Shown: positions 1-64,000, counted from the first letter of the stretch. The stretch: 64,000 nt of DNA from Dialister succinatiphilus YIT 11850 (GCF_000242435.1 NZ_JH591187.1:1-64000), one strand, 5' to 3'. A program made the numbers and translations. Notes: generated by a model not told the origin, from the sequence alone.

Positions 1-92
1 CACGGAAATTATAACATTTCCACTCAAGGGGAGGCTTTCCTCTTTTATTGTTTCTGGAAAAATTCCCCTACCGAGTAAAATTTTACACTAAG
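1..92 (-). mobile_element. Terminal fragment of an ISLre2-like IS, left end, inverted
   Basis: These 92 bases are the reverse complement of positions 1786-1876, the left end of the complete IS further on, apart from one T missing in a T run of the second copy. The shared block stops exactly at the inferred IS tip, so this is the left end of a second copy whose transposase would lie upstream of the window on the minus strand. The reading frame of a flavodoxin-like gene starts directly at 93, so the element interrupts that gene. If the target duplication is 9 bp as in the other copy, it should be positions 93-101. The rest of the element is not visible. Confidence 0.85.
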
Positions 93-580
93 AAAGGCTG
101 GCAGCTGCTTTTGCACAGGGAGCAGAAAAGGCAGGAAATGAAACGGAATTGATTTCCCTGGCAGGCAGGAAGCTGGGATTCTGCACCGGATGTCTGTCCT
201 GCCAGAAAACATTTCGCTGTTACCAGAAGGATGACGGGGCGGTTCTCTGCGAAAAAATAGGGAATGCCGATGTGGTGGTATTTGCTACGCCCATCTATTA
301 CTACGGAATCAGCGGACAGCTGAAGACTCTGCTGGATCGGTGCAATCCCCTGTTTCCGCAGGAATACCATTTCCGGGATGTATACCTTCTGATGGCTGCA
401 GCTGATGACAACCCCCATACACCGGAAAGAGCCATTTCCGGATTGACCGGCTGGATTGACTGTTTCCCCAAGTCCCGCCTGGCAGGTGTGGTATTTGCCG
501 GCGGCGTGACGGAGGCAGGAGATATTGAAAATCATAAAGAGCTTCATGAAGCCTTCGTAGCTGGCATGCATGTGCAATAA
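93..580 (+). pseudogene. NADPH-dependent FMN reductase / flavodoxin-like protein, 5' end removed by IS
   Basis: The frame is open from the IS tip at 93, about 19 codons before the TTG at 149 that could be mistaken for a start. The residues after the junction (RLAAAFAQGAEKAGNE) match the first helix of flavodoxin-fold NAD(P)H:FMN reductases, which normally follows an N-terminal FMN phosphate loop of the GSPRxxGNT type. That loop is missing here. A CxxCxxC cluster (CTGCLSC) and the PIYYYG segment, typical of the iron-sulfur flavoprotein/FMN reductase family, remain. No RBS or start is visible, so the gene is probably dead unless transcription and translation enter from the IS. The hydrolase gene begins 18 bp downstream, suggesting a former two-gene operon. 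Confidence 0.8.
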
Positions 581-598
581 ATCAAGGGAGAAAACAGA

Positions 599-1735
599 AT
601 GAAAAATGTAAAGAAGATAAAATGGATGATTCTTGCCCTGGCCGGTCTTGCTCTGGCAGGCTCTGTAATGACGGCGGAGGCTGCCGATGTGAACAGCCAG
701 GGAGAAAAGGGAAACGGGGTGCGCCGGATTTCTACGACTCCCTGGCAGGGAGAGGAACCGCTGAAGCTCACTGATACCTGGGACAAAACCTTTCCCAAAA
801 GTGACAAGGTAGACCATTCCAAGGTCACCTTCCATAACCGCTATGGCATAACCCTGGCAGCAGACCTGTACATGCCGAAAAACAGGAAAGGGAAAATGGC
901 GGCCCTGGCTGTGGCAGGCCCCTTCGGTGCCGTCAAGGAACAGGCGGCAGGTCTCTATGCCCAGAAGCTGGCGGAAATGGGATTTTTAACCATGGCTTTT
1001 GACCCATCCTTTATCGGCGAAAGCGGCGGCAGAATCAGAAATGTGGCCAGTCCGGACATCAATACGGAAGATTTCTCGGCAGCGGTGGATTATCTCTCCA
1101 GCCGCGACGATGTGAATCCGGATAAAATCGGTATTGCAGGCATCTGCGGCTGGGGCGGCATGGCATTGAATGCCGCGGCTATGGATACAAGAATCAAAGC
1201 CACCGTTACATCCACCATGTACGATATGAGCCGGGTGATTGCCAATGGCTATTTCGACTATGAAAAGAACCAGAGTCTTTTAAAGAAGGAAAGAATGGAA
1301 AGACGGAAGGTCCTTAATGAAGAGAGAACCCTGGATTATAGAAATGGAAACTACAAGAGAGACGGCGGTGTGGTAGATCCTCTTCCGGCAGATGCGCCTC
1401 AGTTTGTGAAGGATTACTATGACTATTACAAAACAAAGAGAGGCTATCATCCCCGGTCTCCTAACTCCAATGACGGATGGAACCTGACCAGTGCCCTGTC
1501 CTTCATGAATATGCCTCTTCTGACCTATGCGGACGAAATCGAAAGCCCTGTCCTCATGATTCATGGTGAAAAAGCCCATTCCCGTTATTTTTCGGAAGAT
1601 GCGTTCAAGAAACTGAAAGGAAACAACAAGGAACTCCTTATCGTTCCCGGTGCCAGCCACACAGACCTTTATGACAACATGGACAAGATTCCCTTTGACA
1701 AAATCGCCGCCTTCTTCCACAAGTACCTGGGGTGA
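599..1735 (+). CDS. Secreted alpha/beta hydrolase, dienelactone-hydrolase-like
   Basis: 378 aa. An N-terminal signal peptide of about 28 residues (KK-rich start, hydrophobic core, cleavage near AEA-AD) suggests export to the periplasm or cell surface. The alpha/beta hydrolase core follows. The nucleophile elbow reads GICGWGG, with Cys183 where most family members have Ser; cysteine nucleophiles are known in dienelactone hydrolases. An acid is likely in the loop after LMIHGEKAH, and the catalytic His is probably His354 in PGASHTD. The RBS GGGAG lies before ATG 599. The gene follows the broken flavin reductase at 18 bp, so it may once have depended on that promoter. The substrate is unknown; related proteins are often simply called alpha/beta hydrolase. 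Confidence 0.8.
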   Translation: MKNVKKIKWMILALAGLALAGSVMTAEAADVNSQGEKGNGVRRISTTPWQGEEPLKLTDTWDKTFPKSDKVDHSKVTFHNRYGITLAADLYMPKNRKGKMAALAVAGPFGAVKEQAAGLYAQKLAEMGFLTMAFDPSFIGESGGRIRNVASPDINTEDFSAAVDYLSSRDDVNPDKIGIAGICGWGGMALNAAAMDTRIKATVTSTMYDMSRVIANGYFDYEKNQSLLKKERMERRKVLNEERTLDYRNGNYKRDGGVVDPLPADAPQFVKDYYDYYKTKRGYHPRSPNSNDGWNLTSALSFMNMPLLTYADEIESPVLMIHGEKAHSRYFSEDAFKKLKGNNKELLIVPGASHTDLYDNMDKIPFDKIAAFFHKYLG

Positions 1736-1776
1736 TGAAGAGCGCAGAGAAATCAGGGGGAGGGAAGCAGCCATTT

Positions 1777-1785
1777 TTCTCTTTC
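1777..1785. repeat. 9-bp target site duplication of the complete IS (left copy)
   Basis: The sequence TTCTCTTTC at 1777-1785 is repeated exactly at 3441-3449, directly outside the two IS tips. Nine bases is the duplication size known for ISLre2-family elements, so the element arrived by transposition at this site and has not recombined since. Confidence 0.85.
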
Positions 1786-3440
1786 CTTAGTGTAAAATTT
1801 TACTCGGTAGGGGAATTTTCCAGAAACAATAAAAGAGGAAAGCCTCCCCTTGAGTGGAAATGTTATAATTTCCGTGCACAAATAAAACAAAGAAAGGGCT
1901 TTCCTCATGGATATTATAACAAAAACTGGAGAAATTTGGAGTGAAAATGCAATAGGAGCAGTCATTTCTATCATCAAGGAATCTGATGATTCTATTGAGT
2001 CTGAAAGGAAGTTATCTCATTGGCTCGAAGAAATGAACTGTCAGCTTATAGCTATGGCTCTGGAGCGTATTGACGCGGAGCTGTATCAGATTTACAGGTC
2101 ACAGGGGTGGCGTGTGGCGCGCCGGGACTCCCGGACGATTTACTGTCGCTATGGAGAGCTGACCTATACCCGAAGACTTCTGCAGAAAGATGGGAAGAGC
2201 TTCTATCCCCTGGACCGCAAAATGGGCTTTGAGCCCAGAAAACACTACAGCATGGGAATGATTGAGCGGATTGTCGAGGCTGTCGCAATTACCACATCTC
2301 GAAGTGCCAGCGAACTCCTGCAAAGCCTGGCAGGGATTACCATCTCCCATCAGTCCGTTATCTCACTCAAGAATTATGCCGGTAAGAAGGCAAAGGCTTA
2401 CGAAAAAGCATTGGCAGAAGAGGAAAAGGTTGAAAAGCCGACACAGCCGGAAATTATAGCGATTGAAGGAGATGGAATTGTACTCAAGAACAAGGAGAAA
2501 GGCGGCGTTTCGGAAGTGCACCGCCTCCAGGTATATGAGGGAGTCAGGAAAAATGGCAACAGGACAGAACTGGTAGGACTTCGCTGCTTTGCATCTACCA
2601 GCAGGAAAGAACTTTTTGCAATGGTAAGAAGCTATCTGCTTGGGCACTATGACCTGTCTAAGACCACAGTGCTGTCGAATGGGGATGGAGGGTCCGGATA
2701 CCAGTTTCAGGACTTTGAGCGAATGGTAGAAGGCTGCCTGGATCACCAGCACTTCCGCGACTGCTATCATGTGCATGAAAAGATCCGGAACCGGCTCAGC
2801 TTCTGCAACAAGGAACTGGTAGACCACATTATCCGAGAGCTTCACCGGACCGACAATATTATGAAACAGATTCCGGTATGGATGGACACTGCCCGGAGCT
2901 GCGCCCGAACAGAGGCGGATTTGGAGGAGGTAGACAAGCTGCAGAGCTATCTGGAGAGAAATGCTCCCTATATCCCCAGCCTGAGTCAGCGCGGCATCCA
3001 TACAGAGATTCACCTGGGGACTGCAGAAACAAATCACCGGTTCTACAGCTATCGCATGAAGCGGCAGGGACGGAGCTGGTCCAGCGAGGGAATGGAGTGT
3101 ATGGTTTGGGTATTAACCGCCCGGAAGAATAAAACACTTACAGCAGCTCTCCTGTACCATGCTAATGGGAAAAGCTACAAAAAGATGGATAGAGCCATGC
3201 ACAAGGCTGCGGTGCAGACAGAGCGTAAAATCGCCCAGAATGTCCGGAGTGAGGCGCAGAAGCGTAAAATGAGAAACTATAGGCCAGGATGCCTGGAGGG
3301 GCGTATAGGCGTTTATGGAGCTTCTTCTTCACCAATGGGGAGACTGGCCAGAGCTATACAGAAATACTGATTAAACCGAAGCCACGGAGATAGTAATTAT
3401 CGACAGTCAAATGAATTACCGAGGAAAACTTGACACTTAC
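1786..3440 (+). mobile_element. Complete ISLre2-family insertion sequence
   Basis: The 1655-bp element has imperfect terminal inverted repeats of about 24 bp. The left tip starts CTTAGTGTAAAATTTTAC and the reverse complement of the right tip starts GTAAGTGTCAAGTTTTCC; both continue CTCGGTA, giving 19 of 24 identical positions. The tips are bounded by perfect 9-bp direct repeats (1777-1785 and 3441-3449). One transposase gene fills the inside. The element lies in the gap between the hydrolase stop and the rRNA methyltransferase, so it seems to break no gene. Its left end is also present, inverted, at 1-92. Confidence 0.9.
1907..3370 (+). CDS. ISLre2 family transposase (UPF0236)
   Basis: 487 aa, the usual full length for the family, without frameshift. 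Acidic residues fitting a DDE-type catalytic triad are in EGDGI (about residue 188), NGDGGSGYQ (about 259) and the later AETNHRFYSYRMKRQ block, all typical of UPF0236/ISLre2 transposases. A Cys/His-rich stretch (DHQHFRDCYHVHEK) follows the second acid. The start ATG at 1907 has AAGAAAGGG about 10 bp upstream. The frame is complete and both IS ends are intact, so the element could still be mobile. Confidence 0.93.
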   Translation: MDIITKTGEIWSENAIGAVISIIKESDDSIESERKLSHWLEEMNCQLIAMALERIDAELYQIYRSQGWRVARRDSRTIYCRYGELTYTRRLLQKDGKSFYPLDRKMGFEPRKHYSMGMIERIVEAVAITTSRSASELLQSLAGITISHQSVISLKNYAGKKAKAYEKALAEEEKVEKPTQPEIIAIEGDGIVLKNKEKGGVSEVHRLQVYEGVRKNGNRTELVGLRCFASTSRKELFAMVRSYLLGHYDLSKTTVLSNGDGGSGYQFQDFERMVEGCLDHQHFRDCYHVHEKIRNRLSFCNKELVDHIIRELHRTDNIMKQIPVWMDTARSCARTEADLEEVDKLQSYLERNAPYIPSLSQRGIHTEIHLGTAETNHRFYSYRMKRQGRSWSSEGMECMVWVLTARKNKTLTAALLYHANGKSYKKMDRAMHKAAVQTERKIAQNVRSEAQKRKMRNYRPGCLEGRIGVYGASSSPMGRLARAIQKY

Positions 3441-3527
3441 TTCTCTTTCTCCCTGCTTTGAAGCTCCGGTGCTTCCTGTGGTAAAATAACAGACATATGA
3501 TTTCTATTTTTATGACAGGAGACACAC

Positions 3528-4748
3528 ATGGAAGCACTGAAAACGGTAACCATCAGCAAACGGGCGGAACTGGCGGCCAGGGGAGGCCATCCCTGGATTT
3601 ACGGTTCTGAAATCAAAGACATGGATGAAGGCATAGCGCCAGGAGACATGGTGAAGGTCCTTTCTTCCAAAGGGAAATTTGTGGGGACCGGGTTTTACAA
3701 TCCTCATTCCAAAATCACTATCCGTATCTTCTCCACCAATGCCAATGACCGGTTCGATGAAGCTTTCTGGAAAAGGCGGGCTGCCTATGCCGTCGATTAC
3801 CGTCTCCAGGTGATGAGGAAGGAAGATTATGACTGCTGCCGTCTGGTGTTTGGCGAAGCAGATCAGCTGCCGGGCTTGACGGTGGACCGTTTCGGCGATG
3901 TGCTGTCGGTGCAGGTGCTGTCTCTGGGCATGGAAAAAAGGAAGCACCTTTTCCTTGACGGCCTCATCGAAGTGCTTCGGGAAAGAAATCTTCCCGTATC
4001 CTGCATTTATGAAAGAAATGATGTGAAAATCAGGGAACTGGAGGGCATGGAGCAGTACAAGGGATTTTACCATTCCCCTCTTCTTGCTCCGGAAGAGGAA
4101 AAGACCCTGGTAGACATTGTAGAAAACGGCATTCGCTATACGGTGGATGTGGAGAATGGGCAGAAAACCGGTTTCTTCCTTGACCAGAAATTCAACCGCC
4201 TGGCGGCAGCTTCCATTGCCCGGGGACGCCATGTGCTGGACTGCTTTACCCATACCGGCGCTTTTGCGCTGAATGCGGCCAAAGGCGGAGCCGCTTCGGT
4301 GACGGCTCTGGATATTTCAGAGGAAGCGGTGCATATGGCTGCCCATAACGGCATCATCAACGGTCTTCCTATCCAGGCTGTCAGGGCGGACGTATTTGAC
4401 TTCCTTACGGAGCTGGATCGCACGAAGAATCATGAATATGATTACATCATCCTGGATCCGCCAGCCTTCACGAAATCCGGCAGGACCGTGCACGAAGCCT
4501 TCCGGGGTTACAAGGAAATCAACTACAGGGCCATGAAAATCCTGCCCCGGGGCGGATATCTGGCCACCTGTTCCTGCTCCCATTTCATGGGAGAAGAACT
4601 TTTTGTGAAAATGGTGAAGGAAGCAGCCCGGGACGCCGGAGTCACCTTAAGGCAGATTGAATTCCGTCAGCAGGCACCGGACCATCCCATTCTCATGACG
4701 GTGCCGGAAACCTATTACCTGAAATTCTTCCTGTTCCAGATCATCTGA
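3528..4748 (+). CDS. rlmI: Class I SAM-dependent rRNA methyltransferase, RlmI-like
   Basis: 406 aa. An N-terminal PUA RNA-binding domain (residues 1-75, with HPWIYGSEI) precedes an EEHEE-like region and a C-terminal Rossmann methyltransferase. VLDCFTHTGAFAL (about residue 236) is the SAM-binding motif I. DPPAFTKSG (about 316) and the cysteine-containing CSCSHFM (about 346) are the motif IV/VI signatures of 5-methylcytosine RNA methyltransferases. E. coli RlmI modifies C1962 of 23S rRNA; Firmicute homologues are less studied, so the exact base is inferred. The RBS AGGAGA precedes ATG 3528. The IS ends about 90 bp upstream, so the native promoter region may have been altered. Confidence 0.88.
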   Translation: MEALKTVTISKRAELAARGGHPWIYGSEIKDMDEGIAPGDMVKVLSSKGKFVGTGFYNPHSKITIRIFSTNANDRFDEAFWKRRAAYAVDYRLQVMRKEDYDCCRLVFGEADQLPGLTVDRFGDVLSVQVLSLGMEKRKHLFLDGLIEVLRERNLPVSCIYERNDVKIRELEGMEQYKGFYHSPLLAPEEEKTLVDIVENGIRYTVDVENGQKTGFFLDQKFNRLAAASIARGRHVLDCFTHTGAFALNAAKGGAASVTALDISEEAVHMAAHNGIINGLPIQAVRADVFDFLTELDRTKNHEYDYIILDPPAFTKSGRTVHEAFRGYKEINYRAMKILPRGGYLATCSCSHFMGEELFVKMVKEAARDAGVTLRQIEFRQQAPDHPILMTVPETYYLKFFLFQII

Positions 4749-4778
4749 CCACAGGAAAATTACATATTTATATGCTGC

Positions 4779-4827
4779 GCAAAAGGACGTTGAAGAAATG
4801 AGAGCCATTTCTTCAGCGTCCTTTTGC
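4779..4827. terminator. Bidirectional terminator between convergent genes
   Basis: The long perfect hairpin has arms GCAAAAGGACG(C/T)TGAAGAAATG with a 5-nt loop, A-rich on one flank and T-rich on the other. It lies between the plus-strand methyltransferase and the minus-strand DUF2939-like gene and can serve both. Confidence 0.75.
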
Positions 4828-4836
4828 TTGCACCCT

Positions 4837-5415
4837 TCAGCGGGCCCTTTCCTGCAGGTATTCCTTGAGGTTCAGAATTTTTACGGCGGTCCAGCTGCCG
4901 TTCACATCCTTTTCCATAAGCACCTGCCAGGTAAAGTCTTTGTCCAGTTTTTTATCATGAACCTTCACATACACCAGGGCTTTGCCATTCTCTTCCTTTA
5001 CGTCCAGAATATCAGTGAGGGAAAGGGCAGCGGAGCCCAGGGAGGCAGACATGATTTTCCCTGCTTTGCCGGAAGATTCCTTGCCATTTCCTTCCGTAAA
5101 GCGGATTTCCGTTTGGCGCACCATTTCATCGACGGCCTGTTTTTTCAGCATTTTCAGAAGGGAAGCAGCCAGCTCATGGTCTACCCTGCCATCGGAAGCC
5201 AGGTAGGCGGCGGTGTCATCTACGGCAGAGCCATAGACCCTATCCATGTCTACTCGTTCCTTGAAAAGCTGCAGGTCCTTTTTCTTCAGGGCCTGCTGGA
5301 TTTCCCCTGCTGCATAGGCCGGAGTTCTGGACCAGTAGAAAACGTACCAGCCTCCGGCGGCACAGAGGATGAGGGCCAGGACCAGGACAGCTTTTTTTAC
5401 GATGGTATTGTTCAT
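4837..5415 (-). CDS. DUF2939-like membrane-anchored protein
   Basis: 192 aa. One N-terminal hydrophobic segment (about residues 8-30, VLVLALILCAAGGWYVFYW) acts as signal anchor; the rest would be periplasmic. The following PAYAAGEIQQALKKKDLQLFKERVDMD stretch resembles the helical opening of DUF2939 proteins, described as conserved envelope proteins of unknown function. The centre is helical (KQAVDEMVRQTEIRF) and the end is a beta-rich half that could bind a ligand. The start has GGAGGAAA upstream on the minus strand. It appears to be monocistronic. Confidence 0.65.
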   Translation of the reverse strand: MNNTIVKKAVLVLALILCAAGGWYVFYWSRTPAYAAGEIQQALKKKDLQLFKERVDMDRVYGSAVDDTAAYLASDGRVDHELAASLLKMLKKQAVDEMVRQTEIRFTEGNGKESSGKAGKIMSASLGSAALSLTDILDVKEENGKALVYVKVHDKKLDKDFTWQVLMEKDVNGSWTAVKILNLKEYLQERAR

Positions 5416-5461
5416 AGATTTCCTCCTTTTTCTTTATTATATCGAAAGGGAGGAAAAAGAA

Positions 5462-5492
5462 ACAGGGCTTCCCCCTGAAGGGGAAGTCCTGT
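5462..5492 (-). terminator. Rho-independent terminator of the aldehyde dehydrogenase gene
   Basis: On the minus strand a stem of about 13 bp (ACAGGACTTCCCC pairing with GGGGGAAGCCCTGT, one G-T pair) is followed by TTTCTTTTT. It begins about 12 bp after the dehydrogenase stop. Confidence 0.7.
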
Positions 5493-5503
5493 GAGGAAAG
5501 AGG

Positions 5504-6925
5504 CTATTTTCCTGTATCGAAGAGGGCCTTCTGCTGGGTAAATTCGAGCATGCCGTAAATGCCGCCTTCCCGGCCGATGCCGCTTTCCTTGTAGCCGCCG
5601 AAGGGAGCTGCCGTATCACGGGGGCTGGCATTGATGTATACATTGCCTGCCTGAATTCTATGGGCCATGGCGATGGCTTTGTCCTTGGGACCGTACACAC
5701 CGGCGTTGAGGCCGTAGCGTACATCATTGGCAATGGAGATGGCATCGTCCTCATCCCGGTAGGTAATGACGCAGAGCACGGGCCCGAAGATTTCATCCTG
5801 GGCGATGGTCATATCATTTTTCACATCGGTGAAGATGGTGGGCTTTATGTAGTAGCCCTTATCCGGAGAGTCCGGAAGTCCGCCCAAAAGGAGGCGGGCT
5901 CCTTCATCCATGCCCTTTCTGATATATTCGGAAATCTTTTTGTACTGCTGCAGGGAGGACACAGGGCCCAGCTTTACTTCATGGTTTTCGGGGCTGCCGA
6001 CTGTATATTCTTTGGCGATTTCTGTCAGCTGTTTTTCTATGGTTTCCTTTTCTTCTGCCGGAATGAGGAGGCGGGAGAAGGCAGTGCAGGTCTGCCCGGA
6101 ATTCAGGAAGATGCTGTTGAAGCACAGGTGGATAGGTTCGGTGTAGTCATGATCTTTGGCAGGAAGAATCACATAGGGGGATTTACCGCCCAGTTCCAGA
6201 CTGATATGTTTCACTGACTCCAGGGCCTTCTTGCCTACCGTTACGCCGCCGGAGGTGGAGCCGGTGAAGGAAATCATATCCACCAGGGGATGGGAGGAAA
6301 GGGCATTGCCCACTTCACCGCCCCGGCCGGTAACCAGGTTGAATACGCCTTTCGGGAAGCCGGCCTTTTCAAAGGCTTCTGCCAGGTAATAGGAAGAAAG
6401 GGGCGTATGCTGGCTTGGCTTTAAAATCACCGTATTTCCCATGAGCAGGGCCGGTACGATTTTCTGGATGACCTGCCCCAGGGGATAGTTCCAAGGCGTA
6501 ATGCAGCCGATAACGCCCACCGGTTCCCGGTAGGTGGTGGAATAGGCCATCTTTTCCACCAGAGGAACCTTTGGCGCCAGGTCTATGTAGGAACGGGTGC
6601 GCACGTACTGGTATTCTACCTGGGATGATTTGGTAAAGCTGTAGGGAGAGCCCAGCTCTTTGATGGTGATGTCAATGAGGTCATTTTCCTGGCTTTTGAA
6701 AATGGCAAGGAATTTTTCCATCAGATTGATTCTCTCTGTCAGCGGAAGGGCGGCCCAGGCCGGAAGGGCCTTATGAGCTGCCCTGGCTGCTTTGTCCACA
6801 TCTATTTCATTTCCGGCGGGCACTCGGGCAAAAATCTGCCGGGTGGCGGGATTCTCTACTTCGATAAACCGGCCTGACGCACCGGCAGTCCACTGGCCGT
6901 CAATGTAAAGCTTTTCAAAATCCAC
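5504..6925 (-). CDS. NAD(P)-dependent aldehyde dehydrogenase family protein
   Basis: 473 aa, usual family length. It oxidises an aldehyde to the acid with NAD(P). Visible signatures are TPWNYPLGQ (about residue 143, cofactor and oxyanion Asn region), FTGSTSGG (Rossmann glycine motif), LELGGKSPYV with the general-base Glu (about 245), NSGQTCTAFSR with the catalytic Cys (about 280), and the C-terminal EIFGPVLCV. The mature domain is complete and no key residue is missing. It stands alone between a terminator and its own promoter, so the substrate cannot be told from context. The RBS GGGAGG lies before the ATG. Confidence 0.9.
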   Translation of the reverse strand: MDFEKLYIDGQWTAGASGRFIEVENPATRQIFARVPAGNEIDVDKAARAAHKALPAWAALPLTERINLMEKFLAIFKSQENDLIDITIKELGSPYSFTKSSQVEYQYVRTRSYIDLAPKVPLVEKMAYSTTYREPVGVIGCITPWNYPLGQVIQKIVPALLMGNTVILKPSQHTPLSSYYLAEAFEKAGFPKGVFNLVTGRGGEVGNALSSHPLVDMISFTGSTSGGVTVGKKALESVKHISLELGGKSPYVILPAKDHDYTEPIHLCFNSIFLNSGQTCTAFSRLLIPAEEKETIEKQLTEIAKEYTVGSPENHEVKLGPVSSLQQYKKISEYIRKGMDEGARLLLGGLPDSPDKGYYIKPTIFTDVKNDMTIAQDEIFGPVLCVITYRDEDDAISIANDVRYGLNAGVYGPKDKAIAMAHRIQAGNVYINASPRDTAAPFGGYKESGIGREGGIYGMLEFTQQKALFDTGK

Positions 6926-7027
6926 TGGTAAAAACCTCCCTTGTACAAAAATGAAAAAGGGAATAGCAGATGACTTCTATTCCCCTCTTCGGTTTTATGA
7001 AATTGCAAAGGCTCATGCCTTTCCTTT

Positions 7028-7056
7028 ATTATAGCCATTTGATTCAAAGGATACAA
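7028..7056 (-). promoter_or_regulatory. Sigma-70-type promoter for the aldehyde dehydrogenase gene
   Basis: On the minus strand TTGTAT is followed after exactly 17 bp by TATAAT, about 100 bp upstream of the dehydrogenase start. The stretch between promoter and start contains no recognised riboswitch. Confidence 0.65.
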
Positions 7057-7161
7057 TGGGAGGGGAAGTACGGAAAATCTATCCATCCATGGTATAATGA
7101 AGTTGAATCTATTTTTAGCAGGTTAATAATAATTTAATGAAAACATAATAAGGAGGTTTGA

Positions 7162-8211
7162 ATGGGTTTACTGGATGAAACATTGAATCAGATTCAGCCA
7201 TTGGATGAAGAGGCCATGGAAAAGGCAGCATTCCGGTGGAAGAATCTGTACACAGGCATGGGGGACTTGGGAAAAATGGAAACCATGGTAACCCAGTTTG
7301 CCGGTGTGACAGGGGAGGCCATGCCGGCGATCCCGAAGTGCTGCACCGTCATTGCCTGCAGCGATCATGGCGTTTATGCAGAAGGGGTTTCCGCCTATCC
7401 TCAGTCCACCACTGTAGGCATGACAAAGGCCTACGTGGAAACGAAGGGGGCTGCAGCCAATGCCATGGCCTATTATGCCCGCTCTGACATGGTGGTGGTA
7501 GACATGGGAATTAATGCTGACATGAGCGGAGTGCCGAACCTCCTTGACCGGAAAATCGCCTGGGGTACGAAAAATATTGCCCAAGGGCCGGCCATGACCC
7601 GCCTGGAGGCGATCCGCTCCATTGAAACGGGCATCGAGATTGCAGACGAAAAGGCCAGGGAGGGGTACCGGGTATTTACCATCGGTGAAATGGGAATTTC
7701 CAATACCACTTCCTCTGCCTGTATTCTGGGTGCTTTCAACCATTGGAATGCCATCGAAGTCACCGGCCGGGGCACCAATATTTCCGATGAACGGCTTCGC
7801 CATAAAATCGATGTGGTGCAGAGGGCAATGGATGTGAACCATCCTGATCCCAATGACGGCCTGGACGTACTTTCCAAGGTGGGCGGTTTTGAATACGGCT
7901 GCATGACCGGCGTCATCCTGGGGGCCGCTGCCAACCATGCCCTCACCATCATTGATGGCTTCAACACTACCGCCAGTGCGTTCATTGCCAAAGCTTTGTG
8001 CCCGGAAGTGGTCCATTACCTTATGGCGTCTCATCTGTCCCTGGAACAGGCCCATAAGAAATCGCTGGCTGCCTTGGGACTGACGGAATACATTGACCTG
8101 GACTTCCGCCTGGGTGAAGCCATTGGTGCCGGCATTCAGACAAGAATGCTGGACTATGCCCTTTCCGTATATCGGGAATGCGCGGCTAAAGAGGAAGAGG
8201 TGAAAGCATGA
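7162..8211 (+). CDS. arsA: ArsA-like alpha-ribotide phosphoribosyltransferase subunit (CobT homologue)
   Basis: 349 aa, a full-length CobT-fold protein. CobT moves the phosphoribosyl group of nicotinate mononucleotide onto the lower-ligand base of cobamides. In Sporomusa ovata and Veillonella, two CobT homologues, ArsA and ArsB, form a heterodimer that can activate phenol and p-cresol. Here GEMGISNTTSSA (about residue 175) and DFRLGEAIGAG with the conserved catalytic-type Glu (about 315) are intact. The next gene is a second CobT homologue overlapping by 4 bp, which is the reason for naming it arsA instead of cobT. The RBS AAGGAGG precedes ATG 7162. No cobalamin riboswitch is visible upstream. 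Confidence 0.8.
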   Translation: MGLLDETLNQIQPLDEEAMEKAAFRWKNLYTGMGDLGKMETMVTQFAGVTGEAMPAIPKCCTVIACSDHGVYAEGVSAYPQSTTVGMTKAYVETKGAAANAMAYYARSDMVVVDMGINADMSGVPNLLDRKIAWGTKNIAQGPAMTRLEAIRSIETGIEIADEKAREGYRVFTIGEMGISNTTSSACILGAFNHWNAIEVTGRGTNISDERLRHKIDVVQRAMDVNHPDPNDGLDVLSKVGGFEYGCMTGVILGAAANHALTIIDGFNTTASAFIAKALCPEVVHYLMASHLSLEQAHKKSLAALGLTEYIDLDFRLGEAIGAGIQTRMLDYALSVYRECAAKEEEVKA

Positions 8212-9230
8212 GTTCCATTCCGAAGTTAAATGAAGATGTGATGAAAGCCTGCCAGCTTTACGTGGATAATCTGATTAAACCGATCCATTCTCTGGGAAAG
8301 CTGGAGGAAATGGCAGTCCGCATTGCCGGTATTACAGGCATTGTCAAGCCTTCCTATCTCAGCAAGGCCCTGGTTATTTTCGGCGGCGATACGGCAGTGG
8401 ACGGAGAAAATAAAACAAAAGGCCAGCTCTCTCATGATGAAATGAAGCTGGTGGCCCAAGGATACGGGCCGGTCAATGTTATTGCCCGGCAGCTGGAGTC
8501 GCCGGTGTACCTCATTGATGCAGGCCTTGAAAAGGATACCTCCGATATAGAAGGAGTGCTTACAAAGAAAATGATTCACGGCACCCATCACGGCAGGCCT
8601 GCCATGGATGATGAGGTGGTGGAAAATGCCATTTCCCTCGGCATGTCTGTGGCCAAAACCCTGGCTGCCCAGGGCGTGGAAGCGGCAGGGATAGGAAACA
8701 TAGGGGAAAGATCCCTTCTCTCCGCCCTGGCAGTGACGGCATCCATTATGAAGGAAGACCTGATGAAAGTTTCTCAGGGAAGCAGCTTCCAGCTCTCTTT
8801 GTCCGGTGTCGGGGATTTTGCCAAAGACCCGGTGGGCAATCTGGCGGAAGTGGGTTCTGCGGAAATTGCAGCTCTCTTTGGCTTCGTGGTGGAAGCGGCC
8901 AGAAAAGGCATGATCGTAGTCTTTGATAATGCAGTGACCGGAGCGGCCGTGCTGGCGGCAGTGACGGTGTATCCGGAAATCAGAAACTTCATTTTTCCTT
9001 CAGTCTATTATGAAGAACCGATTCATAAAATGCAGATGCAGAAACTCAAGATGAATGCTTTCCTCCATTATGATTTCACAGAAGCCGAAGGATTCGGATC
9101 AGCCCTGGGCCTCTCCCTTCTGGATGCGGCCATTGACATGCTGAACCAGATGAAAACCTTTGGCACCGCCGACGTGGATGTGGCCATCGACGGCGCAGGA
9201 AGCGGGAGGCAGAGAAAGGAGATTAAATAA
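8208..9230 (+). CDS. arsB: ArsB-like second CobT homologue
   Basis: 340 aa, overlapping arsA by ATGA and ending on the first base of the next gene, so translation is probably coupled. It has the CobT layout (helical start with IHSLGKLEEMA, then FGGD, then a C-terminal EAEGFGSALGLSLLDAA). It is diverged: the segment equivalent to the GxxGxxNTTxxA loop of CobT reads GNIGERSLLSA (about residue 163), and the RLGE motif becomes AEGFG. Such a diverged partner agrees with ArsAB, where two unequal subunits make the active enzyme. The likely joint product is alpha-ribotides of phenolic lower ligands. Whether it can also use benzimidazoles cannot be read from sequence. Confidence 0.78.
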   Translation: MSSIPKLNEDVMKACQLYVDNLIKPIHSLGKLEEMAVRIAGITGIVKPSYLSKALVIFGGDTAVDGENKTKGQLSHDEMKLVAQGYGPVNVIARQLESPVYLIDAGLEKDTSDIEGVLTKKMIHGTHHGRPAMDDEVVENAISLGMSVAKTLAAQGVEAAGIGNIGERSLLSALAVTASIMKEDLMKVSQGSSFQLSLSGVGDFAKDPVGNLAEVGSAEIAALFGFVVEAARKGMIVVFDNAVTGAAVLAAVTVYPEIRNFIFPSVYYEEPIHKMQMQKLKMNAFLHYDFTEAEGFGSALGLSLLDAAIDMLNQMKTFGTADVDVAIDGAGSGRQRKEIK

Positions 9231-10009
9231 TGAAAGCCCTTTTTATCAGATGCTACGGAAAACTGACGGCAGATATGATGATTGGCGGCCTCATCGACAT
9301 GGGGGTGCCGCCGGTGTACCTGAAATCAAAGCTGAAGGATGCCGGCCTTCCGGACAATTTCATTGAAAAGCCCAATCCGAAAGCTCAGATTTCCGCTCAT
9401 TATTTCCATATCCCGCCCTATGGGGACAAGCCCCTTCTTTTAAAGCAGGCAGACCTTTTCAGAATCTGGAAGGACATCTGCAGCAAAGGAGCGCCGGAGT
9501 GGGAAGAAACGGGATGGAAGGTATTCTCCGCTTTAACGGCCGGCGTGTCTCATGCCATTGATGAAATTCCGGCGGATGTGGTGGACCTCAGGCGGGCAGG
9601 CGTATCGGAGGAAAATCTGATATCCCTTTACCTCTTCCTGGCATGCCTGGACTATCTGGAGGTGGAAACCCTCTTTACCTGTCCCTTTACCATTTCCAAA
9701 GGAAAAACGGAGAAAGGAAAGTCATCGGCTGCTATTTTGACCGATGCCGTTTCCACAGTGGGGAAAGAAGTGCCTGCCGAGGATGTGGATCCTTTTGCAG
9801 CAGCCATGCTGGAAGGTCTTTCGGCTGCCTTCATGCCCATGGACGGCAGGTTCCTTACGGACCGCACTGCCTATGGCAGTTCCAGCGCTGAAAAGCCGAC
9901 AGGCGATAATACCCTGGCAGAATATCTGGGATATTTCACGGACCGTGGAGAGTCTGTCTTCAGCAGGCACATGAAGGTCTTTGGCATGAGCGCAGGATTG
10001 GATTTATAG
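9230..10009 (+). CDS. Degenerate LarC-like protein in the arsAB operon
   Basis: 259 aa; its start overlaps the arsB stop by one base. The layout follows the N-terminal part of LarC, the nickel insertase of the pyridinium-bisthiocarboxylate cofactor pathway. The opening LFIRCYGKLTADMMIGGLID lines up with LarC's LYxDxFSGISGDMxLGALLD, and the later LACLDYLEVETLFTCPF lines up with its LexxxIDRVxxSPL. Key sites are lost: LarC's SGISGDM reads GKLTADM here, and its HFHEVG reads VDLRRAG (residues 118-124). The His-rich loop and the C-terminal LarC2 part are absent. It is therefore unlikely to be an ordinary LarC. A role in lower-ligand or cobamide handling is inferred from the operon only. Confidence 0.65.
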   Translation: MKALFIRCYGKLTADMMIGGLIDMGVPPVYLKSKLKDAGLPDNFIEKPNPKAQISAHYFHIPPYGDKPLLLKQADLFRIWKDICSKGAPEWEETGWKVFSALTAGVSHAIDEIPADVVDLRRAGVSEENLISLYLFLACLDYLEVETLFTCPFTISKGKTEKGKSSAAILTDAVSTVGKEVPAEDVDPFAAAMLEGLSAAFMPMDGRFLTDRTAYGSSSAEKPTGDNTLAEYLGYFTDRGESVFSRHMKVFGMSAGLDL

Positions 10010-10025
10010 GGCTTCTGACTGACCG

Positions 10026-10060
10026 CACCGGCATCTTCTATGGATGCCGGTGTATTTTTA
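10026..10060 (+). terminator. Terminator of the arsAB operon
   Basis: CACCGGCATC, a 6-nt loop and GGATGCCGGTG form a perfect stem followed by TATTTTTATGCTTTTTTT, 17 bp after the stop of the LarC-like gene. Confidence 0.85.
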
Positions 10061-10270
10061 TGCTTTTTTTAAATAATTTGTAAAAAGGGGCTTGCCAAAA
10101 GAAGAAAAATGAGCTATAATCACTTTCGTCGCACGGCGGAAGTCCAAAGACAGGAAATGAGATCTTGACTGATTCAAAACTTCCTGTTGACAGAAATGTC
10201 ACAATGTGATAAAGTATAGGACGTGACGTTGAGGGTCAAATCACTGAAAGATAAAATTTCAAGAAGTGAC
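10061..10270. other. Intergenic region upstream of the tRNA operon
   Basis: No gene is seen. A second promoter-like pair, TTGACA with TAAAGT 17 bp later (about 10184-10212), lies 90 bp upstream of the stronger promoter, so the tRNA operon may have two starts. Confidence 0.45.
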
Positions 10271-10299
10271 TTGACAAACGACGAAAGCAATGATAAAAT
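10271..10299 (+). promoter_or_regulatory. Strong promoter of the tRNA operon
   Basis: Consensus TTGACA (10271-10276), a 17-bp spacer and TAAAAT (10294-10299). The -10 box ends 19 bp before the first tRNA base, so the primary transcript begins almost at the mature 5' end. Confidence 0.8.
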
Positions 10300-10318
10300 A
10301 ATATCGTTGCTAACAAAT

Positions 10319-10393
10319 GCGGAAGTAGCTCAGTGGTAGAGCACAACCTTGCCAAGGTTGGGGTCGCGGGTTCGAGTCCCGTTTTCCGCTCCA
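10319..10393 (+). tRNA. tRNA-Gly (GCC)
   Basis: Cloverleaf with 7-bp acceptor GCGGAAG/TTTCCGC (last pair G-T), anticodon GCC in CTTGCCAAG, T-arm GGGTTCGAGTCCC, discriminator T and encoded CCA. First gene of the ten-tRNA operon. Confidence 0.95.
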
Positions 10394-10427
10394 TAGTTAG
10401 TATCATCCGAGAGGATGTGCTATAGAT

Positions 10428-10503
10428 TCCTGAATAGCTCAGCCGGTAGAGCGCGTGACTGTTAATCACGATGTCGCAGGTTCGAACCCTGCTTCAGGAG
10501 CCA
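10428..10503 (+). tRNA. tRNA-Asn (GTT)
   Basis: Acceptor TCCTGAA/TTCAGGA, anticodon GTT in CTGTTAATC, T-arm with GGTTCGAACCC, discriminator G, encoded CCA. Confidence 0.95.
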
Positions 10504-10504
10504 T

Positions 10505-10579
10505 AGGGGTATCGCCAAGCGGTAAGGCAACGGACTCTGACTCCGTCATGCGTAGGTTCGAATCCTACTACCCCTGCCA
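10505..10579 (+). tRNA. tRNA-Gln (CTG)
   Basis: Acceptor AGGGGTA/TACCCCT, anticodon CTG in CTCTGAC, T-loop GGTTCGAATCC, discriminator G, encoded CCA. It is separated from the previous tRNA by one base, so processing must be tight. Confidence 0.93.
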
Positions 10580-10581
10580 AT

Positions 10582-10657
10582 GATCCATTAGCTCAGTCGG
10601 TAGAGCACTTGACTTTTAATCAAGGTGTCCCGCGTTCGAGTCGCGGATGGATCACCA
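10582..10657 (+). tRNA. tRNA-Lys (TTT)
   Basis: Acceptor GATCCAT/ATGGATC, anticodon TTT in CTTTTAATC, discriminator A, encoded CCA. Only two bases follow the Gln CCA. Confidence 0.95.
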
Positions 10658-10662
10658 TATGT

Positions 10663-10737
10663 GGCCTGTTCGTCAAGTGGTTAAGACACCGCCCTTTCAC
10701 GGCGGGTTCGCGAGTTCGAATCTCGCACAGGTCACCA
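10663..10737 (+). tRNA. tRNA-Glu (TTC)
   Basis: Acceptor GGCCTGT/ACAGGTC with one G-T pair, anticodon TTC in CTTTCACG, T-loop AGTTCGAATCT, discriminator A, encoded CCA. Confidence 0.95.
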
Positions 10738-10741
10738 ATGT

Positions 10742-10817
10742 GGGCGATTAGCTCAGCTGGGAGAGCGTCTGCCTTACAAGCAGAATGTCAGCAGTTCGAT
10801 CCTGTTATCGCCCACCA
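10742..10817 (+). tRNA. tRNA-Val (TAC)
   Basis: Acceptor GGGCGAT/ATCGCCC, anticodon TAC in CTTACAAG, discriminator A, encoded CCA. Confidence 0.95.
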
Positions 10818-10820
10818 AAC

Positions 10821-10897
10821 GGCCCGGTGGTGTAGTGGTCTAACATGCCGCCCTGTCACGGCGGAGATCGTCAGTTCAAATCTGATCCGGGTCGCCA
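10821..10897 (+). tRNA. tRNA-Asp (GTC)
   Basis: Acceptor GGCCCGG/CCGGGTC, anticodon GTC in CTGTCACG, discriminator G, encoded CCA. Confidence 0.95.
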
Positions 10898-10904
10898 CAA
10901 TTTT

Positions 10905-10980
10905 GCCTCGGTAGCTCAGTTGGTAGAGCAAAGGACTGAAAATCCTTGTGTCAACGGTTCGATTCCGTTCTGAGGCACCA
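10905..10980 (+). tRNA. tRNA-Phe (GAA)
   Basis: Acceptor GCCTCGG/CTGAGGC with one G-T pair, anticodon GAA in CTGAAAATC, discriminator A, encoded CCA. Confidence 0.95.
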
Positions 10981-10985
10981 TATAT

Positions 10986-11071
10986 GCGGCTGTGGCGGAA
11001 TGGCAGACGCGCTACTTTGAGGGGGTAGTGATCTTTCGATCGTGTGAGTTCAAGTCTCACCAGCCGCACCA
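10986..11071 (+). tRNA. tRNA-Leu (GAG)
   Basis: 86-nt class II tRNA with long variable arm. Acceptor GCGGCTG/CAGCCGC, anticodon GAG in TTTGAGGG, discriminator A, encoded CCA. It decodes CUC/CUU. This is the tRNA expected to read the CTC specifier of the first stem I of the livHMGF T-box leader; its discriminator A also matches the U at the variable position of that T-box. Confidence 0.95.
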
Positions 11072-11105
11072 CAATTTCCTAATTACTTGTTGTTTAACTT
11101 CATAT

Positions 11106-11190
11106 GCGGTCGTGGCGGAACTGGCAGACGCGCTATCTTCAGGCGGTAGTGGAGTAATCCGTGAGAGTTCAAATCTCTCCGACCGCACCA
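11106..11190 (+). tRNA. tRNA-Leu (CAG)
   Basis: 85-nt class II tRNA, acceptor GCGGTCG/CGACCGC, anticodon CAG in CTTCAGGC, long variable arm, discriminator A, encoded CCA. Last gene of the operon, 34 bp after the first Leu tRNA and closely similar to it at its 5' half. Confidence 0.95.
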
Positions 11191-11200
11191 CTCAAAAATG

Positions 11201-11233
11201 AACTTCCAAGTGTTGAACTTGGAAGTTTTTTTG
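11201..11233 (+). terminator. Terminator of the tRNA operon
   Basis: AACTTCCAAG and CTTGGAAGTT form a 10-bp stem around a 7-nt loop, followed by a T tract, 10 bp after the last CCA. An open frame running through this hairpin into the next gene is not the real start of that gene. Confidence 0.88.
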
Positions 11234-11329
11234 TGTCCAAAAAACTGGAAAGAAAATGTTTTTCTGCTGAGAGGTGTACAGGATTTTTTCTCCTCTTTGC
11301 CATATAATAAAAGGAAAAAGGAGGTTTCC

Positions 11330-12487
11330 ATGCATTCGTCGGTCTACTTCTTCGCCTTAGGGCATTTGGCCACAGACTGGTCTCAGGGCGCCATACCGGC
11401 GCTGCTTCCCTATTTCATTGCCCGCTTCGGTCTTTCTTACCAGGAAGCAGGCCTGCTGGTTTTTGCCAATGTGCTCATTGCTTCTGTCATGCAGCCGCTC
11501 TTTGGTTATTATTCCGATAAGGTTTCCAAGCCCTGGTTTGTGCCGCTGGGCCCTCTGATCTGCGGGGCCGCTATTTCTTTCGCAGGCTTTGCCCCGGGCT
11601 ATGCGTCCCTTTTTCTGTCAGCCCTCTGCTGCGGCATAGGCAGTGCCCTTTTTCATCCGGAAGCGGCCCTTATGGTGAATCGGATTTCCGGAAGCCGGAA
11701 AGGCCGGGCCATGGGAATCTTCTCTGTAGGCGGCAATGCGGGGTTTGCCATAGGCCCCCTTCTGGCAGGTTTCTGCGCCTACCGGCTGGGCATCCAGTCC
11801 CTCCTGATATTCGGTATCCTTAATGCGGTTATGGCATTTGCCATAGTCCGCTGCATGGCTTCCCTTCGCCCTGCCATGGCTATGGCGGAAAAGGAAGAAG
11901 CCCGGGTTCTTGGGGGAATGGAAAGAAAGAACGACTGGATATCTTTTGGAAAGCTGTCTGTATTGATACTGGCCCGTTCTCTTGGATTTACCTTAAGCAA
12001 TACCTTCATCCCGCTCCTCTGGATTCACGTACTGGGGGCCACGGAAGGGGAGGGAACCACAGCGCTATCCATTCTTTTCGGGCTGGGGGCCTGCTTTACC
12101 TATCTAGGCGGTCTGCTGGCAGACAAAATGGGATTTTTGAAAATCATTCACCTGGCCTTTCTTTCCATGGTACCGGCCTATTTCCTTCTCACCCACACAG
12201 AAAACCTGGCATGGGCTTTTGTGCTTCTGATTCCGGCGGCCCTTTCCGTCTTTATGCCCTATAGTCCCATCGTTATCCTGGGGCAGACCTATCTGGGGAG
12301 AAATGCCGGCTTTGCCTCCGGCGTGACCCTGGGACTTTCTACCACCCTGGGCGGCATGGTTGCACCCCTGGTTGGCTGGGCAGCTGATATATGGGGCCTT
12401 CAGACAGCCCTCCAGATTCTCTGGGTGGCAGGCCTTATGGGAGCAGCCGTATCCTTCACTCTTCCGGCTGTGAAAAAAGAGGAATGA
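11330..12487 (+). CDS. MFS transporter, fosmidomycin-resistance (Fsr)-like
   Basis: 385 aa with about 12 predicted membrane helices. The opening (FFALGHLATDWSQGAIPALLP) and the DKVSKPW loop between helices 2 and 3 resemble the Fsr/fosmidomycin-resistance subgroup of drug efflux proteins in the inner membrane. The start is set at ATG 11330, which has AAGGAGG at 7 bp and TATAAT about 20 bp further upstream; the longer open frame beginning at 11198 would cross the tRNA terminator. The substrate is unknown. Confidence 0.82.
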   Translation: MHSSVYFFALGHLATDWSQGAIPALLPYFIARFGLSYQEAGLLVFANVLIASVMQPLFGYYSDKVSKPWFVPLGPLICGAAISFAGFAPGYASLFLSALCCGIGSALFHPEAALMVNRISGSRKGRAMGIFSVGGNAGFAIGPLLAGFCAYRLGIQSLLIFGILNAVMAFAIVRCMASLRPAMAMAEKEEARVLGGMERKNDWISFGKLSVLILARSLGFTLSNTFIPLLWIHVLGATEGEGTTALSILFGLGACFTYLGGLLADKMGFLKIIHLAFLSMVPAYFLLTHTENLAWAFVLLIPAALSVFMPYSPIVILGQTYLGRNAGFASGVTLGLSTTLGGMVAPLVGWAADIWGLQTALQILWVAGLMGAAVSFTLPAVKKEE

Positions 12488-12570
12488 CCTGTTTCAAACA
12501 TAGAAGGTTTCATATGATATAATAAAAGAAATTTATACCTTATACCTATTTTTCAGTCACAGGAGGATAT

Positions 12571-13845
12571 ATGAACGCATTTGCAGCACTTGGGGTAGCA
12601 GAGGATTTGACAGCCCTTTTGAAACTGCAGGGGATTAAAATGCCCACCCCCATCCAGCAGGCTTCCATCCCGTCCATTTTTAAGGGAAAGGATCTGATTG
12701 GTCGATCCCAGACAGGCACCGGCAAGACCCTGGCCTACCTGCTTCCGGTTATCCAGCGGGTGGATAAGGACAGGGGCGCCACCCAGGTCCTCATCATGAC
12801 CCCCACCCGGGAACTTTCCAAGCAGGTATTTGACGTATTCCGCCCCTTTGCTCTGAAGCTCGGTCTTGACGGCGTAGATATCATCGGCGGCAGGACCATT
12901 GAAAACCAGCTGCAGAAGCTGAAACGGGATCCACAGGTCATTATCGGTACCCCTGGCCGCCTTCTGGATCATATCCGGAGGAAAAGTCTGGACCTTTCCC
13001 AGGTGAAAACGGTAATCCTGGATGAGGCGGATCAGATGCTGGCCAATGGTTTCAGGGAAGATATCGAAGCTCTGGTGGATGAAACGCCGAAAAAGCGGCA
13101 ACTTCTCCTCTTCTCTGCCACCATGCCGGACGAAGCGGTGCGGCTGGCAAGGAAATATATGAAGCATCCGGCTTTTATCGATGTTTCTGAAAAAACGGCA
13201 GCTTCCACAGTGGAACAGCGGGTCTATGAAACGACCAAACCAAGGAAGTTCAAGCTTCTGGTACGCCATCTGACGGAAATGAATCCCTACATGGCAGTGG
13301 TTTTCTGCAATACCAGGGAAGAAGCCCATGAAATTGCAGGCAAGCTGCAGGAAGAAACAGATTTCGTGGTTGATGAAATCCATGGCGACATGAGCCAGGG
13401 TCAGCGGAACCAGGTGATTCGTGAATTTGAAAAGGCGAAAACCCAGATTCTCGTGGCCTCGGATATTGCAGCCCGGGGGCTGGATGTGGAAGGCATTACC
13501 CACGTATTCAACTATGACATTCCCCGGAATCTGGAATACTATGTCCACCGCATCGGCCGCACCGGAAGAGCAGGAACAAAAGGTATTGCCATTACCTATG
13601 CCACCCCTGAAGATGGGAGTCTCCTTCGAAAACTGGAAAAATCCATTTCCGAAACCATTACCCGCTACGATGAAAAGGGAAATGTACGGCGCGTAAGACA
13701 GGGAAAACCGAAAAAGAAAGTGGTAACCCCCGGCATGTACAAGCCTACCAAGAAAAAGGAACATAAAGCTCTGGGCCACAAGGGAAAGAATATGCGCCAG
13801 AAGCGGAAGAAAGACAAAACGGATAAAAAAGGAAAAAAGAAATAA
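12571..13845 (+). CDS. DEAD-box RNA helicase
   Basis: 424 aa, a cytoplasmic ATP-dependent RNA helicase. The Q motif (MPTPIQQASIP), motif I (SQTGTGKT), PTRELSKQ, TPGRLLDH, DEAD (DEADQML), SAT (FSATMPD) and the C-terminal HRIGRTGRAG all appear in order. After the core a basic tail of about 50 residues rich in Lys (KKKVVTP ... KRKKDKTDKKGKKK) probably binds RNA. The shape is that of CshA/DeaD-type ribosome-assembly or cold-shock helicases. RBS AGGAGG precedes the ATG. Confidence 0.93.
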   Translation: MNAFAALGVAEDLTALLKLQGIKMPTPIQQASIPSIFKGKDLIGRSQTGTGKTLAYLLPVIQRVDKDRGATQVLIMTPTRELSKQVFDVFRPFALKLGLDGVDIIGGRTIENQLQKLKRDPQVIIGTPGRLLDHIRRKSLDLSQVKTVILDEADQMLANGFREDIEALVDETPKKRQLLLFSATMPDEAVRLARKYMKHPAFIDVSEKTAASTVEQRVYETTKPRKFKLLVRHLTEMNPYMAVVFCNTREEAHEIAGKLQEETDFVVDEIHGDMSQGQRNQVIREFEKAKTQILVASDIAARGLDVEGITHVFNYDIPRNLEYYVHRIGRTGRAGTKGIAITYATPEDGSLLRKLEKSISETITRYDEKGNVRRVRQGKPKKKVVTPGMYKPTKKKEHKALGHKGKNMRQKRKKDKTDKKGKKK

Positions 13846-13865
13846 AGAAATAAAGAAATAATGGA

Positions 13866-13894
13866 AACCGTCCGGACATCCGGACGGTTTTTTC
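13866..13894 (+). terminator. Terminator of the helicase gene
   Basis: AACCGTCCGG, a 4-nt loop and CCGGACGGTT followed by a T run. Confidence 0.88.
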
Positions 13895-14218
13895 GCGGAG
13901 GGCTGGTGGAGAGTGAGACGGCTTTCCTCTATCCGCTTACCGAGGAATCCTATGCTTGAAAGAAATCAAAGACCACTGATTACCAGACAGCAGTCTTTCC
14001 TCCGGCTGATTGTTATGGGCAGAGGAATCGATATCGGCAGGTACCTGAATTCTTTGCTCTGGCTGGAATGACCGTGTGCTGCGGGCGGGTTATTCTGCAG
14101 CGCTGACTTCATATTCATTGCCTCGGCGGCAATCCGCAGCCCTTCGGCCCAAAGGGTCATTAACCTTTCTCATTGGACGCTGCCCCATGTGGTACAATAT
14201 ACCTATTGAGGTGATAGT
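13895..14218. other. Intergenic region without recognised gene
   Basis: About 320 bp. A promoter-like TACAAT near 14192 probably serves the next gene. The part around 14100-14165 (CGCTGACTTCAT, then GC-rich inverted pieces, then TTAACCTTT) resembles the gap at 42945-43025, so it may hold a dispersed, degraded non-coding repeat. I see no RNA gene. Confidence 0.4.
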
Positions 14219-15073
14219 ATGTGTAAAAATAAAGACTGCATAAAACAGATGCTCTGGCTGATGGCGCTGACCATTCCCTGGGGACTGGGGGGATTTGTGG
14301 TTCACACGGCCTTTTCCCTGTCCCTGGGAATCCTTGTTTACTGGGCGGCAGGACTTCTGGTGCCTTTGATTTTCTACCTGGTGCAGAAGAAGGGCTGGGG
14401 CAGCGAGCTGGGAGGCCTTAGGGGTGCCGTTCACGGGCCTGTCTGGATTTCTCTGGTGATTGTAGAGATGGTGGTATTCTGGAATTATCTGCCCTCCATT
14501 GACCGGATATGGAAGACTTCCCCGGTTCCTGCGGCAGCAGCATCATTCCTGGTGCTTTCTTTCTTCGTTATCCTTGCATTCTTCCTGGACCGGTGGCTTT
14601 CTCTTATCTACGTCCGGCTGAAGGAGAAAAACACCCTGGCTGCCCGATGGCTGGGCTCAGCCTTTTTCAGCGGCCTTATCCCCGGCACGGCCATGATTTC
14701 CTTTCTGGGGCTTTACTATGCCGGCGGCATGCGGCTGGATCCCTTTACGGCCTCTTTCTTCCTCATGGAAATCTTCGGCTTTGTATTTTATGGGAAGATT
14801 CTGCTGGCTATGATGACTTTCGGAGTTTTCCTGTTTCTATCCCTTGAGGGGCCCCGGGGCGAGCGGGCGGTGACTTCTGTATTTTCAGCCATTTTCTGGC
14901 TCTTCCTCCTCTTCATTCCAGTGGTGGTTTCTTCCCGCATCACGGGAAGCGGCCTGTGGAGGGCTTACCTGGATCCTTCCTATCTTTCCGTATTTCCCTA
15001 TCTTTCCGATCTCTGGCTTACCGGCCTTGCCCTTATGGGAGCCCGGCGGCTTACGGCATGGATTTTCAGGTAG
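14219..15073 (+). CDS. Polytopic membrane protein of unknown function
   Basis: 284 aa with about seven hydrophobic helices spread over the whole length. No family motif is recognised. Charged loops (LQKKGWGSE-like, VRLKEKNTLAARW) suggest cytoplasmic turns. The start ATG 14219 has GAGGTG upstream. It is a single gene; the next gene has its own promoter. The balanced codon use and start signals support it as a real gene. The function is unknown. Confidence 0.65.
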   Translation: MCKNKDCIKQMLWLMALTIPWGLGGFVVHTAFSLSLGILVYWAAGLLVPLIFYLVQKKGWGSELGGLRGAVHGPVWISLVIVEMVVFWNYLPSIDRIWKTSPVPAAAASFLVLSFFVILAFFLDRWLSLIYVRLKEKNTLAARWLGSAFFSGLIPGTAMISFLGLYYAGGMRLDPFTASFFLMEIFGFVFYGKILLAMMTFGVFLFLSLEGPRGERAVTSVFSAIFWLFLLFIPVVVSSRITGSGLWRAYLDPSYLSVFPYLSDLWLTGLALMGARRLTAWIFR

Positions 15074-15080
15074 AGAAGTG

Positions 15081-15108
15081 TTGACAAATAAAATTTGTTC
15101 GCTATAAT
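15081..15108 (+). promoter_or_regulatory. Promoter of the ECF S-component transcript
   Basis: TTGACA (15081-15086), a 16-bp spacer and a perfect TATAAT (15103-15108). Transcription should start near 15115, leaving a leader of about 115 nt before the gene. Confidence 0.8.
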
Positions 15109-15114
15109 AATTGT

Positions 15115-15229
15115 TGGCAGATAGAGGGGCTCTGCTTTGCCGGTATCGGAAAAGAACCGGACCGCAGAGTGAGTATATCGCTAAGTTTACGGCTTATATC
15201 TCGATGAGAGTAAGAACGGAGGTTATCAA
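15115..15229 (+). ncRNA. Structured 5' leader, candidate riboswitch of unassigned class
   Basis: The leader folds compactly: AGATA (15120-15124) can pair with TATCT near 15197-15201 as a closing stem, GCTCTGC pairs with GCAGAG (about 15130 and 15174), and within that CCGGT pairs with ACCGG around an A/G-rich loop. A third element lies between them (TATATCGCTAAG ... CGGCTTATAT). The RBS GGAGG follows directly. The opening GATAGAGG resembles the start of lysine riboswitches, but their inner conserved blocks are missing and the length is too short. It also does not fit TPP, cobalamin, THF, preQ1 or T-box patterns that I know. Placement before an ECF substrate-binding protein favours vitamin sensing. 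Confidence 0.45.
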
Positions 15230-15853
15230 ATGGAAAAAGTTAATCATGCACCCCAGGAAAATCACGTATTTTTAAGTATCCGTCAGCTCACCGTATCCGG
15301 TCTTCTGGCAGGAATTACCATTTTCCTGGGCCTTACGGGGTACGGATTTATTCCCCTGATTGTAATGAATGCCACCATTCTTCATATCCCCACCATTATC
15401 GGTGCCCTGGTGGCAGGACCGAAGGTAGGAGCGCTGGTGGGATTCCTGTTCGGACTCTTCTCCTTCATCCAGACCCTGCGGGCGCCAAGTCTGCTTCTGC
15501 AGTTTGCCCTGCAGTACAATCCTTTCTATGATGCTTTCATCTGCATCGTTCCAAGGGTGTGCATCGGTCTCTTTGCATGGTTCCTTTATAAACATATGCC
15601 CGGCAGGGAAGGCATTCGTGTTGGTATTGCCGCTGTAGGCGGATCTCTCTGCAACACCGTCCTCTTCCTGGGTTCCTTCTTCCTTCTGGTAGGTGCTCCC
15701 TATGCAGCATCCAAGGGGATTTCTGTGGAAGCTGTCGGTGCAACCATTATGGGTATCGTTGGCATGAACGGTGTACCGGAAGCCATTGTTTCCGGTGTCA
15801 TCATTGTACCGGTGGTGACCATGCTGAAAAAATCGGGCTGGAAGATGAAATAA
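15230..15853 (+). CDS. ECF transporter S component (PanT/FolT-like)
   Basis: 207 aa with about six membrane helices, the substrate-binding membrane subunit of an energy-coupling factor importer for a vitamin. The sequence GYGFIPLIVMNATILHIPTIIGALVAGP is characteristic of the COG4684-type S proteins, some of which carry pantothenate or folate. Shared EcfA/EcfT genes are not in the window, as is common for group II systems. RBS GGAGG precedes ATG 15230. Control by the structured leader upstream is likely. The vitamin cannot be named from sequence alone. Confidence 0.78.
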   Translation: MEKVNHAPQENHVFLSIRQLTVSGLLAGITIFLGLTGYGFIPLIVMNATILHIPTIIGALVAGPKVGALVGFLFGLFSFIQTLRAPSLLLQFALQYNPFYDAFICIVPRVCIGLFAWFLYKHMPGREGIRVGIAAVGGSLCNTVLFLGSFFLLVGAPYAASKGISVEAVGATIMGIVGMNGVPEAIVSGVIIVPVVTMLKKSGWKMK

Positions 15854-15862
15854 AATGAGAAG

Positions 15863-15890
15863 ACTGCAGGCAGGTGCCTGCAGTTTTTTT
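15863..15890 (+). terminator. Terminator of the ECF S-component gene
   Basis: ACTGCAGGCA and TGCCTGCAGT form a near-perfect stem, followed by seven T. Confidence 0.85.
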
Positions 15891-15904
15891 ATGGGGAGAC
15901 AGGT

Positions 15905-16351
15905 ATGAAAGTGCTGATTGACGGCGACGGCTGCCCGGTGATTGCGGAAACGGAAAGGGCGGCCGCTCTCTATGGGCTGGAGGTCCTTATATTCTGCGAT
16001 ACCAGCCATCTCATCTCTTCCAGGACAAGCCGGGTCATTCTGGTGGATCAGGGACGGGATGCGGCGGACTGGGCTATTATTTCCGCTGCGAAGAAGGGGG
16101 ACCTGGTGATTACCCAGGACTATGGACTGGCATCACTTGTCCTTTCCAGAAAGGCCTACGGGTTTCATCAGAATGGATGGCAGTACAGGGATGAAAATAT
16201 AGAATCCCTTCTGATGGAACGGTATGAGGCGGGAAAGGCCAGGCGCTCAGCCAGGAATCATCTGAAAGGGCCGCCCAAGAGGGACAAAAGACAGAATGAA
16301 CTCTTTTTCCAAAGACTCTGCGCATTTTTGGAAAAGGTAAAAGACAAATAA
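15905..16351 (+). CDS. YaiI/YqxD family protein (UPF0178, DUF188)
   Basis: 148 aa, the family's usual length. The family signature is clear: the start MKVLIDGDGCPV, then DTSH, then DQGRDAADWAI and LVITQDYGLA. Asp residues in DGDGCP, DAAD and TQDYG form the likely active-site cluster of a PIN-like nuclease fold. The biological role in bacteria is not established. The gene stands between two terminators. The ATG at 15905 has GGGGAGACAGGT before it, an adequate RBS. Confidence 0.88.
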   Translation: MKVLIDGDGCPVIAETERAAALYGLEVLIFCDTSHLISSRTSRVILVDQGRDAADWAIISAAKKGDLVITQDYGLASLVLSRKAYGFHQNGWQYRDENIESLLMERYEAGKARRSARNHLKGPPKRDKRQNELFFQRLCAFLEKVKDK

Positions 16352-16386
16352 AAAGGATGCGGCATTTGCCGCATCCTTTTTATTTG
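16352..16386. terminator. Bidirectional terminator
   Basis: AAAAAGGATGCGGCA and TGCCGCATCCTTTTT form a perfect hairpin between the plus-strand YaiI/YqxD gene and the minus-strand DUF1858 gene. Confidence 0.88.
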
Positions 16387-16392
16387 CTGCCA

Positions 16393-17352
16393 TCAGGCTT
16401 CGTCTTTGCCCCGGAGCCGTTCATCGCATTTGGCAATGAGGGCGGCAGAGTCTACTCCTGCGTCCCGGCACATGGTGCCGATGGTGGTCTTCATGTCAGA
16501 AGGCATGGCAATCTTTTCTTCCTGGAAAACGGGAAGGAGCTGGGGATACATGGTGAGAATGGTTTCCATGGGGGTATCATTGGTGAGAAGGGGTTTCTTG
16601 TACTTGTCTGCAATGAACTCATTCATTTCACCGATGATTTCAAATACATCCATACCATGGGACTGGGCGGCCTGCCACAGGTTTTCATCGTAGGAAACAA
16701 AGCAGCCTACACAGGACATGCCGTATTCCATAAGGAAGGGTCCCATTTCCGGATAGACTTCAATAATCTGCATGATATTGTTTTCCGGGCGGACGAAATC
16801 TCCTTCCTTCAGAGGCGGCACATCGGGGGATGCGAAACCGCCGCCGTAATAATCGCCGGCTTCTCCCTCAGAAGCGCCGGGCATGGTATTTCCAAGCACC
16901 GCATCCCGGAAGGCTTCATAGCCCATGTTGTCAATAAATTCTTCCATGGACTGGTAATTTTCATGTTCCAGGTAGTAAGTGCAGGCTTTGGTCATAATGG
17001 AAAGGGCATCGGAAGGGAACTGGGCGAAGGCGAAGAAGGTCTTCTTTCCGGTGTAAATATCCCAGCCGTCGGACATGCCTACGGAACGGATGGGAAGCGG
17101 TGTGGTCATGGTGCAGGTCAGGATGCAGGAAGGCCAGGAACCAAAAGCCAGAAGGCCCAGGTCCTTCAGCGTATCTTCCACATCATCCTTTGCCAGTCCG
17201 GAAATGATGGGACGGCCCTTGGGGTCAAGGATATAGGTGCCCTCATGCTTTTCGGCCACCTCTTTCATTTTGTGCTTAAATTCATTCCGTCCTTCTGCAA
17301 TGTCAGGAATGAAATCGATTTCAAGGGAAAAGGTCAGATTATCTGCTGTCAT
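16393..17352 (-). CDS. DUF1858 protein with a sulfite/nitrite-reductase-like N-terminal half
   Basis: 319 aa from the ATG at 17352, preferred over one 36 bp further upstream because AAAGGAG lies 7 bp before it. Residues 1-165 resemble ferredoxin-like half domains of nitrite/sulfite reductases: a KGRPIISGLAKDD strand-turn region, a PSCILTC pair where the reductases have cluster cysteines, and a helical YYLEHENYQSMEEFIDNMG part. After a Gly-rich linker comes a DUF1858 domain with MSCVGC (about residue 225) and a second DUF1858-like repeat (PMETILTMYPQLLPVFQEE) without cysteines. Full siroheme-binding sets are not visible. It may be a redox or cluster-carrying scaffold; the function is inferred only loosely. 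Confidence 0.65.
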   Translation of the reverse strand: MTADNLTFSLEIDFIPDIAEGRNEFKHKMKEVAEKHEGTYILDPKGRPIISGLAKDDVEDTLKDLGLLAFGSWPSCILTCTMTTPLPIRSVGMSDGWDIYTGKKTFFAFAQFPSDALSIMTKACTYYLEHENYQSMEEFIDNMGYEAFRDAVLGNTMPGASEGEAGDYYGGGFASPDVPPLKEGDFVRPENNIMQIIEVYPEMGPFLMEYGMSCVGCFVSYDENLWQAAQSHGMDVFEIIGEMNEFIADKYKKPLLTNDTPMETILTMYPQLLPVFQEEKIAMPSDMKTTIGTMCRDAGVDSAALIAKCDERLRGKDEA

Positions 17353-17617
17353 ACATAAGCTCCTTTCAAGAGGATGGATTCTATACATTCATACTTTTCT
17401 ATCTTATCACGGACCGGCTGTTTAAGCAATACAGGAATGAGGTTTCCTGTTGATGTGAAAGGCGATGGGGCCATGACAGGCAGGAAACTATGAGCGAAGA
17501 GTTTCCTGTGGAAAAGAAACACAGTGGGACCAGGGTGGACAGCGAACTATTCCTTTTCCCCTCAAACATGGTACAATATATCAAATCCATCTGTGTTCTT
17601 CTCAGGGAGGCAGGAAC

Positions 17618-18811
17618 ATGAAAAATTGGAAGAAAAAACTGACAGCAGCCATGCTGGCAGCGGTATGTCTTACGGGGGCAGCTGCGCCGGTGACGGTGGA
17701 AGCAGCCACTACGACCCAGAAGATTCTTTACGGAGCGGCGGCTCTCCTTTTTATTTCCAGCTATTATACCCGCATGGATGATAAAGCGGGGATGCAGCTT
17801 CTGGACCAGTGCCAGCAGCAGACAGGCGTGTATGAATCGGCAGAAGCGGATAACCGGGTGCAGTCCATTTATGAAAATATACGGAATACCGGCGCCGTGG
17901 AGCGGAATTACAATGTCTATGTGTCCCCCAGCGAGGACATCAATGCCTTCATGAGCCTGGGCGGCGTGCTCTGTGTCAATAAAGGCTCCCTGGATGCCTT
18001 TGACGATGATGAGCTGGCCTATGTGATGGCCCATGAAATTTCCCACGGCGAAAAGCGGCATAACGTGAACGGCGTGAAGAAGAGTGTAGGCCTGATTACG
18101 GCGCTGGATATTTATCTTGGCAGTGATGCGTCCTACGGCGAATATCTCCTTGGAAATATTGCGGCCAACTATGTGGCCAATGCGGTATTCACCAAGGACC
18201 AGGAAAAAGAGGCGGATGATATGGGCTTCCAGTACCTTGTGGAAGCGGGCTACAACCCCGGCGGCGGAGCAGCCTCCATGCAGGTGCTGAAGGATAAGTA
18301 CGGCGAAAGCTCTCCCTCCGGCATCAAGGCGGTGCTGGCACCGGGCAACCACCCCAAAACCAGCGACCGTATCAATAAGAACCTGAAATGGATGAAGCAG
18401 TATTCCGGCGGCCATGTGGATGTGAAGGACGGCTGGATCGTGGTGAATGGTGAAAAGGCTTTCCAGCCATCTGCCGCAGGCCGCTATACCGATAAGGAGA
18501 GGACCTTCCTCACGGCGGGCAAACTGGACAGACTCTACCATGCGGGCCATGTACCGGATGCGGTGATCCAGGATGATACCATTTACTGTGGAAATACGGC
18601 GGTGTACAGCCTGTCATCTGCAGAAGATGGAAAGCTCTATGTGGCAAACCTGAACAAAGGGATTGCCAAAGACCGGGGCGAAGCAGTACAAAGTGATTTT
18701 GACATCGATTCCCGAAGAAAAAAGATAGAAAAGAAAGCAAAGGCCGGGAAGCAGAATGGCGGCAGCGTTGAAAACGAAGTACAGGCAGGCGCCATTCCAG
18801 AAGCCGGCTGA
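17618..18811 (+). CDS. M48 family metalloprotease, exported
   Basis: 397 aa. A signal peptide (about residues 1-29, ending near VEAATT) directs export. The zinc site HEISH is at residues 139-143, and the third ligand is probably Glu in KDQEKEADDMG (about residue 194-196); both agree with M48 peptidases of the BepA/LoiP type. The C-terminal part (residues 260-397) carries no TPR repeats that I can see, and ends in a Lys-rich, probably coiled stretch. In diderms such proteases act on misfolded outer-membrane proteins, an inference here. The promoter TACAAT near 17572 and RBS GGGAGG support the start. Confidence 0.88.
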   Translation: MKNWKKKLTAAMLAAVCLTGAAAPVTVEAATTTQKILYGAAALLFISSYYTRMDDKAGMQLLDQCQQQTGVYESAEADNRVQSIYENIRNTGAVERNYNVYVSPSEDINAFMSLGGVLCVNKGSLDAFDDDELAYVMAHEISHGEKRHNVNGVKKSVGLITALDIYLGSDASYGEYLLGNIAANYVANAVFTKDQEKEADDMGFQYLVEAGYNPGGGAASMQVLKDKYGESSPSGIKAVLAPGNHPKTSDRINKNLKWMKQYSGGHVDVKDGWIVVNGEKAFQPSAAGRYTDKERTFLTAGKLDRLYHAGHVPDAVIQDDTIYCGNTAVYSLSSAEDGKLYVANLNKGIAKDRGEAVQSDFDIDSRRKKIEKKAKAGKQNGGSVENEVQAGAIPEAG

Positions 18812-18952
18812 CAGGATTGACAGTACTGATTTACTCATGAAATCTGCTTTTATAAGAAATTATATGAAGTGGCATCATGGGATTCCCATGGCATAACACG
18901 TAAGGCATCAAAGCAGTGAGGGGTAAATCTGTGCTTTCGCAGAAAGGATTGT

Positions 18953-18961
18953 ATGAATTAA
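18953..18961 (+). other. Three-codon upstream ORF before the carboxypeptidase gene
   Basis: AGAAAGGA is ideally placed (4 bp) before ATG AAT TAA at 18953-18961, whereas the annotated ATG at 18965 is about 17 bp from that RBS and has none of its own. Ribosomes could stop at TAA and restart 3 bp later. This is a reading of the sequence and has not been shown. Confidence 0.35.
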
Positions 18962-18964
18962 ATT

Positions 18965-19909
18965 ATGAAGAAATTATTGGCTCTCCTTGTTTTGGCGGTT
19001 GTATTTGCAGGCGTGGCTTTCGGCATTCTGGCTCTCATTACCCCGGAGCCTCCCAGAAAACCGGAGCTGCCGGCTCCGCCGAAAACGGGAGCCGTAGCGG
19101 CGGCCTTGGTGGACGGTAATTCGGGAGAACTCCTGGCAGAGAAAGAAGGTACCCTGAAGGTGTATCCTGCCAGTACTACCAAGATTCTGACCTGTATCAT
19201 CGCTCTGGAAGAGGGGAAGGACAAACTGGATCAGAACGCAGTGATTACTCAGCGGGCCATGAAGCAGGACGGCACAAACCTGGGAGTCCGCCCGGATATG
19301 CCTTTGTCCCTGCACCAGATGCTCTACGGCATGATGCTTATTTCCGGCAATGATGCCGCTGTGGCCACAGCGGAAACGGTGGGCGGCTCCTATGACCGCT
19401 TCATTGAAATGATGAATGAAAAGGCCGCATCCATCGGCGCCAAAAATTCTCATTTTGCCAACCCCAATGGCCTTACAGACCCGAATCATTACACCACAGC
19501 TGAGGATATGGCAAAGATTGCAGTCTACGCCATGAAGAATTCTGATTTCAGGGATATTGTAAAGAGAAAGACCTATCCCATGACCTACAAAAATGGCATT
19601 TACCGGAATGTGGCAAACCGGAATGAATTCCTTTCCAGCGGCTACGAAGGAGCCAACGGCATTAAAACGGGCATGACCGAGGCTGCCGGTGACTGCCTGG
19701 TGGCCTCAGCAGAAAGGGATGGACAGCTGATGATTGCAGTGTTCTACAATGATCCCAAACGGTGGCAGGATGTGAAGACCTGGATGGACTACGGCTTTGC
19801 CGCTGCCAAGGTGGAAAGGGAATATCATGAGGCACTGGCAGCAGAACCCTCTATTTATAAATTTGTGAACCGCATGCTGGGAAAGGAGCCGAAGGAAGTG
19901 AATGGTTAA
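18965..19909 (+). CDS. dacF: D-alanyl-D-alanine carboxypeptidase (PBP5/DacF type, S11)
   Basis: 314 aa. An N-terminal membrane segment (about residues 3-25) followed by a Pro-rich spacer anchors or exports it. All three penicillin-binding motifs are present: STTK (Ser69-Lys72), SGN (about 127) and KTG (about 234). It trims the terminal D-Ala of peptidoglycan pentapeptides. The usual C-terminal domain of PBP5 is shortened. The stop overlaps the start of the following divisome-type gene by 8 bp, so cell-wall trimming and division proteins are co-translated. dacF is a name by similarity. Confidence 0.88.
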   Translation: MKKLLALLVLAVVFAGVAFGILALITPEPPRKPELPAPPKTGAVAAALVDGNSGELLAEKEGTLKVYPASTTKILTCIIALEEGKDKLDQNAVITQRAMKQDGTNLGVRPDMPLSLHQMLYGMMLISGNDAAVATAETVGGSYDRFIEMMNEKAASIGAKNSHFANPNGLTDPNHYTTAEDMAKIAVYAMKNSDFRDIVKRKTYPMTYKNGIYRNVANRNEFLSSGYEGANGIKTGMTEAAGDCLVASAERDGQLMIAVFYNDPKRWQDVKTWMDYGFAAAKVEREYHEALAAEPSIYKFVNRMLGKEPKEVNG

Positions 19910-20201
19910 AAAGAAAAAAGCTCCCTTCCTGAAGCGCCTTTTTCCAGGAAGCCCGGTGCTGCGCATTATCTTTGTGGTAGTTACCCTGATTACGGCCATT
20001 GTGGTGGTGCAGAATGCATACCATTACATCAGAATCAGACAGCAGGAAGCGCAGCTTTTCCAGGAACGAGATAAACTGGCCCAGGAAAAGCAGGAACTGG
20101 AAACAAAGAAAGAGGAACTGGAAGATCCGGCCAAACTGGAGAAAAAAGCCCGGGATGACCTGGGCCTGGTGAAACCGGGAGAAGTGCCTTATGTGCGATG
20201 A
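19902..20201 (+). CDS. Septum formation initiator family protein (FtsB/DivIC-like)
   Basis: 99 aa with the family's three-part layout: a short basic cytoplasmic head, one membrane helix (about residues 22-42, IIFVVVTLITAIVVVQNAY), and a coiled coil (about 45-80, rich in Gln/Glu/Leu). It ends in the typical ARDDLGLVKPGE motif. Such proteins join FtsL and DivIB/FtsQ in the division complex. The gene overlaps the carboxypeptidase gene and ends just before a strong terminator. Confidence 0.85.
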   Translation: MVKKKKAPFLKRLFPGSPVLRIIFVVVTLITAIVVVQNAYHYIRIRQQEAQLFQERDKLAQEKQELETKKEELEDPAKLEKKARDDLGLVKPGEVPYVR

Positions 20202-20202
20202 A

Positions 20203-20251
20203 CAAAAAGACTGCGAGAAAATGGTCAGCCATTTTCTCGCAGTCTTTTTGT
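20203..20251. terminator. Strong bidirectional terminator
   Basis: ACAAAAAGACTGCGAGAAAATGG and its near-exact complement form a stem of over 20 bp with a loop of four, between convergent genes. Confidence 0.9.
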
Positions 20252-20255
20252 TTCC

Positions 20256-20600
20256 TTACCATTCCGATGCGTGGTCAAGGAGCCAGCCGCCGGCAGTGCA
20301 GGCCGGGCAGATACAGTATTTTACGCCCTTATCCTTTGCCTCATGGGCAGCCTTTGCCAGATTTCTGGCAGTATCGGCGCCCAAAAATGCAGCACCCTCT
20401 TTTGATTCAAAGAAAGGAATCACATGGTCGATGGAGTTCACATCTTCCTTCAGTTCCTTCTTCAGCAGAACAGCGGCTTTCTCTTCATCCGCTGTTCCGG
20501 CGGCATCCAGGTATGCCTGACATACCTTTTTCAGCCCGCTGTAGCAGCTGGGCGCATTCATGACTTCTTTCACCTTGTTTACGATTTCTTCTTTTGCCAT
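20256..20600 (-). CDS. Small cytoplasmic protein with a CxCPxC motif, unknown function
   Basis: 114 aa from ATG 20600, chosen because GAAAGGATG lies well placed upstream; an ATG 9 bp earlier sits on top of that RBS. It is mostly helical, with no signal or membrane segment. Near the C-terminus KYCICPACTAG offers three cysteines that could hold a metal or act in redox chemistry. It lies 5 bp downstream of the thioesterase gene and is probably cotranscribed with it. I do not recognise a characterised family. Confidence 0.65.
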   Translation of the reverse strand: MAKEEIVNKVKEVMNAPSCYSGLKKVCQAYLDAAGTADEEKAAVLLKKELKEDVNSIDHVIPFFESKEGAAFLGADTARNLAKAAHEAKDKGVKYCICPACTAGGWLLDHASEW

Positions 20601-20605
20601 AAGAA

Positions 20606-21100
20606 TCATCCTTTCTGTTCAAACATCATATGAGACGTGGCTTCTGCAGCCACCGTGCCGTCCTCGTGGAGTACCCTGGCTTCCATCACCGACAGGGGTC
20701 CTTTCCGCCGGATTTCGCGGCACACAACTTTCACTGTTTCTCCAATGAGCACGGGCGTGCGGAAACGGGTTTCCATTTTTCCCGTATAGGCGGGAATGCC
20801 GGTATTCAAAAAGAGATAGTTGCCCATGACTTCGTCCATGAGGGTCATAATCAGGCCGCCGTGCATGCGGTCATTATAGCTCTGGTGTTCATGGGAGGGG
20901 GTAAAGAAGGCAAGACAGCCGCTGGGAATGGAAAAGAAATGGAGATGAAGCCCCAGAGGGTTTTCCTTCCCGCAGGCAAAGCACATACTGTAGGCCGGTC
21001 CGCCGGACAGTTCGGTAAGGGGGCGGCCCAGCTTCTCCTCTTCTTCATGAAGAAGCTCCTTTTCCCTCACGTTTAAGGGGTATGGTTCCTTCTGATTCAT
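20606..21100 (-). CDS. PaaI family hotdog thioesterase
   Basis: 164 aa. The C-terminal 120 residues form a hotdog fold with the PaaI-type HGGLIMTLMDEVMG motif, whose Asp/Glu helix holds the catalytic carboxylate, and ETRFRTPVLIGE. The front contains CFACGKENPLGLHL, the CxxCG..NPxGLxL start common in such thioesterases. It would hydrolyse acyl-CoA thioesters in the cytoplasm; the natural acyl chain is unknown. The start has a GGAGG-type RBS (GAAGGAGG) and TATAAT a short way upstream. Confidence 0.85.
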   Translation of the reverse strand: MNQKEPYPLNVREKELLHEEEEKLGRPLTELSGGPAYSMCFACGKENPLGLHLHFFSIPSGCLAFFTPSHEHQSYNDRMHGGLIMTLMDEVMGNYLFLNTGIPAYTGKMETRFRTPVLIGETVKVVCREIRRKGPLSVMEARVLHEDGTVAAEATSHMMFEQKG

Positions 21101-21164
21101 ATAAAGCCTCCTTCAGAGATGCAGCAGCTTTCTCTTTTTATTATAGCATGATGAAACAGAGGGA

Positions 21165-21194
21165 AATAAAAAAACTGCGGATATTCCGCAGTTT
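21165..21194 (-). terminator. Terminator of the ACT-domain gene
   Basis: On the minus strand AAACTGCGG pairs with CCGCAGTTT, followed by TTTTTTTATTT, about 20 bp after the stop of the ACT gene. Confidence 0.8.
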
Positions 21195-21214
21195 CAAGTG
21201 GGTTTTTCTGCTTC

Positions 21215-21628
21215 TCAGAAACGGTCCAGCAGGTGGTAGCCTTTTCCTTTGAGGAAGGCTTCTGTTTCCGATTCAGTGGTGGAGAATACAGCAATAGGGG
21301 AGCTGGTCTGGCGGTCGAAGGAAATATAGAGATAGCGGATCATGACATTGGCATTCTGCAGGTCCGAAAGGATATGGTCCAGGGTGCCGGGCTTATCGGA
21401 TTTCATATCTACAGCCAGTACCAGGTCTACCCGGCACTGATATCCTTCTTTTTCCAGCGCTTCACTGGCCTTGTCGGACTGATCTACAATGAGTCGGATA
21501 ATGCCGAATTCGGCACTGTCTGTGGCCAGCATGGTATAAATATTGATGTCGTTCCGGGCGAGAATAGAAGTGATTCGGCTCAATGCGCCCTTTGTATTAG
21601 CAGCGAAAATGGAAACCTGGTGTAACAT
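21215..21628 (-). CDS. Tandem ACT-domain protein
   Basis: 137 aa from ATG 21628, preceded by GGAGG at 6 bp. Two ACT domains follow each other (residues 1-65 and 70-137); the first shows the typical beta-alpha opening NTKGALSRITSILARNDINI. ACT domains bind amino acids and switch protein activity. The length fits the stand-alone tandem ACT proteins found in anaerobic Firmicutes beside phenylacetate-CoA ligase genes, more than IlvN, whose C-terminal domain is absent. No partner enzyme is adjacent, so its target is unknown. Confidence 0.78.
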   Translation of the reverse strand: MLHQVSIFAANTKGALSRITSILARNDINIYTMLATDSAEFGIIRLIVDQSDKASEALEKEGYQCRVDLVLAVDMKSDKPGTLDHILSDLQNANVMIRYLYISFDRQTSSPIAVFSTTESETEAFLKGKGYHLLDRF

Positions 21629-21784
21629 AATATCCTCCTTCATCAGAGCCTTCCGCTCTGTTTATTACAGTGATTTTATCATAAATGGCAGAAAGGAGAT
21701 AGGGGAGAAATGAATGGATGCTGCCGGCGCCATTCCAGGCCGTTCATGGCGACAAAACTTTACAAATTTATTTCAAAAATCCTA

Positions 21785-21812
21785 TTGACTTTTTTCATCA
21801 AGGCAGTATAAT
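21785..21812 (+). promoter_or_regulatory. Promoter of the livHMGF T-box transcript
   Basis: TTGACT, a 16-bp spacer and TATAAT. It gives a leader of about 565 nt. Confidence 0.75.
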
Positions 21813-21859
21813 ATCAACCATAACACGAAAGAACGAATGGCAAGGATCGGGATAAGTAT

Positions 21860-22320
21860 CGTGCAGAAGGTTTCAGAGAGCTGACGGCTGGTGCAAGTCA
21901 GTACGAAGCAGGATACAAGCTCACCCGGGAGTTTCGGAAGTGAACCAAGTAATTTTCGACGCCGCCTGCGTTACAGGCATGACAAGCAATGATCGGGACA
22001 AGGAATATATTGGTCCATGGCACAGAGAGCCGGCGGATGGTGCAAGCCGGTGCATTCCAGTATTGACTATCACCTGTGAGCCCCTTGGTTGAACGTAGTA
22101 AACCGAGGCGTCTGTCCACGTTACGGATATAAGCACAGAGTATAATGTAGGGTGGTACCGCGCATGTCGCCCCTATTTCCGAAAGGAAATAGGGGCGTTT
22201 TTTGTAGGACCTCTTTTCATAAACCTCTTGCTTCATGAGTGATAAATACAGGGTGGTACCGCGGATTCCAATTCGCCCCTGCTGCAATGACGCCAGATTG
22301 CAGCAGGGGCGTTTTTTTAA
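21860..22320 (+). promoter_or_regulatory. Compound T-box leader: Leu and Ile stem I units, two terminators
   Basis: Two complete stem I signatures occur: AGAGAG at 21875-21880 with GGTGCAAG and a specifier CTC (Leu) at 21920-21922, and AGAGAG at 22024-22029 with GGTGCAAG and a specifier ATC (Ile) at 22069-22071. Then come two antiterminator/terminator modules: GGGTGGTACCGCG at 22150-22162 with terminator hairpin 22168-22197 plus T tract, and GGGTGGTACCGCG at 22251-22263 with hairpin 22274-22311 plus T tract. No T-box motif follows the first stem I directly, so the Ile unit looks nested inside the Leu unit. Readthrough would need uncharged tRNAs at both steps. Specifiers are assigned by alignment to glyQS-type leaders. 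Confidence 0.88.
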
Positions 22321-22384
22321 TCCATTCGTTCTTTCATAGAAATGAAGGCCTGGCCTTCTTATTTTGGAAAGGGGATTGAAGATC

Positions 22385-23266
22385 GTGTTTTTTCAACAGC
22401 TTGTCAACGGTTTAACGCTGGGAAGCGCCTATGCGGTCATTGCCATCGGCTATACGCTGGTATTCGGCGTATTGAACATCGTCAACATGGCACATGGCGG
22501 CATCTTTATGATCGGCGCTTACATCGGCCTGCTTCTCGTAACAGAAGCGGGACTGGGCATTTTCCCGGCACTCATTGGTGCCATGATTGGCGGCGCCGTA
22601 TTAGGGTATGGACTGGAAATCTTTGCACTCCGTCCGCTCCGCCGCCGCAAAGTGACTCATCTGGCTCCATTAATCAGTACTATCGGTGTGTCCACATTCC
22701 TGGAAAGTGTGGCACTTATGGTATGGGGTCCGCAGACCCGTTCTTTCCCGGCTGCTTTCGGGAACGGTCTGATGGACTTCGGCGTATTTAAGATTTCCGG
22801 CATCCAGATTATTTCCCTGGGTACCGCTGTGGTTCTCATGGCTCTCCTTACGGTGATGCTGAACAAGACAAAAATCGGCAAAGCTGTGAGAGCCACTTCT
22901 GAAAATGCGGAGACCGCCGGTCTTCTGGGTATCAATACCAGCCGCATCATTACCTTTACCGTCATGCTGGCTTCTGCCTTAGGTGCTGCAGCCGGTGTCC
23001 TCATCGGACTTTCCTTCAACGCCATCGAACCAACCATGGGTACTTCCATGGGCCTTAAAGGTCTGGCAGTCCTCATCATGGGCGGCCTGGGCAATGTAGA
23101 AGGCGCTATGGCCGGCGGCTTTATCCTCGGCATTGCTGAAGTCTTTGCCGTAGCTTATGGCTCTTCCACCTATCGTGATGCTGTGGCATTCGGCATTATT
23201 ATCCTGATTCTCTTCATTCGCCCTGAAGGCTTGTTCTCCAAGGCAGGCAAAGGAGGCAGACCGTAA
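22385..23266 (+). CDS. livH: Branched-chain amino acid ABC transporter permease LivH
   Basis: 293 aa from GTG 22385 (V/M-FFQQLVNGLTLGSAY, matching the family's usual MFLQQLxNGLTLGSxY start), with AAAGGGG about 9 bp upstream; TTG codons at 22364 and 22376 are alternatives. About eight membrane helices; VIAIGYTLVFGVLNIVNMAHG is the LivH opening. It forms half of the membrane pore with LivM. First gene of the livHMGF operon, 65 bp after the second T-box terminator, so expression depends on the T-box decision. Confidence 0.92.
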   Translation: MFFQQLVNGLTLGSAYAVIAIGYTLVFGVLNIVNMAHGGIFMIGAYIGLLLVTEAGLGIFPALIGAMIGGAVLGYGLEIFALRPLRRRKVTHLAPLISTIGVSTFLESVALMVWGPQTRSFPAAFGNGLMDFGVFKISGIQIISLGTAVVLMALLTVMLNKTKIGKAVRATSENAETAGLLGINTSRIITFTVMLASALGAAAGVLIGLSFNAIEPTMGTSMGLKGLAVLIMGGLGNVEGAMAGGFILGIAEVFAVAYGSSTYRDAVAFGIIILILFIRPEGLFSKAGKGGRP

Positions 23267-24228
23267 TGGATGAAATTTTAAATGGCTACTTCCTGCAGGT
23301 ATTCACCTTTGTATGCATTAACATTATCCTGGCACTCACCGTCTACATGACCGTGTGCACCGGTATCCTTTCCCTGGGCAATGCAGGCTTTATGAGCCTG
23401 GGGGCTTACACTTCCGCAATTGTTACCACCCAGTATGGCGTACCTATGCCTGTGGGCATTGTATTAGGCGGTCTTTTCGCCACTTTGATTGCATTGATTA
23501 TCGGTCTTCCGACCATTCGTCTTCGCGGCCTTTACCTGGCCATTGCCACCATGGGCTTTGGCGAAGTGGTTCGAGTGATTGCCCTGAACCTTGACATCAC
23601 CCACGGTGCTTTGGGTTTCTCCGGCATTCCTTCCATGGCCAGCGTTCTCTCTGACTATGCCAGCGACATGGGCCTTCTGGATGCTCTGGAAATTGATTCC
23701 CAGACCGGCGGGCAGCTTCTGATGAACATTGTTCTCCTCATTATCGTAGTGGCAGTAGTAACCTTCTGGTATCGCCTGGAACATTCCCGCATCGGCCGTG
23801 CCTGGGCTGCGGTAAAGGCAGATGAATATGCTGCATCCCTCACCGGCATCAATGTGGTGGAATACAAGATGATGGCCTTCCTCTTCAGTGCTTTCTTCGC
23901 CGGTGTAGCCGGTGCCCTCTATGCCCATGCGACCTTCTTCATCAGCCCCACCGACTTCTCCTGGAACAAGGTGGTTGATATCCTGGTTTACACCGTATTC
24001 GGCGGCAGCAACGTACTTTGGGGCTCCGTCCTGGGCGCTACAGTGCTTACCATCGTTCCGGAATCTCTCCGTGCCATGGCAGAATACAGAGATATCATCT
24101 ACGGCCTCATGCTGGTAGCCCTCATGGCCTTCCGTCCTGACGGCATCCTGTCCTATGATGCGGTGAAATGGATTTCCCGCAAATTCAGCAAAAAGCAGAA
24201 AGCCTCTGCAGAAGGAGGAAACCAGTAA
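23266..24228 (+). CDS. livM: Branched-chain amino acid ABC transporter permease LivM
   Basis: 320 aa with about nine membrane helices. The SLGNAGFMSLGAYTSAI segment (the family's SLGxAGFMxxGAY) and GLPTIRLRGLYLAIATMGFGE mark LivM. It overlaps the final base of livH (TAATG) and pairs with LivH in the inner membrane. Second gene of the operon. Confidence 0.93.
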   Translation: MDEILNGYFLQVFTFVCINIILALTVYMTVCTGILSLGNAGFMSLGAYTSAIVTTQYGVPMPVGIVLGGLFATLIALIIGLPTIRLRGLYLAIATMGFGEVVRVIALNLDITHGALGFSGIPSMASVLSDYASDMGLLDALEIDSQTGGQLLMNIVLLIIVVAVVTFWYRLEHSRIGRAWAAVKADEYAASLTGINVVEYKMMAFLFSAFFAGVAGALYAHATFFISPTDFSWNKVVDILVYTVFGGSNVLWGSVLGATVLTIVPESLRAMAEYRDIIYGLMLVALMAFRPDGILSYDAVKWISRKFSKKQKASAEGGNQ

Positions 24229-24992
24229 TGCTTCTTGAAATGAAAAACGTAGTGAAACAGTTCGGCGGCCTTACCGCTGTTTCCAATATGTCCTTCTCCG
24301 TAGAAAAAGGAGAAATCTTCGGCGTCATCGGACCAAACGGCGCCGGCAAGACCACCATTTTCAACCTGATCACCGGCGTATACCAGGTGACGGAAGGGGA
24401 TATCCTCTTTGACGGCCAGTCCATCGAAGGGAAGAAACCCTACCAGATCATCAACATGGGTATTTCCCGTACCTTCCAGAACATCCGCCTTTTTTCCGGC
24501 ATGACTGTACTGGAAAACATTCTGGTCGGTCATCATGACCGGCTGAAATCCGGTCTTCTGGCCAGCTTCCTCCACACCTCTTCCCAGAAGAAGGAAGAAA
24601 AGGAAGCCCGCCAGCAGGCGCTGGAACTCCTGCGGTTTGTAGGCCTTGAGGCAGATGCGGACCGTCTGGCCACTGAACTTCCTTACGGCAAACAGAGAAA
24701 ACTGGAAATCGCCAGAGCTCTGGCCACCCAGCCCAAACTCGTCCTTCTGGACGAACCGGCAGCCGGCATGAACGACAGCGAAACCGCAGCTCTCACTGAG
24801 CTGATTCACAATATTCGCGAAAAATTCGGCACCACCATTATCCTCATTGAACACGACATGCACCTTGTCATGAGCCTCTGTGACCATGTCATGGTAGTCA
24901 ACTTCGGTAAGAAACTGGCTGAAGGGGTACCGGAAGAAGTACAGAACAACCCAAAGGTTATTGAAGCTTATCTCGGAAAGGAGGATGAATGA
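24228..24992 (+). CDS. livG: Branched-chain amino acid ABC transporter ATPase LivG
   Basis: 254 aa. The start is ATG 24228 (MLLEMKNV), with GGAGGAAAC upstream; the open frame continues further back only by chance within livM. Walker A GPNGAGKTT (about residue 37), a signature region reading PYGKQRKLEIARAL in place of the usual LSGGQ form as in LivG proteins, Walker B LVLLDEPAAGMN, and the switch His in IEHDM. It drives transport together with LivF. Confidence 0.93.
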   Translation: MLLEMKNVVKQFGGLTAVSNMSFSVEKGEIFGVIGPNGAGKTTIFNLITGVYQVTEGDILFDGQSIEGKKPYQIINMGISRTFQNIRLFSGMTVLENILVGHHDRLKSGLLASFLHTSSQKKEEKEARQQALELLRFVGLEADADRLATELPYGKQRKLEIARALATQPKLVLLDEPAAGMNDSETAALTELIHNIREKFGTTIILIEHDMHLVMSLCDHVMVVNFGKKLAEGVPEEVQNNPKVIEAYLGKEDE

Positions 24993-25711
24993 TGCTTCTT
25001 GAACTGAAAAATGTAGAAGCTGCCTATGGCAACATTAAAGCGTTAAAAGGCATCAACCTCTCCGTACCGGAAGGGAAGATCGTAACCCTTATCGGCGCCA
25101 ACGGTGCCGGTAAGTCTACCACCATGAAAACCATTATGGGTATCATGAAACCCATTGCCGGTGATGTTCTCTTCAAAGGAGAATCCATCGCAGGCATGAA
25201 GACCCACAACATTGTAAGAAAAGGAGTAGTCCTCGTTCCGGAAGGTCGTCAGATTCTTCAGAATATGACAGTCCGTGAAAACCTGGAAATGGGTGCCTAC
25301 CAGAGAAATGACGCAGAAGGAATCAAGGAAGACCTGTCCAAGGTTTTTGAACGGTTCCCCCGCCTCTTTGAAAGACAGGGCCAGTTCGCCGGTACTCTTT
25401 CCGGCGGCGAACAGCAGATGCTGGCCATTGGCCGCGCCGTTATGGCCAAGCCGGAAGTCATGCTTCTGGACGAACCGTCCATGGGCCTGGCTCCTCTGGT
25501 GGTACAGCAGATCTTTGATGTTATCAAAGACATTAACAAAATGGGTACTACTGTTCTTCTTGTAGAACAGAATGCGCGTAAAGCTCTCCAGATTGCCGAT
25601 TATGCCTACGTTATGGAAACAGGCAAAATCGTCATGGAAGGCCCGGCGCAGGAAGTTGCCAGCAACCCGGATGTCATGGCGGCATATCTGGGCGGCAAGA
25701 AGAAACAGTGA
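24992..25711 (+). CDS. livF: Branched-chain amino acid ABC transporter ATPase LivF
   Basis: 239 aa from ATG 24992 (8 bp after GGAGG; an ATG 3 bp earlier is possible). Walker A GANGAGKST, signature LSGGEQQMLAIGRA, Walker B VMLLDEPSMGLAP and EQNA at the switch region give a complete LivF. Start and livG stop overlap (ATGATG/TGA). It is the last gene of the operon; the periplasmic binding protein is encoded separately at 37254. Confidence 0.93.
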   Translation: MLLELKNVEAAYGNIKALKGINLSVPEGKIVTLIGANGAGKSTTMKTIMGIMKPIAGDVLFKGESIAGMKTHNIVRKGVVLVPEGRQILQNMTVRENLEMGAYQRNDAEGIKEDLSKVFERFPRLFERQGQFAGTLSGGEQQMLAIGRAVMAKPEVMLLDEPSMGLAPLVVQQIFDVIKDINKMGTTVLLVEQNARKALQIADYAYVMETGKIVMEGPAQEVASNPDVMAAYLGGKKKQ

Positions 25712-25751
25712 CCAATATAACAGCCGTTCAGGTTGTAACACGATCCGGGAA

Positions 25752-25786
25752 AAGGGACAGAGAAATCTGTCCCTTTTCTCTTTGCT
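25752..25786 (+). terminator. Terminator of livHMGF
   Basis: AAAAGGGACAGA and TCTGTCCCTTTT form a stem, followed by CTCTTTGC; moderately T-rich. Confidence 0.75.
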
Positions 25787-25972
25787 AAAAAAGAACATAA
25801 AGTGGGCAGTGCTTTGCGGACAGGTCTGAAATTCAAAATCTCAAATCTCAAATCTCTCTCTTCTGAACCATCCTATGGGGTATGGTATAATAAAAAGTAA
25901 CTTTATGCGAAATTCCGATTTTCCCATGATGGGAAAATCCTGCTGATTTCTGCTCCGGCAGAAGGAGGAACA

Positions 25973-28552
25973 ATGAAGAAGAAACTGGTTATTATTGATG
26001 GCAGCAGTCTTTTATACCGCGCCTTTTTTGCCCTGCCGCCGACTATGACATCGCCGGACGGGACGCCTACCAATGCCATATACGGGTTCCTGCGCATGCT
26101 TTTGGGCCTGTACCGGGATCTGGACCCGGAGTACATGGCAGTCACCTTTGATAAGGACCGCCATACGTTCCGTACCGATATGTTTGCCGATTATAAGGCC
26201 ACCAGAAAGCCGGCGCCGCCGGAGCTCATTCCCCAGTTTGATCTGATTCTGGATGTGCTTTCCGTGCTGGGGGTAGCGGTATACAGCATTCCCGGCTATG
26301 AAGGGGATGATATCCTGGGCACTTTATCTGCCCGCTATGAAAAGGAGCTGCCGGTAGATATCGTCACCGGCGACAGGGATGCCCTGCAGCTTTCCAGCAG
26401 CCGCACCACGGTGCTTCTGACCCAGAAGGGAATCACCCATATGGCCGTCATGACGCCGGAGGCAGTTTATGAAAAGTACCACATTACCCCCTCCCAGGTC
26501 ATTGATATGAAGGCCCTCATGGGGGATACGGCGGATAATATTCCCGGAGTCCCCGGCATTGGAGAGAAGACGGCCCTGGGGCTTCTGACGGAGTACAAGG
26601 ATCTGGATAATCTTTATGCCCATGTAGATGAAATCAAGGGAGCCCGGGGAAAGAAGCTCACCGCCCATAAGGATATGGCCTACTTATCCTACAAGCTGGC
26701 CACCATCAAGCGGGATGTACCTGTGGATGCTTCACTGGAGGATATGAAGCAGCCTGTACATGTGGCAGAAATGAAGGAGCTTTTTGGAAAACTGGGAATC
26801 AACCTTTTAAAAGAGTTCGCTGCACTTCCCCGTTTCCAGGAATTGTCCCAGGTGAAGAAGGAGGAAAGCGAAGAAGTTCTTCCGCCTGTGGAAATCTGGA
26901 ATCCCGCTGTCTCCTTTAAAGGAAAGACCGCTGCTCTCTGGGTCCATCTGTCCGGCAGGGCGCCTTTCTTCAAGGCGGAAGAGGTGGTGGCTGCTGCTGA
27001 CGGCCATGCCTGGCTGGTGGAGGCGGACCATTTCGGCCCTGCTGCCAAGGCACTGAAAGAGGCAGAGGCTGTGGTGGTGGAAGACAGCAAATCCCTTCTT
27101 GAGTCGGATTTTCCTGCAGAAGACCTTCCTTTCTTTGATATGTCCCTGGCAGCGTACCTTCTGGATCCCACCAGGGTGACCTATCCCTTGTCCTATATGG
27201 CCGGCCTTTTTGAAAAGCCGGTGATTTATCCCGATGATTTGGATGATATGAAGGAGAAGGGCTGCTGCATTACCCTTTTCCTGGCTTCCCTCTATGAAGA
27301 TGCAAAGAAGAAGCTGGAAAAAAACGGGGTGCTGTCCCTGTTCCGAAAGGTGGAGCAGCCGCTGGTGCCGGTACTGGCAGCCATGGAGAAAGCAGGCATT
27401 GCCACAGACCAGGAAAAATGGAAGACTGTCAAAGAAGAAATGGAGAAGGAAGAACGGCTTCTCATGAAGGATATCTTCACTGAAGCCGGGGAATCCTTCA
27501 ATCTCAATTCTCCGAAGCAGCTGGGCCATATTCTTTTTGAAAAAATGGGTATGCCTGCAGGGAAAAAGACGAAAACCGGCTATTCTACCGCCGCCGATGT
27601 GCTGGAGGAGCTGGCTCTGTCCTATCCTATGGTGAAGAATATTCTTCGCTATCGCAGTCTGGCCAAACTGGTTTCCACCTATCTGGAGGTCCTGCCGCAG
27701 CTGATTCGTCCGGAAACAGGACGCATTCACACCTCTTTTAACCAGACTGTCACCGCCACAGGCCGGCTTTCCAGCTCGGATCCGAACCTGCAGAACATTC
27801 CGGTACGCACGGAGGAAGGAAAGAAAATCCGCTCTCTCTTCGTGCCGGGAAAAGGCTATGACTGCTTTATTTCCTCCGATTATTCCCAGGTGGAGCTCCG
27901 GGTGCTGGCCCATATGTCAGGCGACGAAAGTCTGATCAAAGCCTTTCTGAACAGGGAAGATATCCATAGAAGAACGGCGGCAGAGGTGCTGGGCATTCCT
28001 TTTGAAGAGGTAACACCGGAGCAGCGCTCTCATGCCAAAGCCGTTAACTTCGGCATCATCTACGGCATCAGCGATTTCGGCCTGGCCAGGCAGCTGGGTA
28101 TTCCAAGAAAACAGGCGGCCAGCTATATCGAGGCCTACTTCAAGCGCTACCCCAGTATTCATGATTTCATGCATTCCATGGTGGAAAAAGCAAAGGAAAC
28201 GGGGCGCGCCGTCACCCTCTTTGGAAGGTATCGGGAACTGCCGGATATTAACAGCAAAAACTTCAACCGCCGCTCCTTCGCCGAGCGGACAGCCATGAAC
28301 ACCCCTATCCAGGGTACGGCGGCGGACATCATGAAAATGGCCATGATTGAAGTGTACAAAAAGATGAAGGCAGGCGGCTATAAGAGCCGGGTGCTCCTTC
28401 AGGTACACGATGAACTGGTGGCAGAAGTGGTGAAGGAGGAAAAGGAAGAAATCGCAGCCCTTCTGAAGGAAACCATGGAGTCTGTGGTGAAGCTGAAGGT
28501 TCCCCTGGTGGCTGATGTGAATGAAGGAAAGAACTGGGCGGAGACGAAATAG
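25973..28552 (+). CDS. polA: DNA polymerase I
   Basis: 859 aa. Residues 1-290 form the 5'-3' exonuclease (IDGSSLLYRAF start, DKDRHTFR, GYEGDDILG, GDRDALQL, PGVPGIGEKTA). Residues about 300-470 occupy the position of the proofreading domain, but the DxE motif expected near its start is absent, as in Bacillus-type PolA, so 3'-5' activity is probably missing. The polymerase domain shows motif A DYSQVELR (about 635), motif B RSHAKAVNFGIIYG, and motif C QVHDELV (about 810). It fills gaps and removes RNA primers. RBS GGAGG precedes the ATG. coaE follows 74 bp later. Confidence 0.95.
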   Translation: MKKKLVIIDGSSLLYRAFFALPPTMTSPDGTPTNAIYGFLRMLLGLYRDLDPEYMAVTFDKDRHTFRTDMFADYKATRKPAPPELIPQFDLILDVLSVLGVAVYSIPGYEGDDILGTLSARYEKELPVDIVTGDRDALQLSSSRTTVLLTQKGITHMAVMTPEAVYEKYHITPSQVIDMKALMGDTADNIPGVPGIGEKTALGLLTEYKDLDNLYAHVDEIKGARGKKLTAHKDMAYLSYKLATIKRDVPVDASLEDMKQPVHVAEMKELFGKLGINLLKEFAALPRFQELSQVKKEESEEVLPPVEIWNPAVSFKGKTAALWVHLSGRAPFFKAEEVVAAADGHAWLVEADHFGPAAKALKEAEAVVVEDSKSLLESDFPAEDLPFFDMSLAAYLLDPTRVTYPLSYMAGLFEKPVIYPDDLDDMKEKGCCITLFLASLYEDAKKKLEKNGVLSLFRKVEQPLVPVLAAMEKAGIATDQEKWKTVKEEMEKEERLLMKDIFTEAGESFNLNSPKQLGHILFEKMGMPAGKKTKTGYSTAADVLEELALSYPMVKNILRYRSLAKLVSTYLEVLPQLIRPETGRIHTSFNQTVTATGRLSSSDPNLQNIPVRTEEGKKIRSLFVPGKGYDCFISSDYSQVELRVLAHMSGDESLIKAFLNREDIHRRTAAEVLGIPFEEVTPEQRSHAKAVNFGIIYGISDFGLARQLGIPRKQAASYIEAYFKRYPSIHDFMHSMVEKAKETGRAVTLFGRYRELPDINSKNFNRRSFAERTAMNTPIQGTAADIMKMAMIEVYKKMKAGGYKSRVLLQVHDELVAEVVKEEKEEIAALLKETMESVVKLKVPLVADVNEGKNWAETK

Positions 28553-28606
28553 TGAGCTAGTGGACTAGTCCACTAGCCCACTAGTCCACTAGTCCATTAG
28601 CAGACA
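28553..28606. repeat. Iterated 8-bp motif between polA and coaE
   Basis: The gap consists of the unit TAGTCCAC or one-base variants (TAGCCCAC, TAGTCCAT) repeated four to five times, preceded by its inverted form CTAGTGGACTAG. The array can fold on itself in several registers. It has no T tract and is not a regular terminator. Confidence 0.7.
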
Positions 28607-28626
28607 TTTTATAAAAAGGAAGTATT

Positions 28627-29250
28627 ATGTATCGTATCGGTTTAACGGGAGGCGTCGGCAGCGGCAAGAGCACGGTGTCCTCCTATATGCATGAATTAGG
28701 CATTCCCGTGATTGACGGGGATAAGCTGGCCCGGGAGGCAGTGATTCCCGGGAGCCTGGCCATGAACCGGCTGAGGGAAGTCTTCGGTCCCCATATTTTC
28801 CTTCCCGACGGGTCGCTGGACCGGCTGAAGGTGGGGGAAATTGTTTTTAACGATGAAGAAAAGCGACAGAAGCTGAACGGCATCATTCATCCCTACATCT
28901 GGTACCGCACCAGGGAAGAGCTCATCCGGGCCCAGGAAGATGGGTTTCCAGTGGTGGTGCTGGATATGCCGCTCCTTCTGGAAATCAGCTGGCAGCTCAG
29001 GGTGGAAGAAGTATGGCTGGTGGAAGTGCCTCTGGAGGTGCAGATTGCCCGGGTCATTTCCCGGGACGGTTTCACCAGGGAGCAGGTGATGGAGCGCATC
29101 CGGAAGCAGATGCCTACCACGAATAAAATGAATTACGCAGACGTGATTATCGACAACAGCCGCTCGGTGGAAGATACCCGGCGGCAGGTGCGGGAAGCAC
29201 TGAAGCATGTACCGGGATTTCAATTTCCCAAAGGAATGGAAGAAGTATGA
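28627..29250 (+). CDS. coaE: Dephospho-CoA kinase
   Basis: 207 aa. P-loop GLTGGVGSGKST at residues 5-16, IDGDKLAREAV, a DMPLLLE motif and the late NNSRSVEDTRRQV region match CoaE, which phosphorylates the ribose 3'-OH in the last step of coenzyme A synthesis. RBS AAGGA before the ATG. It overlaps the following transglycosylase gene by 4 bp (ATGA). Confidence 0.94.
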   Translation: MYRIGLTGGVGSGKSTVSSYMHELGIPVIDGDKLAREAVIPGSLAMNRLREVFGPHIFLPDGSLDRLKVGEIVFNDEEKRQKLNGIIHPYIWYRTREELIRAQEDGFPVVVLDMPLLLEISWQLRVEEVWLVEVPLEVQIARVISRDGFTREQVMERIRKQMPTTNKMNYADVIIDNSRSVEDTRRQVREALKHVPGFQFPKGMEEV

Positions 29251-29843
29251 GAGTCGCATTGAAACGCAGAAAAAAAGAGGTACAGAGACACCAGGGAAAC
29301 ACCGGCGCCATGGTGTTTACTCTTTTGACTGCGCTTCTTTGCGTGCTTACCCTTCTTCTTACCGATAATATCCGCTTCCTGAAGCCCAGCGAGCAGGTGT
29401 CCCATATTATCGTGCAGTGCGCCGATGAGGAGCATATTTCCGCAAGCCTTCTGGAAGCAGTGATACGGACGGAAAGCAAATTCAATGAAAAGGCGGTATC
29501 CCATGTAGGCGCCGTGGGCATGATGCAGCTCATGCCGGAAACGGCCCACTGGATTTCCGAGCAGAGCGGTCTGCCTTCAGACAACCTGGCCAGTCCGGAG
29601 CAGAATATCCCCCTGGGCGCCTGGTATCTGAATTATCTTTTGAAACAGTACCATAACAATGAAGTCTTTGCGCTGGCAGCTTATAATGCAGGCCGGGGCA
29701 ATGTGGATGAGTGGATTGAGAAAAATCACTGGCCGGAAGGATTTTCCGACATGGACAAGATTCCCTTCCCGGAAACCAGGGAATTTGTGAAATCCGTGGT
29801 TTCCGCAAGGGACCGGCTGGAAGCGGAAAAGAAAGGAACATAG
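29247..29843 (+). CDS. Lytic transglycosylase (SLT domain)
   Basis: 198 aa. A basic start and one membrane segment (about residues 22-42, VFTLLTALLCVLTLLL) are followed by a Slt70-type lysozyme fold: VIRTESKFNEKAVSHVGAVG contains the catalytic Glu in RTES, then GMMQLMPETA, then LAAYNAGRGNV. It cuts peptidoglycan strands in the periplasm, forming anhydromuramyl ends. It overlaps coaE by 4 bp. This coaE-SLT order is known in several Firmicutes. Confidence 0.92.
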   Translation: MRVALKRRKKEVQRHQGNTGAMVFTLLTALLCVLTLLLTDNIRFLKPSEQVSHIIVQCADEEHISASLLEAVIRTESKFNEKAVSHVGAVGMMQLMPETAHWISEQSGLPSDNLASPEQNIPLGAWYLNYLLKQYHNNEVFALAAYNAGRGNVDEWIEKNHWPEGFSDMDKIPFPETREFVKSVVSARDRLEAEKKGT

Positions 29844-29844
29844 T

Positions 29845-30543
29845 ATGGGAAAAGAGGATAAGCTGGAACAGGAAAGGGCAGAAAGGCGTCAGAAATTCCT
29901 GGACTGGGACATAGAAAAGGAGCTGCCTTCGGATATAGAAGGGTATAAGCTGAAGCCGCTGGACCGGCAGGAGGGGCGCATTTATTTTGCCTTCTGCTGG
30001 GAAAATGAAAAAAACGGCTGGCAGGTGAGGGCTCTTTTTGATGAGGAAACCATGGATTACATGGTGAAATCGGATCTGCGCATGATGATCCTGACAGAAA
30101 TCGAGCTCATTACCGGTGATTTTGAAGAATTTAAAAGAAATATGAAGCTCCTCACACCCCGGTATATTGCCAGGGAACTGGTGCATAGGGAAAATGTATC
30201 GGTGCTGGTGCGGGGAAAGGGGTTCATGGTGTGGGATTACAGTCAGTTCTTCCCGCCCGTCATCGGCCACTATGAACGGATTATCGAACCGTCCCGTCCT
30301 CTCCTGGGGCTCAATGGCTCCTATATTATCGCGTCCTATGAATGCAGGGAAAAGGAAACAGGCATCCTTTTTTTCTACAATGTATACAGAGATGAATATT
30401 ACGGCGAACTCAGGGCCAAAGGTATTCCCGGCATTATTCATCAGTATGATGCCAAAACCATACAGGACCTGGAAAAGACCATCAAGGCCCATTTGGAAAA
30501 GGACCTGAGTGAGCTGTATGAGCATCCGGAGATTCCGGACTGA
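29845..30543 (+). CDS. Conserved-type soluble protein of unknown function
   Basis: 232 aa, one base after the transglycosylase stop. No signal or membrane segment is seen. The head is very charged (KEDKLEQERAERRQKF); the rest mixes helices and strands. Two aromatic-rich segments stand out (GRIYFAFCWENEKNGW and GILFFYNVYRDEYYGEL). The RBS is GGAA only. It ends before the next gene with 55 bp between. I do not recognise a family. Its place in the coaE run suggests a cytoplasmic housekeeping role, which is a guess. Confidence 0.7.
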   Translation: MGKEDKLEQERAERRQKFLDWDIEKELPSDIEGYKLKPLDRQEGRIYFAFCWENEKNGWQVRALFDEETMDYMVKSDLRMMILTEIELITGDFEEFKRNMKLLTPRYIARELVHRENVSVLVRGKGFMVWDYSQFFPPVIGHYERIIEPSRPLLGLNGSYIIASYECREKETGILFFYNVYRDEYYGELRAKGIPGIIHQYDAKTIQDLEKTIKAHLEKDLSELYEHPEIPD

Positions 30544-30598
30544 AAGCAGTTTCAGATACCAAGGCATAACCGTTGATTTCATGGAAGGGGAGAAGGTC

Positions 30599-31138
30599 AT
30601 GAAAAGCAGTGAAGAAGTGGTGATGGCCTATGTACGGCAGCTGGAAGACATGGAAGAAGAAGTTTCCCGGCTTTTGAGCGAGAATCGCATACTGAAAGGA
30701 AGACTGGAGGGAGCCCGGAGAGCTGGCACGCCCATCGATTCGGAGCTCCTCTCTGCGGGGAAGGAAAAGGATCTCTATCCCGGCGAACGGCACGAAATTC
30801 TCATGGATATTTTGAAATCGGTGAGGAAGGACATGAAGGACGGCACTCGGCGGGCCGATATTTTAGATGACCTCATCAAGGCCAATCCGGTGAGCGGTGA
30901 ACCGAAACGGCGCTCGGAAGCGGTGAAGGTGGCGCTGAAGGGGTACCGCGGACTGGATGATAATACGAAACGAAAGCTGGCGGTCCTTGGCATTGAAGGA
31001 AACGAAAAGCACAGCAAGCACTATATTTTAAGATATTACGGTGATTCCCGGTACATGGTGACCATGACCGCCTCCGGCAGCGATGCGGGACGGGGCGGAT
31101 TGAATCTGGCCAGTGACGTGGTTCGGAATTTCTTCTGA
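30599..31138 (+). CDS. Coiled-coil protein of unknown function
   Basis: 179 aa from ATG 30599, behind AAGGGGAGAAGG. Residues 5-45 form a coiled coil (YVRQLEDMEEEVSRLLSENRILKGRLE). The middle (EILMDILKSVRKDMKDGTRRADILDDLIKANP) is helical, and the C-terminal YILRYYGDSRYMVTMTASGSD part looks like strands. No membrane segment. Basic patches (PKRRSEAVKVALKGYRG) would suit nucleic-acid binding, but this is speculation. It ends 12 bp before panE. Confidence 0.68.
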   Translation: MKSSEEVVMAYVRQLEDMEEEVSRLLSENRILKGRLEGARRAGTPIDSELLSAGKEKDLYPGERHEILMDILKSVRKDMKDGTRRADILDDLIKANPVSGEPKRRSEAVKVALKGYRGLDDNTKRKLAVLGIEGNEKHSKHYILRYYGDSRYMVTMTASGSDAGRGGLNLASDVVRNFF

Positions 31139-31150
31139 CAGGAGGAACTC

Positions 31151-32107
31151 ATGAGAATCCTGATTTTCGGCATAGGCGGTATCGGAGGCTTTGCAGGCGG
31201 CGCCCTGGCAGGGACAGGGAGTGATGTGTATTTCTACGTTCGGGGAAAGAACCGGGAAGCCATAGAAAAAGAAGGACTTCATGTGACATCAGAGCTTCTG
31301 GGCGATTTCACTGTGCATCCCAAAGGCATGGGACAGGATGGAAAGGCCCTGGGGAAGATGGATGTCATTCTTCTGGCCTGCAAGGGAAACGGACTGGCAA
31401 AGGCCTGCCATGACATGGCGCCCATGGTAGCAACCCACACGGTGGTGGTGCCTCTTCTGAACGGCGTCCTTGTGTCGGACCTCATGGAGCCCCTTCTTCC
31501 GCCCTGCTTCATAGCCGATGGCACCATCCGTGTCTTCAGCCATCTGGAAAAGCCGGGTCATGTGGTGCAGACGGCAGGCAGCGGACAGGTGGTGATGGGC
31601 ATGAAAGACGGCAGGGATCTGCCCCTTCTCCATGAACTGGCAGCCCTTTTGCAAAAATCGGGCATTCCGGCCAAAGTGACCCATGATATCCGGCTGGACA
31701 GCTGGGAAAAATACGCCCTCATGGCAGCCAACAGTGCCCTTTTCTGCCTTTTTGACGGTCCTGCAGGAAAAGTGCGGCGCCAGAAAAACTATAGACAGGT
31801 GGTGGCAGAAACAGTGGGAGAAGTGATTGCCATGGCCAAAGTGCAGGGCGTCATCATTCCTCCGGCCTATAAGGAAGACTATCTTCGTCTCTTTGATTCC
31901 CTCCCTGACGACACCGTTACCTCCCTGTATCGGGACCTGAAGGATGGAAAGAAAGTAGAAGATACGGAAACAGAAATGATTCTGGGAAGGATGGTGGACC
32001 TTGGAAAGAAAGCGGGGCTTTCGGTGCCCTGCTTTGAAAAAGCCTATGCAATGGCTAAAAGCATAGGGAAAAGAAATTGGGGCGGCCATGGGATGAAACA
32101 TACATGA
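31151..32107 (+). CDS. panE: 2-dehydropantoate 2-reductase (ketopantoate reductase family)
   Basis: 318 aa. The N-terminal Rossmann motif GIGGIGGFAGGALAG binds NADPH; LLACKGN and LLNGV are family blocks, and the C-terminal half contains the helical dimer domain with KYALMAANSALFCLF. It reduces ketopantoate to pantoate for CoA synthesis. With coaE nearby and a possible pantothenate-type ECF protein at 15230, the window has three CoA-route genes. Other family members reduce different keto acids, so the substrate is likely but not certain. RBS AGGAGG before the ATG. Confidence 0.83.
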   Translation: MRILIFGIGGIGGFAGGALAGTGSDVYFYVRGKNREAIEKEGLHVTSELLGDFTVHPKGMGQDGKALGKMDVILLACKGNGLAKACHDMAPMVATHTVVVPLLNGVLVSDLMEPLLPPCFIADGTIRVFSHLEKPGHVVQTAGSGQVVMGMKDGRDLPLLHELAALLQKSGIPAKVTHDIRLDSWEKYALMAANSALFCLFDGPAGKVRRQKNYRQVVAETVGEVIAMAKVQGVIIPPAYKEDYLRLFDSLPDDTVTSLYRDLKDGKKVEDTETEMILGRMVDLGKKAGLSVPCFEKAYAMAKSIGKRNWGGHGMKHT

Positions 32108-32288
32108 CAAAATGACAGGGGGTGTCTCTACATCTAAAGAGGCACCCCTTTTTCCATGCTCTGACAAACATGAAAAAGTCGGTATACAGGGCGCAAAAGG
32201 GCTGCTGTTTTCTTTGAACTGCAGGCTCAATCGTGGTAACATAGACATAAAAAAGAACAATGTTTTGAAATTCAAGGGAGAGATAGAA

Positions 32289-34643
32289 ATGACATTGGAT
32301 GAACTGCCTCAGGGGAAAACGGCAGATGTGACAGTGGTTGGCGGAGAGGGACCTCTGCGCCAGCACTTTCTTGATATGGGCCTGATTCCGGGGGCAGAGG
32401 TGACGTTTATCAAGTTCGCTCCTCTGGGGGACCCCATGGAGCTCATGGTTCAGGGGTATGAACTCACCCTTCGCGTGGAAGATGCAAAGAAAATTCAGGT
32501 AGATCATCTGCGGGACCGGGATATGACAAAGAAGGAAATAAAGCAGCCCACGCTGATTCAGCATCCGGGCCTGGGGGAACCGGGGCGGGTGCACGAGCTT
32601 TCGCCCTACCATGATGCAAAACCGGTGGAAGGAAAACTCGTTTTTGCGCTGGCAGGAAACCAGAACTGCGGAAAAACCACTCTTTTCAACCAGCTCACCG
32701 GGTCCAACCAGCATGTGGGCAATTTCCCCGGCGTTACCGTAGACCGGAAGAGCGGTTTTATCAAAGGCCATCCGGACTGTGAAGTGGTGGATCTTCCGGG
32801 AATTTATTCCCTGTCTCCCTATACCAGTGAGGAAATCGTTTCCCGTAAATTCATTCTGGAAGAGAAGCCCAGTGCCATTATCAACATTGTGGATGCCACC
32901 AACCTGGAACGCAACCTGTACCTCACCATGCAGCTTATGGAGCTGGATGTGCCCATGGTGCTGGCTCTCAATATGATGGACGAGGTGGAAAAGAACGGCG
33001 GCTCCATCCTTATCAATGAAATGGAAGAAATCCTGCAGATTCCAGTGGTTCCTATTTCCGCCGCCAGGAACCAGGGGGTGCAGGAACTGGTGCGCCATGC
33101 AGTCCATGTGGCAAGGTACAGGGAAAAACCGGGCATCCGGGATTTCTGCAGCCCTTTGGACCATAAGGGAGCGGTGCATCGGGCCCTTCACGGCATTATG
33201 CACCTGATCCAGGACCATGCGGAAGCGGCCGGTATACCGCTGCGCTTTGCGGCAGGCAAGCTGGTGGAAGGAGACCATCTGGTGGAAGAGGCCCTTCATC
33301 TGGAAAACAATGAAAAGGAAATGATCGGTCACATTATCAAACAGATGGAGGAAGAAAGGGGACTGGACCATGCAGCAGCCATGGCAGATATGCGATTCCT
33401 CTTTATCCGGCGCCTCTGCGATAAGACGGTGGTGAAGCCGAAGGAAAGCAGGGAGCATGCACGGAGCCGGAAGATGGACAGGATACTTACAGGGAAATAC
33501 ACGGCCATCCCCATTTTCATCCTCATTATGGGTCTTGTATTCTACCTGACCTTTAATGTCATCGGCGCCTTTTTCCAGGATCTGCTGGCCAGCGGCATCG
33601 ACAGGCTCACAGAGCAGGTAGACGCAGCCCTGACGGCAGCTGGGGTGAATGAGGCGGTGAAGTCTCTCCTGGTGGATGGTATTTTTACCGGCGTAGGCAG
33701 TGTATTGAGCTTTATCCCTATCATTATGGTGCTCTTCTTTTTCCTTTCCATTCTGGAAGACGGAGGATACATGGCCCGGGTGGCCTTTGTTATGGATAAG
33801 CTGCTTCGGAAAATCGGTTTGTCCGGAAGAAGCATTGTGCCCATGCTCATCGGTTTCGGCTGTTCCGTACCGGCCGTCATGTCTACCAGGACACTGCCTT
33901 CCCTTCGGGACCGCCGAATGACCATCATGCTCATTCCCTTCATGAGCTGCTCTGCCAAGGTGCCTATTTATGCTTTCTTTACAGCGGCCTTCTTCCCTCA
34001 CACCGGGGGTCTGGTCATGACGGGCCTGTATCTTACCGGTGTATGTATGGCCGTAGTGGTGGCCCTTCTTTCCAAGAACACCTTTTTCAAGGGAGAAGCA
34101 GTTCCTTTCGTCATGGAACTTCCCAATTACCGTATGCCGGGAGCTAAAAACGTGGGCCGTCTCATGTGGGACAAAGGAAGGGATTTCCTCCAGCGGGCCT
34201 TCACCGTCATTTTCGTGGGCACTATCATCGTATGGTTCCTCCAGAGCTTTGACCTGACCCTCAACATGGTGGAAGACAGTAAGGACAGCATTCTGGCCCT
34301 CCTGGGCGGCTGGATTGCGCCCCTCTTTTCGCCCCTGGGATTCGGAGACTGGAAAATGTCCACTGCCCTTATCTGCGGCTTTATGGCCAAGGAAAGCGTA
34401 GTGGCCACACTGTCCGTGCTTTATGGCAGCGTTGGCGCTCTGGAAACGGCGCTGACACCGATGGCAGCCTTTTCCTTCCTGATTTTCTGCCTTCTCTATA
34501 CCCCCTGCATTGCCACCATTGCGTCGGTGCGCCGGGAAAACGGCGGCCGCTGGGCATTGGAAATGGTGATTTTCCAGTGTGTCGTAGCATGGATCGTGTC
34601 CTTTATCGTATGGCATGGAGAACTTCTCCTTTTTGGAAATTAA
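32289..34643 (+). CDS. feoB: FeoA-FeoB fusion, ferrous iron transporter
   Basis: 784 aa from ATG 32289 (AAGGGAGAG upstream); the frame is open further back without a plausible start. Residues 1-75 are a FeoA SH3-like domain (MTLDELPQGKTADV, FLDMGLIPGAEV). A 45-residue linker joins it to FeoB: G1 GNQNCGKTT (about 123-131), GNFPGVTV, G3 DLPGIYSLSPYTSEE, G4 NMMD (about 228), then the membrane core with two Gate blocks, the first holding MLIGFGCSVPAV. FeoB takes up Fe2+ with GTP hydrolysis; FeoA is normally a separate small partner. The TonB receptor gene follows at 10 bp. Confidence 0.93.
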   Translation: MTLDELPQGKTADVTVVGGEGPLRQHFLDMGLIPGAEVTFIKFAPLGDPMELMVQGYELTLRVEDAKKIQVDHLRDRDMTKKEIKQPTLIQHPGLGEPGRVHELSPYHDAKPVEGKLVFALAGNQNCGKTTLFNQLTGSNQHVGNFPGVTVDRKSGFIKGHPDCEVVDLPGIYSLSPYTSEEIVSRKFILEEKPSAIINIVDATNLERNLYLTMQLMELDVPMVLALNMMDEVEKNGGSILINEMEEILQIPVVPISAARNQGVQELVRHAVHVARYREKPGIRDFCSPLDHKGAVHRALHGIMHLIQDHAEAAGIPLRFAAGKLVEGDHLVEEALHLENNEKEMIGHIIKQMEEERGLDHAAAMADMRFLFIRRLCDKTVVKPKESREHARSRKMDRILTGKYTAIPIFILIMGLVFYLTFNVIGAFFQDLLASGIDRLTEQVDAALTAAGVNEAVKSLLVDGIFTGVGSVLSFIPIIMVLFFFLSILEDGGYMARVAFVMDKLLRKIGLSGRSIVPMLIGFGCSVPAVMSTRTLPSLRDRRMTIMLIPFMSCSAKVPIYAFFTAAFFPHTGGLVMTGLYLTGVCMAVVVALLSKNTFFKGEAVPFVMELPNYRMPGAKNVGRLMWDKGRDFLQRAFTVIFVGTIIVWFLQSFDLTLNMVEDSKDSILALLGGWIAPLFSPLGFGDWKMSTALICGFMAKESVVATLSVLYGSVGALETALTPMAAFSFLIFCLLYTPCIATIASVRRENGGRWALEMVIFQCVVAWIVSFIVWHGELLLFGN

Positions 34644-34653
34644 AGGAATTGAG

Positions 34654-36681
34654 ATGAAAAAAGTCTGGCTCACAGCCCTTCTATCCCTCTTTCCTGCGGT
34701 GGCAGGAGCAGAGGTGTATACCCTTCCCGGCGTGGTAGTGACGGCGGAAAACCGGAAGGAAACAAAAGATACCGTCTTTCTGCCCCATGAAACTTTGACA
34801 GAAAAGGACATGGAGCGCATGGGTGCTTCCAATGTGGTGGAAGCCCTTTCTACAGCACTGGGGGTGGACCTTTCCTCCGGAAGCCAGGACAGCCGGACGG
34901 TCATGGGCAGCAATCAGCTCATGATACGGGGCATGAACAGCAGCCAGACACTGGTCCTTGTGGATGGACACCGTCTGGCCGATGAAGATACCGCCTCTTC
35001 CCAAAACATGAATCTGCTGCAGCGCTTTGACCTGTCCCAGGTGGAACAGATAGATATTATCCGTGGCGCCGACGGCGTTTCATACGGCTCCTCCGCCATG
35101 GGCGGTGTGGTCAATATCAGGACGAAGAAACCGGGCAGCGGTGAAAGCAGCGCCGGATTCCGTCTGGGGGAGGGAGAAAATACCCTCTATTTTCATGAAG
35201 ATGCAAAGGGGAAAGGCCCTTTCTACCTGGCGGTAAGCGGCAGAGTGACCAGAGTCAGGCCCCTTTCATTCTGGCGGGACAGTTTTTCCAGAAGCATTCA
35301 TTACGACGGCTTTGATGTACCCTCCTACGGCATTCGCCGCTATGCAGGGCTGGATGGCCTTTATGATTTTCGAAACGGCAGCACCCTGAGGCTCAAAGCA
35401 GACTATTTTGATGAAGATACATCCATGCGTTTTTCCGATGCCTCCATGGATGCCTCTGGCATCCATGTGGTGCTGCAGCAGGATGAAAAAAGCCGCACCG
35501 AAAGGACCCAGTGGAATACGTCCCTCACCTATGAAGGGAAAACAGCAGGAAATGTATACAGCGGTGAGGTCTACTACAGCCGCTTGAAGAAGTACAGCGA
35601 AACATGGAATGGCAGACCCGATTTCAAAGACCAGATCCATAGTCCTTACGTACTGCCGGCTCTGACTTCTCTGACTTCCAGACTGGACAATCTTTTCAAA
35701 GCCCGGGACTACGACCGCGCCTTCTATGAAATCTGGGGAATCAGCGGAAAGGATACCATAACCCGGGGCAGCCACCGCCTCACCTTCGGCAGCGAATGGA
35801 ACAGGAGCACCTACACCGGTACCAGGCTTTCAAGGGAAACGTATTCCGGCACAGGAAATAAAGGCGAAGATGGTCACGGGCAGACAAACGGTGCCTCCTA
35901 TGTTTCCGACACCTGGCATGTGAACTCCCGTCTCACCTTCCTCCCCTCTGTCAGATTGGAAAGGGACAGCAGCTTCGGTTTTCTGGGCGTACCGGCGGCA
36001 GGCCTGTCCTATCGGTTCAATGACCGCATGACCTGGAAAACGAGCTATGGAAAGGGGTTCCGCGCCCCTTCCATCAGTGAAAGATACATTCATCTGGACC
36101 ACATGGGGGTTACGGTGGACGGAAATCCGGACCTCAAGGCAGAAACTTCCCGCAGCTTTGATACGGGACTGGAATGGAAGGATGGAAAAACGGCGTGGAC
36201 CATTTCATGGTTTGACCAGAAGGTCAAAAATCTCATTGACTATGAAGAAATGGCAGGCAGCGCCATGGAATACCGGTATGTAAACAGGAAACAGGCGGAG
36301 CTGAAGGGACTGGAAGGAGAAATTTCCTACGCCCTTCTGCCGCGCTGGACAGTGCGGGGCACCTATACCTATCTGGATGGCCGGGATCGATCTGAAAACA
36401 CGCGGCTTCCCAACCGCAGCCGCCACACCGCCATGCTTTCCCTTTCCTACGACAGTAAAGCTCCCTATGGCCTCTCCGGCATGATCTGGTCCGCCTTCAA
36501 AAAGGATTTCTACTTCGATGACAGGAACTACACATGGAATGAAGTGAACCTGTCCCTCCAGAAACACTGGGGAGAGAAATTCACCGCTTCTTTTGGCCTC
36601 TACAACCTGCTGGATAAGAAAATAGATGCCCTCTATATCCACGGCCGTTCCTGGTTTGCTGGAATGGAAATGAAATGGTAG
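34654..36681 (+). CDS. TonB-dependent outer membrane receptor
   Basis: 675 aa from ATG 34654, 7 bp after AAAGGAATTGAG. Signal peptide about residues 1-19 (ending VAGAEV). The TonB-box-like GVVVTA follows, then the plug (NQLMIRGMNSSQTLVLVDG, IIRGADGVSYGSSAMGGVVNI), then a beta-barrel of alternating aromatic strands; the last residue is Trp, one position after the aromatic-rich end typical of barrel proteins. It imports an iron chelate or cobamide through the outer membrane. Co-transcription with feoAB favours iron. No TonB-ExbBD genes are visible in the window. Confidence 0.9.
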   Translation: MKKVWLTALLSLFPAVAGAEVYTLPGVVVTAENRKETKDTVFLPHETLTEKDMERMGASNVVEALSTALGVDLSSGSQDSRTVMGSNQLMIRGMNSSQTLVLVDGHRLADEDTASSQNMNLLQRFDLSQVEQIDIIRGADGVSYGSSAMGGVVNIRTKKPGSGESSAGFRLGEGENTLYFHEDAKGKGPFYLAVSGRVTRVRPLSFWRDSFSRSIHYDGFDVPSYGIRRYAGLDGLYDFRNGSTLRLKADYFDEDTSMRFSDASMDASGIHVVLQQDEKSRTERTQWNTSLTYEGKTAGNVYSGEVYYSRLKKYSETWNGRPDFKDQIHSPYVLPALTSLTSRLDNLFKARDYDRAFYEIWGISGKDTITRGSHRLTFGSEWNRSTYTGTRLSRETYSGTGNKGEDGHGQTNGASYVSDTWHVNSRLTFLPSVRLERDSSFGFLGVPAAGLSYRFNDRMTWKTSYGKGFRAPSISERYIHLDHMGVTVDGNPDLKAETSRSFDTGLEWKDGKTAWTISWFDQKVKNLIDYEEMAGSAMEYRYVNRKQAELKGLEGEISYALLPRWTVRGTYTYLDGRDRSENTRLPNRSRHTAMLSLSYDSKAPYGLSGMIWSAFKKDFYFDDRNYTWNEVNLSLQKHWGEKFTASFGLYNLLDKKIDALYIHGRSWFAGMEMKW

Positions 36682-36814
36682 GAATCACAGGCGCTTACAG
36701 GCGTAAGAGGTTGGCGCCTTTACATGTAGAAGGCGCCCTTTCATCATAAAACCGGTGTAGAGAGCTGGTAAAACATTCGCCATCAGAAGCGTCAGAATTT
36801 TTTCAAAAAAGTAC

Positions 36815-36843
36815 TTGACAGACAGAAAAACGGGCGGTATTAT
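36815..36843 (+). promoter_or_regulatory. Promoter of the livJ T-box transcript
   Basis: TTGACA, a 17-bp spacer and TATTAT. Leader length to the gene is about 400 nt. Confidence 0.78.
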
Positions 36844-36899
36844 ATACACATCTTCAGACAACCAAACGAACTGAAACAAGCTATGAACGAGACAAAAGG

Positions 36900-37200
36900 T
36901 TTGTTGTTCAATCTTCAGAGAGCCGGTGTATGGTGCGAACCGGTAGATGGCAGCATTCATAATATCCCTCGAGAGCTCTTACACCGAATTAAGTAGGTGC
37001 AGGCGATCATTCACGTTACGAATAGGACTACAAGTACAATGTAGGGTGGTACCGCGATCATCGCCCCTATCTTCTGATGAAGGTAGGGGCTTTTCTTATA
37101 GGTGCCGGTTGATTTGCAGTCCGTAAGTGATAAGTGGGAGTGGTACCGCGCATAAAGCGCCTCCGCTGATGGGAAACCATCAGCGGAGGTTTTTATTTTT
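36900..37200 (+). promoter_or_regulatory. T-box leader with one Ile stem I and two antiterminator/terminator modules
   Basis: One stem I signature: AGAGAG at 36917-36922, GGTGCGAA and a probable ATC (Ile) specifier at 36964-36966. Two T-box motifs follow: AGGGTGGTACCGCG at 37043-37056 with terminator hairpin 37063-37090, and a variant GGAGTGGTACCGCG at 37137-37150 with terminator hairpin 37160-37189 and a long T tract. No second AGAGAG is present, so the second module lacks its own specifier stem. The layout matches the tail of the livHMGF leader with its Leu stem I missing. Confidence 0.87.
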
Positions 37201-37253
37201 CTGTTTCATTCACGTTTGGAATCTATTTAATTTTTTTGAAAGAGGGATAAACT

Positions 37254-38414
37254 ATGCAGAAGAAATGGTTAAAAGGAATGGCAGCTGTCATGGCAGCTGC
37301 AGCACTGGCAGGCGCATTCGCAGGATGCGGTGGAGATAAGAAGGCAGCAGCCAGCGGCGCTGCCGGCGGACAGACTGTAAAGCTGGGATTTGTTACCGCT
37401 TATACCGGCCCCGGTGCAGCTTATGGCCAGGCTATGAAAGACGGTGTAGATCTGGCTGTTGAAGAAATCAACAAGGATCCGAACACCAAGGTTAAAATCG
37501 ACCTCAAGACCTACGATACCAAACTGAACAAGTCCGAAGCCATCAATGCTTTCAAGAAATGCATTGAACAGGACAAAGTTCTTGCCATTGAAGGACCTAT
37601 GACCTCCGGCGAAATGTTCGCTGCAGGCCCCATTGCCCAGCAGTCTAAAGTCGTTGCTTTCGGCACCGGCACCACCGCTACCGGCATCACCGACCTGGGT
37701 GACTACATCTTCAGAAACGCCATCCCTGGCAAACTGGCTATTCCGGTGACCCTGAAAAAAGCACATGACAAACTGGGATTCAAGAAAGTAGCTGTTCTCT
37801 ATTCCAACAACAACGACCAGATGGTTCGTGAAAATGATATTTACCAGGAAGAACTGAAGAAGATGGGTGTAGAAGTGGTAGCTACCGAAACCTTCGCAGA
37901 TAAGGATACCGACTTCTCTGCACAGCTCACCAAGATTCAGGCTGCCAACCCTGATGTCATCGCTGTAGCAGGCCTCTATCAGGAAGGCGCCCTCATTGCC
38001 AAGAAAGCCCGTGAAATGGGAATGAACCAGCCCATCATCGGCAACAACGGCTTCAACAGCCCGGCTTATATCCAGCAGGCCGGCGATGCAGCTAACGGCA
38101 CCCTGGTAGCTACACCGTGGAACCCGGAAAGAAAGACCGACAAGGCCCAGAACTTCCGCAAAGCCTTCGTTGCTAAGTACGGTCATGAACCGGATCAGTT
38201 CGCTGCCCAGGCTTATGATGCCATGTACGTCATCCACCAGGCTGTAGAACAGTCCGGCACCACCACGGACCGTAAGAAATTCCGTGATACCCTGGCTAAC
38301 ATCAAAAACTTCGAAGGTGCTACAGGCAAATTCGAATTTGACCAGAACCGCGATCCGAAGATGGACCTGGACGTACTGGAAGTCAAAGACGGAAAATGGG
38401 TTCCTTTCGCTTAA
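37254..38414 (+). CDS. livJ: Branched-chain amino acid ABC transporter binding lipoprotein LivJ
   Basis: 386 aa. A lipoprotein signal with lipobox AFAGC (Cys about residue 24) anchors it to the membrane. It is a type I periplasmic binding fold of the Leu/Ile/Val family: KLGFVTAYTGPGAAYGQ, then EEINKDPNT, then IEGPMTSGEMFAAGPIAQ, with EGATGKFEFDQNRDPKMDL near the end. It would deliver amino acids to the LivHMGF complex encoded about 12 kb upstream, and shares Ile T-box control with it. RBS AGAGGG before ATG 37254. Confidence 0.93.
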   Translation: MQKKWLKGMAAVMAAAALAGAFAGCGGDKKAAASGAAGGQTVKLGFVTAYTGPGAAYGQAMKDGVDLAVEEINKDPNTKVKIDLKTYDTKLNKSEAINAFKKCIEQDKVLAIEGPMTSGEMFAAGPIAQQSKVVAFGTGTTATGITDLGDYIFRNAIPGKLAIPVTLKKAHDKLGFKKVAVLYSNNNDQMVRENDIYQEELKKMGVEVVATETFADKDTDFSAQLTKIQAANPDVIAVAGLYQEGALIAKKAREMGMNQPIIGNNGFNSPAYIQQAGDAANGTLVATPWNPERKTDKAQNFRKAFVAKYGHEPDQFAAQAYDAMYVIHQAVEQSGTTTDRKKFRDTLANIKNFEGATGKFEFDQNRDPKMDLDVLEVKDGKWVPFA

Positions 38415-38463
38415 CAGTTTAAAAAGCGCATAGCCTGTCCCTGATAGGAAACGGGAAAAACCA

Positions 38464-38514
38464 GTGGATAGGGCAGGACGAGCAGCACCCCTGACGCTGC
38501 GTGTCCCTATCCAT
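38464..38514 (+). terminator. Large hairpin after livJ
   Basis: GGATAGGG pairs with CCCTATCC, and inside it GCAGC with GCTGC; TTTTT follows after six bases. Probable terminator. Confidence 0.6.
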
Positions 38515-38518
38515 CATA

Positions 38519-38580
38519 GTTTTTCCCCAACGCAAAACCGCAGTGCATCCCTACGCACTGCGGTTTTGTATTGGGGAAAA
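38519..38580. terminator. Second, very long hairpin downstream of livJ
   Basis: TTTTCCCCAA plus CGCAAAACCGCAGTGC pair with GCACTGCGGTTTTG and TTGGGGAAAA around an 8-nt loop. The symmetry allows termination on both strands. Confidence 0.75.
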
Positions 38581-39048
38581 TAAGCGGCCCTCCATATGGG
38601 AACGCCGGGTGCTTTCCTGTATTTCCCTAGGGGCCTGCGCCTGCGGCGCAGAGGGTCGTATAGCCCTAGGCTGACGCATGGACCAAGGGTTGTGTCCCCA
38701 CAGGGGAAACGACTCACTATGATTTGTGCGTCGCTGGCGCTCCTGCATCCTCTGCTGTCACTGACTCACTGGATTTTCAGGGCGCTAATGCTCCCTTACA
38801 AATCCAGTTCGCATAGTGCAAATCATGTTCGCTGTGCATCGCTTCGCTCAAGGGGCAGCGGCCGTGGCGGGCATCTTTAATTTATAGATGGCGCCGGTAT
38901 GATCAAAACTTCACAGTCCTCGGGACCAAAGACCGTCAAACTTATGAACCCGATCGCCGAAGGCCGTTCCATCTTAAAAACCTTCCCCTATGAACCCTCA
39001 CGGGGGGCTCTCCATCTCATTTCTAATCCTGTGTTCCGTTGTATACAG
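38581..39048. other. Gene-poor region with REP-like inverted pieces
   Basis: No gene is supported; open frames here have no RBS. Several short palindromic pieces have the CGCT(N)CGCTC form: TCGCTGGCGCTCC, GCGCTAATGCTCCC inside an ACTGGATTT/AAATCCAGT hairpin, and TCGCTTCGCTCAAGG. A CCATCTT(A/G)A(A/T)AACC piece near 38970 recurs near 43015. It looks like a graveyard of short dispersed repeats. Confidence 0.45.
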
Positions 39049-39067
39049 AGAACGAGCATTCTATAAT
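39049..39067 (+). promoter_or_regulatory. Promoter with possible LexA-type site before the Y-family polymerase
   Basis: TATAAT lies at 39062-39067. Overlapping its upstream edge is the near-palindrome AGAACGAGCATTCT (GAAC-4-ATTC, one base off GAAC-4-GTTC, the core of Firmicute SOS boxes). An SOS function would suit the gene but rests on one imperfect site. Confidence 0.35.
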
Positions 39068-39113
39068 AAATACAGAACGTTTATTTCACAAAAATAAGTT
39101 TGATGGAGGAGCC

Positions 39114-40376
39114 ATGGCGGACGATGTGTATGTGTGCATAGATTTGAAAAGTTTCTATGCTTCGGTGGAATGTGCGGCCCGGGGGCTGGACCCTTTTACC
39201 ACGAACCTGGTAGTGGCGGATCCGTCTCGAGGGCCCGGAGCCCTGTGTCTGGCGGTGAGTCCCGGGCTTAAGGCAAAGGGGGTCAGGAACCGGTGCCGGC
39301 TTTTTGAAATTCCTCCTTCCCTGAAATACATTACGGCCCTGCCGCGGATGGGGCTCTATATGGAAGTGTCTGCAGATATTTACAATATTTATCTTCATTT
39401 CTTTTCTGCAGAAGACGTGTACGCCTATTCCATTGACGAATGTTTCATCCACGCTTCGCCCTATCTGGCCATGTACCGGAAAGACGGCATGGCACTGGCG
39501 GAGATGATGATGAAGGCTGTGTATGAAAGGACCGGCATCTGCGCCACCGCAGGGGTGGGAACCAATCTTTTTCTGGCAAAAATCGCCATGGACATTGTGG
39601 CCAAGCATGTACCGGAGCATATAGCCTATCTGGATGAAGGCATCTTCAAGGAAACCCTGTGGTACCACCGCCCTCTCACGGACATATGGAACATAGGAAA
39701 GGGCATTGCCGGAAGGCTTCAGAAATATGGGGTCTATGACCTTCATGGCGTCACCCTCCTTCCTCCCGAAATGCTGTATAAGGAATTCGGCGTGAATGCG
39801 AAATACCTCATCGACCATGCCCATGGCTGGGAACCCTGCACTCTGCAGGATATCCATTCCTACCGTCCTGGGACCCGTTCCATCCATACGGGACAGGTCC
39901 TTTTTGAAGATTACACCTATGAAGAAGGGGAAATCCTGCTTTATGAAATGGCGGAGTTGCTGATACAGCAGATGCTGGGACAGGGCCTCGCAGCCCGGGG
40001 CATCTCCCTCTATGCCGGCTATTCGGGACGGGAGAGGAAGGGGAGCAGCGGCAGCAGAAGGCTGGATGGATATACCGACGTTCCGGAAGATATATGGCAG
40101 GCTTTCCATCAGCTGTATCAGGACAAGGTCATTCCCCGTTTGGGCATACGCACCCTCCGTCTGGCACTGGAGGATGTGGCGCCGGCAGATGAAGTACCCC
40201 GGCACTTTTCCCTCTTCCGATCGCCTTGGGAAGAAGAAAGGCAGAAAAAGGTGGAGCTGGCTATGATGGATATTAAAAGTAAATTTGGAAAAAATGCGCT
40301 GCTTCGCGGTATCGACTATTTCCCGAAAGCCACCCTGCGGAGCAGGAACGGTCTCATAGGAGGTCATCATGAGTGA
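39114..40376 (+). CDS. Y-family DNA polymerase (UmuC/DinB-like)
   Basis: 420 aa from ATG 39114, with GGAGGAG upstream. The catalytic blocks are clear: CIDLKSFYASVE (first metal Asp) and YSIDECF (Asp-Glu pair). The little-finger region with GRSIHTGQVLFEDYT-like sequence follows. The UmuC subgroup in Firmicutes carries the LKSFYASVEC form and usually pairs with a YolD-like protein, as it does here. It performs error-prone bypass of damaged DNA. It overlaps the YolD-like gene by 8 bp. Confidence 0.92.
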   Translation: MADDVYVCIDLKSFYASVECAARGLDPFTTNLVVADPSRGPGALCLAVSPGLKAKGVRNRCRLFEIPPSLKYITALPRMGLYMEVSADIYNIYLHFFSAEDVYAYSIDECFIHASPYLAMYRKDGMALAEMMMKAVYERTGICATAGVGTNLFLAKIAMDIVAKHVPEHIAYLDEGIFKETLWYHRPLTDIWNIGKGIAGRLQKYGVYDLHGVTLLPPEMLYKEFGVNAKYLIDHAHGWEPCTLQDIHSYRPGTRSIHTGQVLFEDYTYEEGEILLYEMAELLIQQMLGQGLAARGISLYAGYSGRERKGSSGSRRLDGYTDVPEDIWQAFHQLYQDKVIPRLGIRTLRLALEDVAPADEVPRHFSLFRSPWEEERQKKVELAMMDIKSKFGKNALLRGIDYFPKATLRSRNGLIGGHHE

Positions 40377-40686
40377 TATCAAAAGGGCCTGCCAATTTCT
40401 TCCCTTCGATGGTCTTTCCGGCTATGGCACCCTTCTGGCGGAAACAGGAAGGGAAAGAGAAGAGAAAAGGCAGGTATCAGAAGATCGGGCGGCGGTACTG
40501 GATCAAATGACAGGACTTCTGAAGAAGAAAGACAGGTTGGAAGTGGTGTTTTACGACCGGGACTGCTACCGCAGGATAGAAGGCACGGTGGAGATGGTGG
40601 ACCGCATCGGAAGGAAGCTCTGCCTGGAGGGAAGAAAGATTCCCTTTGAAGATGTATGGGAAATCCATAGGAAAAAGAGACCATAG
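40369..40686 (+). CDS. YolD-like protein
   Basis: 105 aa, overlapping the polymerase gene by 8 bp, with AGGAGG upstream. The start RACQFLPFDGLSGYGTLLAE is the YolD signature (often RAxQFxPFxALxGY), and the C-terminal half, with DCYRRIEGTVEMVDRIGRKLCL, is a WYL/SH3-like beta part. YolD-like proteins are thought to be functional counterparts of UmuD; this is prediction for the family. Confidence 0.85.
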   Translation: MSDIKRACQFLPFDGLSGYGTLLAETGREREEKRQVSEDRAAVLDQMTGLLKKKDRLEVVFYDRDCYRRIEGTVEMVDRIGRKLCLEGRKIPFEDVWEIHRKKRP

Positions 40687-40914
40687 AAATTTCATCAAAA
40701 GGGATGTGAAGAAAGGATTGACATTTTTTCACATTCCTTTTTCAATGCCTCTCGGCTCCATGCACCGGGCTTCCGGGCGCCTTGGAATCTGTCTGCTGCA
40801 GACATACATAGGCCTCTCATCTCCATGGTATAATAGTAAAAATATGAAGAAAGCTGATGCAGGAATCAAAGCAGCGGGCCATGGCATCGGCATTTTTCTG
40901 AAAGGAGGGATAGG

Positions 40915-41859
40915 ATGGACAGCCGCTTTTTTGTGGTATTTGCAGATATTCTGCTGCCCCTGGCTCTGGGCATGGCGCTCAGGCGCTGGGGCCTTTCCAG
41001 AGACATACTCCGACTGATTATAAAGGCCAATGTGGTAGGGGTGGCGTCATTTCTGTCCCTCGTATCATTCTGGTCCGTCCATGTGACCCGGGAGCTGCTG
41101 TGGCTCCCTGTTTCCATTCTGCCCATCTGCTTTCTGCCGGTGCTGATTTTTTATCTGTTCCAGAAGAACCGTTTCACCAATCCCCTGGACCAGGGAAGCT
41201 ACCTGATTTCCATGATGCTGGGCAACATAGGCACTCTGGCGGGCCTCTGTGCTTATGTACTGTATGGAGAAGTGGGCTTTGCCTATGTACAGCTCATTGC
41301 AGTGCCCCAGATTCTGGTGATTGTGCTCTTCTGCTTTCCCATGGCCCAAAGATTCTATGAAATGGGAAACGCCAAAGGGAAAAGAGGGGAAAGGACGCAG
41401 TTTATCAAGCTCCTGCTCACACCGAACCAGCTGCCTGCCCTGGGCGTGGCAGCGGGGCTTCTGCTCTCCGGATGTCAGGTGGAACGACCGGAAGCCGTGG
41501 GCACCCTGTTTACCCTGCTGATTCATGTCAGTGCCTGGATGGGCATGATGCCTGTAGGTTATGACCTTCATCTATCCAGCGTAGGCACCTGGGCTTTCCG
41601 CCTGTGGCCTATCTTTCCGGTGAAATTCATTTTTCTGCCGGCCGTTCTTTATGGTCTGACCCGTCTTTTCGTATCTGACCCGGCCATGATTACCTGCGTC
41701 ATTCTTTCTGCCGGCGCGCCGACTGCCATTTTTGCAGTGGCAGCGTCCCAGCTGTATGGATTAAATGTGGATATGGCGGAATCGTCCTTCGTCACCACCA
41801 CCCTGGTCTTTCTCTTCATCCTCTATCCGCTGGTTTATTTCAGCGGTCTGGCAGGATAA
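40915..41859 (+). CDS. AEC family transporter (auxin efflux carrier family)
   Basis: 314 aa with about nine to ten membrane helices. The start (FADILLPLALGMALRRWGLS) and the late GAPTAIFAVAASQLYG block fit the AEC/BASS-related family, whose bacterial members move organic acids such as malate. AAGGAGG precedes the ATG. The substrate cannot be read from the sequence. It is the first of three unrelated transporter genes in a row, each with its own start region. Confidence 0.8.
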   Translation: MDSRFFVVFADILLPLALGMALRRWGLSRDILRLIIKANVVGVASFLSLVSFWSVHVTRELLWLPVSILPICFLPVLIFYLFQKNRFTNPLDQGSYLISMMLGNIGTLAGLCAYVLYGEVGFAYVQLIAVPQILVIVLFCFPMAQRFYEMGNAKGKRGERTQFIKLLLTPNQLPALGVAAGLLLSGCQVERPEAVGTLFTLLIHVSAWMGMMPVGYDLHLSSVGTWAFRLWPIFPVKFIFLPAVLYGLTRLFVSDPAMITCVILSAGAPTAIFAVAASQLYGLNVDMAESSFVTTTLVFLFILYPLVYFSGLAG

Positions 41860-42017
41860 GCGGGCGAGAGAAAGCAGGCGCACGGAAAGAGGGACATGAA
41901 ATCTTCGGAAATATGGAGGCGGCCGGTCGCAGGGCCATGAGGAAACGTGTATAATAGAAATACTATTTCATGGAAAGAAGCAGGGAAGCGAAAAGGAAAC
42001 TTTTCAGGGGAGGATGT

Positions 42018-42899
42018 ATGAAAGAAGAAACCATGAGGGCCAAGGGCCAGTTTATTTTTGCTATGATGATTTTCGGGACGCTGGGGATTTTCATCCGTTA
42101 TATCCCTCTGCCCTCCACAGTGATTGCAGAGGCCCGGGGGATTCTGGCTACCCTGTTTCTTCTGGCGATGGTGTGTCTGCGCCATTCTTCCATATCCAGA
42201 GAAGCAGTGAAGAAAAATTTTAAAATTCTATTTCTTTCCGGTGCCGCCATCGGGGTGAACTGGATTCTTCTCTTTGAAGCCTACCACTATACTACGGTAT
42301 CCACGGCCACCCTGTCCTACTATATGGCGCCGGTTTTTGTCATTCTGGCCTCTCCCTTTGTGGTGAAAGAAAAGCTGACGGTCGTGAAATTTCTCTGCGC
42401 CCTTTCTGCCTTTGCAGGCATGGTCCTCATTTCCGGCGTTCTGACGGAGCCGGGAGAAGGGGTTACCTTCAAAGGCATCGGCTTTGGCCTGGGGGCCGCC
42501 GCCTTTTATGCGTCAGTCATGCTTTTGAACCAGTTTCTGAAAGATATCAGTGCCTACGACATGACCATTACCCAGCTGGGACTGGCATCCCTGGTGCTTC
42601 TGCCCTATACTCTGGGAACAGAGGACTTTTCATCCATGACCTTTGCACCGCTCACGGTGGTTCTCCTTCTTACGGTAGGCATCGTCCATACAGGCATTAC
42701 CTACACCCTTTATTTCGGAAGCATGCACCATCTCCATGCCCAGACTGCGGCCCTTTTCAGCTATATCGATCCCATCGTAGCCATCATTCTCTCCGCCTGC
42801 TGGCTGGCAGAGCCTCTGGGCTTTAGCGGCATAGCTGGAGCCATTCTCATTCTGGGCTCCACAGTGCTGAGCTCCTTTTGCCAAAAAACAAGGGCCTGA
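42018..42899 (+). CDS. DMT family transporter (EamA type)
   Basis: 293 aa from ATG 42018, with GGGGAGG upstream. Ten predicted helices in two EamA repeats (about residues 10-140 and 150-290). TYTLYFGSMHHLHAQTAALFSYIDPIVAI is the typical second-repeat sequence with the conserved Pro in the last but one helix. Such inner-membrane carriers export metabolites or amino acids; the substrate is unknown. Confidence 0.87.
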   Translation: MKEETMRAKGQFIFAMMIFGTLGIFIRYIPLPSTVIAEARGILATLFLLAMVCLRHSSISREAVKKNFKILFLSGAAIGVNWILLFEAYHYTTVSTATLSYYMAPVFVILASPFVVKEKLTVVKFLCALSAFAGMVLISGVLTEPGEGVTFKGIGFGLGAAAFYASVMLLNQFLKDISAYDMTITQLGLASLVLLPYTLGTEDFSSMTFAPLTVVLLLTVGIVHTGITYTLYFGSMHHLHAQTAALFSYIDPIVAIILSACWLAEPLGFSGIAGAILILGSTVLSSFCQKTRA

Positions 42900-43095
42900 G
42901 GATTGGGGGCTGCCGGTGGCGCCTTTTATTTAGGGTAAGCCTGTAACGCTGACTTCATGTGCATCGCCGGTTGGGGCGATACCATACCCCTCGGGCCCGC
43001 AGGGGCCGTCCATCTTGATAACCTTTTTCCTTTCCCTTCAGACTGAAGGCCTGTCGCCCCCTGGGCGAGAGCGAATCATCTATAAGGAGATTTTT
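42900..43095. other. Intergenic region with possible dispersed repeat
   Basis: The GC-rich segment 42945-43025 (CGCTGACTTCATGTGCATCG, then CCCCTCGGG/CCCGCAGGGG inverted pieces, then CCATCTTGATAACCTTT) resembles the gap at 14100-14165 and in part 38950-38990. No gene seen. Confidence 0.4.
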
Positions 43096-43854
43096 ATGCT
43101 TTTCATATCTATGATTTTATTAGGCGCTGTCATCGGCTTTGTGGGAGCCGGCGGTGCCGGCGTCACCATTACTCTTCTCACCGTTGGATTTGGCGTGCCC
43201 ATCCACACAGCACTGGCAGTGGCCCTCGCGTCCATGACTTTCACCATGCTTTCCGGCGCCTACAGCCATTTCAGGGAACATGAAGTGGTGGTGAAGGTAG
43301 GCGCCATTATCGGCGGCGGCGGGGTGGCAGGCGCCCTTCTGGGGGCCGCCGTGTCGGACCATATGCCCTCTGACGATTTAAGTTTCATGACAGGGCTCAT
43401 GATTCTTTCCAGCGCTCTCATACTGTATGTGAAACTGTACCACGCAGACTGGCTGAACCATCATCTCCACGGGCGCCGGACTCTGCTCACCGGCAGGAAA
43501 CTTTATATCTACGGGATTCCCACCGGTATAGTTTCCGGATTTCTGGCAGGCGCCTTCGGCATCGGTGCAGCGGCTTACATCCAGATAGCTCTCATGGTCA
43601 TCTTCGGCGTGCCCCTTCTCCAGTCCATCGGCACCTGCATGATGATTATCCTCCCCATTTCCGCCTCCGGCGGCTTGGGCTACCTGGTAAGCGGTCATCT
43701 GGATATGTGGATATTTCTCCAGACCTTGGCAGGCCTCACCGTGGGCGCCTGGATTGGCGCCAAAATGACCCATCTGGCACCTCTTCCCCTGCTGAAGGCC
43801 TCCATCGTGGCCCTTCCCACCATAGGCGGCGGGATTATGATGCTCTTTCATTAA
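43096..43854 (+). CDS. TauE/SafE family sulfite exporter-like permease
   Basis: 252 aa from ATG 43096, 6 bp after AAGGAGA; the frame is open upstream but has no signals there. About eight helices in two repeats with family Gly motifs: FVGAGGAGVTITLL in the first repeat and AGAFGIGAAAYIQIALMVIFG in the second. The family exports sulfite, sulfoacetate or related anions. Followed by its own terminator. Confidence 0.87.
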   Translation: MLFISMILLGAVIGFVGAGGAGVTITLLTVGFGVPIHTALAVALASMTFTMLSGAYSHFREHEVVVKVGAIIGGGGVAGALLGAAVSDHMPSDDLSFMTGLMILSSALILYVKLYHADWLNHHLHGRRTLLTGRKLYIYGIPTGIVSGFLAGAFGIGAAAYIQIALMVIFGVPLLQSIGTCMMIILPISASGGLGYLVSGHLDMWIFLQTLAGLTVGAWIGAKMTHLAPLPLLKASIVALPTIGGGIMMLFH

Positions 43855-43861
43855 CTTTCTG

Positions 43862-43885
43862 GCGGCGCCCATGGCGCCGTTTTTT
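43862..43885 (+). terminator. Terminator of the TauE/SafE gene
   Basis: CGGCGCC and GGCGCCG around CAT, followed by six T. Confidence 0.8.
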
Positions 43886-44046
43886 GTGCAGCTTTTTACA
43901 GGGGGCCCGCTTCCAGCTGCCTCCGATATCATGAAAGATATGAAGAGGAACAGAAACAGGCCGGGCTGGAACAAGAAAATAAAAGGCTGAAACAGCAGCT
44001 GGCTCTTTTGCAGACATCATCCTGATGCAGAAATCAAAAGGTCATG

Positions 44047-44084
44047 AAAAATCCTGCCGCTTCTTTGAGAGCGGCAGGATTTTT
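44047..44084. terminator. Bidirectional terminator
   Basis: AAAAATCCTGCCGCT and AGCGGCAGGATTTTT are perfect complements with an 8-nt loop. It lies downstream of the minus-strand diguanylate cyclase gene. Confidence 0.85.
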
Positions 44085-44147
44085 GCCTGCAGTGCGATGA
44101 AAGACAGGGGAGAAGATGGCCCATATAGACAGCCGTCTTTTCAGCTC

Positions 44148-45878
44148 CTATTTCTCTCTTTTGAAGTTTCTTCCTGCTTCGGCCGGGTGGGTGAGTTTGT
44201 ATTTTTCTTTTTCTTCATACATGCGGTCGTCTGCTTCATTGAGATGATCATCAAAGGAGAGAGGCTGGGAAGGGTCATGGATGCTCCAGCCGAAGGAAGC
44301 GGAAGGATCTTTGGGCATATGGGGCAGACCCTTCAGCTCCTGCATTTTTTTCCGAATGGTCTTTATGAGAGGGAAAAGAGAGTCTGCTTCATGGGGCGGA
44401 AGAAGGATGATAAATTCATCGCCTCCAAGTCTTCCGCAGAAGGCGGAGGAAGGGGTGACGGAAGAGAGGATTTTTGCCATGTGGCAAAGGAAGAAATCAC
44501 CGGCTTCATGGCCGTAGCGATCATTCACTTCTTTCAGTCCGTTCAGGTCCATGAAAAGGAGGGCGTAGGATTTCCGGCTGTCCAGGCTTTTGGCAATGTG
44601 GAATATGCCGGCATGGTTATAAAGGCCTGTGAGGGCATCATGATAAGCCAGATGGAGAGCGGCTTTCTTTTCCTGGGCTTCTTCCGCCTGTGCCAGGATC
44701 TGGAATACGTAAGAGAGGATGACAGAAAAGACGAATACCAGGAGAGCCCAGGTGGACAGGGCCTGCATCACATAGATATGGATAATACTGTGGCTGGAGG
44801 TAATGTAGTACTGGGCTGTGTCCAGGGCGGCGGCACCGGATGAAAGAAGGATGCCCCAGCGCATCACGACTTGCCAGGTTTTTTCTTTGCCCAGCGGGTG
44901 GAGCTGGTACCAGCATACAAGTATGCCTGAAAGTATAATGGATATATGAAGCAGAGGCAGCATGTCATCCAGGGTATAAAGCCCCCCTGCCTGCAGAAGG
45001 AAGGCAGCGGCAAAGAGGAGGACAAACCACAGGGACAGATGATGGTAAAGGGTTCTTCGTTTTCCCTCTTTTTCTGAAAGGAAAAGGAAGTAGAGAAAGG
45101 GCGCCGGCAGGAAGTAGAGAGAGCCGTATTCCAGAAGAGAATTGATGTAAGGACTGTCTATCCAGAAGGCAGTCATATGATGGTAACAAAGACACCACAG
45201 GATGAAGGATGTGAGGAAAAGGGATATGGCCAGCCCTTTTTTTACGAGTAAACTTTTTTTCAGGAAAAGAAGCACAAGGAAAGCGGACAGGGACAGGGTC
45301 AGAAGGGCGTGGTACAGGATAAAGAAGAATCCTTCTCTCTGCAGGTAGTAGGTATAGCTCTTTCTGGTGGGAATAACAAAGATATCTCCGATATAGGGAA
45401 TGGAAGTAGAGGACAGGAGCTCTTCTTCAATGGTAATGGTGGAACCATAGGTGCTGGCAGGCAGTTCTGCCATACAGATGACGGCGCCGAAGTTATGGTT
45501 TCGGGATATACGGGATTCATCGTAGTAAGAAAGAATCTGGCCGTTCCAGGATACCTGGTAGTATACGCGGGCTGCGGTAAAGGCCAGGGTATACTGCTTT
45601 TTATCGGAATGGAGGGACACCGGTACATGGATACGGATCCGGCTTCCGCTGGGGTAGGAGAAGCGGGGATTTATATTTTTTTGAATGGTACCGTCCGGTT
45701 TGACCAGGTCTATGGTTGCGTTTTGGGTAACTTTATATTCATTGTAACGGGTACCGTAAATAACGTAGCAGGCATTGACAATGAGGAAAAAGCAGAGAAC
45801 CAGGGACAGAATCGCAAAAATATAAAAGGCTCTTTTATTTTCTCCCTGGCTCTGCAGCCATTTTTTTAATTCCATCAT
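44148..45878 (-). CDS. Membrane diguanylate cyclase (GGDEF)
   Basis: 576 aa. A first membrane segment (about residues 18-40) is followed by an extracytoplasmic beta-rich domain of about 150 residues, then seven hydrophobic helices, a 7TM receptor-like arrangement (7TMR-DISM style), a short linker coiled coil (ILAQAEEAQEKKAALHLAYHDALTGLYN) and a GGDEF domain. The active site GGDEF is intact at about residue 484. An RxxD inhibitory site five residues before it is not visible. It would make cyclic di-GMP in response to an external ligand. No EAL or PilZ gene is in the window. The RBS GAGAGAG lies before the ATG. Confidence 0.9.
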   Translation of the reverse strand: MMELKKWLQSQGENKRAFYIFAILSLVLCFFLIVNACYVIYGTRYNEYKVTQNATIDLVKPDGTIQKNINPRFSYPSGSRIRIHVPVSLHSDKKQYTLAFTAARVYYQVSWNGQILSYYDESRISRNHNFGAVICMAELPASTYGSTITIEEELLSSTSIPYIGDIFVIPTRKSYTYYLQREGFFFILYHALLTLSLSAFLVLLFLKKSLLVKKGLAISLFLTSFILWCLCYHHMTAFWIDSPYINSLLEYGSLYFLPAPFLYFLFLSEKEGKRRTLYHHLSLWFVLLFAAAFLLQAGGLYTLDDMLPLLHISIILSGILVCWYQLHPLGKEKTWQVVMRWGILLSSGAAALDTAQYYITSSHSIIHIYVMQALSTWALLVFVFSVILSYVFQILAQAEEAQEKKAALHLAYHDALTGLYNHAGIFHIAKSLDSRKSYALLFMDLNGLKEVNDRYGHEAGDFFLCHMAKILSSVTPSSAFCGRLGGDEFIILLPPHEADSLFPLIKTIRKKMQELKGLPHMPKDPSASFGWSIHDPSQPLSFDDHLNEADDRMYEEKEKYKLTHPAEAGRNFKREK

Positions 45879-46278
45879 TTGTATGTTTTCTCTCTCCTTT
45901 ATGGATTTCTATGTGCATTCCATTATTATTTATTTTAACACAAAGGAAAAAATTTAGAAGAAAAGGATCATCTTTCCAACCTGTTAAAATCCGGAATGGC
46001 TTCCTGCCCCTCCGCAGTGTATGATGAAAAAAGAAGAGAAGACCAGGGAGGTTTGAAAGTACATGATTTTCTTCCATGGCGGTTATTCAAAAATGTACTT
46101 TAAACCGGCAGAAGAGTCTTTCTTCTCTGGTGAGGGGAATGGCAGGTGATTGAGCAGGCCCGATGCCTGCGAAATCCATTTACAAATCCACGGTTTCAGT
46201 TTCCTTTTGCAGGGTGGAAGGGTATCGGATACTATAAAGATAGATGCATTTCCCTTTTGCTCAGCAGAGGAGGCAGCC
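45879..46278. other. Gap of about 400 bp before the lpd fragment
   Basis: Contains the minus-strand promoter region of the cyclase gene, AT-rich around 45920-45960. A minus-strand open frame runs from 46083 to 46466 across the pseudogene, but it has no RBS, odd Ser/Lys-rich composition and no recognised motif, so I do not call it. Confidence 0.4.
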
Positions 46279-46965
46279 ATGGCACTGGTGATGGATAAGG
46301 TTATAGAAGAGATATTGAAATACAGGAAGTACAAAGTGTGGCGGTGTTTGGATGATAACAGTCTGCTTGCCTTGCAGAGGAGGGATGGAGACATTGCCAC
46401 CGGCCGCCATCCGGAAACCCAGGGGCTTTTTCCTATGGAGGCAGATATGGAACGGGGCTTCTTCAAGGTGAATGAACATTTTGAAACGTCGGTGCCCGGT
46501 ATCTATGCCATCGGCGATATCGTCTACGGCGGCATCCAGCTGGCCCATGCGGCGGAAGCGGAAGGAAAAGCGGCGGCCGCGGCCATAGCCGGAAAGGAAC
46601 GGGCCATTGATATGGGCCTGGTGCCCCAGTGCGTCTACACCATTCCGGAAATTGCAGCGGTTGGGATTTCCGAAGATCAGGCCAAAAAAGAAGGCCTTTC
46701 CTTCAAGACAAGCCGGGTGGTCATGGGCAGCAATGCCAAAAGTCTCATCGCCGATGAAGGGGGATACATGAAAATCTTTACGGACCAGGAAAATCATATG
46801 CTGGGAGCCCAGCTCCTCTGCAGCGGTGCCGATAATCTGATTTCCGAAGTGTCCCTGGCCATAGCCGGCGGACTGACCATGGAAAATTTCCTCAAAGTCA
46901 TCCGTCCCCATCCTTCTGTGGAAGAATCGCTGGGACAGGCGGCAGAAGGTATCCTTTTGAAATAA
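46279..46965 (+). pseudogene. Dihydrolipoamide dehydrogenase fragment (C-terminal half)
   Basis: From about 46388 the frame reads ATGRHPETQGL, the end of the NAD domain of lipoamide dehydrogenase, then SVPGIYAIGDI and the full dimerisation domain with VYTIPEIAAVGISE and the catalytic His-Glu pair in RPHPSVEESLGQA. The whole FAD-binding N-terminus with GxGxxG and the redox CxxxxC is absent. The leading 35 codons from ATG 46279 (MALVMDKVIEEILKYRKYKVW) belong to something else. An open frame is kept, so a small protein may still be made, but it cannot be a working dehydrogenase. Confidence 0.8.
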
Positions 46966-46972
46966 AATAAAA

Positions 46973-47016
46973 GGGGCTGTGAAGAAATGTGAATCATTTC
47001 TTCACAGCCTTTTTTC
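46973..47016 (+). terminator. Terminator after the lpd fragment
   Basis: GGCTGTGAAGAAATG and CATTTCTTCACAGCC around TGAAT, then TTTTTTC. Its survival suggests the intact gene once ended here. Confidence 0.85.
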
Positions 47017-47163
47017 TATGACTTTTTTCTAATAATAAGGCCTCCAGTCCCTGTTTCATCTCGAGCGGGGCTGCGTGCCGGTATGATGGTAAAGACTTTG
47101 GCTCTATTGAGACTCTGAGCCGAGAGATCTCTTGCCACCATGCTCTCTGTACCATTGAGAAGT

Positions 47164-47201
47164 GAGATTTCGATACTTTGCTTCGACCGCCGAAATGACA
47201 G
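47164..47201. repeat. REP-like palindromic element
   Basis: GAGATTTCG, a loop with ACTTTGCTTCGAC, and CGAAATGACA. The form GAGAT-(n)-TCG-CTTCGxC-CG-ATGACA resembles the short palindromic elements scattered through many bacterial genomes (the TTCGCTCxGGATGACA type). It lies in a 390-bp gap (47017-47410) in which I see no gene; other shorter inverted pieces flank it. Confidence 0.5.
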
Positions 47202-47410
47202 TGGGACGGAGTGATATCTGTGTCATTCATGGTATGGGATTCAGGAATTTTGATTCTCTTCCTTTCAATGGCTTACTACCTGATAAAGCTCCAATCATTT
47301 TTTCACGGCCCCTTTTCTGTCTGCAGCGGTTTCGCTCTTCTTCCGGCTATAGGATTCTCCCTGCAAATGGAGTAAAATAGTAAGGTATCTGAGCGAATGG
47401 AGATGAAGTG

Positions 47411-48349
47411 ATGGACAGGATTGCCGTATTGATTCCCTGCTGGAATGAAGCCCTTACCATCGAAAAGGTGGTGTCCGATTTCAAAAGGGTGCTTCCGGAA
47501 GCGGTGATTTATGTATATGATAATAATTCCACCGACCGCACCGCAGACCTGGCAGCCCGGGCAGGCGCCGTGGTGCGCCATGAATACCGGCAGGGGAAGG
47601 GGAATGTGATCCGTTCCATGTTCCGGGATGTGGATGCGGACTGCTATGTCATGGTGGATGGAGATGATACCTATCCGGCGGAAAATGCCAGGGACATGGT
47701 GAATCTCGTTCTGGAGGGAAAGGCGGATATGGTCATCGGTGACCGTCTTTCCTCCACCTATTTTGAGGAAAACAAAAGACCCTTCCATAATTCCGGCAAC
47801 ATGCTGGTGCGCCGTTTCATCAATATATTCTGGGGAGAAAGCAGTCATGAAATCAAAGACGTCATGACGGGCTACCGCGCCTTTTCCCCCATGTTTGTAA
47901 AGACCTTCCCCATTCTTTCCAAAGGATTTGAAATCGAAACGGAAATGACTATCCATGCCCTGGACAAGAATCTTCTCCTGGCCAATGTGCCTGTATCCTA
48001 CCGGGATCGTCCGGCGGGCAGCGTGAGCAAGCTTCATACCTTCCGGGACGGCGCCAAAGTACTGAAAACCATTTTCATGCTGTACAAGGACTACCGGCCC
48101 CTTCGCTTTTTCACCTTCGCCGCTGTCCTTCTGGCCTTCATTTCTCTCGCCCTGTTCCTGCCGGTGTTCCATGAATACGTGATGACCGGTCTGGTACCCA
48201 AGCTGCCTACCCTGGTGACTTCAGGCTTCTTCATGATGGCGGCGGTGGTTTTTCTGGGTATCGGCCTCATGCTGGATACGGAGGTCAAAAACAGCAGGAA
48301 AAACTTTGAAATCCAGATGAATATCATCCGCATGATGCTGAAAAAATAG
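47411..48349 (+). CDS. Family 2 glycosyltransferase, polyprenyl-phosphate sugar synthase type
   Basis: 312 aa from ATG 47411, preceded by GTG; GGAGATGAAG upstream. The GT-A domain (residues 1-225) shows AVLIPCWNEALTIEKVV, YDNNSTDRT, the DxD-type VDGDDTYP and the RxxHxxxD-like region. Two C-terminal membrane helices follow (about 235-258 and 270-292). This is the layout of DPM/GtrB/ArnC enzymes, which load a sugar onto undecaprenyl phosphate at the inner face. The GtrA-type gene follows 63 bp later, supporting that role. Confidence 0.87.
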   Translation: MDRIAVLIPCWNEALTIEKVVSDFKRVLPEAVIYVYDNNSTDRTADLAARAGAVVRHEYRQGKGNVIRSMFRDVDADCYVMVDGDDTYPAENARDMVNLVLEGKADMVIGDRLSSTYFEENKRPFHNSGNMLVRRFINIFWGESSHEIKDVMTGYRAFSPMFVKTFPILSKGFEIETEMTIHALDKNLLLANVPVSYRDRPAGSVSKLHTFRDGAKVLKTIFMLYKDYRPLRFFTFAAVLLAFISLALFLPVFHEYVMTGLVPKLPTLVTSGFFMMAAVVFLGIGLMLDTEVKNSRKNFEIQMNIIRMMLKK

Positions 48350-48412
48350 ATTCCTTTGGCCATGGAAGGTGACTGATTTCCTACTTTCCCTTAATTCAAG
48401 AAAGGCAAGACC

Positions 48413-48829
48413 ATGTTTGATTCTCTGATTCGTCGATTCTTTCCTTCCACAGAACGATTCTGGGAAGTTTTTCGTTTTCTCGTGGTAGGAGGCGGCTGCT
48501 TCCTGCTGGAATATTTTCTCCTCTACACCCTGACTGAATATGGAGGCCTTGATCCACTGGTATCGGCGCCCATCGCCTTTACCGTGTCCCTGGTGGTGAA
48601 CTATATTCTCTGCGTCTATGTCGTTTTTCATGCGCAAAAGCAGACAGGCCTTCAGATGGCTCTTTTCGTGCTGACTTCCCTCATGGGCCTTGGCATTAAT
48701 CAGCTGGTTATGTGGTTCTTTATCGACATCATGGGCATATGGTACATGTTTGCCAAAGTCATTGCCTCAGCCATTGTGATGATATGGAACTATTTCACCA
48801 AGCGGTACGTGCTTCACGGCCATGTGTGA
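48413..48829 (+). CDS. GtrA family membrane protein
   Basis: 138 aa with four membrane helices (about residues 17-37, 45-65, 80-100, 108-128). FLVVGGGCFLLEYFLLYTLTEY and the end VIASAIVMIWNYFTKRYVLH are family features. GtrA-like proteins are thought to flip undecaprenyl-phosphate sugars made by GtrB-like GT2 enzymes across the membrane, matching the gene upstream. The ATG has AAGAAAGG upstream. Confidence 0.88.
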   Translation: MFDSLIRRFFPSTERFWEVFRFLVVGGGCFLLEYFLLYTLTEYGGLDPLVSAPIAFTVSLVVNYILCVYVVFHAQKQTGLQMALFVLTSLMGLGINQLVMWFFIDIMGIWYMFAKVIASAIVMIWNYFTKRYVLHGHV

Positions 48830-48958
48830 CAGGCGGGGAGAGCGTGGGGTGAAAGCCCTTTGCGGCAATCCAAAACTTTCAGCGCAAAAGGCGCTGTCAA
48901 ACCTGAAGACCTTAAGAACCTCCGGGGCGAAGCCCTGTCAACCTTCCCCTCTGCACGT

Positions 48959-48998
48959 AAAAAACCGCACCATGGAAAATGTCCATGGTGCGGTTTTT
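48959..48998. terminator. Bidirectional terminator
   Basis: AAAAACCGCACCATGGA and TCCATGGTGCGGTTTTT around AAATG, between GtrA and the minus-strand glycosylase gene. Confidence 0.88.
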
Positions 48999-49678
48999 TA
49001 TGCCAGTGCTTCTTTCAGCTGGGATCGGAAAATATTGGCGCCTCCGTTGGCGGGGTGCCGGAGGCCGGTGACGGTAAAGCCGGCTGCGGTGAGGGTATTT
49101 TCACTCTTTTTCCCGATGGCGAAGAGGGGAAGGGGACCGGTGAGGGAGAGGAGCTCCCTGGTATAGGCAAGGCCTGCGGCCAGTTCTTCTTCCGAAGGGG
49201 TACGGTTGGTGAGAAGATTTCCTTTTTTATAGGGATGGAAGGGGAAAATGTTCCAGAGAAGGAAATCCCGGGGAGAGAGGCCTGCTTCCAGGCAGGCTTT
49301 CCACACCACCGAATCGGTGGGTTCATTGAACCCTTTTTCCTGCTGGATAGGCTTTAAAAGGGGACTGTCCTTCCGGCTGGTGCGGTTTCCCCTATGGCCC
49401 AGGACCATGGCGCTCGTAACGGCAGGGTGAAAGTCCAGGAGCATTCTTTCGCAGGTCATGGCGATGCCGGAAAAATGGCCGCCCTGATAGCCGCAGGCTT
49501 CGGCCACGAGAAGAATTCTGGCGCCGCCGATGCGAAGGGTGAGGTAGTCTTTCAGGTTGGCTCTCCGGATGGCGAGGGCCTTTTCTATTTCATAGTTTTC
49601 ATCGTGGTCGGCCCAGGGGTTGAAGGTATTTTCACCGCTGTATTGGGCCAGATGGTTCAGAAAACGGGATATATCCAT
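48998..49678 (-). CDS. Uracil-DNA glycosylase-like protein
   Basis: 226 aa from ATG 49678, 7 bp after AAGGAG. The UDG fold is indicated by ILLVAEACGYQGGHFSGIAMTCER near residue 65, WNIFPFHP and the late LRHPANGGANIFRSQL, the His-containing motif of the family. It belongs to the short UDG-like subgroup found beside unrelated genes. It would remove uracil or damaged bases, but the catalytic residue of the first motif differs from classical Ung (no GQDPYH), so activity is uncertain. Confidence 0.78.
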   Translation of the reverse strand: MDISRFLNHLAQYSGENTFNPWADHDENYEIEKALAIRRANLKDYLTLRIGGARILLVAEACGYQGGHFSGIAMTCERMLLDFHPAVTSAMVLGHRGNRTSRKDSPLLKPIQQEKGFNEPTDSVVWKACLEAGLSPRDFLLWNIFPFHPYKKGNLLTNRTPSEEELAAGLAYTRELLSLTGPLPLFAIGKKSENTLTAAGFTVTGLRHPANGGANIFRSQLKEALA

Positions 49679-49691
49679 GGCAGGGCTCCTT

Positions 49692-51443
49692 TTACTCATC
49701 ACTTTCTGCGGAATCATCGGAATCATCGGTTTCATGAGATTCTTTTATGTCCTCTTTGATCTGCTTTTTGGCTTCTTTGAAGGATTCAGGAATATTTTCT
49801 TCGCTGGTCAAAATGTAGATGGTGCCGGTCAGGAGAGGCTTCACCGGCTTGAAACGGTATTTGAAGAACCAGTGGTCGAAGTGATTGGCATCGCTTTTAG
49901 AAACGAAGAGGAATACCGGCTTGTCCGGATGGCGGTGGCTGTCCATGAATTCTTTGTCGGACAGGGAGGGCATCACATATTTTTCATTCCACAGGGGATT
50001 TCTTTCTTCGATTTCACCGGATACCGGCGGCACCACCCTGATGGCGGTTTCACCGGAATAGAAGGTGTATCCGGCAGGGTAGGAACGGAAGAAGTAGTGC
50101 TCTCCCGGCGCAGCTTTCATTTCCGGTGCCAGGTCGATGGCGGAGCGGCGGGGGAGATAGTGGGGCAGGCCTTCCATCATGAGGCAGAGGAACACCGAGG
50201 CCGTTACGGCGGTGATTACAGTGAGCCGCCGGCCGCTGCTTTTTTTATAGCGAAGAACCAGGGACCAGAAGGCATAGAAAATCACCGCATAAAGGACCCA
50301 CCAGCTTCCTTCCTTGATGTAGATGGAACCGCCGATGGCGGCAGCGAGGAAAAGGGCAAAGCCCAGGGCTGTCCAGAGGTAGGGCTTTTTCTCTCCCTGC
50401 CGGATGGCAGGCGCTGCCAGGGCAGCGAAAATGATGGCCGGCACCACGGCAATGTAGGTGTAGGTGACGTACTTGGTGGCCATAAGGGTGTAGAACAGCA
50501 GGGTGCCCCAGCACCAGACCATGAGGAAACGGTAGAAGGGGGTCTTTTCCTTCCAGCCCCGGACCATTTCGTAAAAAGAGGTGAAGGTCCAGGGGAGAAG
50601 AGCGGCAGGAAGAAGAACCAGGTAGTAATACCAGTGGTTATCTTCGGGGTGCTCGGAAGAAGTGGCTCTCAGAATATTGTGAAGGCCCAGGAACTGTTCC
50701 ACGAAATCATTGCCATGAATGAGGTACATGCCGCCGTACCAGGGGAGGGTGACGGCAAAGAAAGCAAGAATGCCCTGCCAGGGGAAAAGGCGGGCTGCCA
50801 TTTTCCCCGATTTCATGGTGAGGCACCACAGAAGGAGCAGGGCGCCGGGAAGTACCAGTCCCACGGGGCCCTTGGTCAGGCAGGCAAAGCCGGCGGCGGC
50901 ATAGGCCAGCACCAGGTGTTTCCTGTTTCCCTCCATCACACCGATATAGCCGGAAAGCATGGTGGGAATGGTGAAGAGCAGGAGGATGCTGTCAGTAATA
51001 ACGGCGTGGGAAATGATCCAGAATTCCAGAGACAAGGCCAGCATGGCGCCGGACCATACGGCAGTCACATTATCCTTCCGAATCCGCTGTATGTACCAGA
51101 TGAGGAGGGTCACCGACAGGGCGCCTGAAAGGATGGCAGGCATGCGGGAGGCCAGACTGGTAAATCCCAGAATGGTATAGGAAATGGAAAGAAGCCAGTA
51201 GACCATGATGGGCTTGTCGTACCAGAACGTACCGTAAATCTGGGGTGACATCCAGTTGCCGGAAAGCACCATTTCCTTGGCCGTCAAGGCATAGTTGGAC
51301 TCCACCGGATCCGTCACCGGAAGGAGCCAGGAGCCCCAGAGAAGGAAAAGAAAGGCTGCCAGAAAGAAAAAGAGAAGAGTTTTCAAGACGCCTTTTTCCC
51401 CGGTTTCCTGCTTTCCATGATTCAGTTTATTTTTTCTTTTCAT
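49692..51443 (-). CDS. GT39 family glycosyltransferase, ArnT-like (first copy)
   Basis: 583 aa from ATG 51443; a TTG at 51458 is an alternative, and neither has a strong RBS. GT-C fold with about 12 membrane helices. The first periplasmic loop carries TDPVESNYALTAKEM with the Asp/Glu pair expected at the active site, then YGTFWYDKPIMVYWL. It probably moves a sugar from undecaprenyl phosphate onto an envelope acceptor. The C-terminal tail is long and acidic (EDIKESHETDDSDDSAESDE), an odd feature that the second copy lacks. It lies 17 bp after the other GT39 gene. Confidence 0.85.
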   Translation of the reverse strand: MKRKNKLNHGKQETGEKGVLKTLLFFFLAAFLFLLWGSWLLPVTDPVESNYALTAKEMVLSGNWMSPQIYGTFWYDKPIMVYWLLSISYTILGFTSLASRMPAILSGALSVTLLIWYIQRIRKDNVTAVWSGAMLALSLEFWIISHAVITDSILLLFTIPTMLSGYIGVMEGNRKHLVLAYAAAGFACLTKGPVGLVLPGALLLLWCLTMKSGKMAARLFPWQGILAFFAVTLPWYGGMYLIHGNDFVEQFLGLHNILRATSSEHPEDNHWYYYLVLLPAALLPWTFTSFYEMVRGWKEKTPFYRFLMVWCWGTLLFYTLMATKYVTYTYIAVVPAIIFAALAAPAIRQGEKKPYLWTALGFALFLAAAIGGSIYIKEGSWWVLYAVIFYAFWSLVLRYKKSSGRRLTVITAVTASVFLCLMMEGLPHYLPRRSAIDLAPEMKAAPGEHYFFRSYPAGYTFYSGETAIRVVPPVSGEIEERNPLWNEKYVMPSLSDKEFMDSHRHPDKPVFLFVSKSDANHFDHWFFKYRFKPVKPLLTGTIYILTSEENIPESFKEAKKQIKEDIKESHETDDSDDSAESDE

Positions 51444-51460
51444 GCGCTTTGTGCTCAATG

Positions 51461-53050
51461 TCAGTCTTCTTTCTTTAACAACAGAAGGGCCGTATCCTTT
51501 TCCCAGAGAACCGTAAGGCCCGATTTCTGCTCTTCCGGCCAGTTTTTAAATACTTTTTTCTGCACCAGGATATACGCATTCTCCGGCAGACGGGAGGTTT
51601 CTTTTCCTGGAAGGAGGACGCCCTTTTCTTCATTCTTCTCGTCTGTTTCCTGTTTCCTCCGGTCAAACTCAGGCAGCGCCTTTCCGTAGATGTCGGTGTA
51701 GAAAGCCGTGGAAGGACGGTAGAAGGTGTCTACATAGAGGGGGATGGAAGGATCCCGGTCTGTGCTGGCAAGCTTCTCCGCAATGGCGGCGGAGGTAAAG
51801 AGGGAAGATACGGCGGAGGCAAAGGCGCCCCATATGGAAAGAACGAAGACGAGTATCAGAAGGGCCTGGGTCATCATGAAGGCGCGGAAACGGCCCCTTT
51901 TGAGGCCCAGGGCGGCCAGAACGGCGGCAAGGACCATGAAGAAAACGATGAGCCACCGGATGATGGGGCCTCCGTCGGGATTGATGGGCGCCAGGGCAAT
52001 GGCTCCTGCTGTGAGTAGGGAAAAGAAAAGATGGGAAAAAATCAGGGTCTTTGAAATATGGCCGGACTCTTCACAGTCCGTCAGATACATGCCTGCCAGA
52101 AGGGACAGGGGCGGGAACATGGGAAGCACGTAGGAAAAGAGCTGGGTAGAAGAAAGGGAGAAGAAAATAAAAATAAACAGGGTCCATACCAGGAAGAAAG
52201 CACTGGTCCTATCCTTCAGCCATTTCTTCGTACGGCGGAAAATACCGGGCAGGGTGCCGCTCCAGGGATAAAATCCGGCAAGAAGCACCACTATATAGAG
52301 CCAGTAATGGTTCTGCCCCGCATGCTCCGGGCTGACAAAACGGGTCACATTGTGGTATCCCAGGAAGGTGTCGATGAAGGCGCTGCCGTGGATATGGCCC
52401 ATGGCTATATACCAGGGAAGGCCTATCAGGCAGGCCAGCGGGATGCCCCAGTACCATTTGAGGCCCAGGATTTCCTTCACATGGAACTGCTTTGTAAGAA
52501 CCATCCAGATGCCCACAATGAGGGCAGGAAAACCAAAGCCCACAGGCCCCTTGGTGAGGAGCGCCAGACCGCAGAATATGTAGGCCGCTATATATTCCTT
52601 CCGGAGGAAGGACATGAGGGTGATGGTGAGGGTCAGCGTAAGGAGGGTATCGGTGACACTGCTCCTGGCAAGGACGATGATTTCAAGAGAAGTGGCGCAG
52701 ATGAAAGCACCCCGGAGGGCAGCCTTTCCGCCAATGAGCTTTCGGGAGGAAAGATACAGGTACACCGGGGTGAGGGCGCCCAGAAAGAGGGAAGGAAATC
52801 GAGCGGCCCAGGTCGAAACACCAAACAGGCTGAAAGACAACGCTTCCAGCCAGTAGAAGAGAGGCGGCTTGTCGTACCAGAATTCCCCGTAAATGCGGGG
52901 AGAAAGGAAATCGCCGGTGGCTATCATTTCCTTGGCCGTTTCCCCGTACACCGGTTCATCGGGGTCCAGAAGTGGAATGGTGCCAAGAAAGGCGCCGTAG
53001 AGGACAATACAGAAAAGAAAGAGGAAGATACAGTTTTTATTCAGTTTCAT
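51461..53050 (-). CDS. GT39 family glycosyltransferase, ArnT-like (second copy)
   Basis: 529 aa, GT-C fold with about 11 membrane helices. The first loop reads LDPDEPVYGETAKEM, with the canonical DE pair, then YGEFWYDKPPLFYWLEAL, closer to ArnT than the other copy. The C-terminal region (about 420-529) is periplasmic and mixed. It shares perhaps a third of its residues with its neighbour by eye. The two copies probably use different donors or acceptors. It overlaps the DedA gene by 4 bp, so DedA and the two transferases form one minus-strand operon. Confidence 0.87.
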   Translation of the reverse strand: MKLNKNCIFLFLFCIVLYGAFLGTIPLLDPDEPVYGETAKEMIATGDFLSPRIYGEFWYDKPPLFYWLEALSFSLFGVSTWAARFPSLFLGALTPVYLYLSSRKLIGGKAALRGAFICATSLEIIVLARSSVTDTLLTLTLTITLMSFLRKEYIAAYIFCGLALLTKGPVGFGFPALIVGIWMVLTKQFHVKEILGLKWYWGIPLACLIGLPWYIAMGHIHGSAFIDTFLGYHNVTRFVSPEHAGQNHYWLYIVVLLAGFYPWSGTLPGIFRRTKKWLKDRTSAFFLVWTLFIFIFFSLSSTQLFSYVLPMFPPLSLLAGMYLTDCEESGHISKTLIFSHLFFSLLTAGAIALAPINPDGGPIIRWLIVFFMVLAAVLAALGLKRGRFRAFMMTQALLILVFVLSIWGAFASAVSSLFTSAAIAEKLASTDRDPSIPLYVDTFYRPSTAFYTDIYGKALPEFDRRKQETDEKNEEKGVLLPGKETSRLPENAYILVQKKVFKNWPEEQKSGLTVLWEKDTALLLLKKED

Positions 53051-53634
53051 TTTGATTTTCTCTTATGGTAGATATAGTAAGCCAGACCGATGCATGCGGA
53101 AATGGCGGCGCAGGCAGCAGCGATTTCCAGCTTGTAGTCCAGAATCATGGTCCAGTTGTGCCCCAGCTCGGAGCCTACATAAACAAGAAATATGGTCCAG
53201 GGCAGGGTGCCCAGTATGGTAAGGATGACGAATTCAGGCAGAGGGAACTGGGCGATACCGGCAGGAAGGGAAATAAAGGTGCGTACCCCCGGCAGCAGGC
53301 GGCCGGTGAAAACGGCAATGGCACCATAATTTTCAAACCAGTCCTTGGCGGCAATCATCTTTCTGGCACCAAGGCCTCCTTTGGCGGTATGCTTCAAAAT
53401 CATGTCGCGCCCTCCTCTGGCGCCCATATAGTAGGACACCACGGACCCCGTAATACCGGCGGCGGTTCCGATGATGACTGTAGGCCAGAAGGAGAAAATA
53501 TCCTGGGAAACAAGAAAACCGGCAAAGCCCAGAATGATTTCACTGGGGATAGGGATATTCATATTTTCCAGCACCATGCAGATGAAAAGAGCCAGATATC
53601 CCCATTCAGAGAGAAATGAAATAATGAATTCCAT
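53047..53634 (-). CDS. DedA family membrane protein
   Basis: 195 aa with about five membrane segments. FTGRLLPGVRTFISLPAGIAQFPLPEF is the DedA signature, and the start region contains PIPSEIILGFAGFL. Recent work assigns DedA proteins to flipping undecaprenyl phosphate back across the inner membrane (UptA) or lipid scrambling. Placed before two undecaprenyl-sugar-using transferases, carrier recycling is the natural reading here. RBS AAAGGA before the ATG. Confidence 0.9.
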   Translation of the reverse strand: MEFIISFLSEWGYLALFICMVLENMNIPIPSEIILGFAGFLVSQDIFSFWPTVIIGTAAGITGSVVSYYMGARGGRDMILKHTAKGGLGARKMIAAKDWFENYGAIAVFTGRLLPGVRTFISLPAGIAQFPLPEFVILTILGTLPWTIFLVYVGSELGHNWTMILDYKLEIAAACAAISACIGLAYYIYHKRKSK

Positions 53635-54164
53635 AAAGAAAGTCCTTTATCGATCAAAAAATGAATGAATCCTGTGGCGGGAATTTTTCCTGCCTGCTTT
53701 ATTTATTATATGTAAAGAAAGTATACATTATATATACAACATATAAACAATCAATGAACGGCCCTGAAGGTAATCCAATCTACCTTTCGAGACTATCACT
53801 ATAAAATATAACATGGTAAGAGGGCAGGGTCAATGAACAGGATGAAGCGCAGGGAAATTGACTCTTCCGGAATCCCTGGAAAGAGGCAATTTCGGGTATC
53901 CCATAAGTTCGTTTCCCCTTTCCCGTCCAATTATGCATGTTCTATTTGACAACTGTATAAAATATTGATAAAATATGCATAGATTGTATAAAGATACCGA
54001 CTTGCGAAAATGATACTTGCAAAGATTTCGCTGAATTAGGACGAAATTTGGGAAAATCAACGAAATCTTCCGGATGTCTTTATGAAAGGAAAACAGGAAG
54101 CCTGAATAAAAATTCATAGGGGAGCTTCCAATCAGTGAAAATATCTGTATGGAGATGATTTGTC
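53635..54164. other. Divergent intergenic region of 530 bp
   Basis: No gene is seen. It contains AT-rich palindromic parts (GTATACATTATATATAC near 53723-53742) and a possible promoter TTGACA near 53947 with TAAAAT about 18 bp later. Between 54000 and 54075 the motif CGAAAT or CGAAAA recurs, with GATTTCG/CGAAATC complementary pairs, so the leader of the downstream binding protein may be structured. I cannot assign a class. Confidence 0.4.
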
Positions 54165-54965
54165 ATGATGGGTAAGAAATTAAAAATCGCATTGGCATTA
54201 GGCGCTATGGCCGCTGTATTTGGCGCAGCAGGCTGCGGCGGTGGAAGTTCAAGCAGCAGCTCTTCTTCCTCCAAGAACGGCATTCCTTCGGTCATCCGTG
54301 TAGGTTCGGAAACCACCTTCCCGCCCTTTGAATTTACAAAGGACGATAAATATGTAGGCTTTGATCTTGATCTGACGGATGCCATCATCAAACAGATGGG
54401 CAGCAAGATGGAATTCAAGAGCATGGGCTTTGATGCCCTCATCCCGGCCGTACAGTCCGGTCAGATCGACCTCATTGCTGCCGGCCTCAATGCCACACCT
54501 GAAAGAGCGAAACAGGTAGCCTTCTCGGATCCTTATTTCACCCAGGACGGCTTCGTCATTGTTGTCAACAAAGACAATGACAGCATTAAAGACTGGGCTG
54601 ATCTGGAAGGAAAGAACGTAGGCGCCCAGGTAGGCACCCAGCAGGTGAAAGTGGCTCAGGAAGCCAAGGCAGCCAATGTAAAGCAGCTGGATTCCAACTC
54701 CCAGGCCTTCATGGAACTGCAGGCAAAGACCCTGGATGCGGTGGTCATCGACCAGCCGGTGGGTATGTACTACCTGAAACAGGGTGCCGACAAGGACCTG
54801 AAGATCGTGGGCACTGCCAAAGACGCAGAAGGCATGGTATTTGCCATGAAGAAAGACAACAAGGAACTGCAGGCTGCTGTCAACAAGGCGCTGAAGGAAC
54901 TGAAGGACAACGGCACCTATGATAAGATTTACACCAAGTGGTTTGGCAATGAAGGAAAGAAATAA
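54165..54965 (+). CDS. Amino acid ABC transporter substrate-binding lipoprotein (orphan 1)
   Basis: 266 aa. Lipobox GAAGC (Cys24), then a Ser-run spacer, then a type II binding protein (SBP_bac_3): RVGSETTFPPFEF, YVGFDLDLTDAI, FDALIPAVQSGQIDLIAAG, and the C-terminal LKDNGTYDKIYTKWFG. The form is that of glutamine/polar amino acid binding proteins. Permease and ATPase genes are missing next to it. RBS GGAGATGA; the second codon is also ATG. Own terminator downstream. Confidence 0.92.
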   Translation: MMGKKLKIALALGAMAAVFGAAGCGGGSSSSSSSSSKNGIPSVIRVGSETTFPPFEFTKDDKYVGFDLDLTDAIIKQMGSKMEFKSMGFDALIPAVQSGQIDLIAAGLNATPERAKQVAFSDPYFTQDGFVIVVNKDNDSIKDWADLEGKNVGAQVGTQQVKVAQEAKAANVKQLDSNSQAFMELQAKTLDAVVIDQPVGMYYLKQGADKDLKIVGTAKDAEGMVFAMKKDNKELQAAVNKALKELKDNGTYDKIYTKWFGNEGKK

Positions 54966-54977
54966 TTCATATAAGGA

Positions 54978-55007
54978 AACCGGGCTCAAAGGGGCCCGGT
55001 TTTTTTA
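54978..55007 (+). terminator. Terminator of the first binding-protein gene
   Basis: AACCGGGC and GCCCGGTT with T tract. Confidence 0.88.
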
Positions 55008-55148
55008 GTTAGCAGGATTACTGGCGGGCTGGTGGGAGCTTCTGAACCCGGGAAAGCAGGCGGTCCCTCTCATTTCCTATTTGATAATTCAATTTCCGCC
55101 CTATATAATGAAGACAACACTTGGTGGGTTTTTCGGGAGGTGTTTTGT

Positions 55149-55964
55149 ATGAACAGATGGATGAAAGCAGGAGCAGCAGCGCTGGCCCTGTGCATGATGG
55201 CCGGCCTGTCCGGCTGCGGCGGCGAAAAGCAGGCTGCTTCGAAGGCAGCTTCAGCGCCGGCGAAGAAGGAGCTGAAGGTGGCCTGCGTGGCTACCTATCC
55301 GCCCTTTGTGTACAAGGACAAAGAAGGGAAAATCGTAGGCTTTGACGTGGATATCACCGGTGCCGTGGCAAAGGAGCTGGGAGCTCAGGTGGTGTATGAA
55401 AGCATGCCCTTCAATGAAATGGTACCGGCTCTTCAGGCCAGCAAGGCGGACATAGCGGTGGCAGCCGTAGACATGACCCAGGACCGGGCGGACAAGGTGG
55501 ATTTCAGTAATATCTACTACAGCAAGGAAAATGTTTCCATCCTGGCCCGGAAAGAGGACAATGAAATCAGGGGACCGGAAGACCTGAAAGGGAAAAAAGT
55601 GGCTGTGGAAAAGGGTACGGTCTATGTAGGAACAGCGAAACAGTACGGCGCCGAAGTGAAGGAGTATGACTACCACGACCAGCTTATCAAGGCGGTGGAG
55701 GACAACGAGGCAGACGCCCTGATCCTAGATAAACCGGTGGCCCGCTTCTACCTGGCCCACGGCGCATCGGAGAAATTGAAGCCTGCCGGCATTATCAGCG
55801 GTTCCGGCGGATTTGTCATGATGGTGAGCAAGAAAGATGAAGGCCTCCGGGAAAAGGTGAATGAGGCCCTGGATAAGCTGATGAAGAACGGCGAATATGA
55901 TAAGATTTACGATAAATGGTTTGCCGATGAAAACTTCAGCAAAGAGCCGGACGTCAAGTCCTGA
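55149..55964 (+). CDS. Amino acid ABC transporter substrate-binding lipoprotein (orphan 2)
   Basis: 271 aa from ATG 55149, with GGGAGGTG upstream and TATAAT near 55101. Lipobox GLSGC (Cys about 23). SBP_bac_3 fold: VACVATYPPFVYKD, GFDVDITGAVAKELG, FNEMVPALQASKADIAVA, and the end NGEYDKIYDKWFADE. It parallels the gene before it but is only moderately similar, so it is an old duplication or a separate acquisition. No permease adjacent; it may share one with orphan 1. Confidence 0.92.
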   Translation: MNRWMKAGAAALALCMMAGLSGCGGEKQAASKAASAPAKKELKVACVATYPPFVYKDKEGKIVGFDVDITGAVAKELGAQVVYESMPFNEMVPALQASKADIAVAAVDMTQDRADKVDFSNIYYSKENVSILARKEDNEIRGPEDLKGKKVAVEKGTVYVGTAKQYGAEVKEYDYHDQLIKAVEDNEADALILDKPVARFYLAHGASEKLKPAGIISGSGGFVMMVSKKDEGLREKVNEALDKLMKNGEYDKIYDKWFADENFSKEPDVKS

Positions 55965-56072
55965 GGGCCGGAAAAACAGAATCGCTGTCTCATGGGGCAG
56001 GGCTTCCGGACCATGGTATAATAAATGAAGAGGCATAGACCTCTTCATTTACAAAGAAAGAGGGATGATTCC

Positions 56073-56309
56073 ATGAAGAAAAGCACCCTGATTATTTCCC
56101 TGGCTGCTGCCGGTCTGATTTCTCTTGGCGGCTACAGCGTATTTGCCGATAACAGTGACAGCAGCTGGAATGGCTGGTGCCCGGGCCCAAGGCAGACCGT
56201 GAGCCGGGACTCCCGTGACGGCAGCTACGGCAGAGGCTACGGCTGCGGTGGATACCGGCAGAGCGACCGGGATGATTACTACTGTCCCGGACCGGGATAT
56301 AGAAGGTAA
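56073..56309 (+). CDS. Small secreted Cys/Gly/Arg-rich protein, unknown
   Basis: 78 aa from ATG 56073, with AGAGGGATG upstream and TATAAT near 56019. A clear signal peptide (residues 1-26, cleavage after VFA). The mature 52 residues hold three cysteines, two in repeated CPGP motifs (about 36 and 72) with one between in YGCGGY, and many Arg, Gly, Tyr. It may be a metal-binding or disulfide-linked surface peptide. No known family recognised. Confidence 0.7.
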   Translation: MKKSTLIISLAAAGLISLGGYSVFADNSDSSWNGWCPGPRQTVSRDSRDGSYGRGYGCGGYRQSDRDDYYCPGPGYRR

Positions 56310-56312
56310 GAG

Positions 56313-56345
56313 AAAAAGAGCGGAAGCTATCCGCTCTTTTTTCGT
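56313..56345 (+). terminator. Terminator of the small secreted protein gene
   Basis: AAAAAGAGCGGA and TCCGCTCTTTTTT around a 4-nt loop. Confidence 0.88.
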
Positions 56346-56735
56346 GCCTGTGACACGCTTCCCACCGAGGTGGTAAGGGACCGCCCTTCTGTAACTTGAC
56401 TTCCCTGCCTGCCAGGAGGCGTGGGACCACGTCAGTGGTGGAAGGGGTATGCCGCCGGATAGCGGCCTGTAAAAGCTGCGGCGAAGCGGCCGCCGCCACC
56501 CTGTGGACCCTATATATAATATACTCATTTATCTTCCCTAAATCCGTATGGATAGGATTACACATTGAAAAAGTTAGATAGGATGTGGCCCTGCAGGGTG
56601 AAATGGCAGGAAGGATGCAGTTTCCGGGGCAGCCGTGTATTTACATATCGATATAAATAATATAAAATGGAATAAGATTTCAATTGTATACGTCTTATGA
56701 CGCGTGCAGGTTACAATATATTATGAGGTGATTAA
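56346..56735. other. Intergenic region before the suf operon
   Basis: GC-rich inverted pieces (CACCGAGGTGG; GGGACCACGTCAGTGGTGG; GCGGCGAAGCGGCCGC) lie in the first half, probably remains of dispersed repeats. The second half is AT-rich and must hold the suf promoter; TTACAATATATTA near 56711 is a possible -10. I cannot see a sure regulator site. Confidence 0.45.
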
Positions 56736-57479
56736 ATGAGTGAATTGCTTCGCGTGGAAAATCTCCACGTTTCCGTAGGCGGGAAAGAACTCCTCCACGG
56801 CATTAACCTCACCGTAAACAAGGGGGAAGTCCATGTTATTATGGGTGTTAACGGGGCAGGCAAGTCGACGCTGCTTCATGCCATCATGGGAAATCCTGTT
56901 TACAAGATAACTGAGGGTCATATTTATTTTGAAGGCCAGGAAATTACAGGCCTGTCTGTAGATAAAAGAGCAAAACTGGGAATCTTCCTTTCTTTCCAGA
57001 ATCCTATTTCGGTGGCCGGCATTACCATGGAAAATTTCATCCGTACTGCCAAGACTACCATTTCCGGGAAACAGCAGCGCCTTTTCCCTTTCAAACGTCT
57101 GATGAAAGCAAGGATGGAAGACCTTTCCATGGATCCCTCCTATGCGGACCGCTACCTCAATGACGGTTTCTCCGGCGGCGAAAGAAAGAAGAGCGAAATC
57201 CTGCAGATGCGTATTCTGGATCCCAAGCTGGCCATGCTGGATGAAACTGACTCGGGTCTCGATGTGGACGCAGTGCGCATTGTTTCTAAAAATATTTCCG
57301 AATACCATAATGAGAATAATTCCCTTCTCATTATTACCCATCTGAACCAGATTCTGAAATTCATTACGCCGGAATTTGTGCATGTGCTCATTGATGGACG
57401 CATTGTTAAAGAAGGCGGCCCGGAACTGGTTGATGAGATCGAAACCAACGGCTTTGATGCATACCGCAGTGAGGTGTAG
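56736..57479 (+). CDS. sufC: Fe-S cluster assembly ATPase SufC
   Basis: 247 aa. ABC-type ATPase: Walker A GVNGAGKST (about residue 36), signature FSGGERKKSEILQM, Walker B LAMLDETDSGLDVDA, and the switch His in ITHLNQ. FQNPISVAGITMENFIR is a SufC hallmark. It energises the SufBD scaffold. ATG 56736 has GAGGTG upstream. It is the first of five genes in the standard Firmicute order sufCBDSU. Confidence 0.96.
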   Translation: MSELLRVENLHVSVGGKELLHGINLTVNKGEVHVIMGVNGAGKSTLLHAIMGNPVYKITEGHIYFEGQEITGLSVDKRAKLGIFLSFQNPISVAGITMENFIRTAKTTISGKQQRLFPFKRLMKARMEDLSMDPSYADRYLNDGFSGGERKKSEILQMRILDPKLAMLDETDSGLDVDAVRIVSKNISEYHNENNSLLIITHLNQILKFITPEFVHVLIDGRIVKEGGPELVDEIETNGFDAYRSEV

Positions 57480-57481
57480 TC

Positions 57482-58894
57482 ATGGCTGAAGAAAAGAAAA
57501 AGAGCCAGGTAGAGGATATTAACCGCAGCATTTATGATGTGAAGGATAAGGTGGAATATTCCTACAAGGCAGACAAGGGACTAACGGAAGATGTGATCCG
57601 TGAGATTTCCAGAGAAAAGGATGAACCGGAATGGATGCTGGAAAAGCGTCTCAAGGCCCTTGCAATTTACAACAAGCTGGACGTACCGCCCTGGGCGCCG
57701 GACATTTCGGAACTGGACATGGAGCACATTGATACCTATGTCCGCCCGAAGACTGATATGAAAGCCCGCTGGGAAGACCTGCCGGAAAACATCAGGGAAA
57801 CCTTTGACCGGCTGGGAATTCCGGAAGCGGAAAAGAAATCGCTGGCCGGTGTAGGCGCCCAGTATGATTCCGAAGTGGTATACCACAATATCCAGAAAGA
57901 ACTGGAGGAACAGGGAGTCATTTATGTTGACTTTGAAACGGCAGTCAAGAAATATCCGGAACTGATTAAACCCTATTTCGGAAAGCTCATTACACCGAAC
58001 TACCATAAGTTTGCCGCCCTTCACTATGCCGTATGGTCCGGCGGATCCTTCGTGTATGTGCCCAAAGGGGTTCATGTGAAGATGCCGCTGCAGAGCTACT
58101 TCCGCCTTAATGCGCCGGGAGCAGGCCAGTTTGAACATACCCTGATTATTGTGGAAGAAGGAGCCACCTGCCACTTCATCGAAGGCTGCTCGGCTCCCCG
58201 TTACAATGTGGCCAATCTCCATGCCGGAGCTGTAGAACTTTTCGTCAAGAAAGGAGCCACCCTTCGGTACTCTACCATTGAGAACTGGTCCAAGAATATG
58301 TACAACCTGAATACCAAGAAATCCCTGGTAGAAGAAGATGGTCATATGATCTGGGTGTCCGGTTCCTTCGGATCCCATACCTCCTGCCTCTATCCGGATA
58401 CGGTGCTCAAGGGAGACCGTTCCACCTGTGAATTTACAGGCATCACCTTTGCCGGCAAGGGACAGTTCCTGGATACCGGGTCCAAAGTGGAAGCACTGGG
58501 GAAAGATGTGTCCATGACCGTCAACTCCAAATCCATTTCCAAAGCCGGCGGCACCGCCATTTACCGCGGCGTAGTCTATATCGGACCCAATGCCAAAGGG
58601 ACAAAGGGCTCTATCAGCTGCGAATCCCTCATGCTGGATAATGAGTCCCGCTCCGATACCATTCCGGACATTGTCATTGAAAATGATGATATTGACCTGG
58701 GACACGAAGCCAAAATCGGACGCATTCCGGACGAAGATATTTACTACCTTATGAGCCGGGGCCTTACGGAAGAAGATGCCAAGGCCATGCTGGTCAGAGG
58801 CTTTGCAGAACCGATTTCCAAGGCCCTGCCTCTGGAATATGCAGTAGAAATGAACCGCCTCATCGATCTTGAATTCGAAGGGGCCATAGGATAA
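57482..58894 (+). CDS. sufB: Fe-S cluster assembly scaffold SufB
   Basis: 470 aa, full length. The right-handed beta-helix core is preceded by a helical head (PEWMLEKRLKALAIYNKL). VEEGATCHFIEGCSAP, YSTIENWSKNMYNLNTK and GPNAKGTKGSISCESLMLD are SufB blocks; the last holds the Cys known to take part in cluster assembly. It starts 2 bp after sufC and forms a complex with SufC and SufD. Confidence 0.97.
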   Translation: MAEEKKKSQVEDINRSIYDVKDKVEYSYKADKGLTEDVIREISREKDEPEWMLEKRLKALAIYNKLDVPPWAPDISELDMEHIDTYVRPKTDMKARWEDLPENIRETFDRLGIPEAEKKSLAGVGAQYDSEVVYHNIQKELEEQGVIYVDFETAVKKYPELIKPYFGKLITPNYHKFAALHYAVWSGGSFVYVPKGVHVKMPLQSYFRLNAPGAGQFEHTLIIVEEGATCHFIEGCSAPRYNVANLHAGAVELFVKKGATLRYSTIENWSKNMYNLNTKKSLVEEDGHMIWVSGSFGSHTSCLYPDTVLKGDRSTCEFTGITFAGKGQFLDTGSKVEALGKDVSMTVNSKSISKAGGTAIYRGVVYIGPNAKGTKGSISCESLMLDNESRSDTIPDIVIENDDIDLGHEAKIGRIPDEDIYYLMSRGLTEEDAKAMLVRGFAEPISKALPLEYAVEMNRLIDLEFEGAIG

Positions 58895-58903
58895 GGAGGC
58901 ATT

Positions 58904-59944
58904 ATGGAAGAAATCAGAATCAACCGGCTGCCTCTTCTCACATACCGTTATCTTCATACCAACGATACCCCTGTATCCTTTGAAGCACCGAAGAGGGGCG
59001 GAGAACCTCATTTTTCCGATCTTTCCTATGTGAAAGAAGGGGGAACCCTTCCGGCGGACTTTAAAGGGGCTTCCGAAGAAACGGTGAAAGCTCTCAAGCA
59101 GGGCAGTCATTACACCATAACCATTCCCGCTGAAACAAAGGCGGAACTGACCATCACCCTTAGCGGCAAGGGCCAGGCAGACTTTGCAGGAAGTTTCCTT
59201 TTCCACCTGGGAAAAGAATCATCCCTGAACCTCATCTGGATTTTGCAGGGGAAAACAGAAAAAGGCACCTGTGTCGCAGGAGCCTACTATGACCTGGCAG
59301 AAAATGCCAATTTGAAAGTATCCCGGCTGGAAAGCGGCCTTTCCGGTGTGGAAATTTTCGACCAGCGTCATGCAGTACTGGCCAGAGGCGCCAGAGCTGA
59401 TTTTTCTGCTGCCGAATTGGGCGGTGAAAATATTTACGTTCACAGCTACGGCCTGCTGGCCGGCGATCATTCTGCCATGACGGAAAAAGCAGTCTATGCC
59501 GGCACGAAGAAACAGCATCTGGATTTCTTCTACCACATCGATCATGTGGGAAAGAAAACCCATGCGGAAATCGACGTGAAAGGCGCCCTGGACGATGATT
59601 CCAAAAAGATTTTCCGGGGTACCCTGAATTTCAAAAAAGGCTGCAGCGGCTCTGTGGGCGACGAAGGAGACTATGCCATCCAGCTTTCCCCGAAGACGAA
59701 AAACATTTCCCTGCCCCTCCTCCTCTGTACGGAAGATGATGTCCAGGGAAACCATGCATCCAGTGCAGGACAGCTGGATGCCAATACCATTTATTTCCTC
59801 ATGAGCCGCGGATTCTCCCTGGAAGAAGCCAGAAGAATCGTGATTGAAGCCCTGATCCGGCCGATTATTGATGGCATGGATTCATCGGTGAGAGATGAAA
59901 TTATTACAGAACTCAGGCAGAAACTGGATTCGAAGGAGTTATAA
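58904..59944 (+). CDS. sufD: Fe-S cluster assembly protein SufD
   Basis: 346 aa. It is a SufB relative with the shared beta-helix and C-terminal TIYFLMSRGFSLEEARRIVIEALIRPII segment. The HIDHVGKKTHAEIDVKGALDDDSKKIFRG region carries the family's conserved His. RBS AAGGAGG before the ATG. It overlaps sufS by one base. Sequence is more diverged than SufB, as usual. Confidence 0.94.
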   Translation: MEEIRINRLPLLTYRYLHTNDTPVSFEAPKRGGEPHFSDLSYVKEGGTLPADFKGASEETVKALKQGSHYTITIPAETKAELTITLSGKGQADFAGSFLFHLGKESSLNLIWILQGKTEKGTCVAGAYYDLAENANLKVSRLESGLSGVEIFDQRHAVLARGARADFSAAELGGENIYVHSYGLLAGDHSAMTEKAVYAGTKKQHLDFFYHIDHVGKKTHAEIDVKGALDDDSKKIFRGTLNFKKGCSGSVGDEGDYAIQLSPKTKNISLPLLLCTEDDVQGNHASSAGQLDANTIYFLMSRGFSLEEARRIVIEALIRPIIDGMDSSVRDEIITELRQKLDSKEL

Positions 59945-61176
59945 TGAACAGCGAATTACTTAGAAAAGATTTTCCCATACTGGAAACCAAAGTGAATGGT
60001 CATCAGATCGTTTATTTTGATAATGCTGCCACCACCCAGCGGCCGCTTCCGGTAGTGAATGCCGTTTTGGACTATGTTACCCACGACAACGGCAATCCCC
60101 ACAGAGGTGCCCATATTTTCGCCATTTCCGCATCAGAAGCCTATGATACATCCAAGGAAGTGGTACGGAAATTTATTAACGCCAAAAGCGCCGGCGAAAT
60201 TATTTACACCAGAAACACCACCGAATCCCTGAACCTGGTGGCCCGTTCCTATGGCGAAACCCATCTTCACAAGGGCGACCATATCCTCATTACCATTGCG
60301 GAACATCATTCCAACCTGGTCACCTGGCAGCGGGTGGCAGAAAAAACGGGCGCCGTGCTGGACTACATCTATGTAGATAAGAAAACCGGTCATTTCCCGG
60401 AAGAAGAACTGAAGAAAATCGACGACCCCAGAGTGAAAATCCTGGCCTTTGCCGAAGTATCCAACGTACTGGGCATCGATTTCGACCCCAAGCCATTGAT
60501 TCAGCGGGCTCATGCCCATGGCGCCGTGGTGGTTCTTGACGGTGCCCAGTCCACCCCTCATAAGAGAGTGGATGTACAGGATTTGGACTGCGATTTCTTC
60601 GCTTTCTCCGGCCACAAAATGTGCTCCATGGGAGGCATTGGTGTCCTTTACGGCAAAGAAGAACTGCTGAACGATATGGAACCATTCCTCATGGGCGGCG
60701 ATATGATTGATGAAGTGCAGGAACAGAAAACAACTTTCGCCGACCTGCCTGCCAAATTTGAAGCAGGCACCCAGTACGTGGAAGGGGCTGTCAGCCTGGT
60801 AGCTGCCATCAAATATGTGGAATCCGTAGGCTATGACGAAATCAGAGCCCAGGAACGGCGCCTTGTCACCCGCTGCCTGGAAGGCATGAAAAAACTGCCC
60901 TTCATCCATATCATCGGACCCACCAATCCCGAAGAAAAAGAAGGCCTCGTAGCCTTTGAAGTGGAAGGCGTACATCCCCATGATGTGGCCCAGATCCTTT
61001 CTGCCAAAGGCATCTGCATCCGCACCGGCCATCACTGCGCTGAACCGCTCCATCATTACCTTGGTATCAACGCCAGCTGCCGTGCCTCCTTCTATTTCTA
61101 CAATACAGTGGACGAAGTGGACTATTTCCTGAAAGAATTGAAGGACGTACGGAAAGTCATGGGGTATGATGACTGA
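59944..61176 (+). CDS. sufS: Cysteine desulfurase SufS
   Basis: 410 aa, fold type I PLP enzyme. YFDNAATTQRP start, TRNTTESLN, AEHHSNLVTWQ, the PLP Lys in FSGHKMCSMGG (about residue 224) and the active-site Cys in RTGHHCAEPLHH (about 362). It removes sulfur from cysteine and passes it on to SufU. GGAGTT is a usable RBS. It overlaps sufU by one base. Confidence 0.96.
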   Translation: MNSELLRKDFPILETKVNGHQIVYFDNAATTQRPLPVVNAVLDYVTHDNGNPHRGAHIFAISASEAYDTSKEVVRKFINAKSAGEIIYTRNTTESLNLVARSYGETHLHKGDHILITIAEHHSNLVTWQRVAEKTGAVLDYIYVDKKTGHFPEEELKKIDDPRVKILAFAEVSNVLGIDFDPKPLIQRAHAHGAVVVLDGAQSTPHKRVDVQDLDCDFFAFSGHKMCSMGGIGVLYGKEELLNDMEPFLMGGDMIDEVQEQKTTFADLPAKFEAGTQYVEGAVSLVAAIKYVESVGYDEIRAQERRLVTRCLEGMKKLPFIHIIGPTNPEEKEGLVAFEVEGVHPHDVAQILSAKGICIRTGHHCAEPLHHYLGINASCRASFYFYNTVDEVDYFLKELKDVRKVMGYDD

Positions 61177-61628
61177 TGGAATTAAAACAGCTCTACACCG
61201 ATCTTATCCTGGAATATAACAAGGACAAGACCAATAAACGCAAAATCAGCAGCCCTACAGTCCACGAACATGGACACAACCCCAGCTGCGGTGATGATAT
61301 CGATATCGAAGCCAAAGTAGAAAACGGAGTCATCACCGACCTGGCCTATACCGGCACCGGCTGCGCCATCAGCCAGGCATCTACCGCCATGATGGCCGAA
61401 CTCCTTCAGGGAAGAACCGTGGAAGAAGGCCTCCGCCTCTGCCGCCTCTTCCTGGATATGATCTGCGGCAAAGTCACCGATGACTCCCAGCTGGAAGAAC
61501 TGGAAGCCGCCATTACCCTGAAAGACATCTCCCAGATGCCTGTCCGCGTCAAATGTGCCACCCTGGGATGGCACACCCTGGAAATGGCACTGGAAAAAGT
61601 GGAAAAACAGCTGAAAGACAACGGCTGA
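61176..61628 (+). CDS. sufU: SufU sulfur acceptor
   Basis: 150 aa. The three zinc-binding cysteines are present in NPSCGDDI, GTGCAISQAS and VKCATLGWH, and the Gly-rich insertion typical of SufU (compared with IscU) is seen before the last one. It is the zinc-dependent partner that receives persulfide sulfur from SufS in Gram-positive-type Suf systems. Last gene of the operon. Confidence 0.95.
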   Translation: MELKQLYTDLILEYNKDKTNKRKISSPTVHEHGHNPSCGDDIDIEAKVENGVITDLAYTGTGCAISQASTAMMAELLQGRTVEEGLRLCRLFLDMICGKVTDDSQLEELEAAITLKDISQMPVRVKCATLGWHTLEMALEKVEKQLKDNG

Positions 61629-61637
61629 CATCAAAAT

Positions 61638-61675
61638 AAAAAGCATGGAACCTCATAGAGGACCATGCTTTTTTA
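61638..61675 (+). terminator. Terminator of the suf operon
   Basis: AAAAGCATGG and CCATGCTTTT around a 14-nt loop, followed by TT-rich DNA. Confidence 0.83.
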
Positions 61676-61843
61676 TTTGACAGAAAAGGGACAGATGAGA
61701 TGTGGCCTGGCTCCATGGTCTGACTGATGACTGGGGACAAAAGGAACAGGGCATCCTTCTTTTAGTTAAGTTTTATGCTGATAACAGCTATTGATACCCA
61801 TACCTGAGGGCATCAAAGATGGTAAAAGAATATAAATTGAAAT

Positions 61844-61872
61844 TTGACAATTAAAGGAAAAGAGTAGATAAT
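61844..61872 (+). promoter_or_regulatory. Promoter of the last TonB receptor gene
   Basis: TTGACA, a 17-bp spacer and GATAAT. Just downstream is an AT-rich run with ATAATAATTATAATAAT, which could hold a Fur-type site, but the match is too loose to call. The stretch 61676-61843 holds no gene. Confidence 0.65.
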
Positions 61873-61945
61873 GAGTAAAGACTAAATAATAATTATAATA
61901 ATAAATCAGCAAATTAAACTTTTGATATATTATGATGGGGAATAT

Positions 61946-61987
61946 GAGAACTGAAGCGCATTGCGCTTTTTTCAGTTCTCTTTTTTT
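61946..61987 (+). terminator. Leader terminator upstream of a TonB receptor gene
   Basis: GAGAACTGA pairs with TCAGTTCTC and, inside, AGCGC with GCGCT; seven T follow. It lies downstream of the promoter and only 25 bp before the ATG, so transcripts must read through it to express the gene. It could be a premature terminator (attenuator). No competing antiterminator is obvious. Confidence 0.6.
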
Positions 61988-62012
61988 ATGTCAAAAAGCG
62001 GGGAGAAAACGT

Positions 62013-64000
62013 ATGAATCAGAAAATCAAGTATGCAGCTCTGGGAATTGCTCTTGCCTGCACCGGCTGGACCGGCGCTTCGGCAGAGCAAGTGTATGAAC
62101 TGAATCCCATTACCGTAACGGCACAGCGTTATGAGAAAAAGGACGTTGATGTGCCTGCCACGACACAGACATTTACTGAAAAAGACATTGCTGCTACCGG
62201 TGCAGATAATATGTCTGTAGCTTTAGGATATTTGGATGGCGTTGTTACCTCCGGCATGGGGCCCAACGGGGCGTCTAATTCTTCCATGACCAGCAAAATC
62301 GTGATGCGCGGCGTTGAAAATGGCACGGTGGTTATGGTTAACGGTACCCCTATCAACTGGAGAAATCTTTATAATCTGGAAAATATTCCGACCAGTGCGG
62401 TATCCCGGGTAGAAGTGGTTCACGGCGGCGGTGCGGTGATGTACGGCAGCCAGGCCACCGGTGGTGTCATCAATATCATTACCAAGAAAAAACTGGATAA
62501 CCAGGTGGAAGCAGGCTGGGGGAATCGGGGAAGACAAAGTTATAAGGTCTCTGCCAATGCAGGCCGTTTTTCCTTTGCCTATGATTACAATAAATGGGGG
62601 ACCATTGATAAGGTCTCCGATTATAATACAAAGGTGACTACAAAGAAGGATGGGAAGACAGTCACCCTTTTCCCGGTCCATATGCAGCAGAAATTCAGAG
62701 GTTCTGAAAAGAACAATTTCAATGCCATGTATCAATTCAATGACAAGCTGGATTTGCTTTACAACCATAATGAATCCACCAATCGCTGGTCCTATAAGTA
62801 CAGCGGGATACCGGAGGGAAATAAATATGCGGGCCTGAATGGTCAGACTCGGTATAAGACCAAATTTGAAAGAGATGGAGATTTTATCCAGTTAAATCTT
62901 CATGATATGGATGGCTTCAGCGGCCATATTTTCTATAACTATAACTCCCTTGCCACTCACCAGACCAATTTCTACAGTTCCACAGCTTCGCCGTATAAAC
63001 CGGATAATCCCAAATATAGAAGCTATAGCAAGGAAAAGAATAAGACCTATGGCTATGATTTCCAAAAGGTGTGGGACCAGAAGGACAAACAGACCTTCCT
63101 GCTGGGGACATCCCTGGTTCGAGAAGAGTATAAGAACCATGACCCCGGTGCCACCAGCGCTCTGGATAGAGAAATCAGTGAAGGAAGAAATATTTATGCA
63201 GCCTTTGGCTCATGGAACAGAAATATCACACCGAAGGATACCTTTACCTTGAGCGGACGCGGCACATGGACCACGGGAGGAAAGAAGCAGTATCACAATT
63301 TCAGCACCCAGGCACAGTACCTGCATAAGCTGAATAACAACCAAAGCATCTATGCCGGCTTTGGTCAGTCCTTTGTGCTGCCTACCCTTCGCCAGCTGCA
63401 TTCCCGATTTGATATTTCTTCACCGGACCGTATTATTGGGAATCCCGACCTGAAACCGCAGAAGGGTACCCACTATGAAATGGGCTGGAAGATGGAAACG
63501 GAACATAGACAGTACAAGGCAGCCCTGTTTACCGAAAGAATCAAAGATGATATTTCTTTTTCAAAGCAGACCGGTCAGGATTACTGGGATACAGTCAATG
63601 AGGATTTCAAGAATAAAGGACTGGAATTGACGGTGAAAGGGCAGGAAAAGAACGGGTTTGGCTGGCATGCCGGATTTACTTACCAGAATCCGAAAACTAA
63701 GGAAAAATCGCAGAAAAAGACTGCTAAAACCTATTGGGACCGCCATTATGGAAGAATCCTTTTGAATGGCGGCGTGGATTATACAAAGAATAAATGGGAA
63801 ACGGCATTGAATTTCAGTTACCTGGCTGACAGGGTCATGACACCTACCAGTGCCCATTCCTATGATACAAAGCCTTATCTGCTTACCTCTTTCTTTGCTA
63901 AATATTCACCCAACAAGTCCGATGATATTATTCTGACCGTGGATAATATCCTTAACAGGGAAGATGTGACGTCCCACACGTCAAGTGATTATTATTCCAC
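62013..64000 (+). CDS. TonB-dependent receptor, 3' end beyond the window
   Basis: 662 codons are visible, without stop. ATG 62013 follows GGGGAG by 7 bp. Signal peptide about 1-24 (ends GASAEQ). NPITVTAQR is the TonB-box-like start; the plug shows SKIVMRGVENGTVVMVNG and VEVVHGGGAVMYGSQATGGVINII; then many barrel strands. DNILNRED near the end is close to the usual C-terminal strand, so only about 20 to 40 residues are missing. Ligand unknown. The plug sequence differs from that of the receptor at 34654, so the two are probably for different ligands. Confidence 0.92.
   Translation, partial: MNQKIKYAALGIALACTGWTGASAEQVYELNPITVTAQRYEKKDVDVPATTQTFTEKDIAATGADNMSVALGYLDGVVTSGMGPNGASNSSMTSKIVMRGVENGTVVMVNGTPINWRNLYNLENIPTSAVSRVEVVHGGGAVMYGSQATGGVINIITKKKLDNQVEAGWGNRGRQSYKVSANAGRFSFAYDYNKWGTIDKVSDYNTKVTTKKDGKTVTLFPVHMQQKFRGSEKNNFNAMYQFNDKLDLLYNHNESTNRWSYKYSGIPEGNKYAGLNGQTRYKTKFERDGDFIQLNLHDMDGFSGHIFYNYNSLATHQTNFYSSTASPYKPDNPKYRSYSKEKNKTYGYDFQKVWDQKDKQTFLLGTSLVREEYKNHDPGATSALDREISEGRNIYAAFGSWNRNITPKDTFTLSGRGTWTTGGKKQYHNFSTQAQYLHKLNNNQSIYAGFGQSFVLPTLRQLHSRFDISSPDRIIGNPDLKPQKGTHYEMGWKMETEHRQYKAALFTERIKDDISFSKQTGQDYWDTVNEDFKNKGLELTVKGQEKNGFGWHAGFTYQNPKTKEKSQKKTAKTYWDRHYGRILLNGGVDYTKNKWETALNFSYLADRVMTPTSAHSYDTKPYLLTSFFAKYSPNKSDDIILTVDNILNREDVTSHTSSDYYS

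Follow-up and report, generated by a model that had tools for sequence, protein, structure and literature searches.

The window analysed here, a stretch of 64,000 nt from Dialister succinatiphilus YIT 11850 (NZ_JH591187.1:1-64000; its own genome is designated G000), harbors three overlapping genes on the + strand. The gene arsA (7162..8211) encodes a CobT-family phosphoribosyltransferase subunit (PF02277, E 5.8e-110), arsB (8208..9230) a second CobT-family subunit with an ArsB-type C-terminal tail (PF02277, E 6.7e-70), and larX (9230..10009) a LarC1-like protein of 259 aa (PF01969, Ni_insertion, E 2.9e-9). Re-reading of the window yielded the open reading frames, strands and overlaps (4 bp for arsA/arsB, 1 bp for arsB/larX) exactly as given in a preliminary description of this DNA. 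Shine-Dalgarno-like sequences are located directly upstream of arsA (AAGGAGG) and before larX (AAAGGAG), and an intrinsic-terminator-like hairpin on the same strand (10025..10053), comprising a 12 bp stem and a T-rich tail, closes the three-gene unit. A search for a cobalamin riboswitch upstream of arsA returned none. Outside the unit lie a divergent aldehyde dehydrogenase gene (5504..6925, - strand; PF00171, E 1.3e-151) and, downstream, a tRNA gene (10319..10390, + strand; RF00005, 69.5 bits) marking the tRNA region behind the locus. Elsewhere in the window, an open frame of 295 aa runs antisense to arsA (7168-8055, - strand), which in all likelihood reflects codon usage and is no gene, and an ORF of 487 aa (1907-3370) presumably resembles an ISLre2-type transposase.

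The closest solved relative of the window ArsA is ArsA of Sporomusa ovata (4hdk_A, E 6.4e-101), with CobT behind at 2.2e-63, and that of the window ArsB is S. ovata ArsB (4hdk_B, E 1.9e-50; CobT 1.3e-28). The latter match takes in the tail MLN-MKTFG...DG-G--RQ, and ArsB scores below the CobT equivalog cut-off; ArsA keeps the CobT glutamate motif RLGE. Each of the two tandem CobT homologues thus resembles its S. ovata counterpart more than CobT, with the same pairing and the same C-terminal tail on ArsB as in S. ovata, which bears out the earlier assignment as genuine ArsAB. The difference lies in the overlapping third gene, as the arsAB homologues examined in more distantly related Negativicutes (L085-L097) have no LarC-like gene behind them. 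G000 encodes CobS and CbiC as well as proteins matching the B12-binding domain, which makes phenolyl-cobamide synthesis plausible in this organism. D. succinatiphilus appears on a list of predicted phenolyl-cobamide producers (PMC8123684), and arsAB, predicted from tandem cobT genes, is nearly confined to the Negativicutes (PMC6461909).

The third gene product matches PF01969 with residues 8-233, covering profile positions 5-234 of 375, and the LarC2 half is absent. LarX does not reach the NCBIfam LarC1 equivalog (E 0.036; 13.8 bits, with the cut-off at 90). Nevertheless, hhalign aligned 11 LarX sequences from Dialisteraceae with 18 canonical LarC1 sequences over 243 columns (99.5%, E 3.2e-22), indicating homology over the whole length of the LarC1 half of LarC (PDB 12bi_D), the nickel insertase that uses CTP (PMC11796402). 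None of the LarC motifs SGISG[N/D]M, HFHEVG, HG...PAPAT and ELVTPTGA is present in LarX. In the alignment, GKLTADM (residues 10-16; 9257..9277, + strand) stands under SGISG[N/D]M and VDLRRAG (residues 118-124; 9581..9601, + strand) under VHFHEVG, the G-x-G...HG...PAPAT stretch is shorter, and other residues take the place of ELVTPTGA. The 18 canonical sequences share, among other residues, invariant E105, H109, H119, E120, D125, D129, H161 and E188. In contrast, the 11 LarX sequences have no invariant His, Cys or Glu, D205 being the sole invariant acidic residue, and possess invariants that LarC1 lacks, among them W80, R207, T228, Y235 and F244.

The AlphaFold2 models of LarX (pLDDT 89, pTM 0.86) and of a canonical LarC1 from a sister family, f4 (pLDDT 89.7, pTM 0.89), show the secondary-structure elements in the same order, the two models not being fully independent as the alignment used for LarX included canonical LarC1 rows. 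The LarX model lacks one hairpin, which in the canonical protein comprises residues 156-165 beside HG...PAPAT. Foldseek gave no significant match of LarX to the PDB, in a library to April 2026 that predates the LarC entries 12bi-12bl; therefore, membership of the fold rests on the sequence profiles and the order of secondary-structure elements. The comparison of predicted structures proposed in the preliminary description agrees with a LarC relationship in the order of elements, save for this one hairpin, and its claims that the motifs are replaced and LarC2 is missing held up in the PF01969 match, the hhalign comparison and the alignment.

We examined 12 genomes of the family Dialisteraceae (f1, with Dialister as genus g1). 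LarX is present in all 11 informative genomes, always behind arsB; the twelfth (G244, 75% complete) is uninformative, as its contig ends inside arsA. The spacing between arsB and larX ranges from -4 to +2 bp, with the exception of G187 (+20), and a contig search revealed a LarX 85% identical in Dialister sp. UBA1703. Hence, the gene is not confined to this strain, a possibility that the preliminary description had left to be checked, and is conserved throughout the family. For pairs with dS under 1, Nei-Gojobori dN/dS of LarX amounted to 0.108 within the genus (G000/G238) and 0.19-0.23 in pairs of genus g3, compared with 0.05-0.17 for ArsA and ArsB and 0.046-0.06 for a control gene encoding an rlmI-like methyltransferase; in most pairs LarX changes faster than ArsA and ArsB. 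Judged from profiles, alignment and substitution rates, LarX is a true LarC1 homologue that has lost its active site and evolves under purifying selection.

A gene for LarC2 alone is absent from all f1 genomes examined. Seven of them, G000 included, encode a complete fused LarC elsewhere (in G000, 446 bits at G000:C4:19666-21075). The fused LarC at this position (L031, L053) carries a long His/Glu-rich tandem-repeat insert between LarC1 motifs, perhaps a nickel store. In four genomes (G169, G187, G193 and G217) LarX is present, and LarB, LarE and LarC are all absent. Because of these four, gene content shows the retention of LarX to be independent of the nickel-pincer pathway. LarX differs from LarC in that LarC2 and the active-site motifs are missing and that it persists in genomes with neither LarB nor LarE.

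The sister families f2, f3 and f4 of the same order present a different picture. In many of their genomes a LarC1 gene with all motifs stands behind arsB, in the same position as larX, and a LarC2-only gene is found elsewhere, beside larB; LarX has neither the motifs nor a separate LarC2. In none of the 61 genomes searched from the order is there a LarC2-only gene without a LarC1-only gene. Among 34 genomes, LarB and LarE, scored above curated cut-offs, are present exactly in those with a LarC, split or fused. LarC1 at arsB is absent where the pathway has been lost or LarC is fused (G050, G065, G070, G096 and others). Because LarC1 tracks LarC2, LarB and LarE, the arsB-linked gene of the sister families is the ordinary LarC1 of a split LarC, and very probably a working one. 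The preliminary description had linked the genes through nucleotide chemistry; such an ordinary LarC1 offers a simpler origin for the linkage. In G163, the two halves are encoded hundreds of kilobases apart (LarC1 at C1:1077615-1078250, LarC2 at 450966-451370), and the distant loci in these families imply that LarC1 and LarC2 can function as separate polypeptides.

Other arrangements occur in these families as well. In the f3 genera g6 and g8, arsAB mostly lacks a LarC-like neighbour. An ArsB-like gene of f2 (L077-L083, L115, L116) has no adjacent arsA, and neither the ArsB tail nor the glutamate of RLGE is preserved in it; the genomes with this lone gene have another CobT-family gene elsewhere. 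A distance of ~11 kb between LarC2 and cobS in f3 and f4 was considered as a functional link and dropped in view of the genes lying between them, including those for a homoserine dehydrogenase, a GHMP kinase, a peptidase and a YdjC-like protein.

The aldehyde dehydrogenase gene is the upstream neighbour common to the f1 and f4 loci, which marks them as derivatives of one ancestral locus. In the tree, f1 LarX sits on a stem branch of 3 changes per site, and its placement is not settled thereby. We therefore argue from locus position and tail, and not from the tree, that larX descends from a LarC1 that was encoded behind arsB in the ancestor of the order, as one half of a split nickel-pincer LarC.

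The loss of motifs behind arsB happened twice. Two f4 genomes (G084 and G112) harbor a motif-less LarC1 relative directly behind arsB that, like LarX, ends in a ..VFG tail; unlike LarX, it is about 200 aa long and arose within f4. Since this copy groups inside f4 LarC1 (support 100/97) and bears weak likeness to f1 LarX (hhalign 28.7%), the motif loss in f4 is independent. Substitutions in the f4 copy at codon positions 1, 2 and 3 (0.34, 0.29 and 0.52; p 1e-3) indicate weaker constraint. LarB, LarE and canonical LarC were not found in G112. About 5 kb away, G084 also contains a canonical LarC1 preceded by a 3′ fragment of arsB; the order in this stretch (L044:9701-17710) is arsA-arsB, the motif-less copy, metF-like and metH-like genes, and then the arsB 3′ fragment overlapping canonical larC1, an arrangement that shows signs of duplication around an insertion.

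In f1 and f4 the gene behind arsB can start -4 to +2 bp from the arsB stop (G187 again being at +20), and a ..[IV]FG tail ends the protein in 15 of 16 sequences, with IFR in G193. In the window LarX this C-terminal tail, with the end KVFG, comprises residues 244-252 (9959..9985, + strand), where the model is of low confidence (pLDDT below 50 from residue 248 onwards). Behind arsB in f2 and f3 the gap measures +2 to +222 bp, and none of the 18 sequences has the tail. Of the hints that the sequences give of a possible contact with ArsB, this co-occurrence of overlap and tail in f1 and f4 is the chief one.

Three of the f1 genomes (G187, G193 and G217, each 99% complete) contain no CobS, CbiC or match to the B12-binding domain. 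Their ArsA lacks the GEMGIxNTTS, TGRGTNISDERL and RLGE stretches, and the DHG motif is gone. In their ArsB, neither the C-terminal tail nor the glutamate of RLGE is left, while GDTAVDG, the GER of GNIGER and FD(N/D)AV(T/S)G are retained. The arsA, arsB and larX frames are open in 9 of 9 cases, with synonymous sites near saturation. Between G217 and G193, substitutions at codon positions 1, 2 and 3 amounted to 0.47, 0.27 and 0.64 in LarX (p 1.5e-8), 0.33, 0.23 and 0.64 in ArsB (p 9.8e-16) and 0.49, 0.38 and 0.71 in ArsA (p 8.9e-9). If cobamides were lost once, in the common ancestor, this constraint acted afterwards; if they were lost twice, it is partly older. ArsA dN reaches 0.64-0.95 in the cobamide-free species, as against 0.16-0.25 for the control gene, and because of this excess ArsA may be on its way out there. 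In these three genomes, gene content shows the trio to be retained independently of cobamides. The idea of a third phenolyl-cobamide protein, as originally stated, is not supported, as these genomes keep the trio without cobamide synthesis or any B12-binding protein and with an ArsA devoid of the CobT signature.

How can these results be reconciled? We tentatively favour, with a confidence somewhat short of even, the reading that LarX is a non-catalytic partner of ArsB, serving as a subunit in cobamide makers and in another job in cobamide-free species. LarX would no longer be an enzyme and would bind ArsB, a contact that we infer, both being made together through translational coupling. In cobamide-making Dialister it would join the ArsA-ArsB phosphoribosyltransferase as a third, non-catalytic subunit with a stabilising or regulatory role; in cobamide-free Dialisteraceae an assembly without the phosphoribosyltransferase signature would be kept for another binding or regulatory job. 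In favour of the partner model are the homology to LarC1, the lost active site, the retention with arsB, the dN/dS values, the independence from the nickel pathway and from cobamides, the new invariants, and the tail together with coupling, and further the second occurrence of motif loss behind arsB in f4. Co-translation and co-retention are circumstantial support for the contact. Against the partner model, ArsAB as such does not need a LarX-type gene, since distant genomes and most g6 and g8 genomes have arsAB without it; the fast change of ArsA in the cobamide-free species and of LarX in most pairs also weighs against it.

Unlikely, yet deserving attention, is the alternative that LarX does something unconnected with ArsAB and owes its place on the transcript to the chance position of the ancestral larC1. 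The neighbourhood of arsB and larC1 may indeed have started as a positional accident: in f2 and f3, LarC1 follows the nickel-pincer pathway rather than arsAB and is missing where LarC2 is missing, and LarC1 is retained in two f2 genomes (G223, G235) that yielded no ArsB. Against this alternative, only f1 and f4 combine the arsB overlap with the C-terminal tail, LarX is never apart from arsB in 11 genomes, and the second motif-less copy also arose directly behind arsB. Nicotinate-derived nucleotides are handled by both the cobamide and the nickel-pincer pathways, and the lineage-specific invariants W80, D205, R207, T228 and Y235 could form a new site; an enzyme or ligand binder for a ribotide, NaMN or a phenolic precursor, along the lines of the preliminary description, is conceivable on these grounds, but we regard it as improbable given that no His, Cys or Glu and just one acidic residue is invariant across the 11 sequences, and that LarX is kept in species without any cobamide metabolism.

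The partner model has further to be held against decay and against unaltered function. All three genes might be slowly decaying relics that in cobamide-free species are merely not yet gone, as the fast evolution there and the loss of the ArsA motifs DHG, GEMGIxNTT and RLGE and of the ArsB tail in G187, G193 and G217 would suggest. This we hold to be quite improbable: every frame is intact despite near-saturated synonymous sites, substitutions are strongly biased to third positions (a part of which may predate cobamide loss if the losses in G193 and G217 were independent), and larX is kept in 11 of 11 genomes, with dN/dS of 0.11-0.23 elsewhere. That LarX still functions as LarC1 in the nickel-pincer pathway, as its counterparts in the same position in f2-f4 very probably do, is hardly credible, as the motifs are lost, no f1 genome has a LarC2-only gene, and four LarX-bearing f1 genomes lack both LarB and LarE while the others have a complete fused LarC.

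Returning to LarX as a partner of ArsB, the long retention of a dead LarC1 behind arsAB even in species without B12 synthesis or use suggests that the three proteins share an undescribed job. It is possible, if on balance doubtful, that in some Dialisteraceae ArsA, ArsB and LarX, a dead enzyme pair joined to a dead maturation domain, form a binding or regulatory complex outside both parent pathways.

In the literature searched, with partial coverage and many subscription papers outside it, we found no paper joining LarC to arsAB, and within this limited scope the statement that no third Ars protein has been described stands. What is new is the proposed descent of larX from the LarC1 of a split nickel-pincer LarC, and its retention both without LarB, LarE and LarC and without cobamides. 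As three near-complete genomes have tandem genes derived from arsA and arsB and no cobamide metabolism, the tandem-cobT rule for phenolyl-cobamide producers can mislead unless the motifs are checked. Taken together, the unit is an example, amenable to testing, of how a cofactor-maturation domain has been turned, apparently twice, into the non-catalytic companion of another enzyme.
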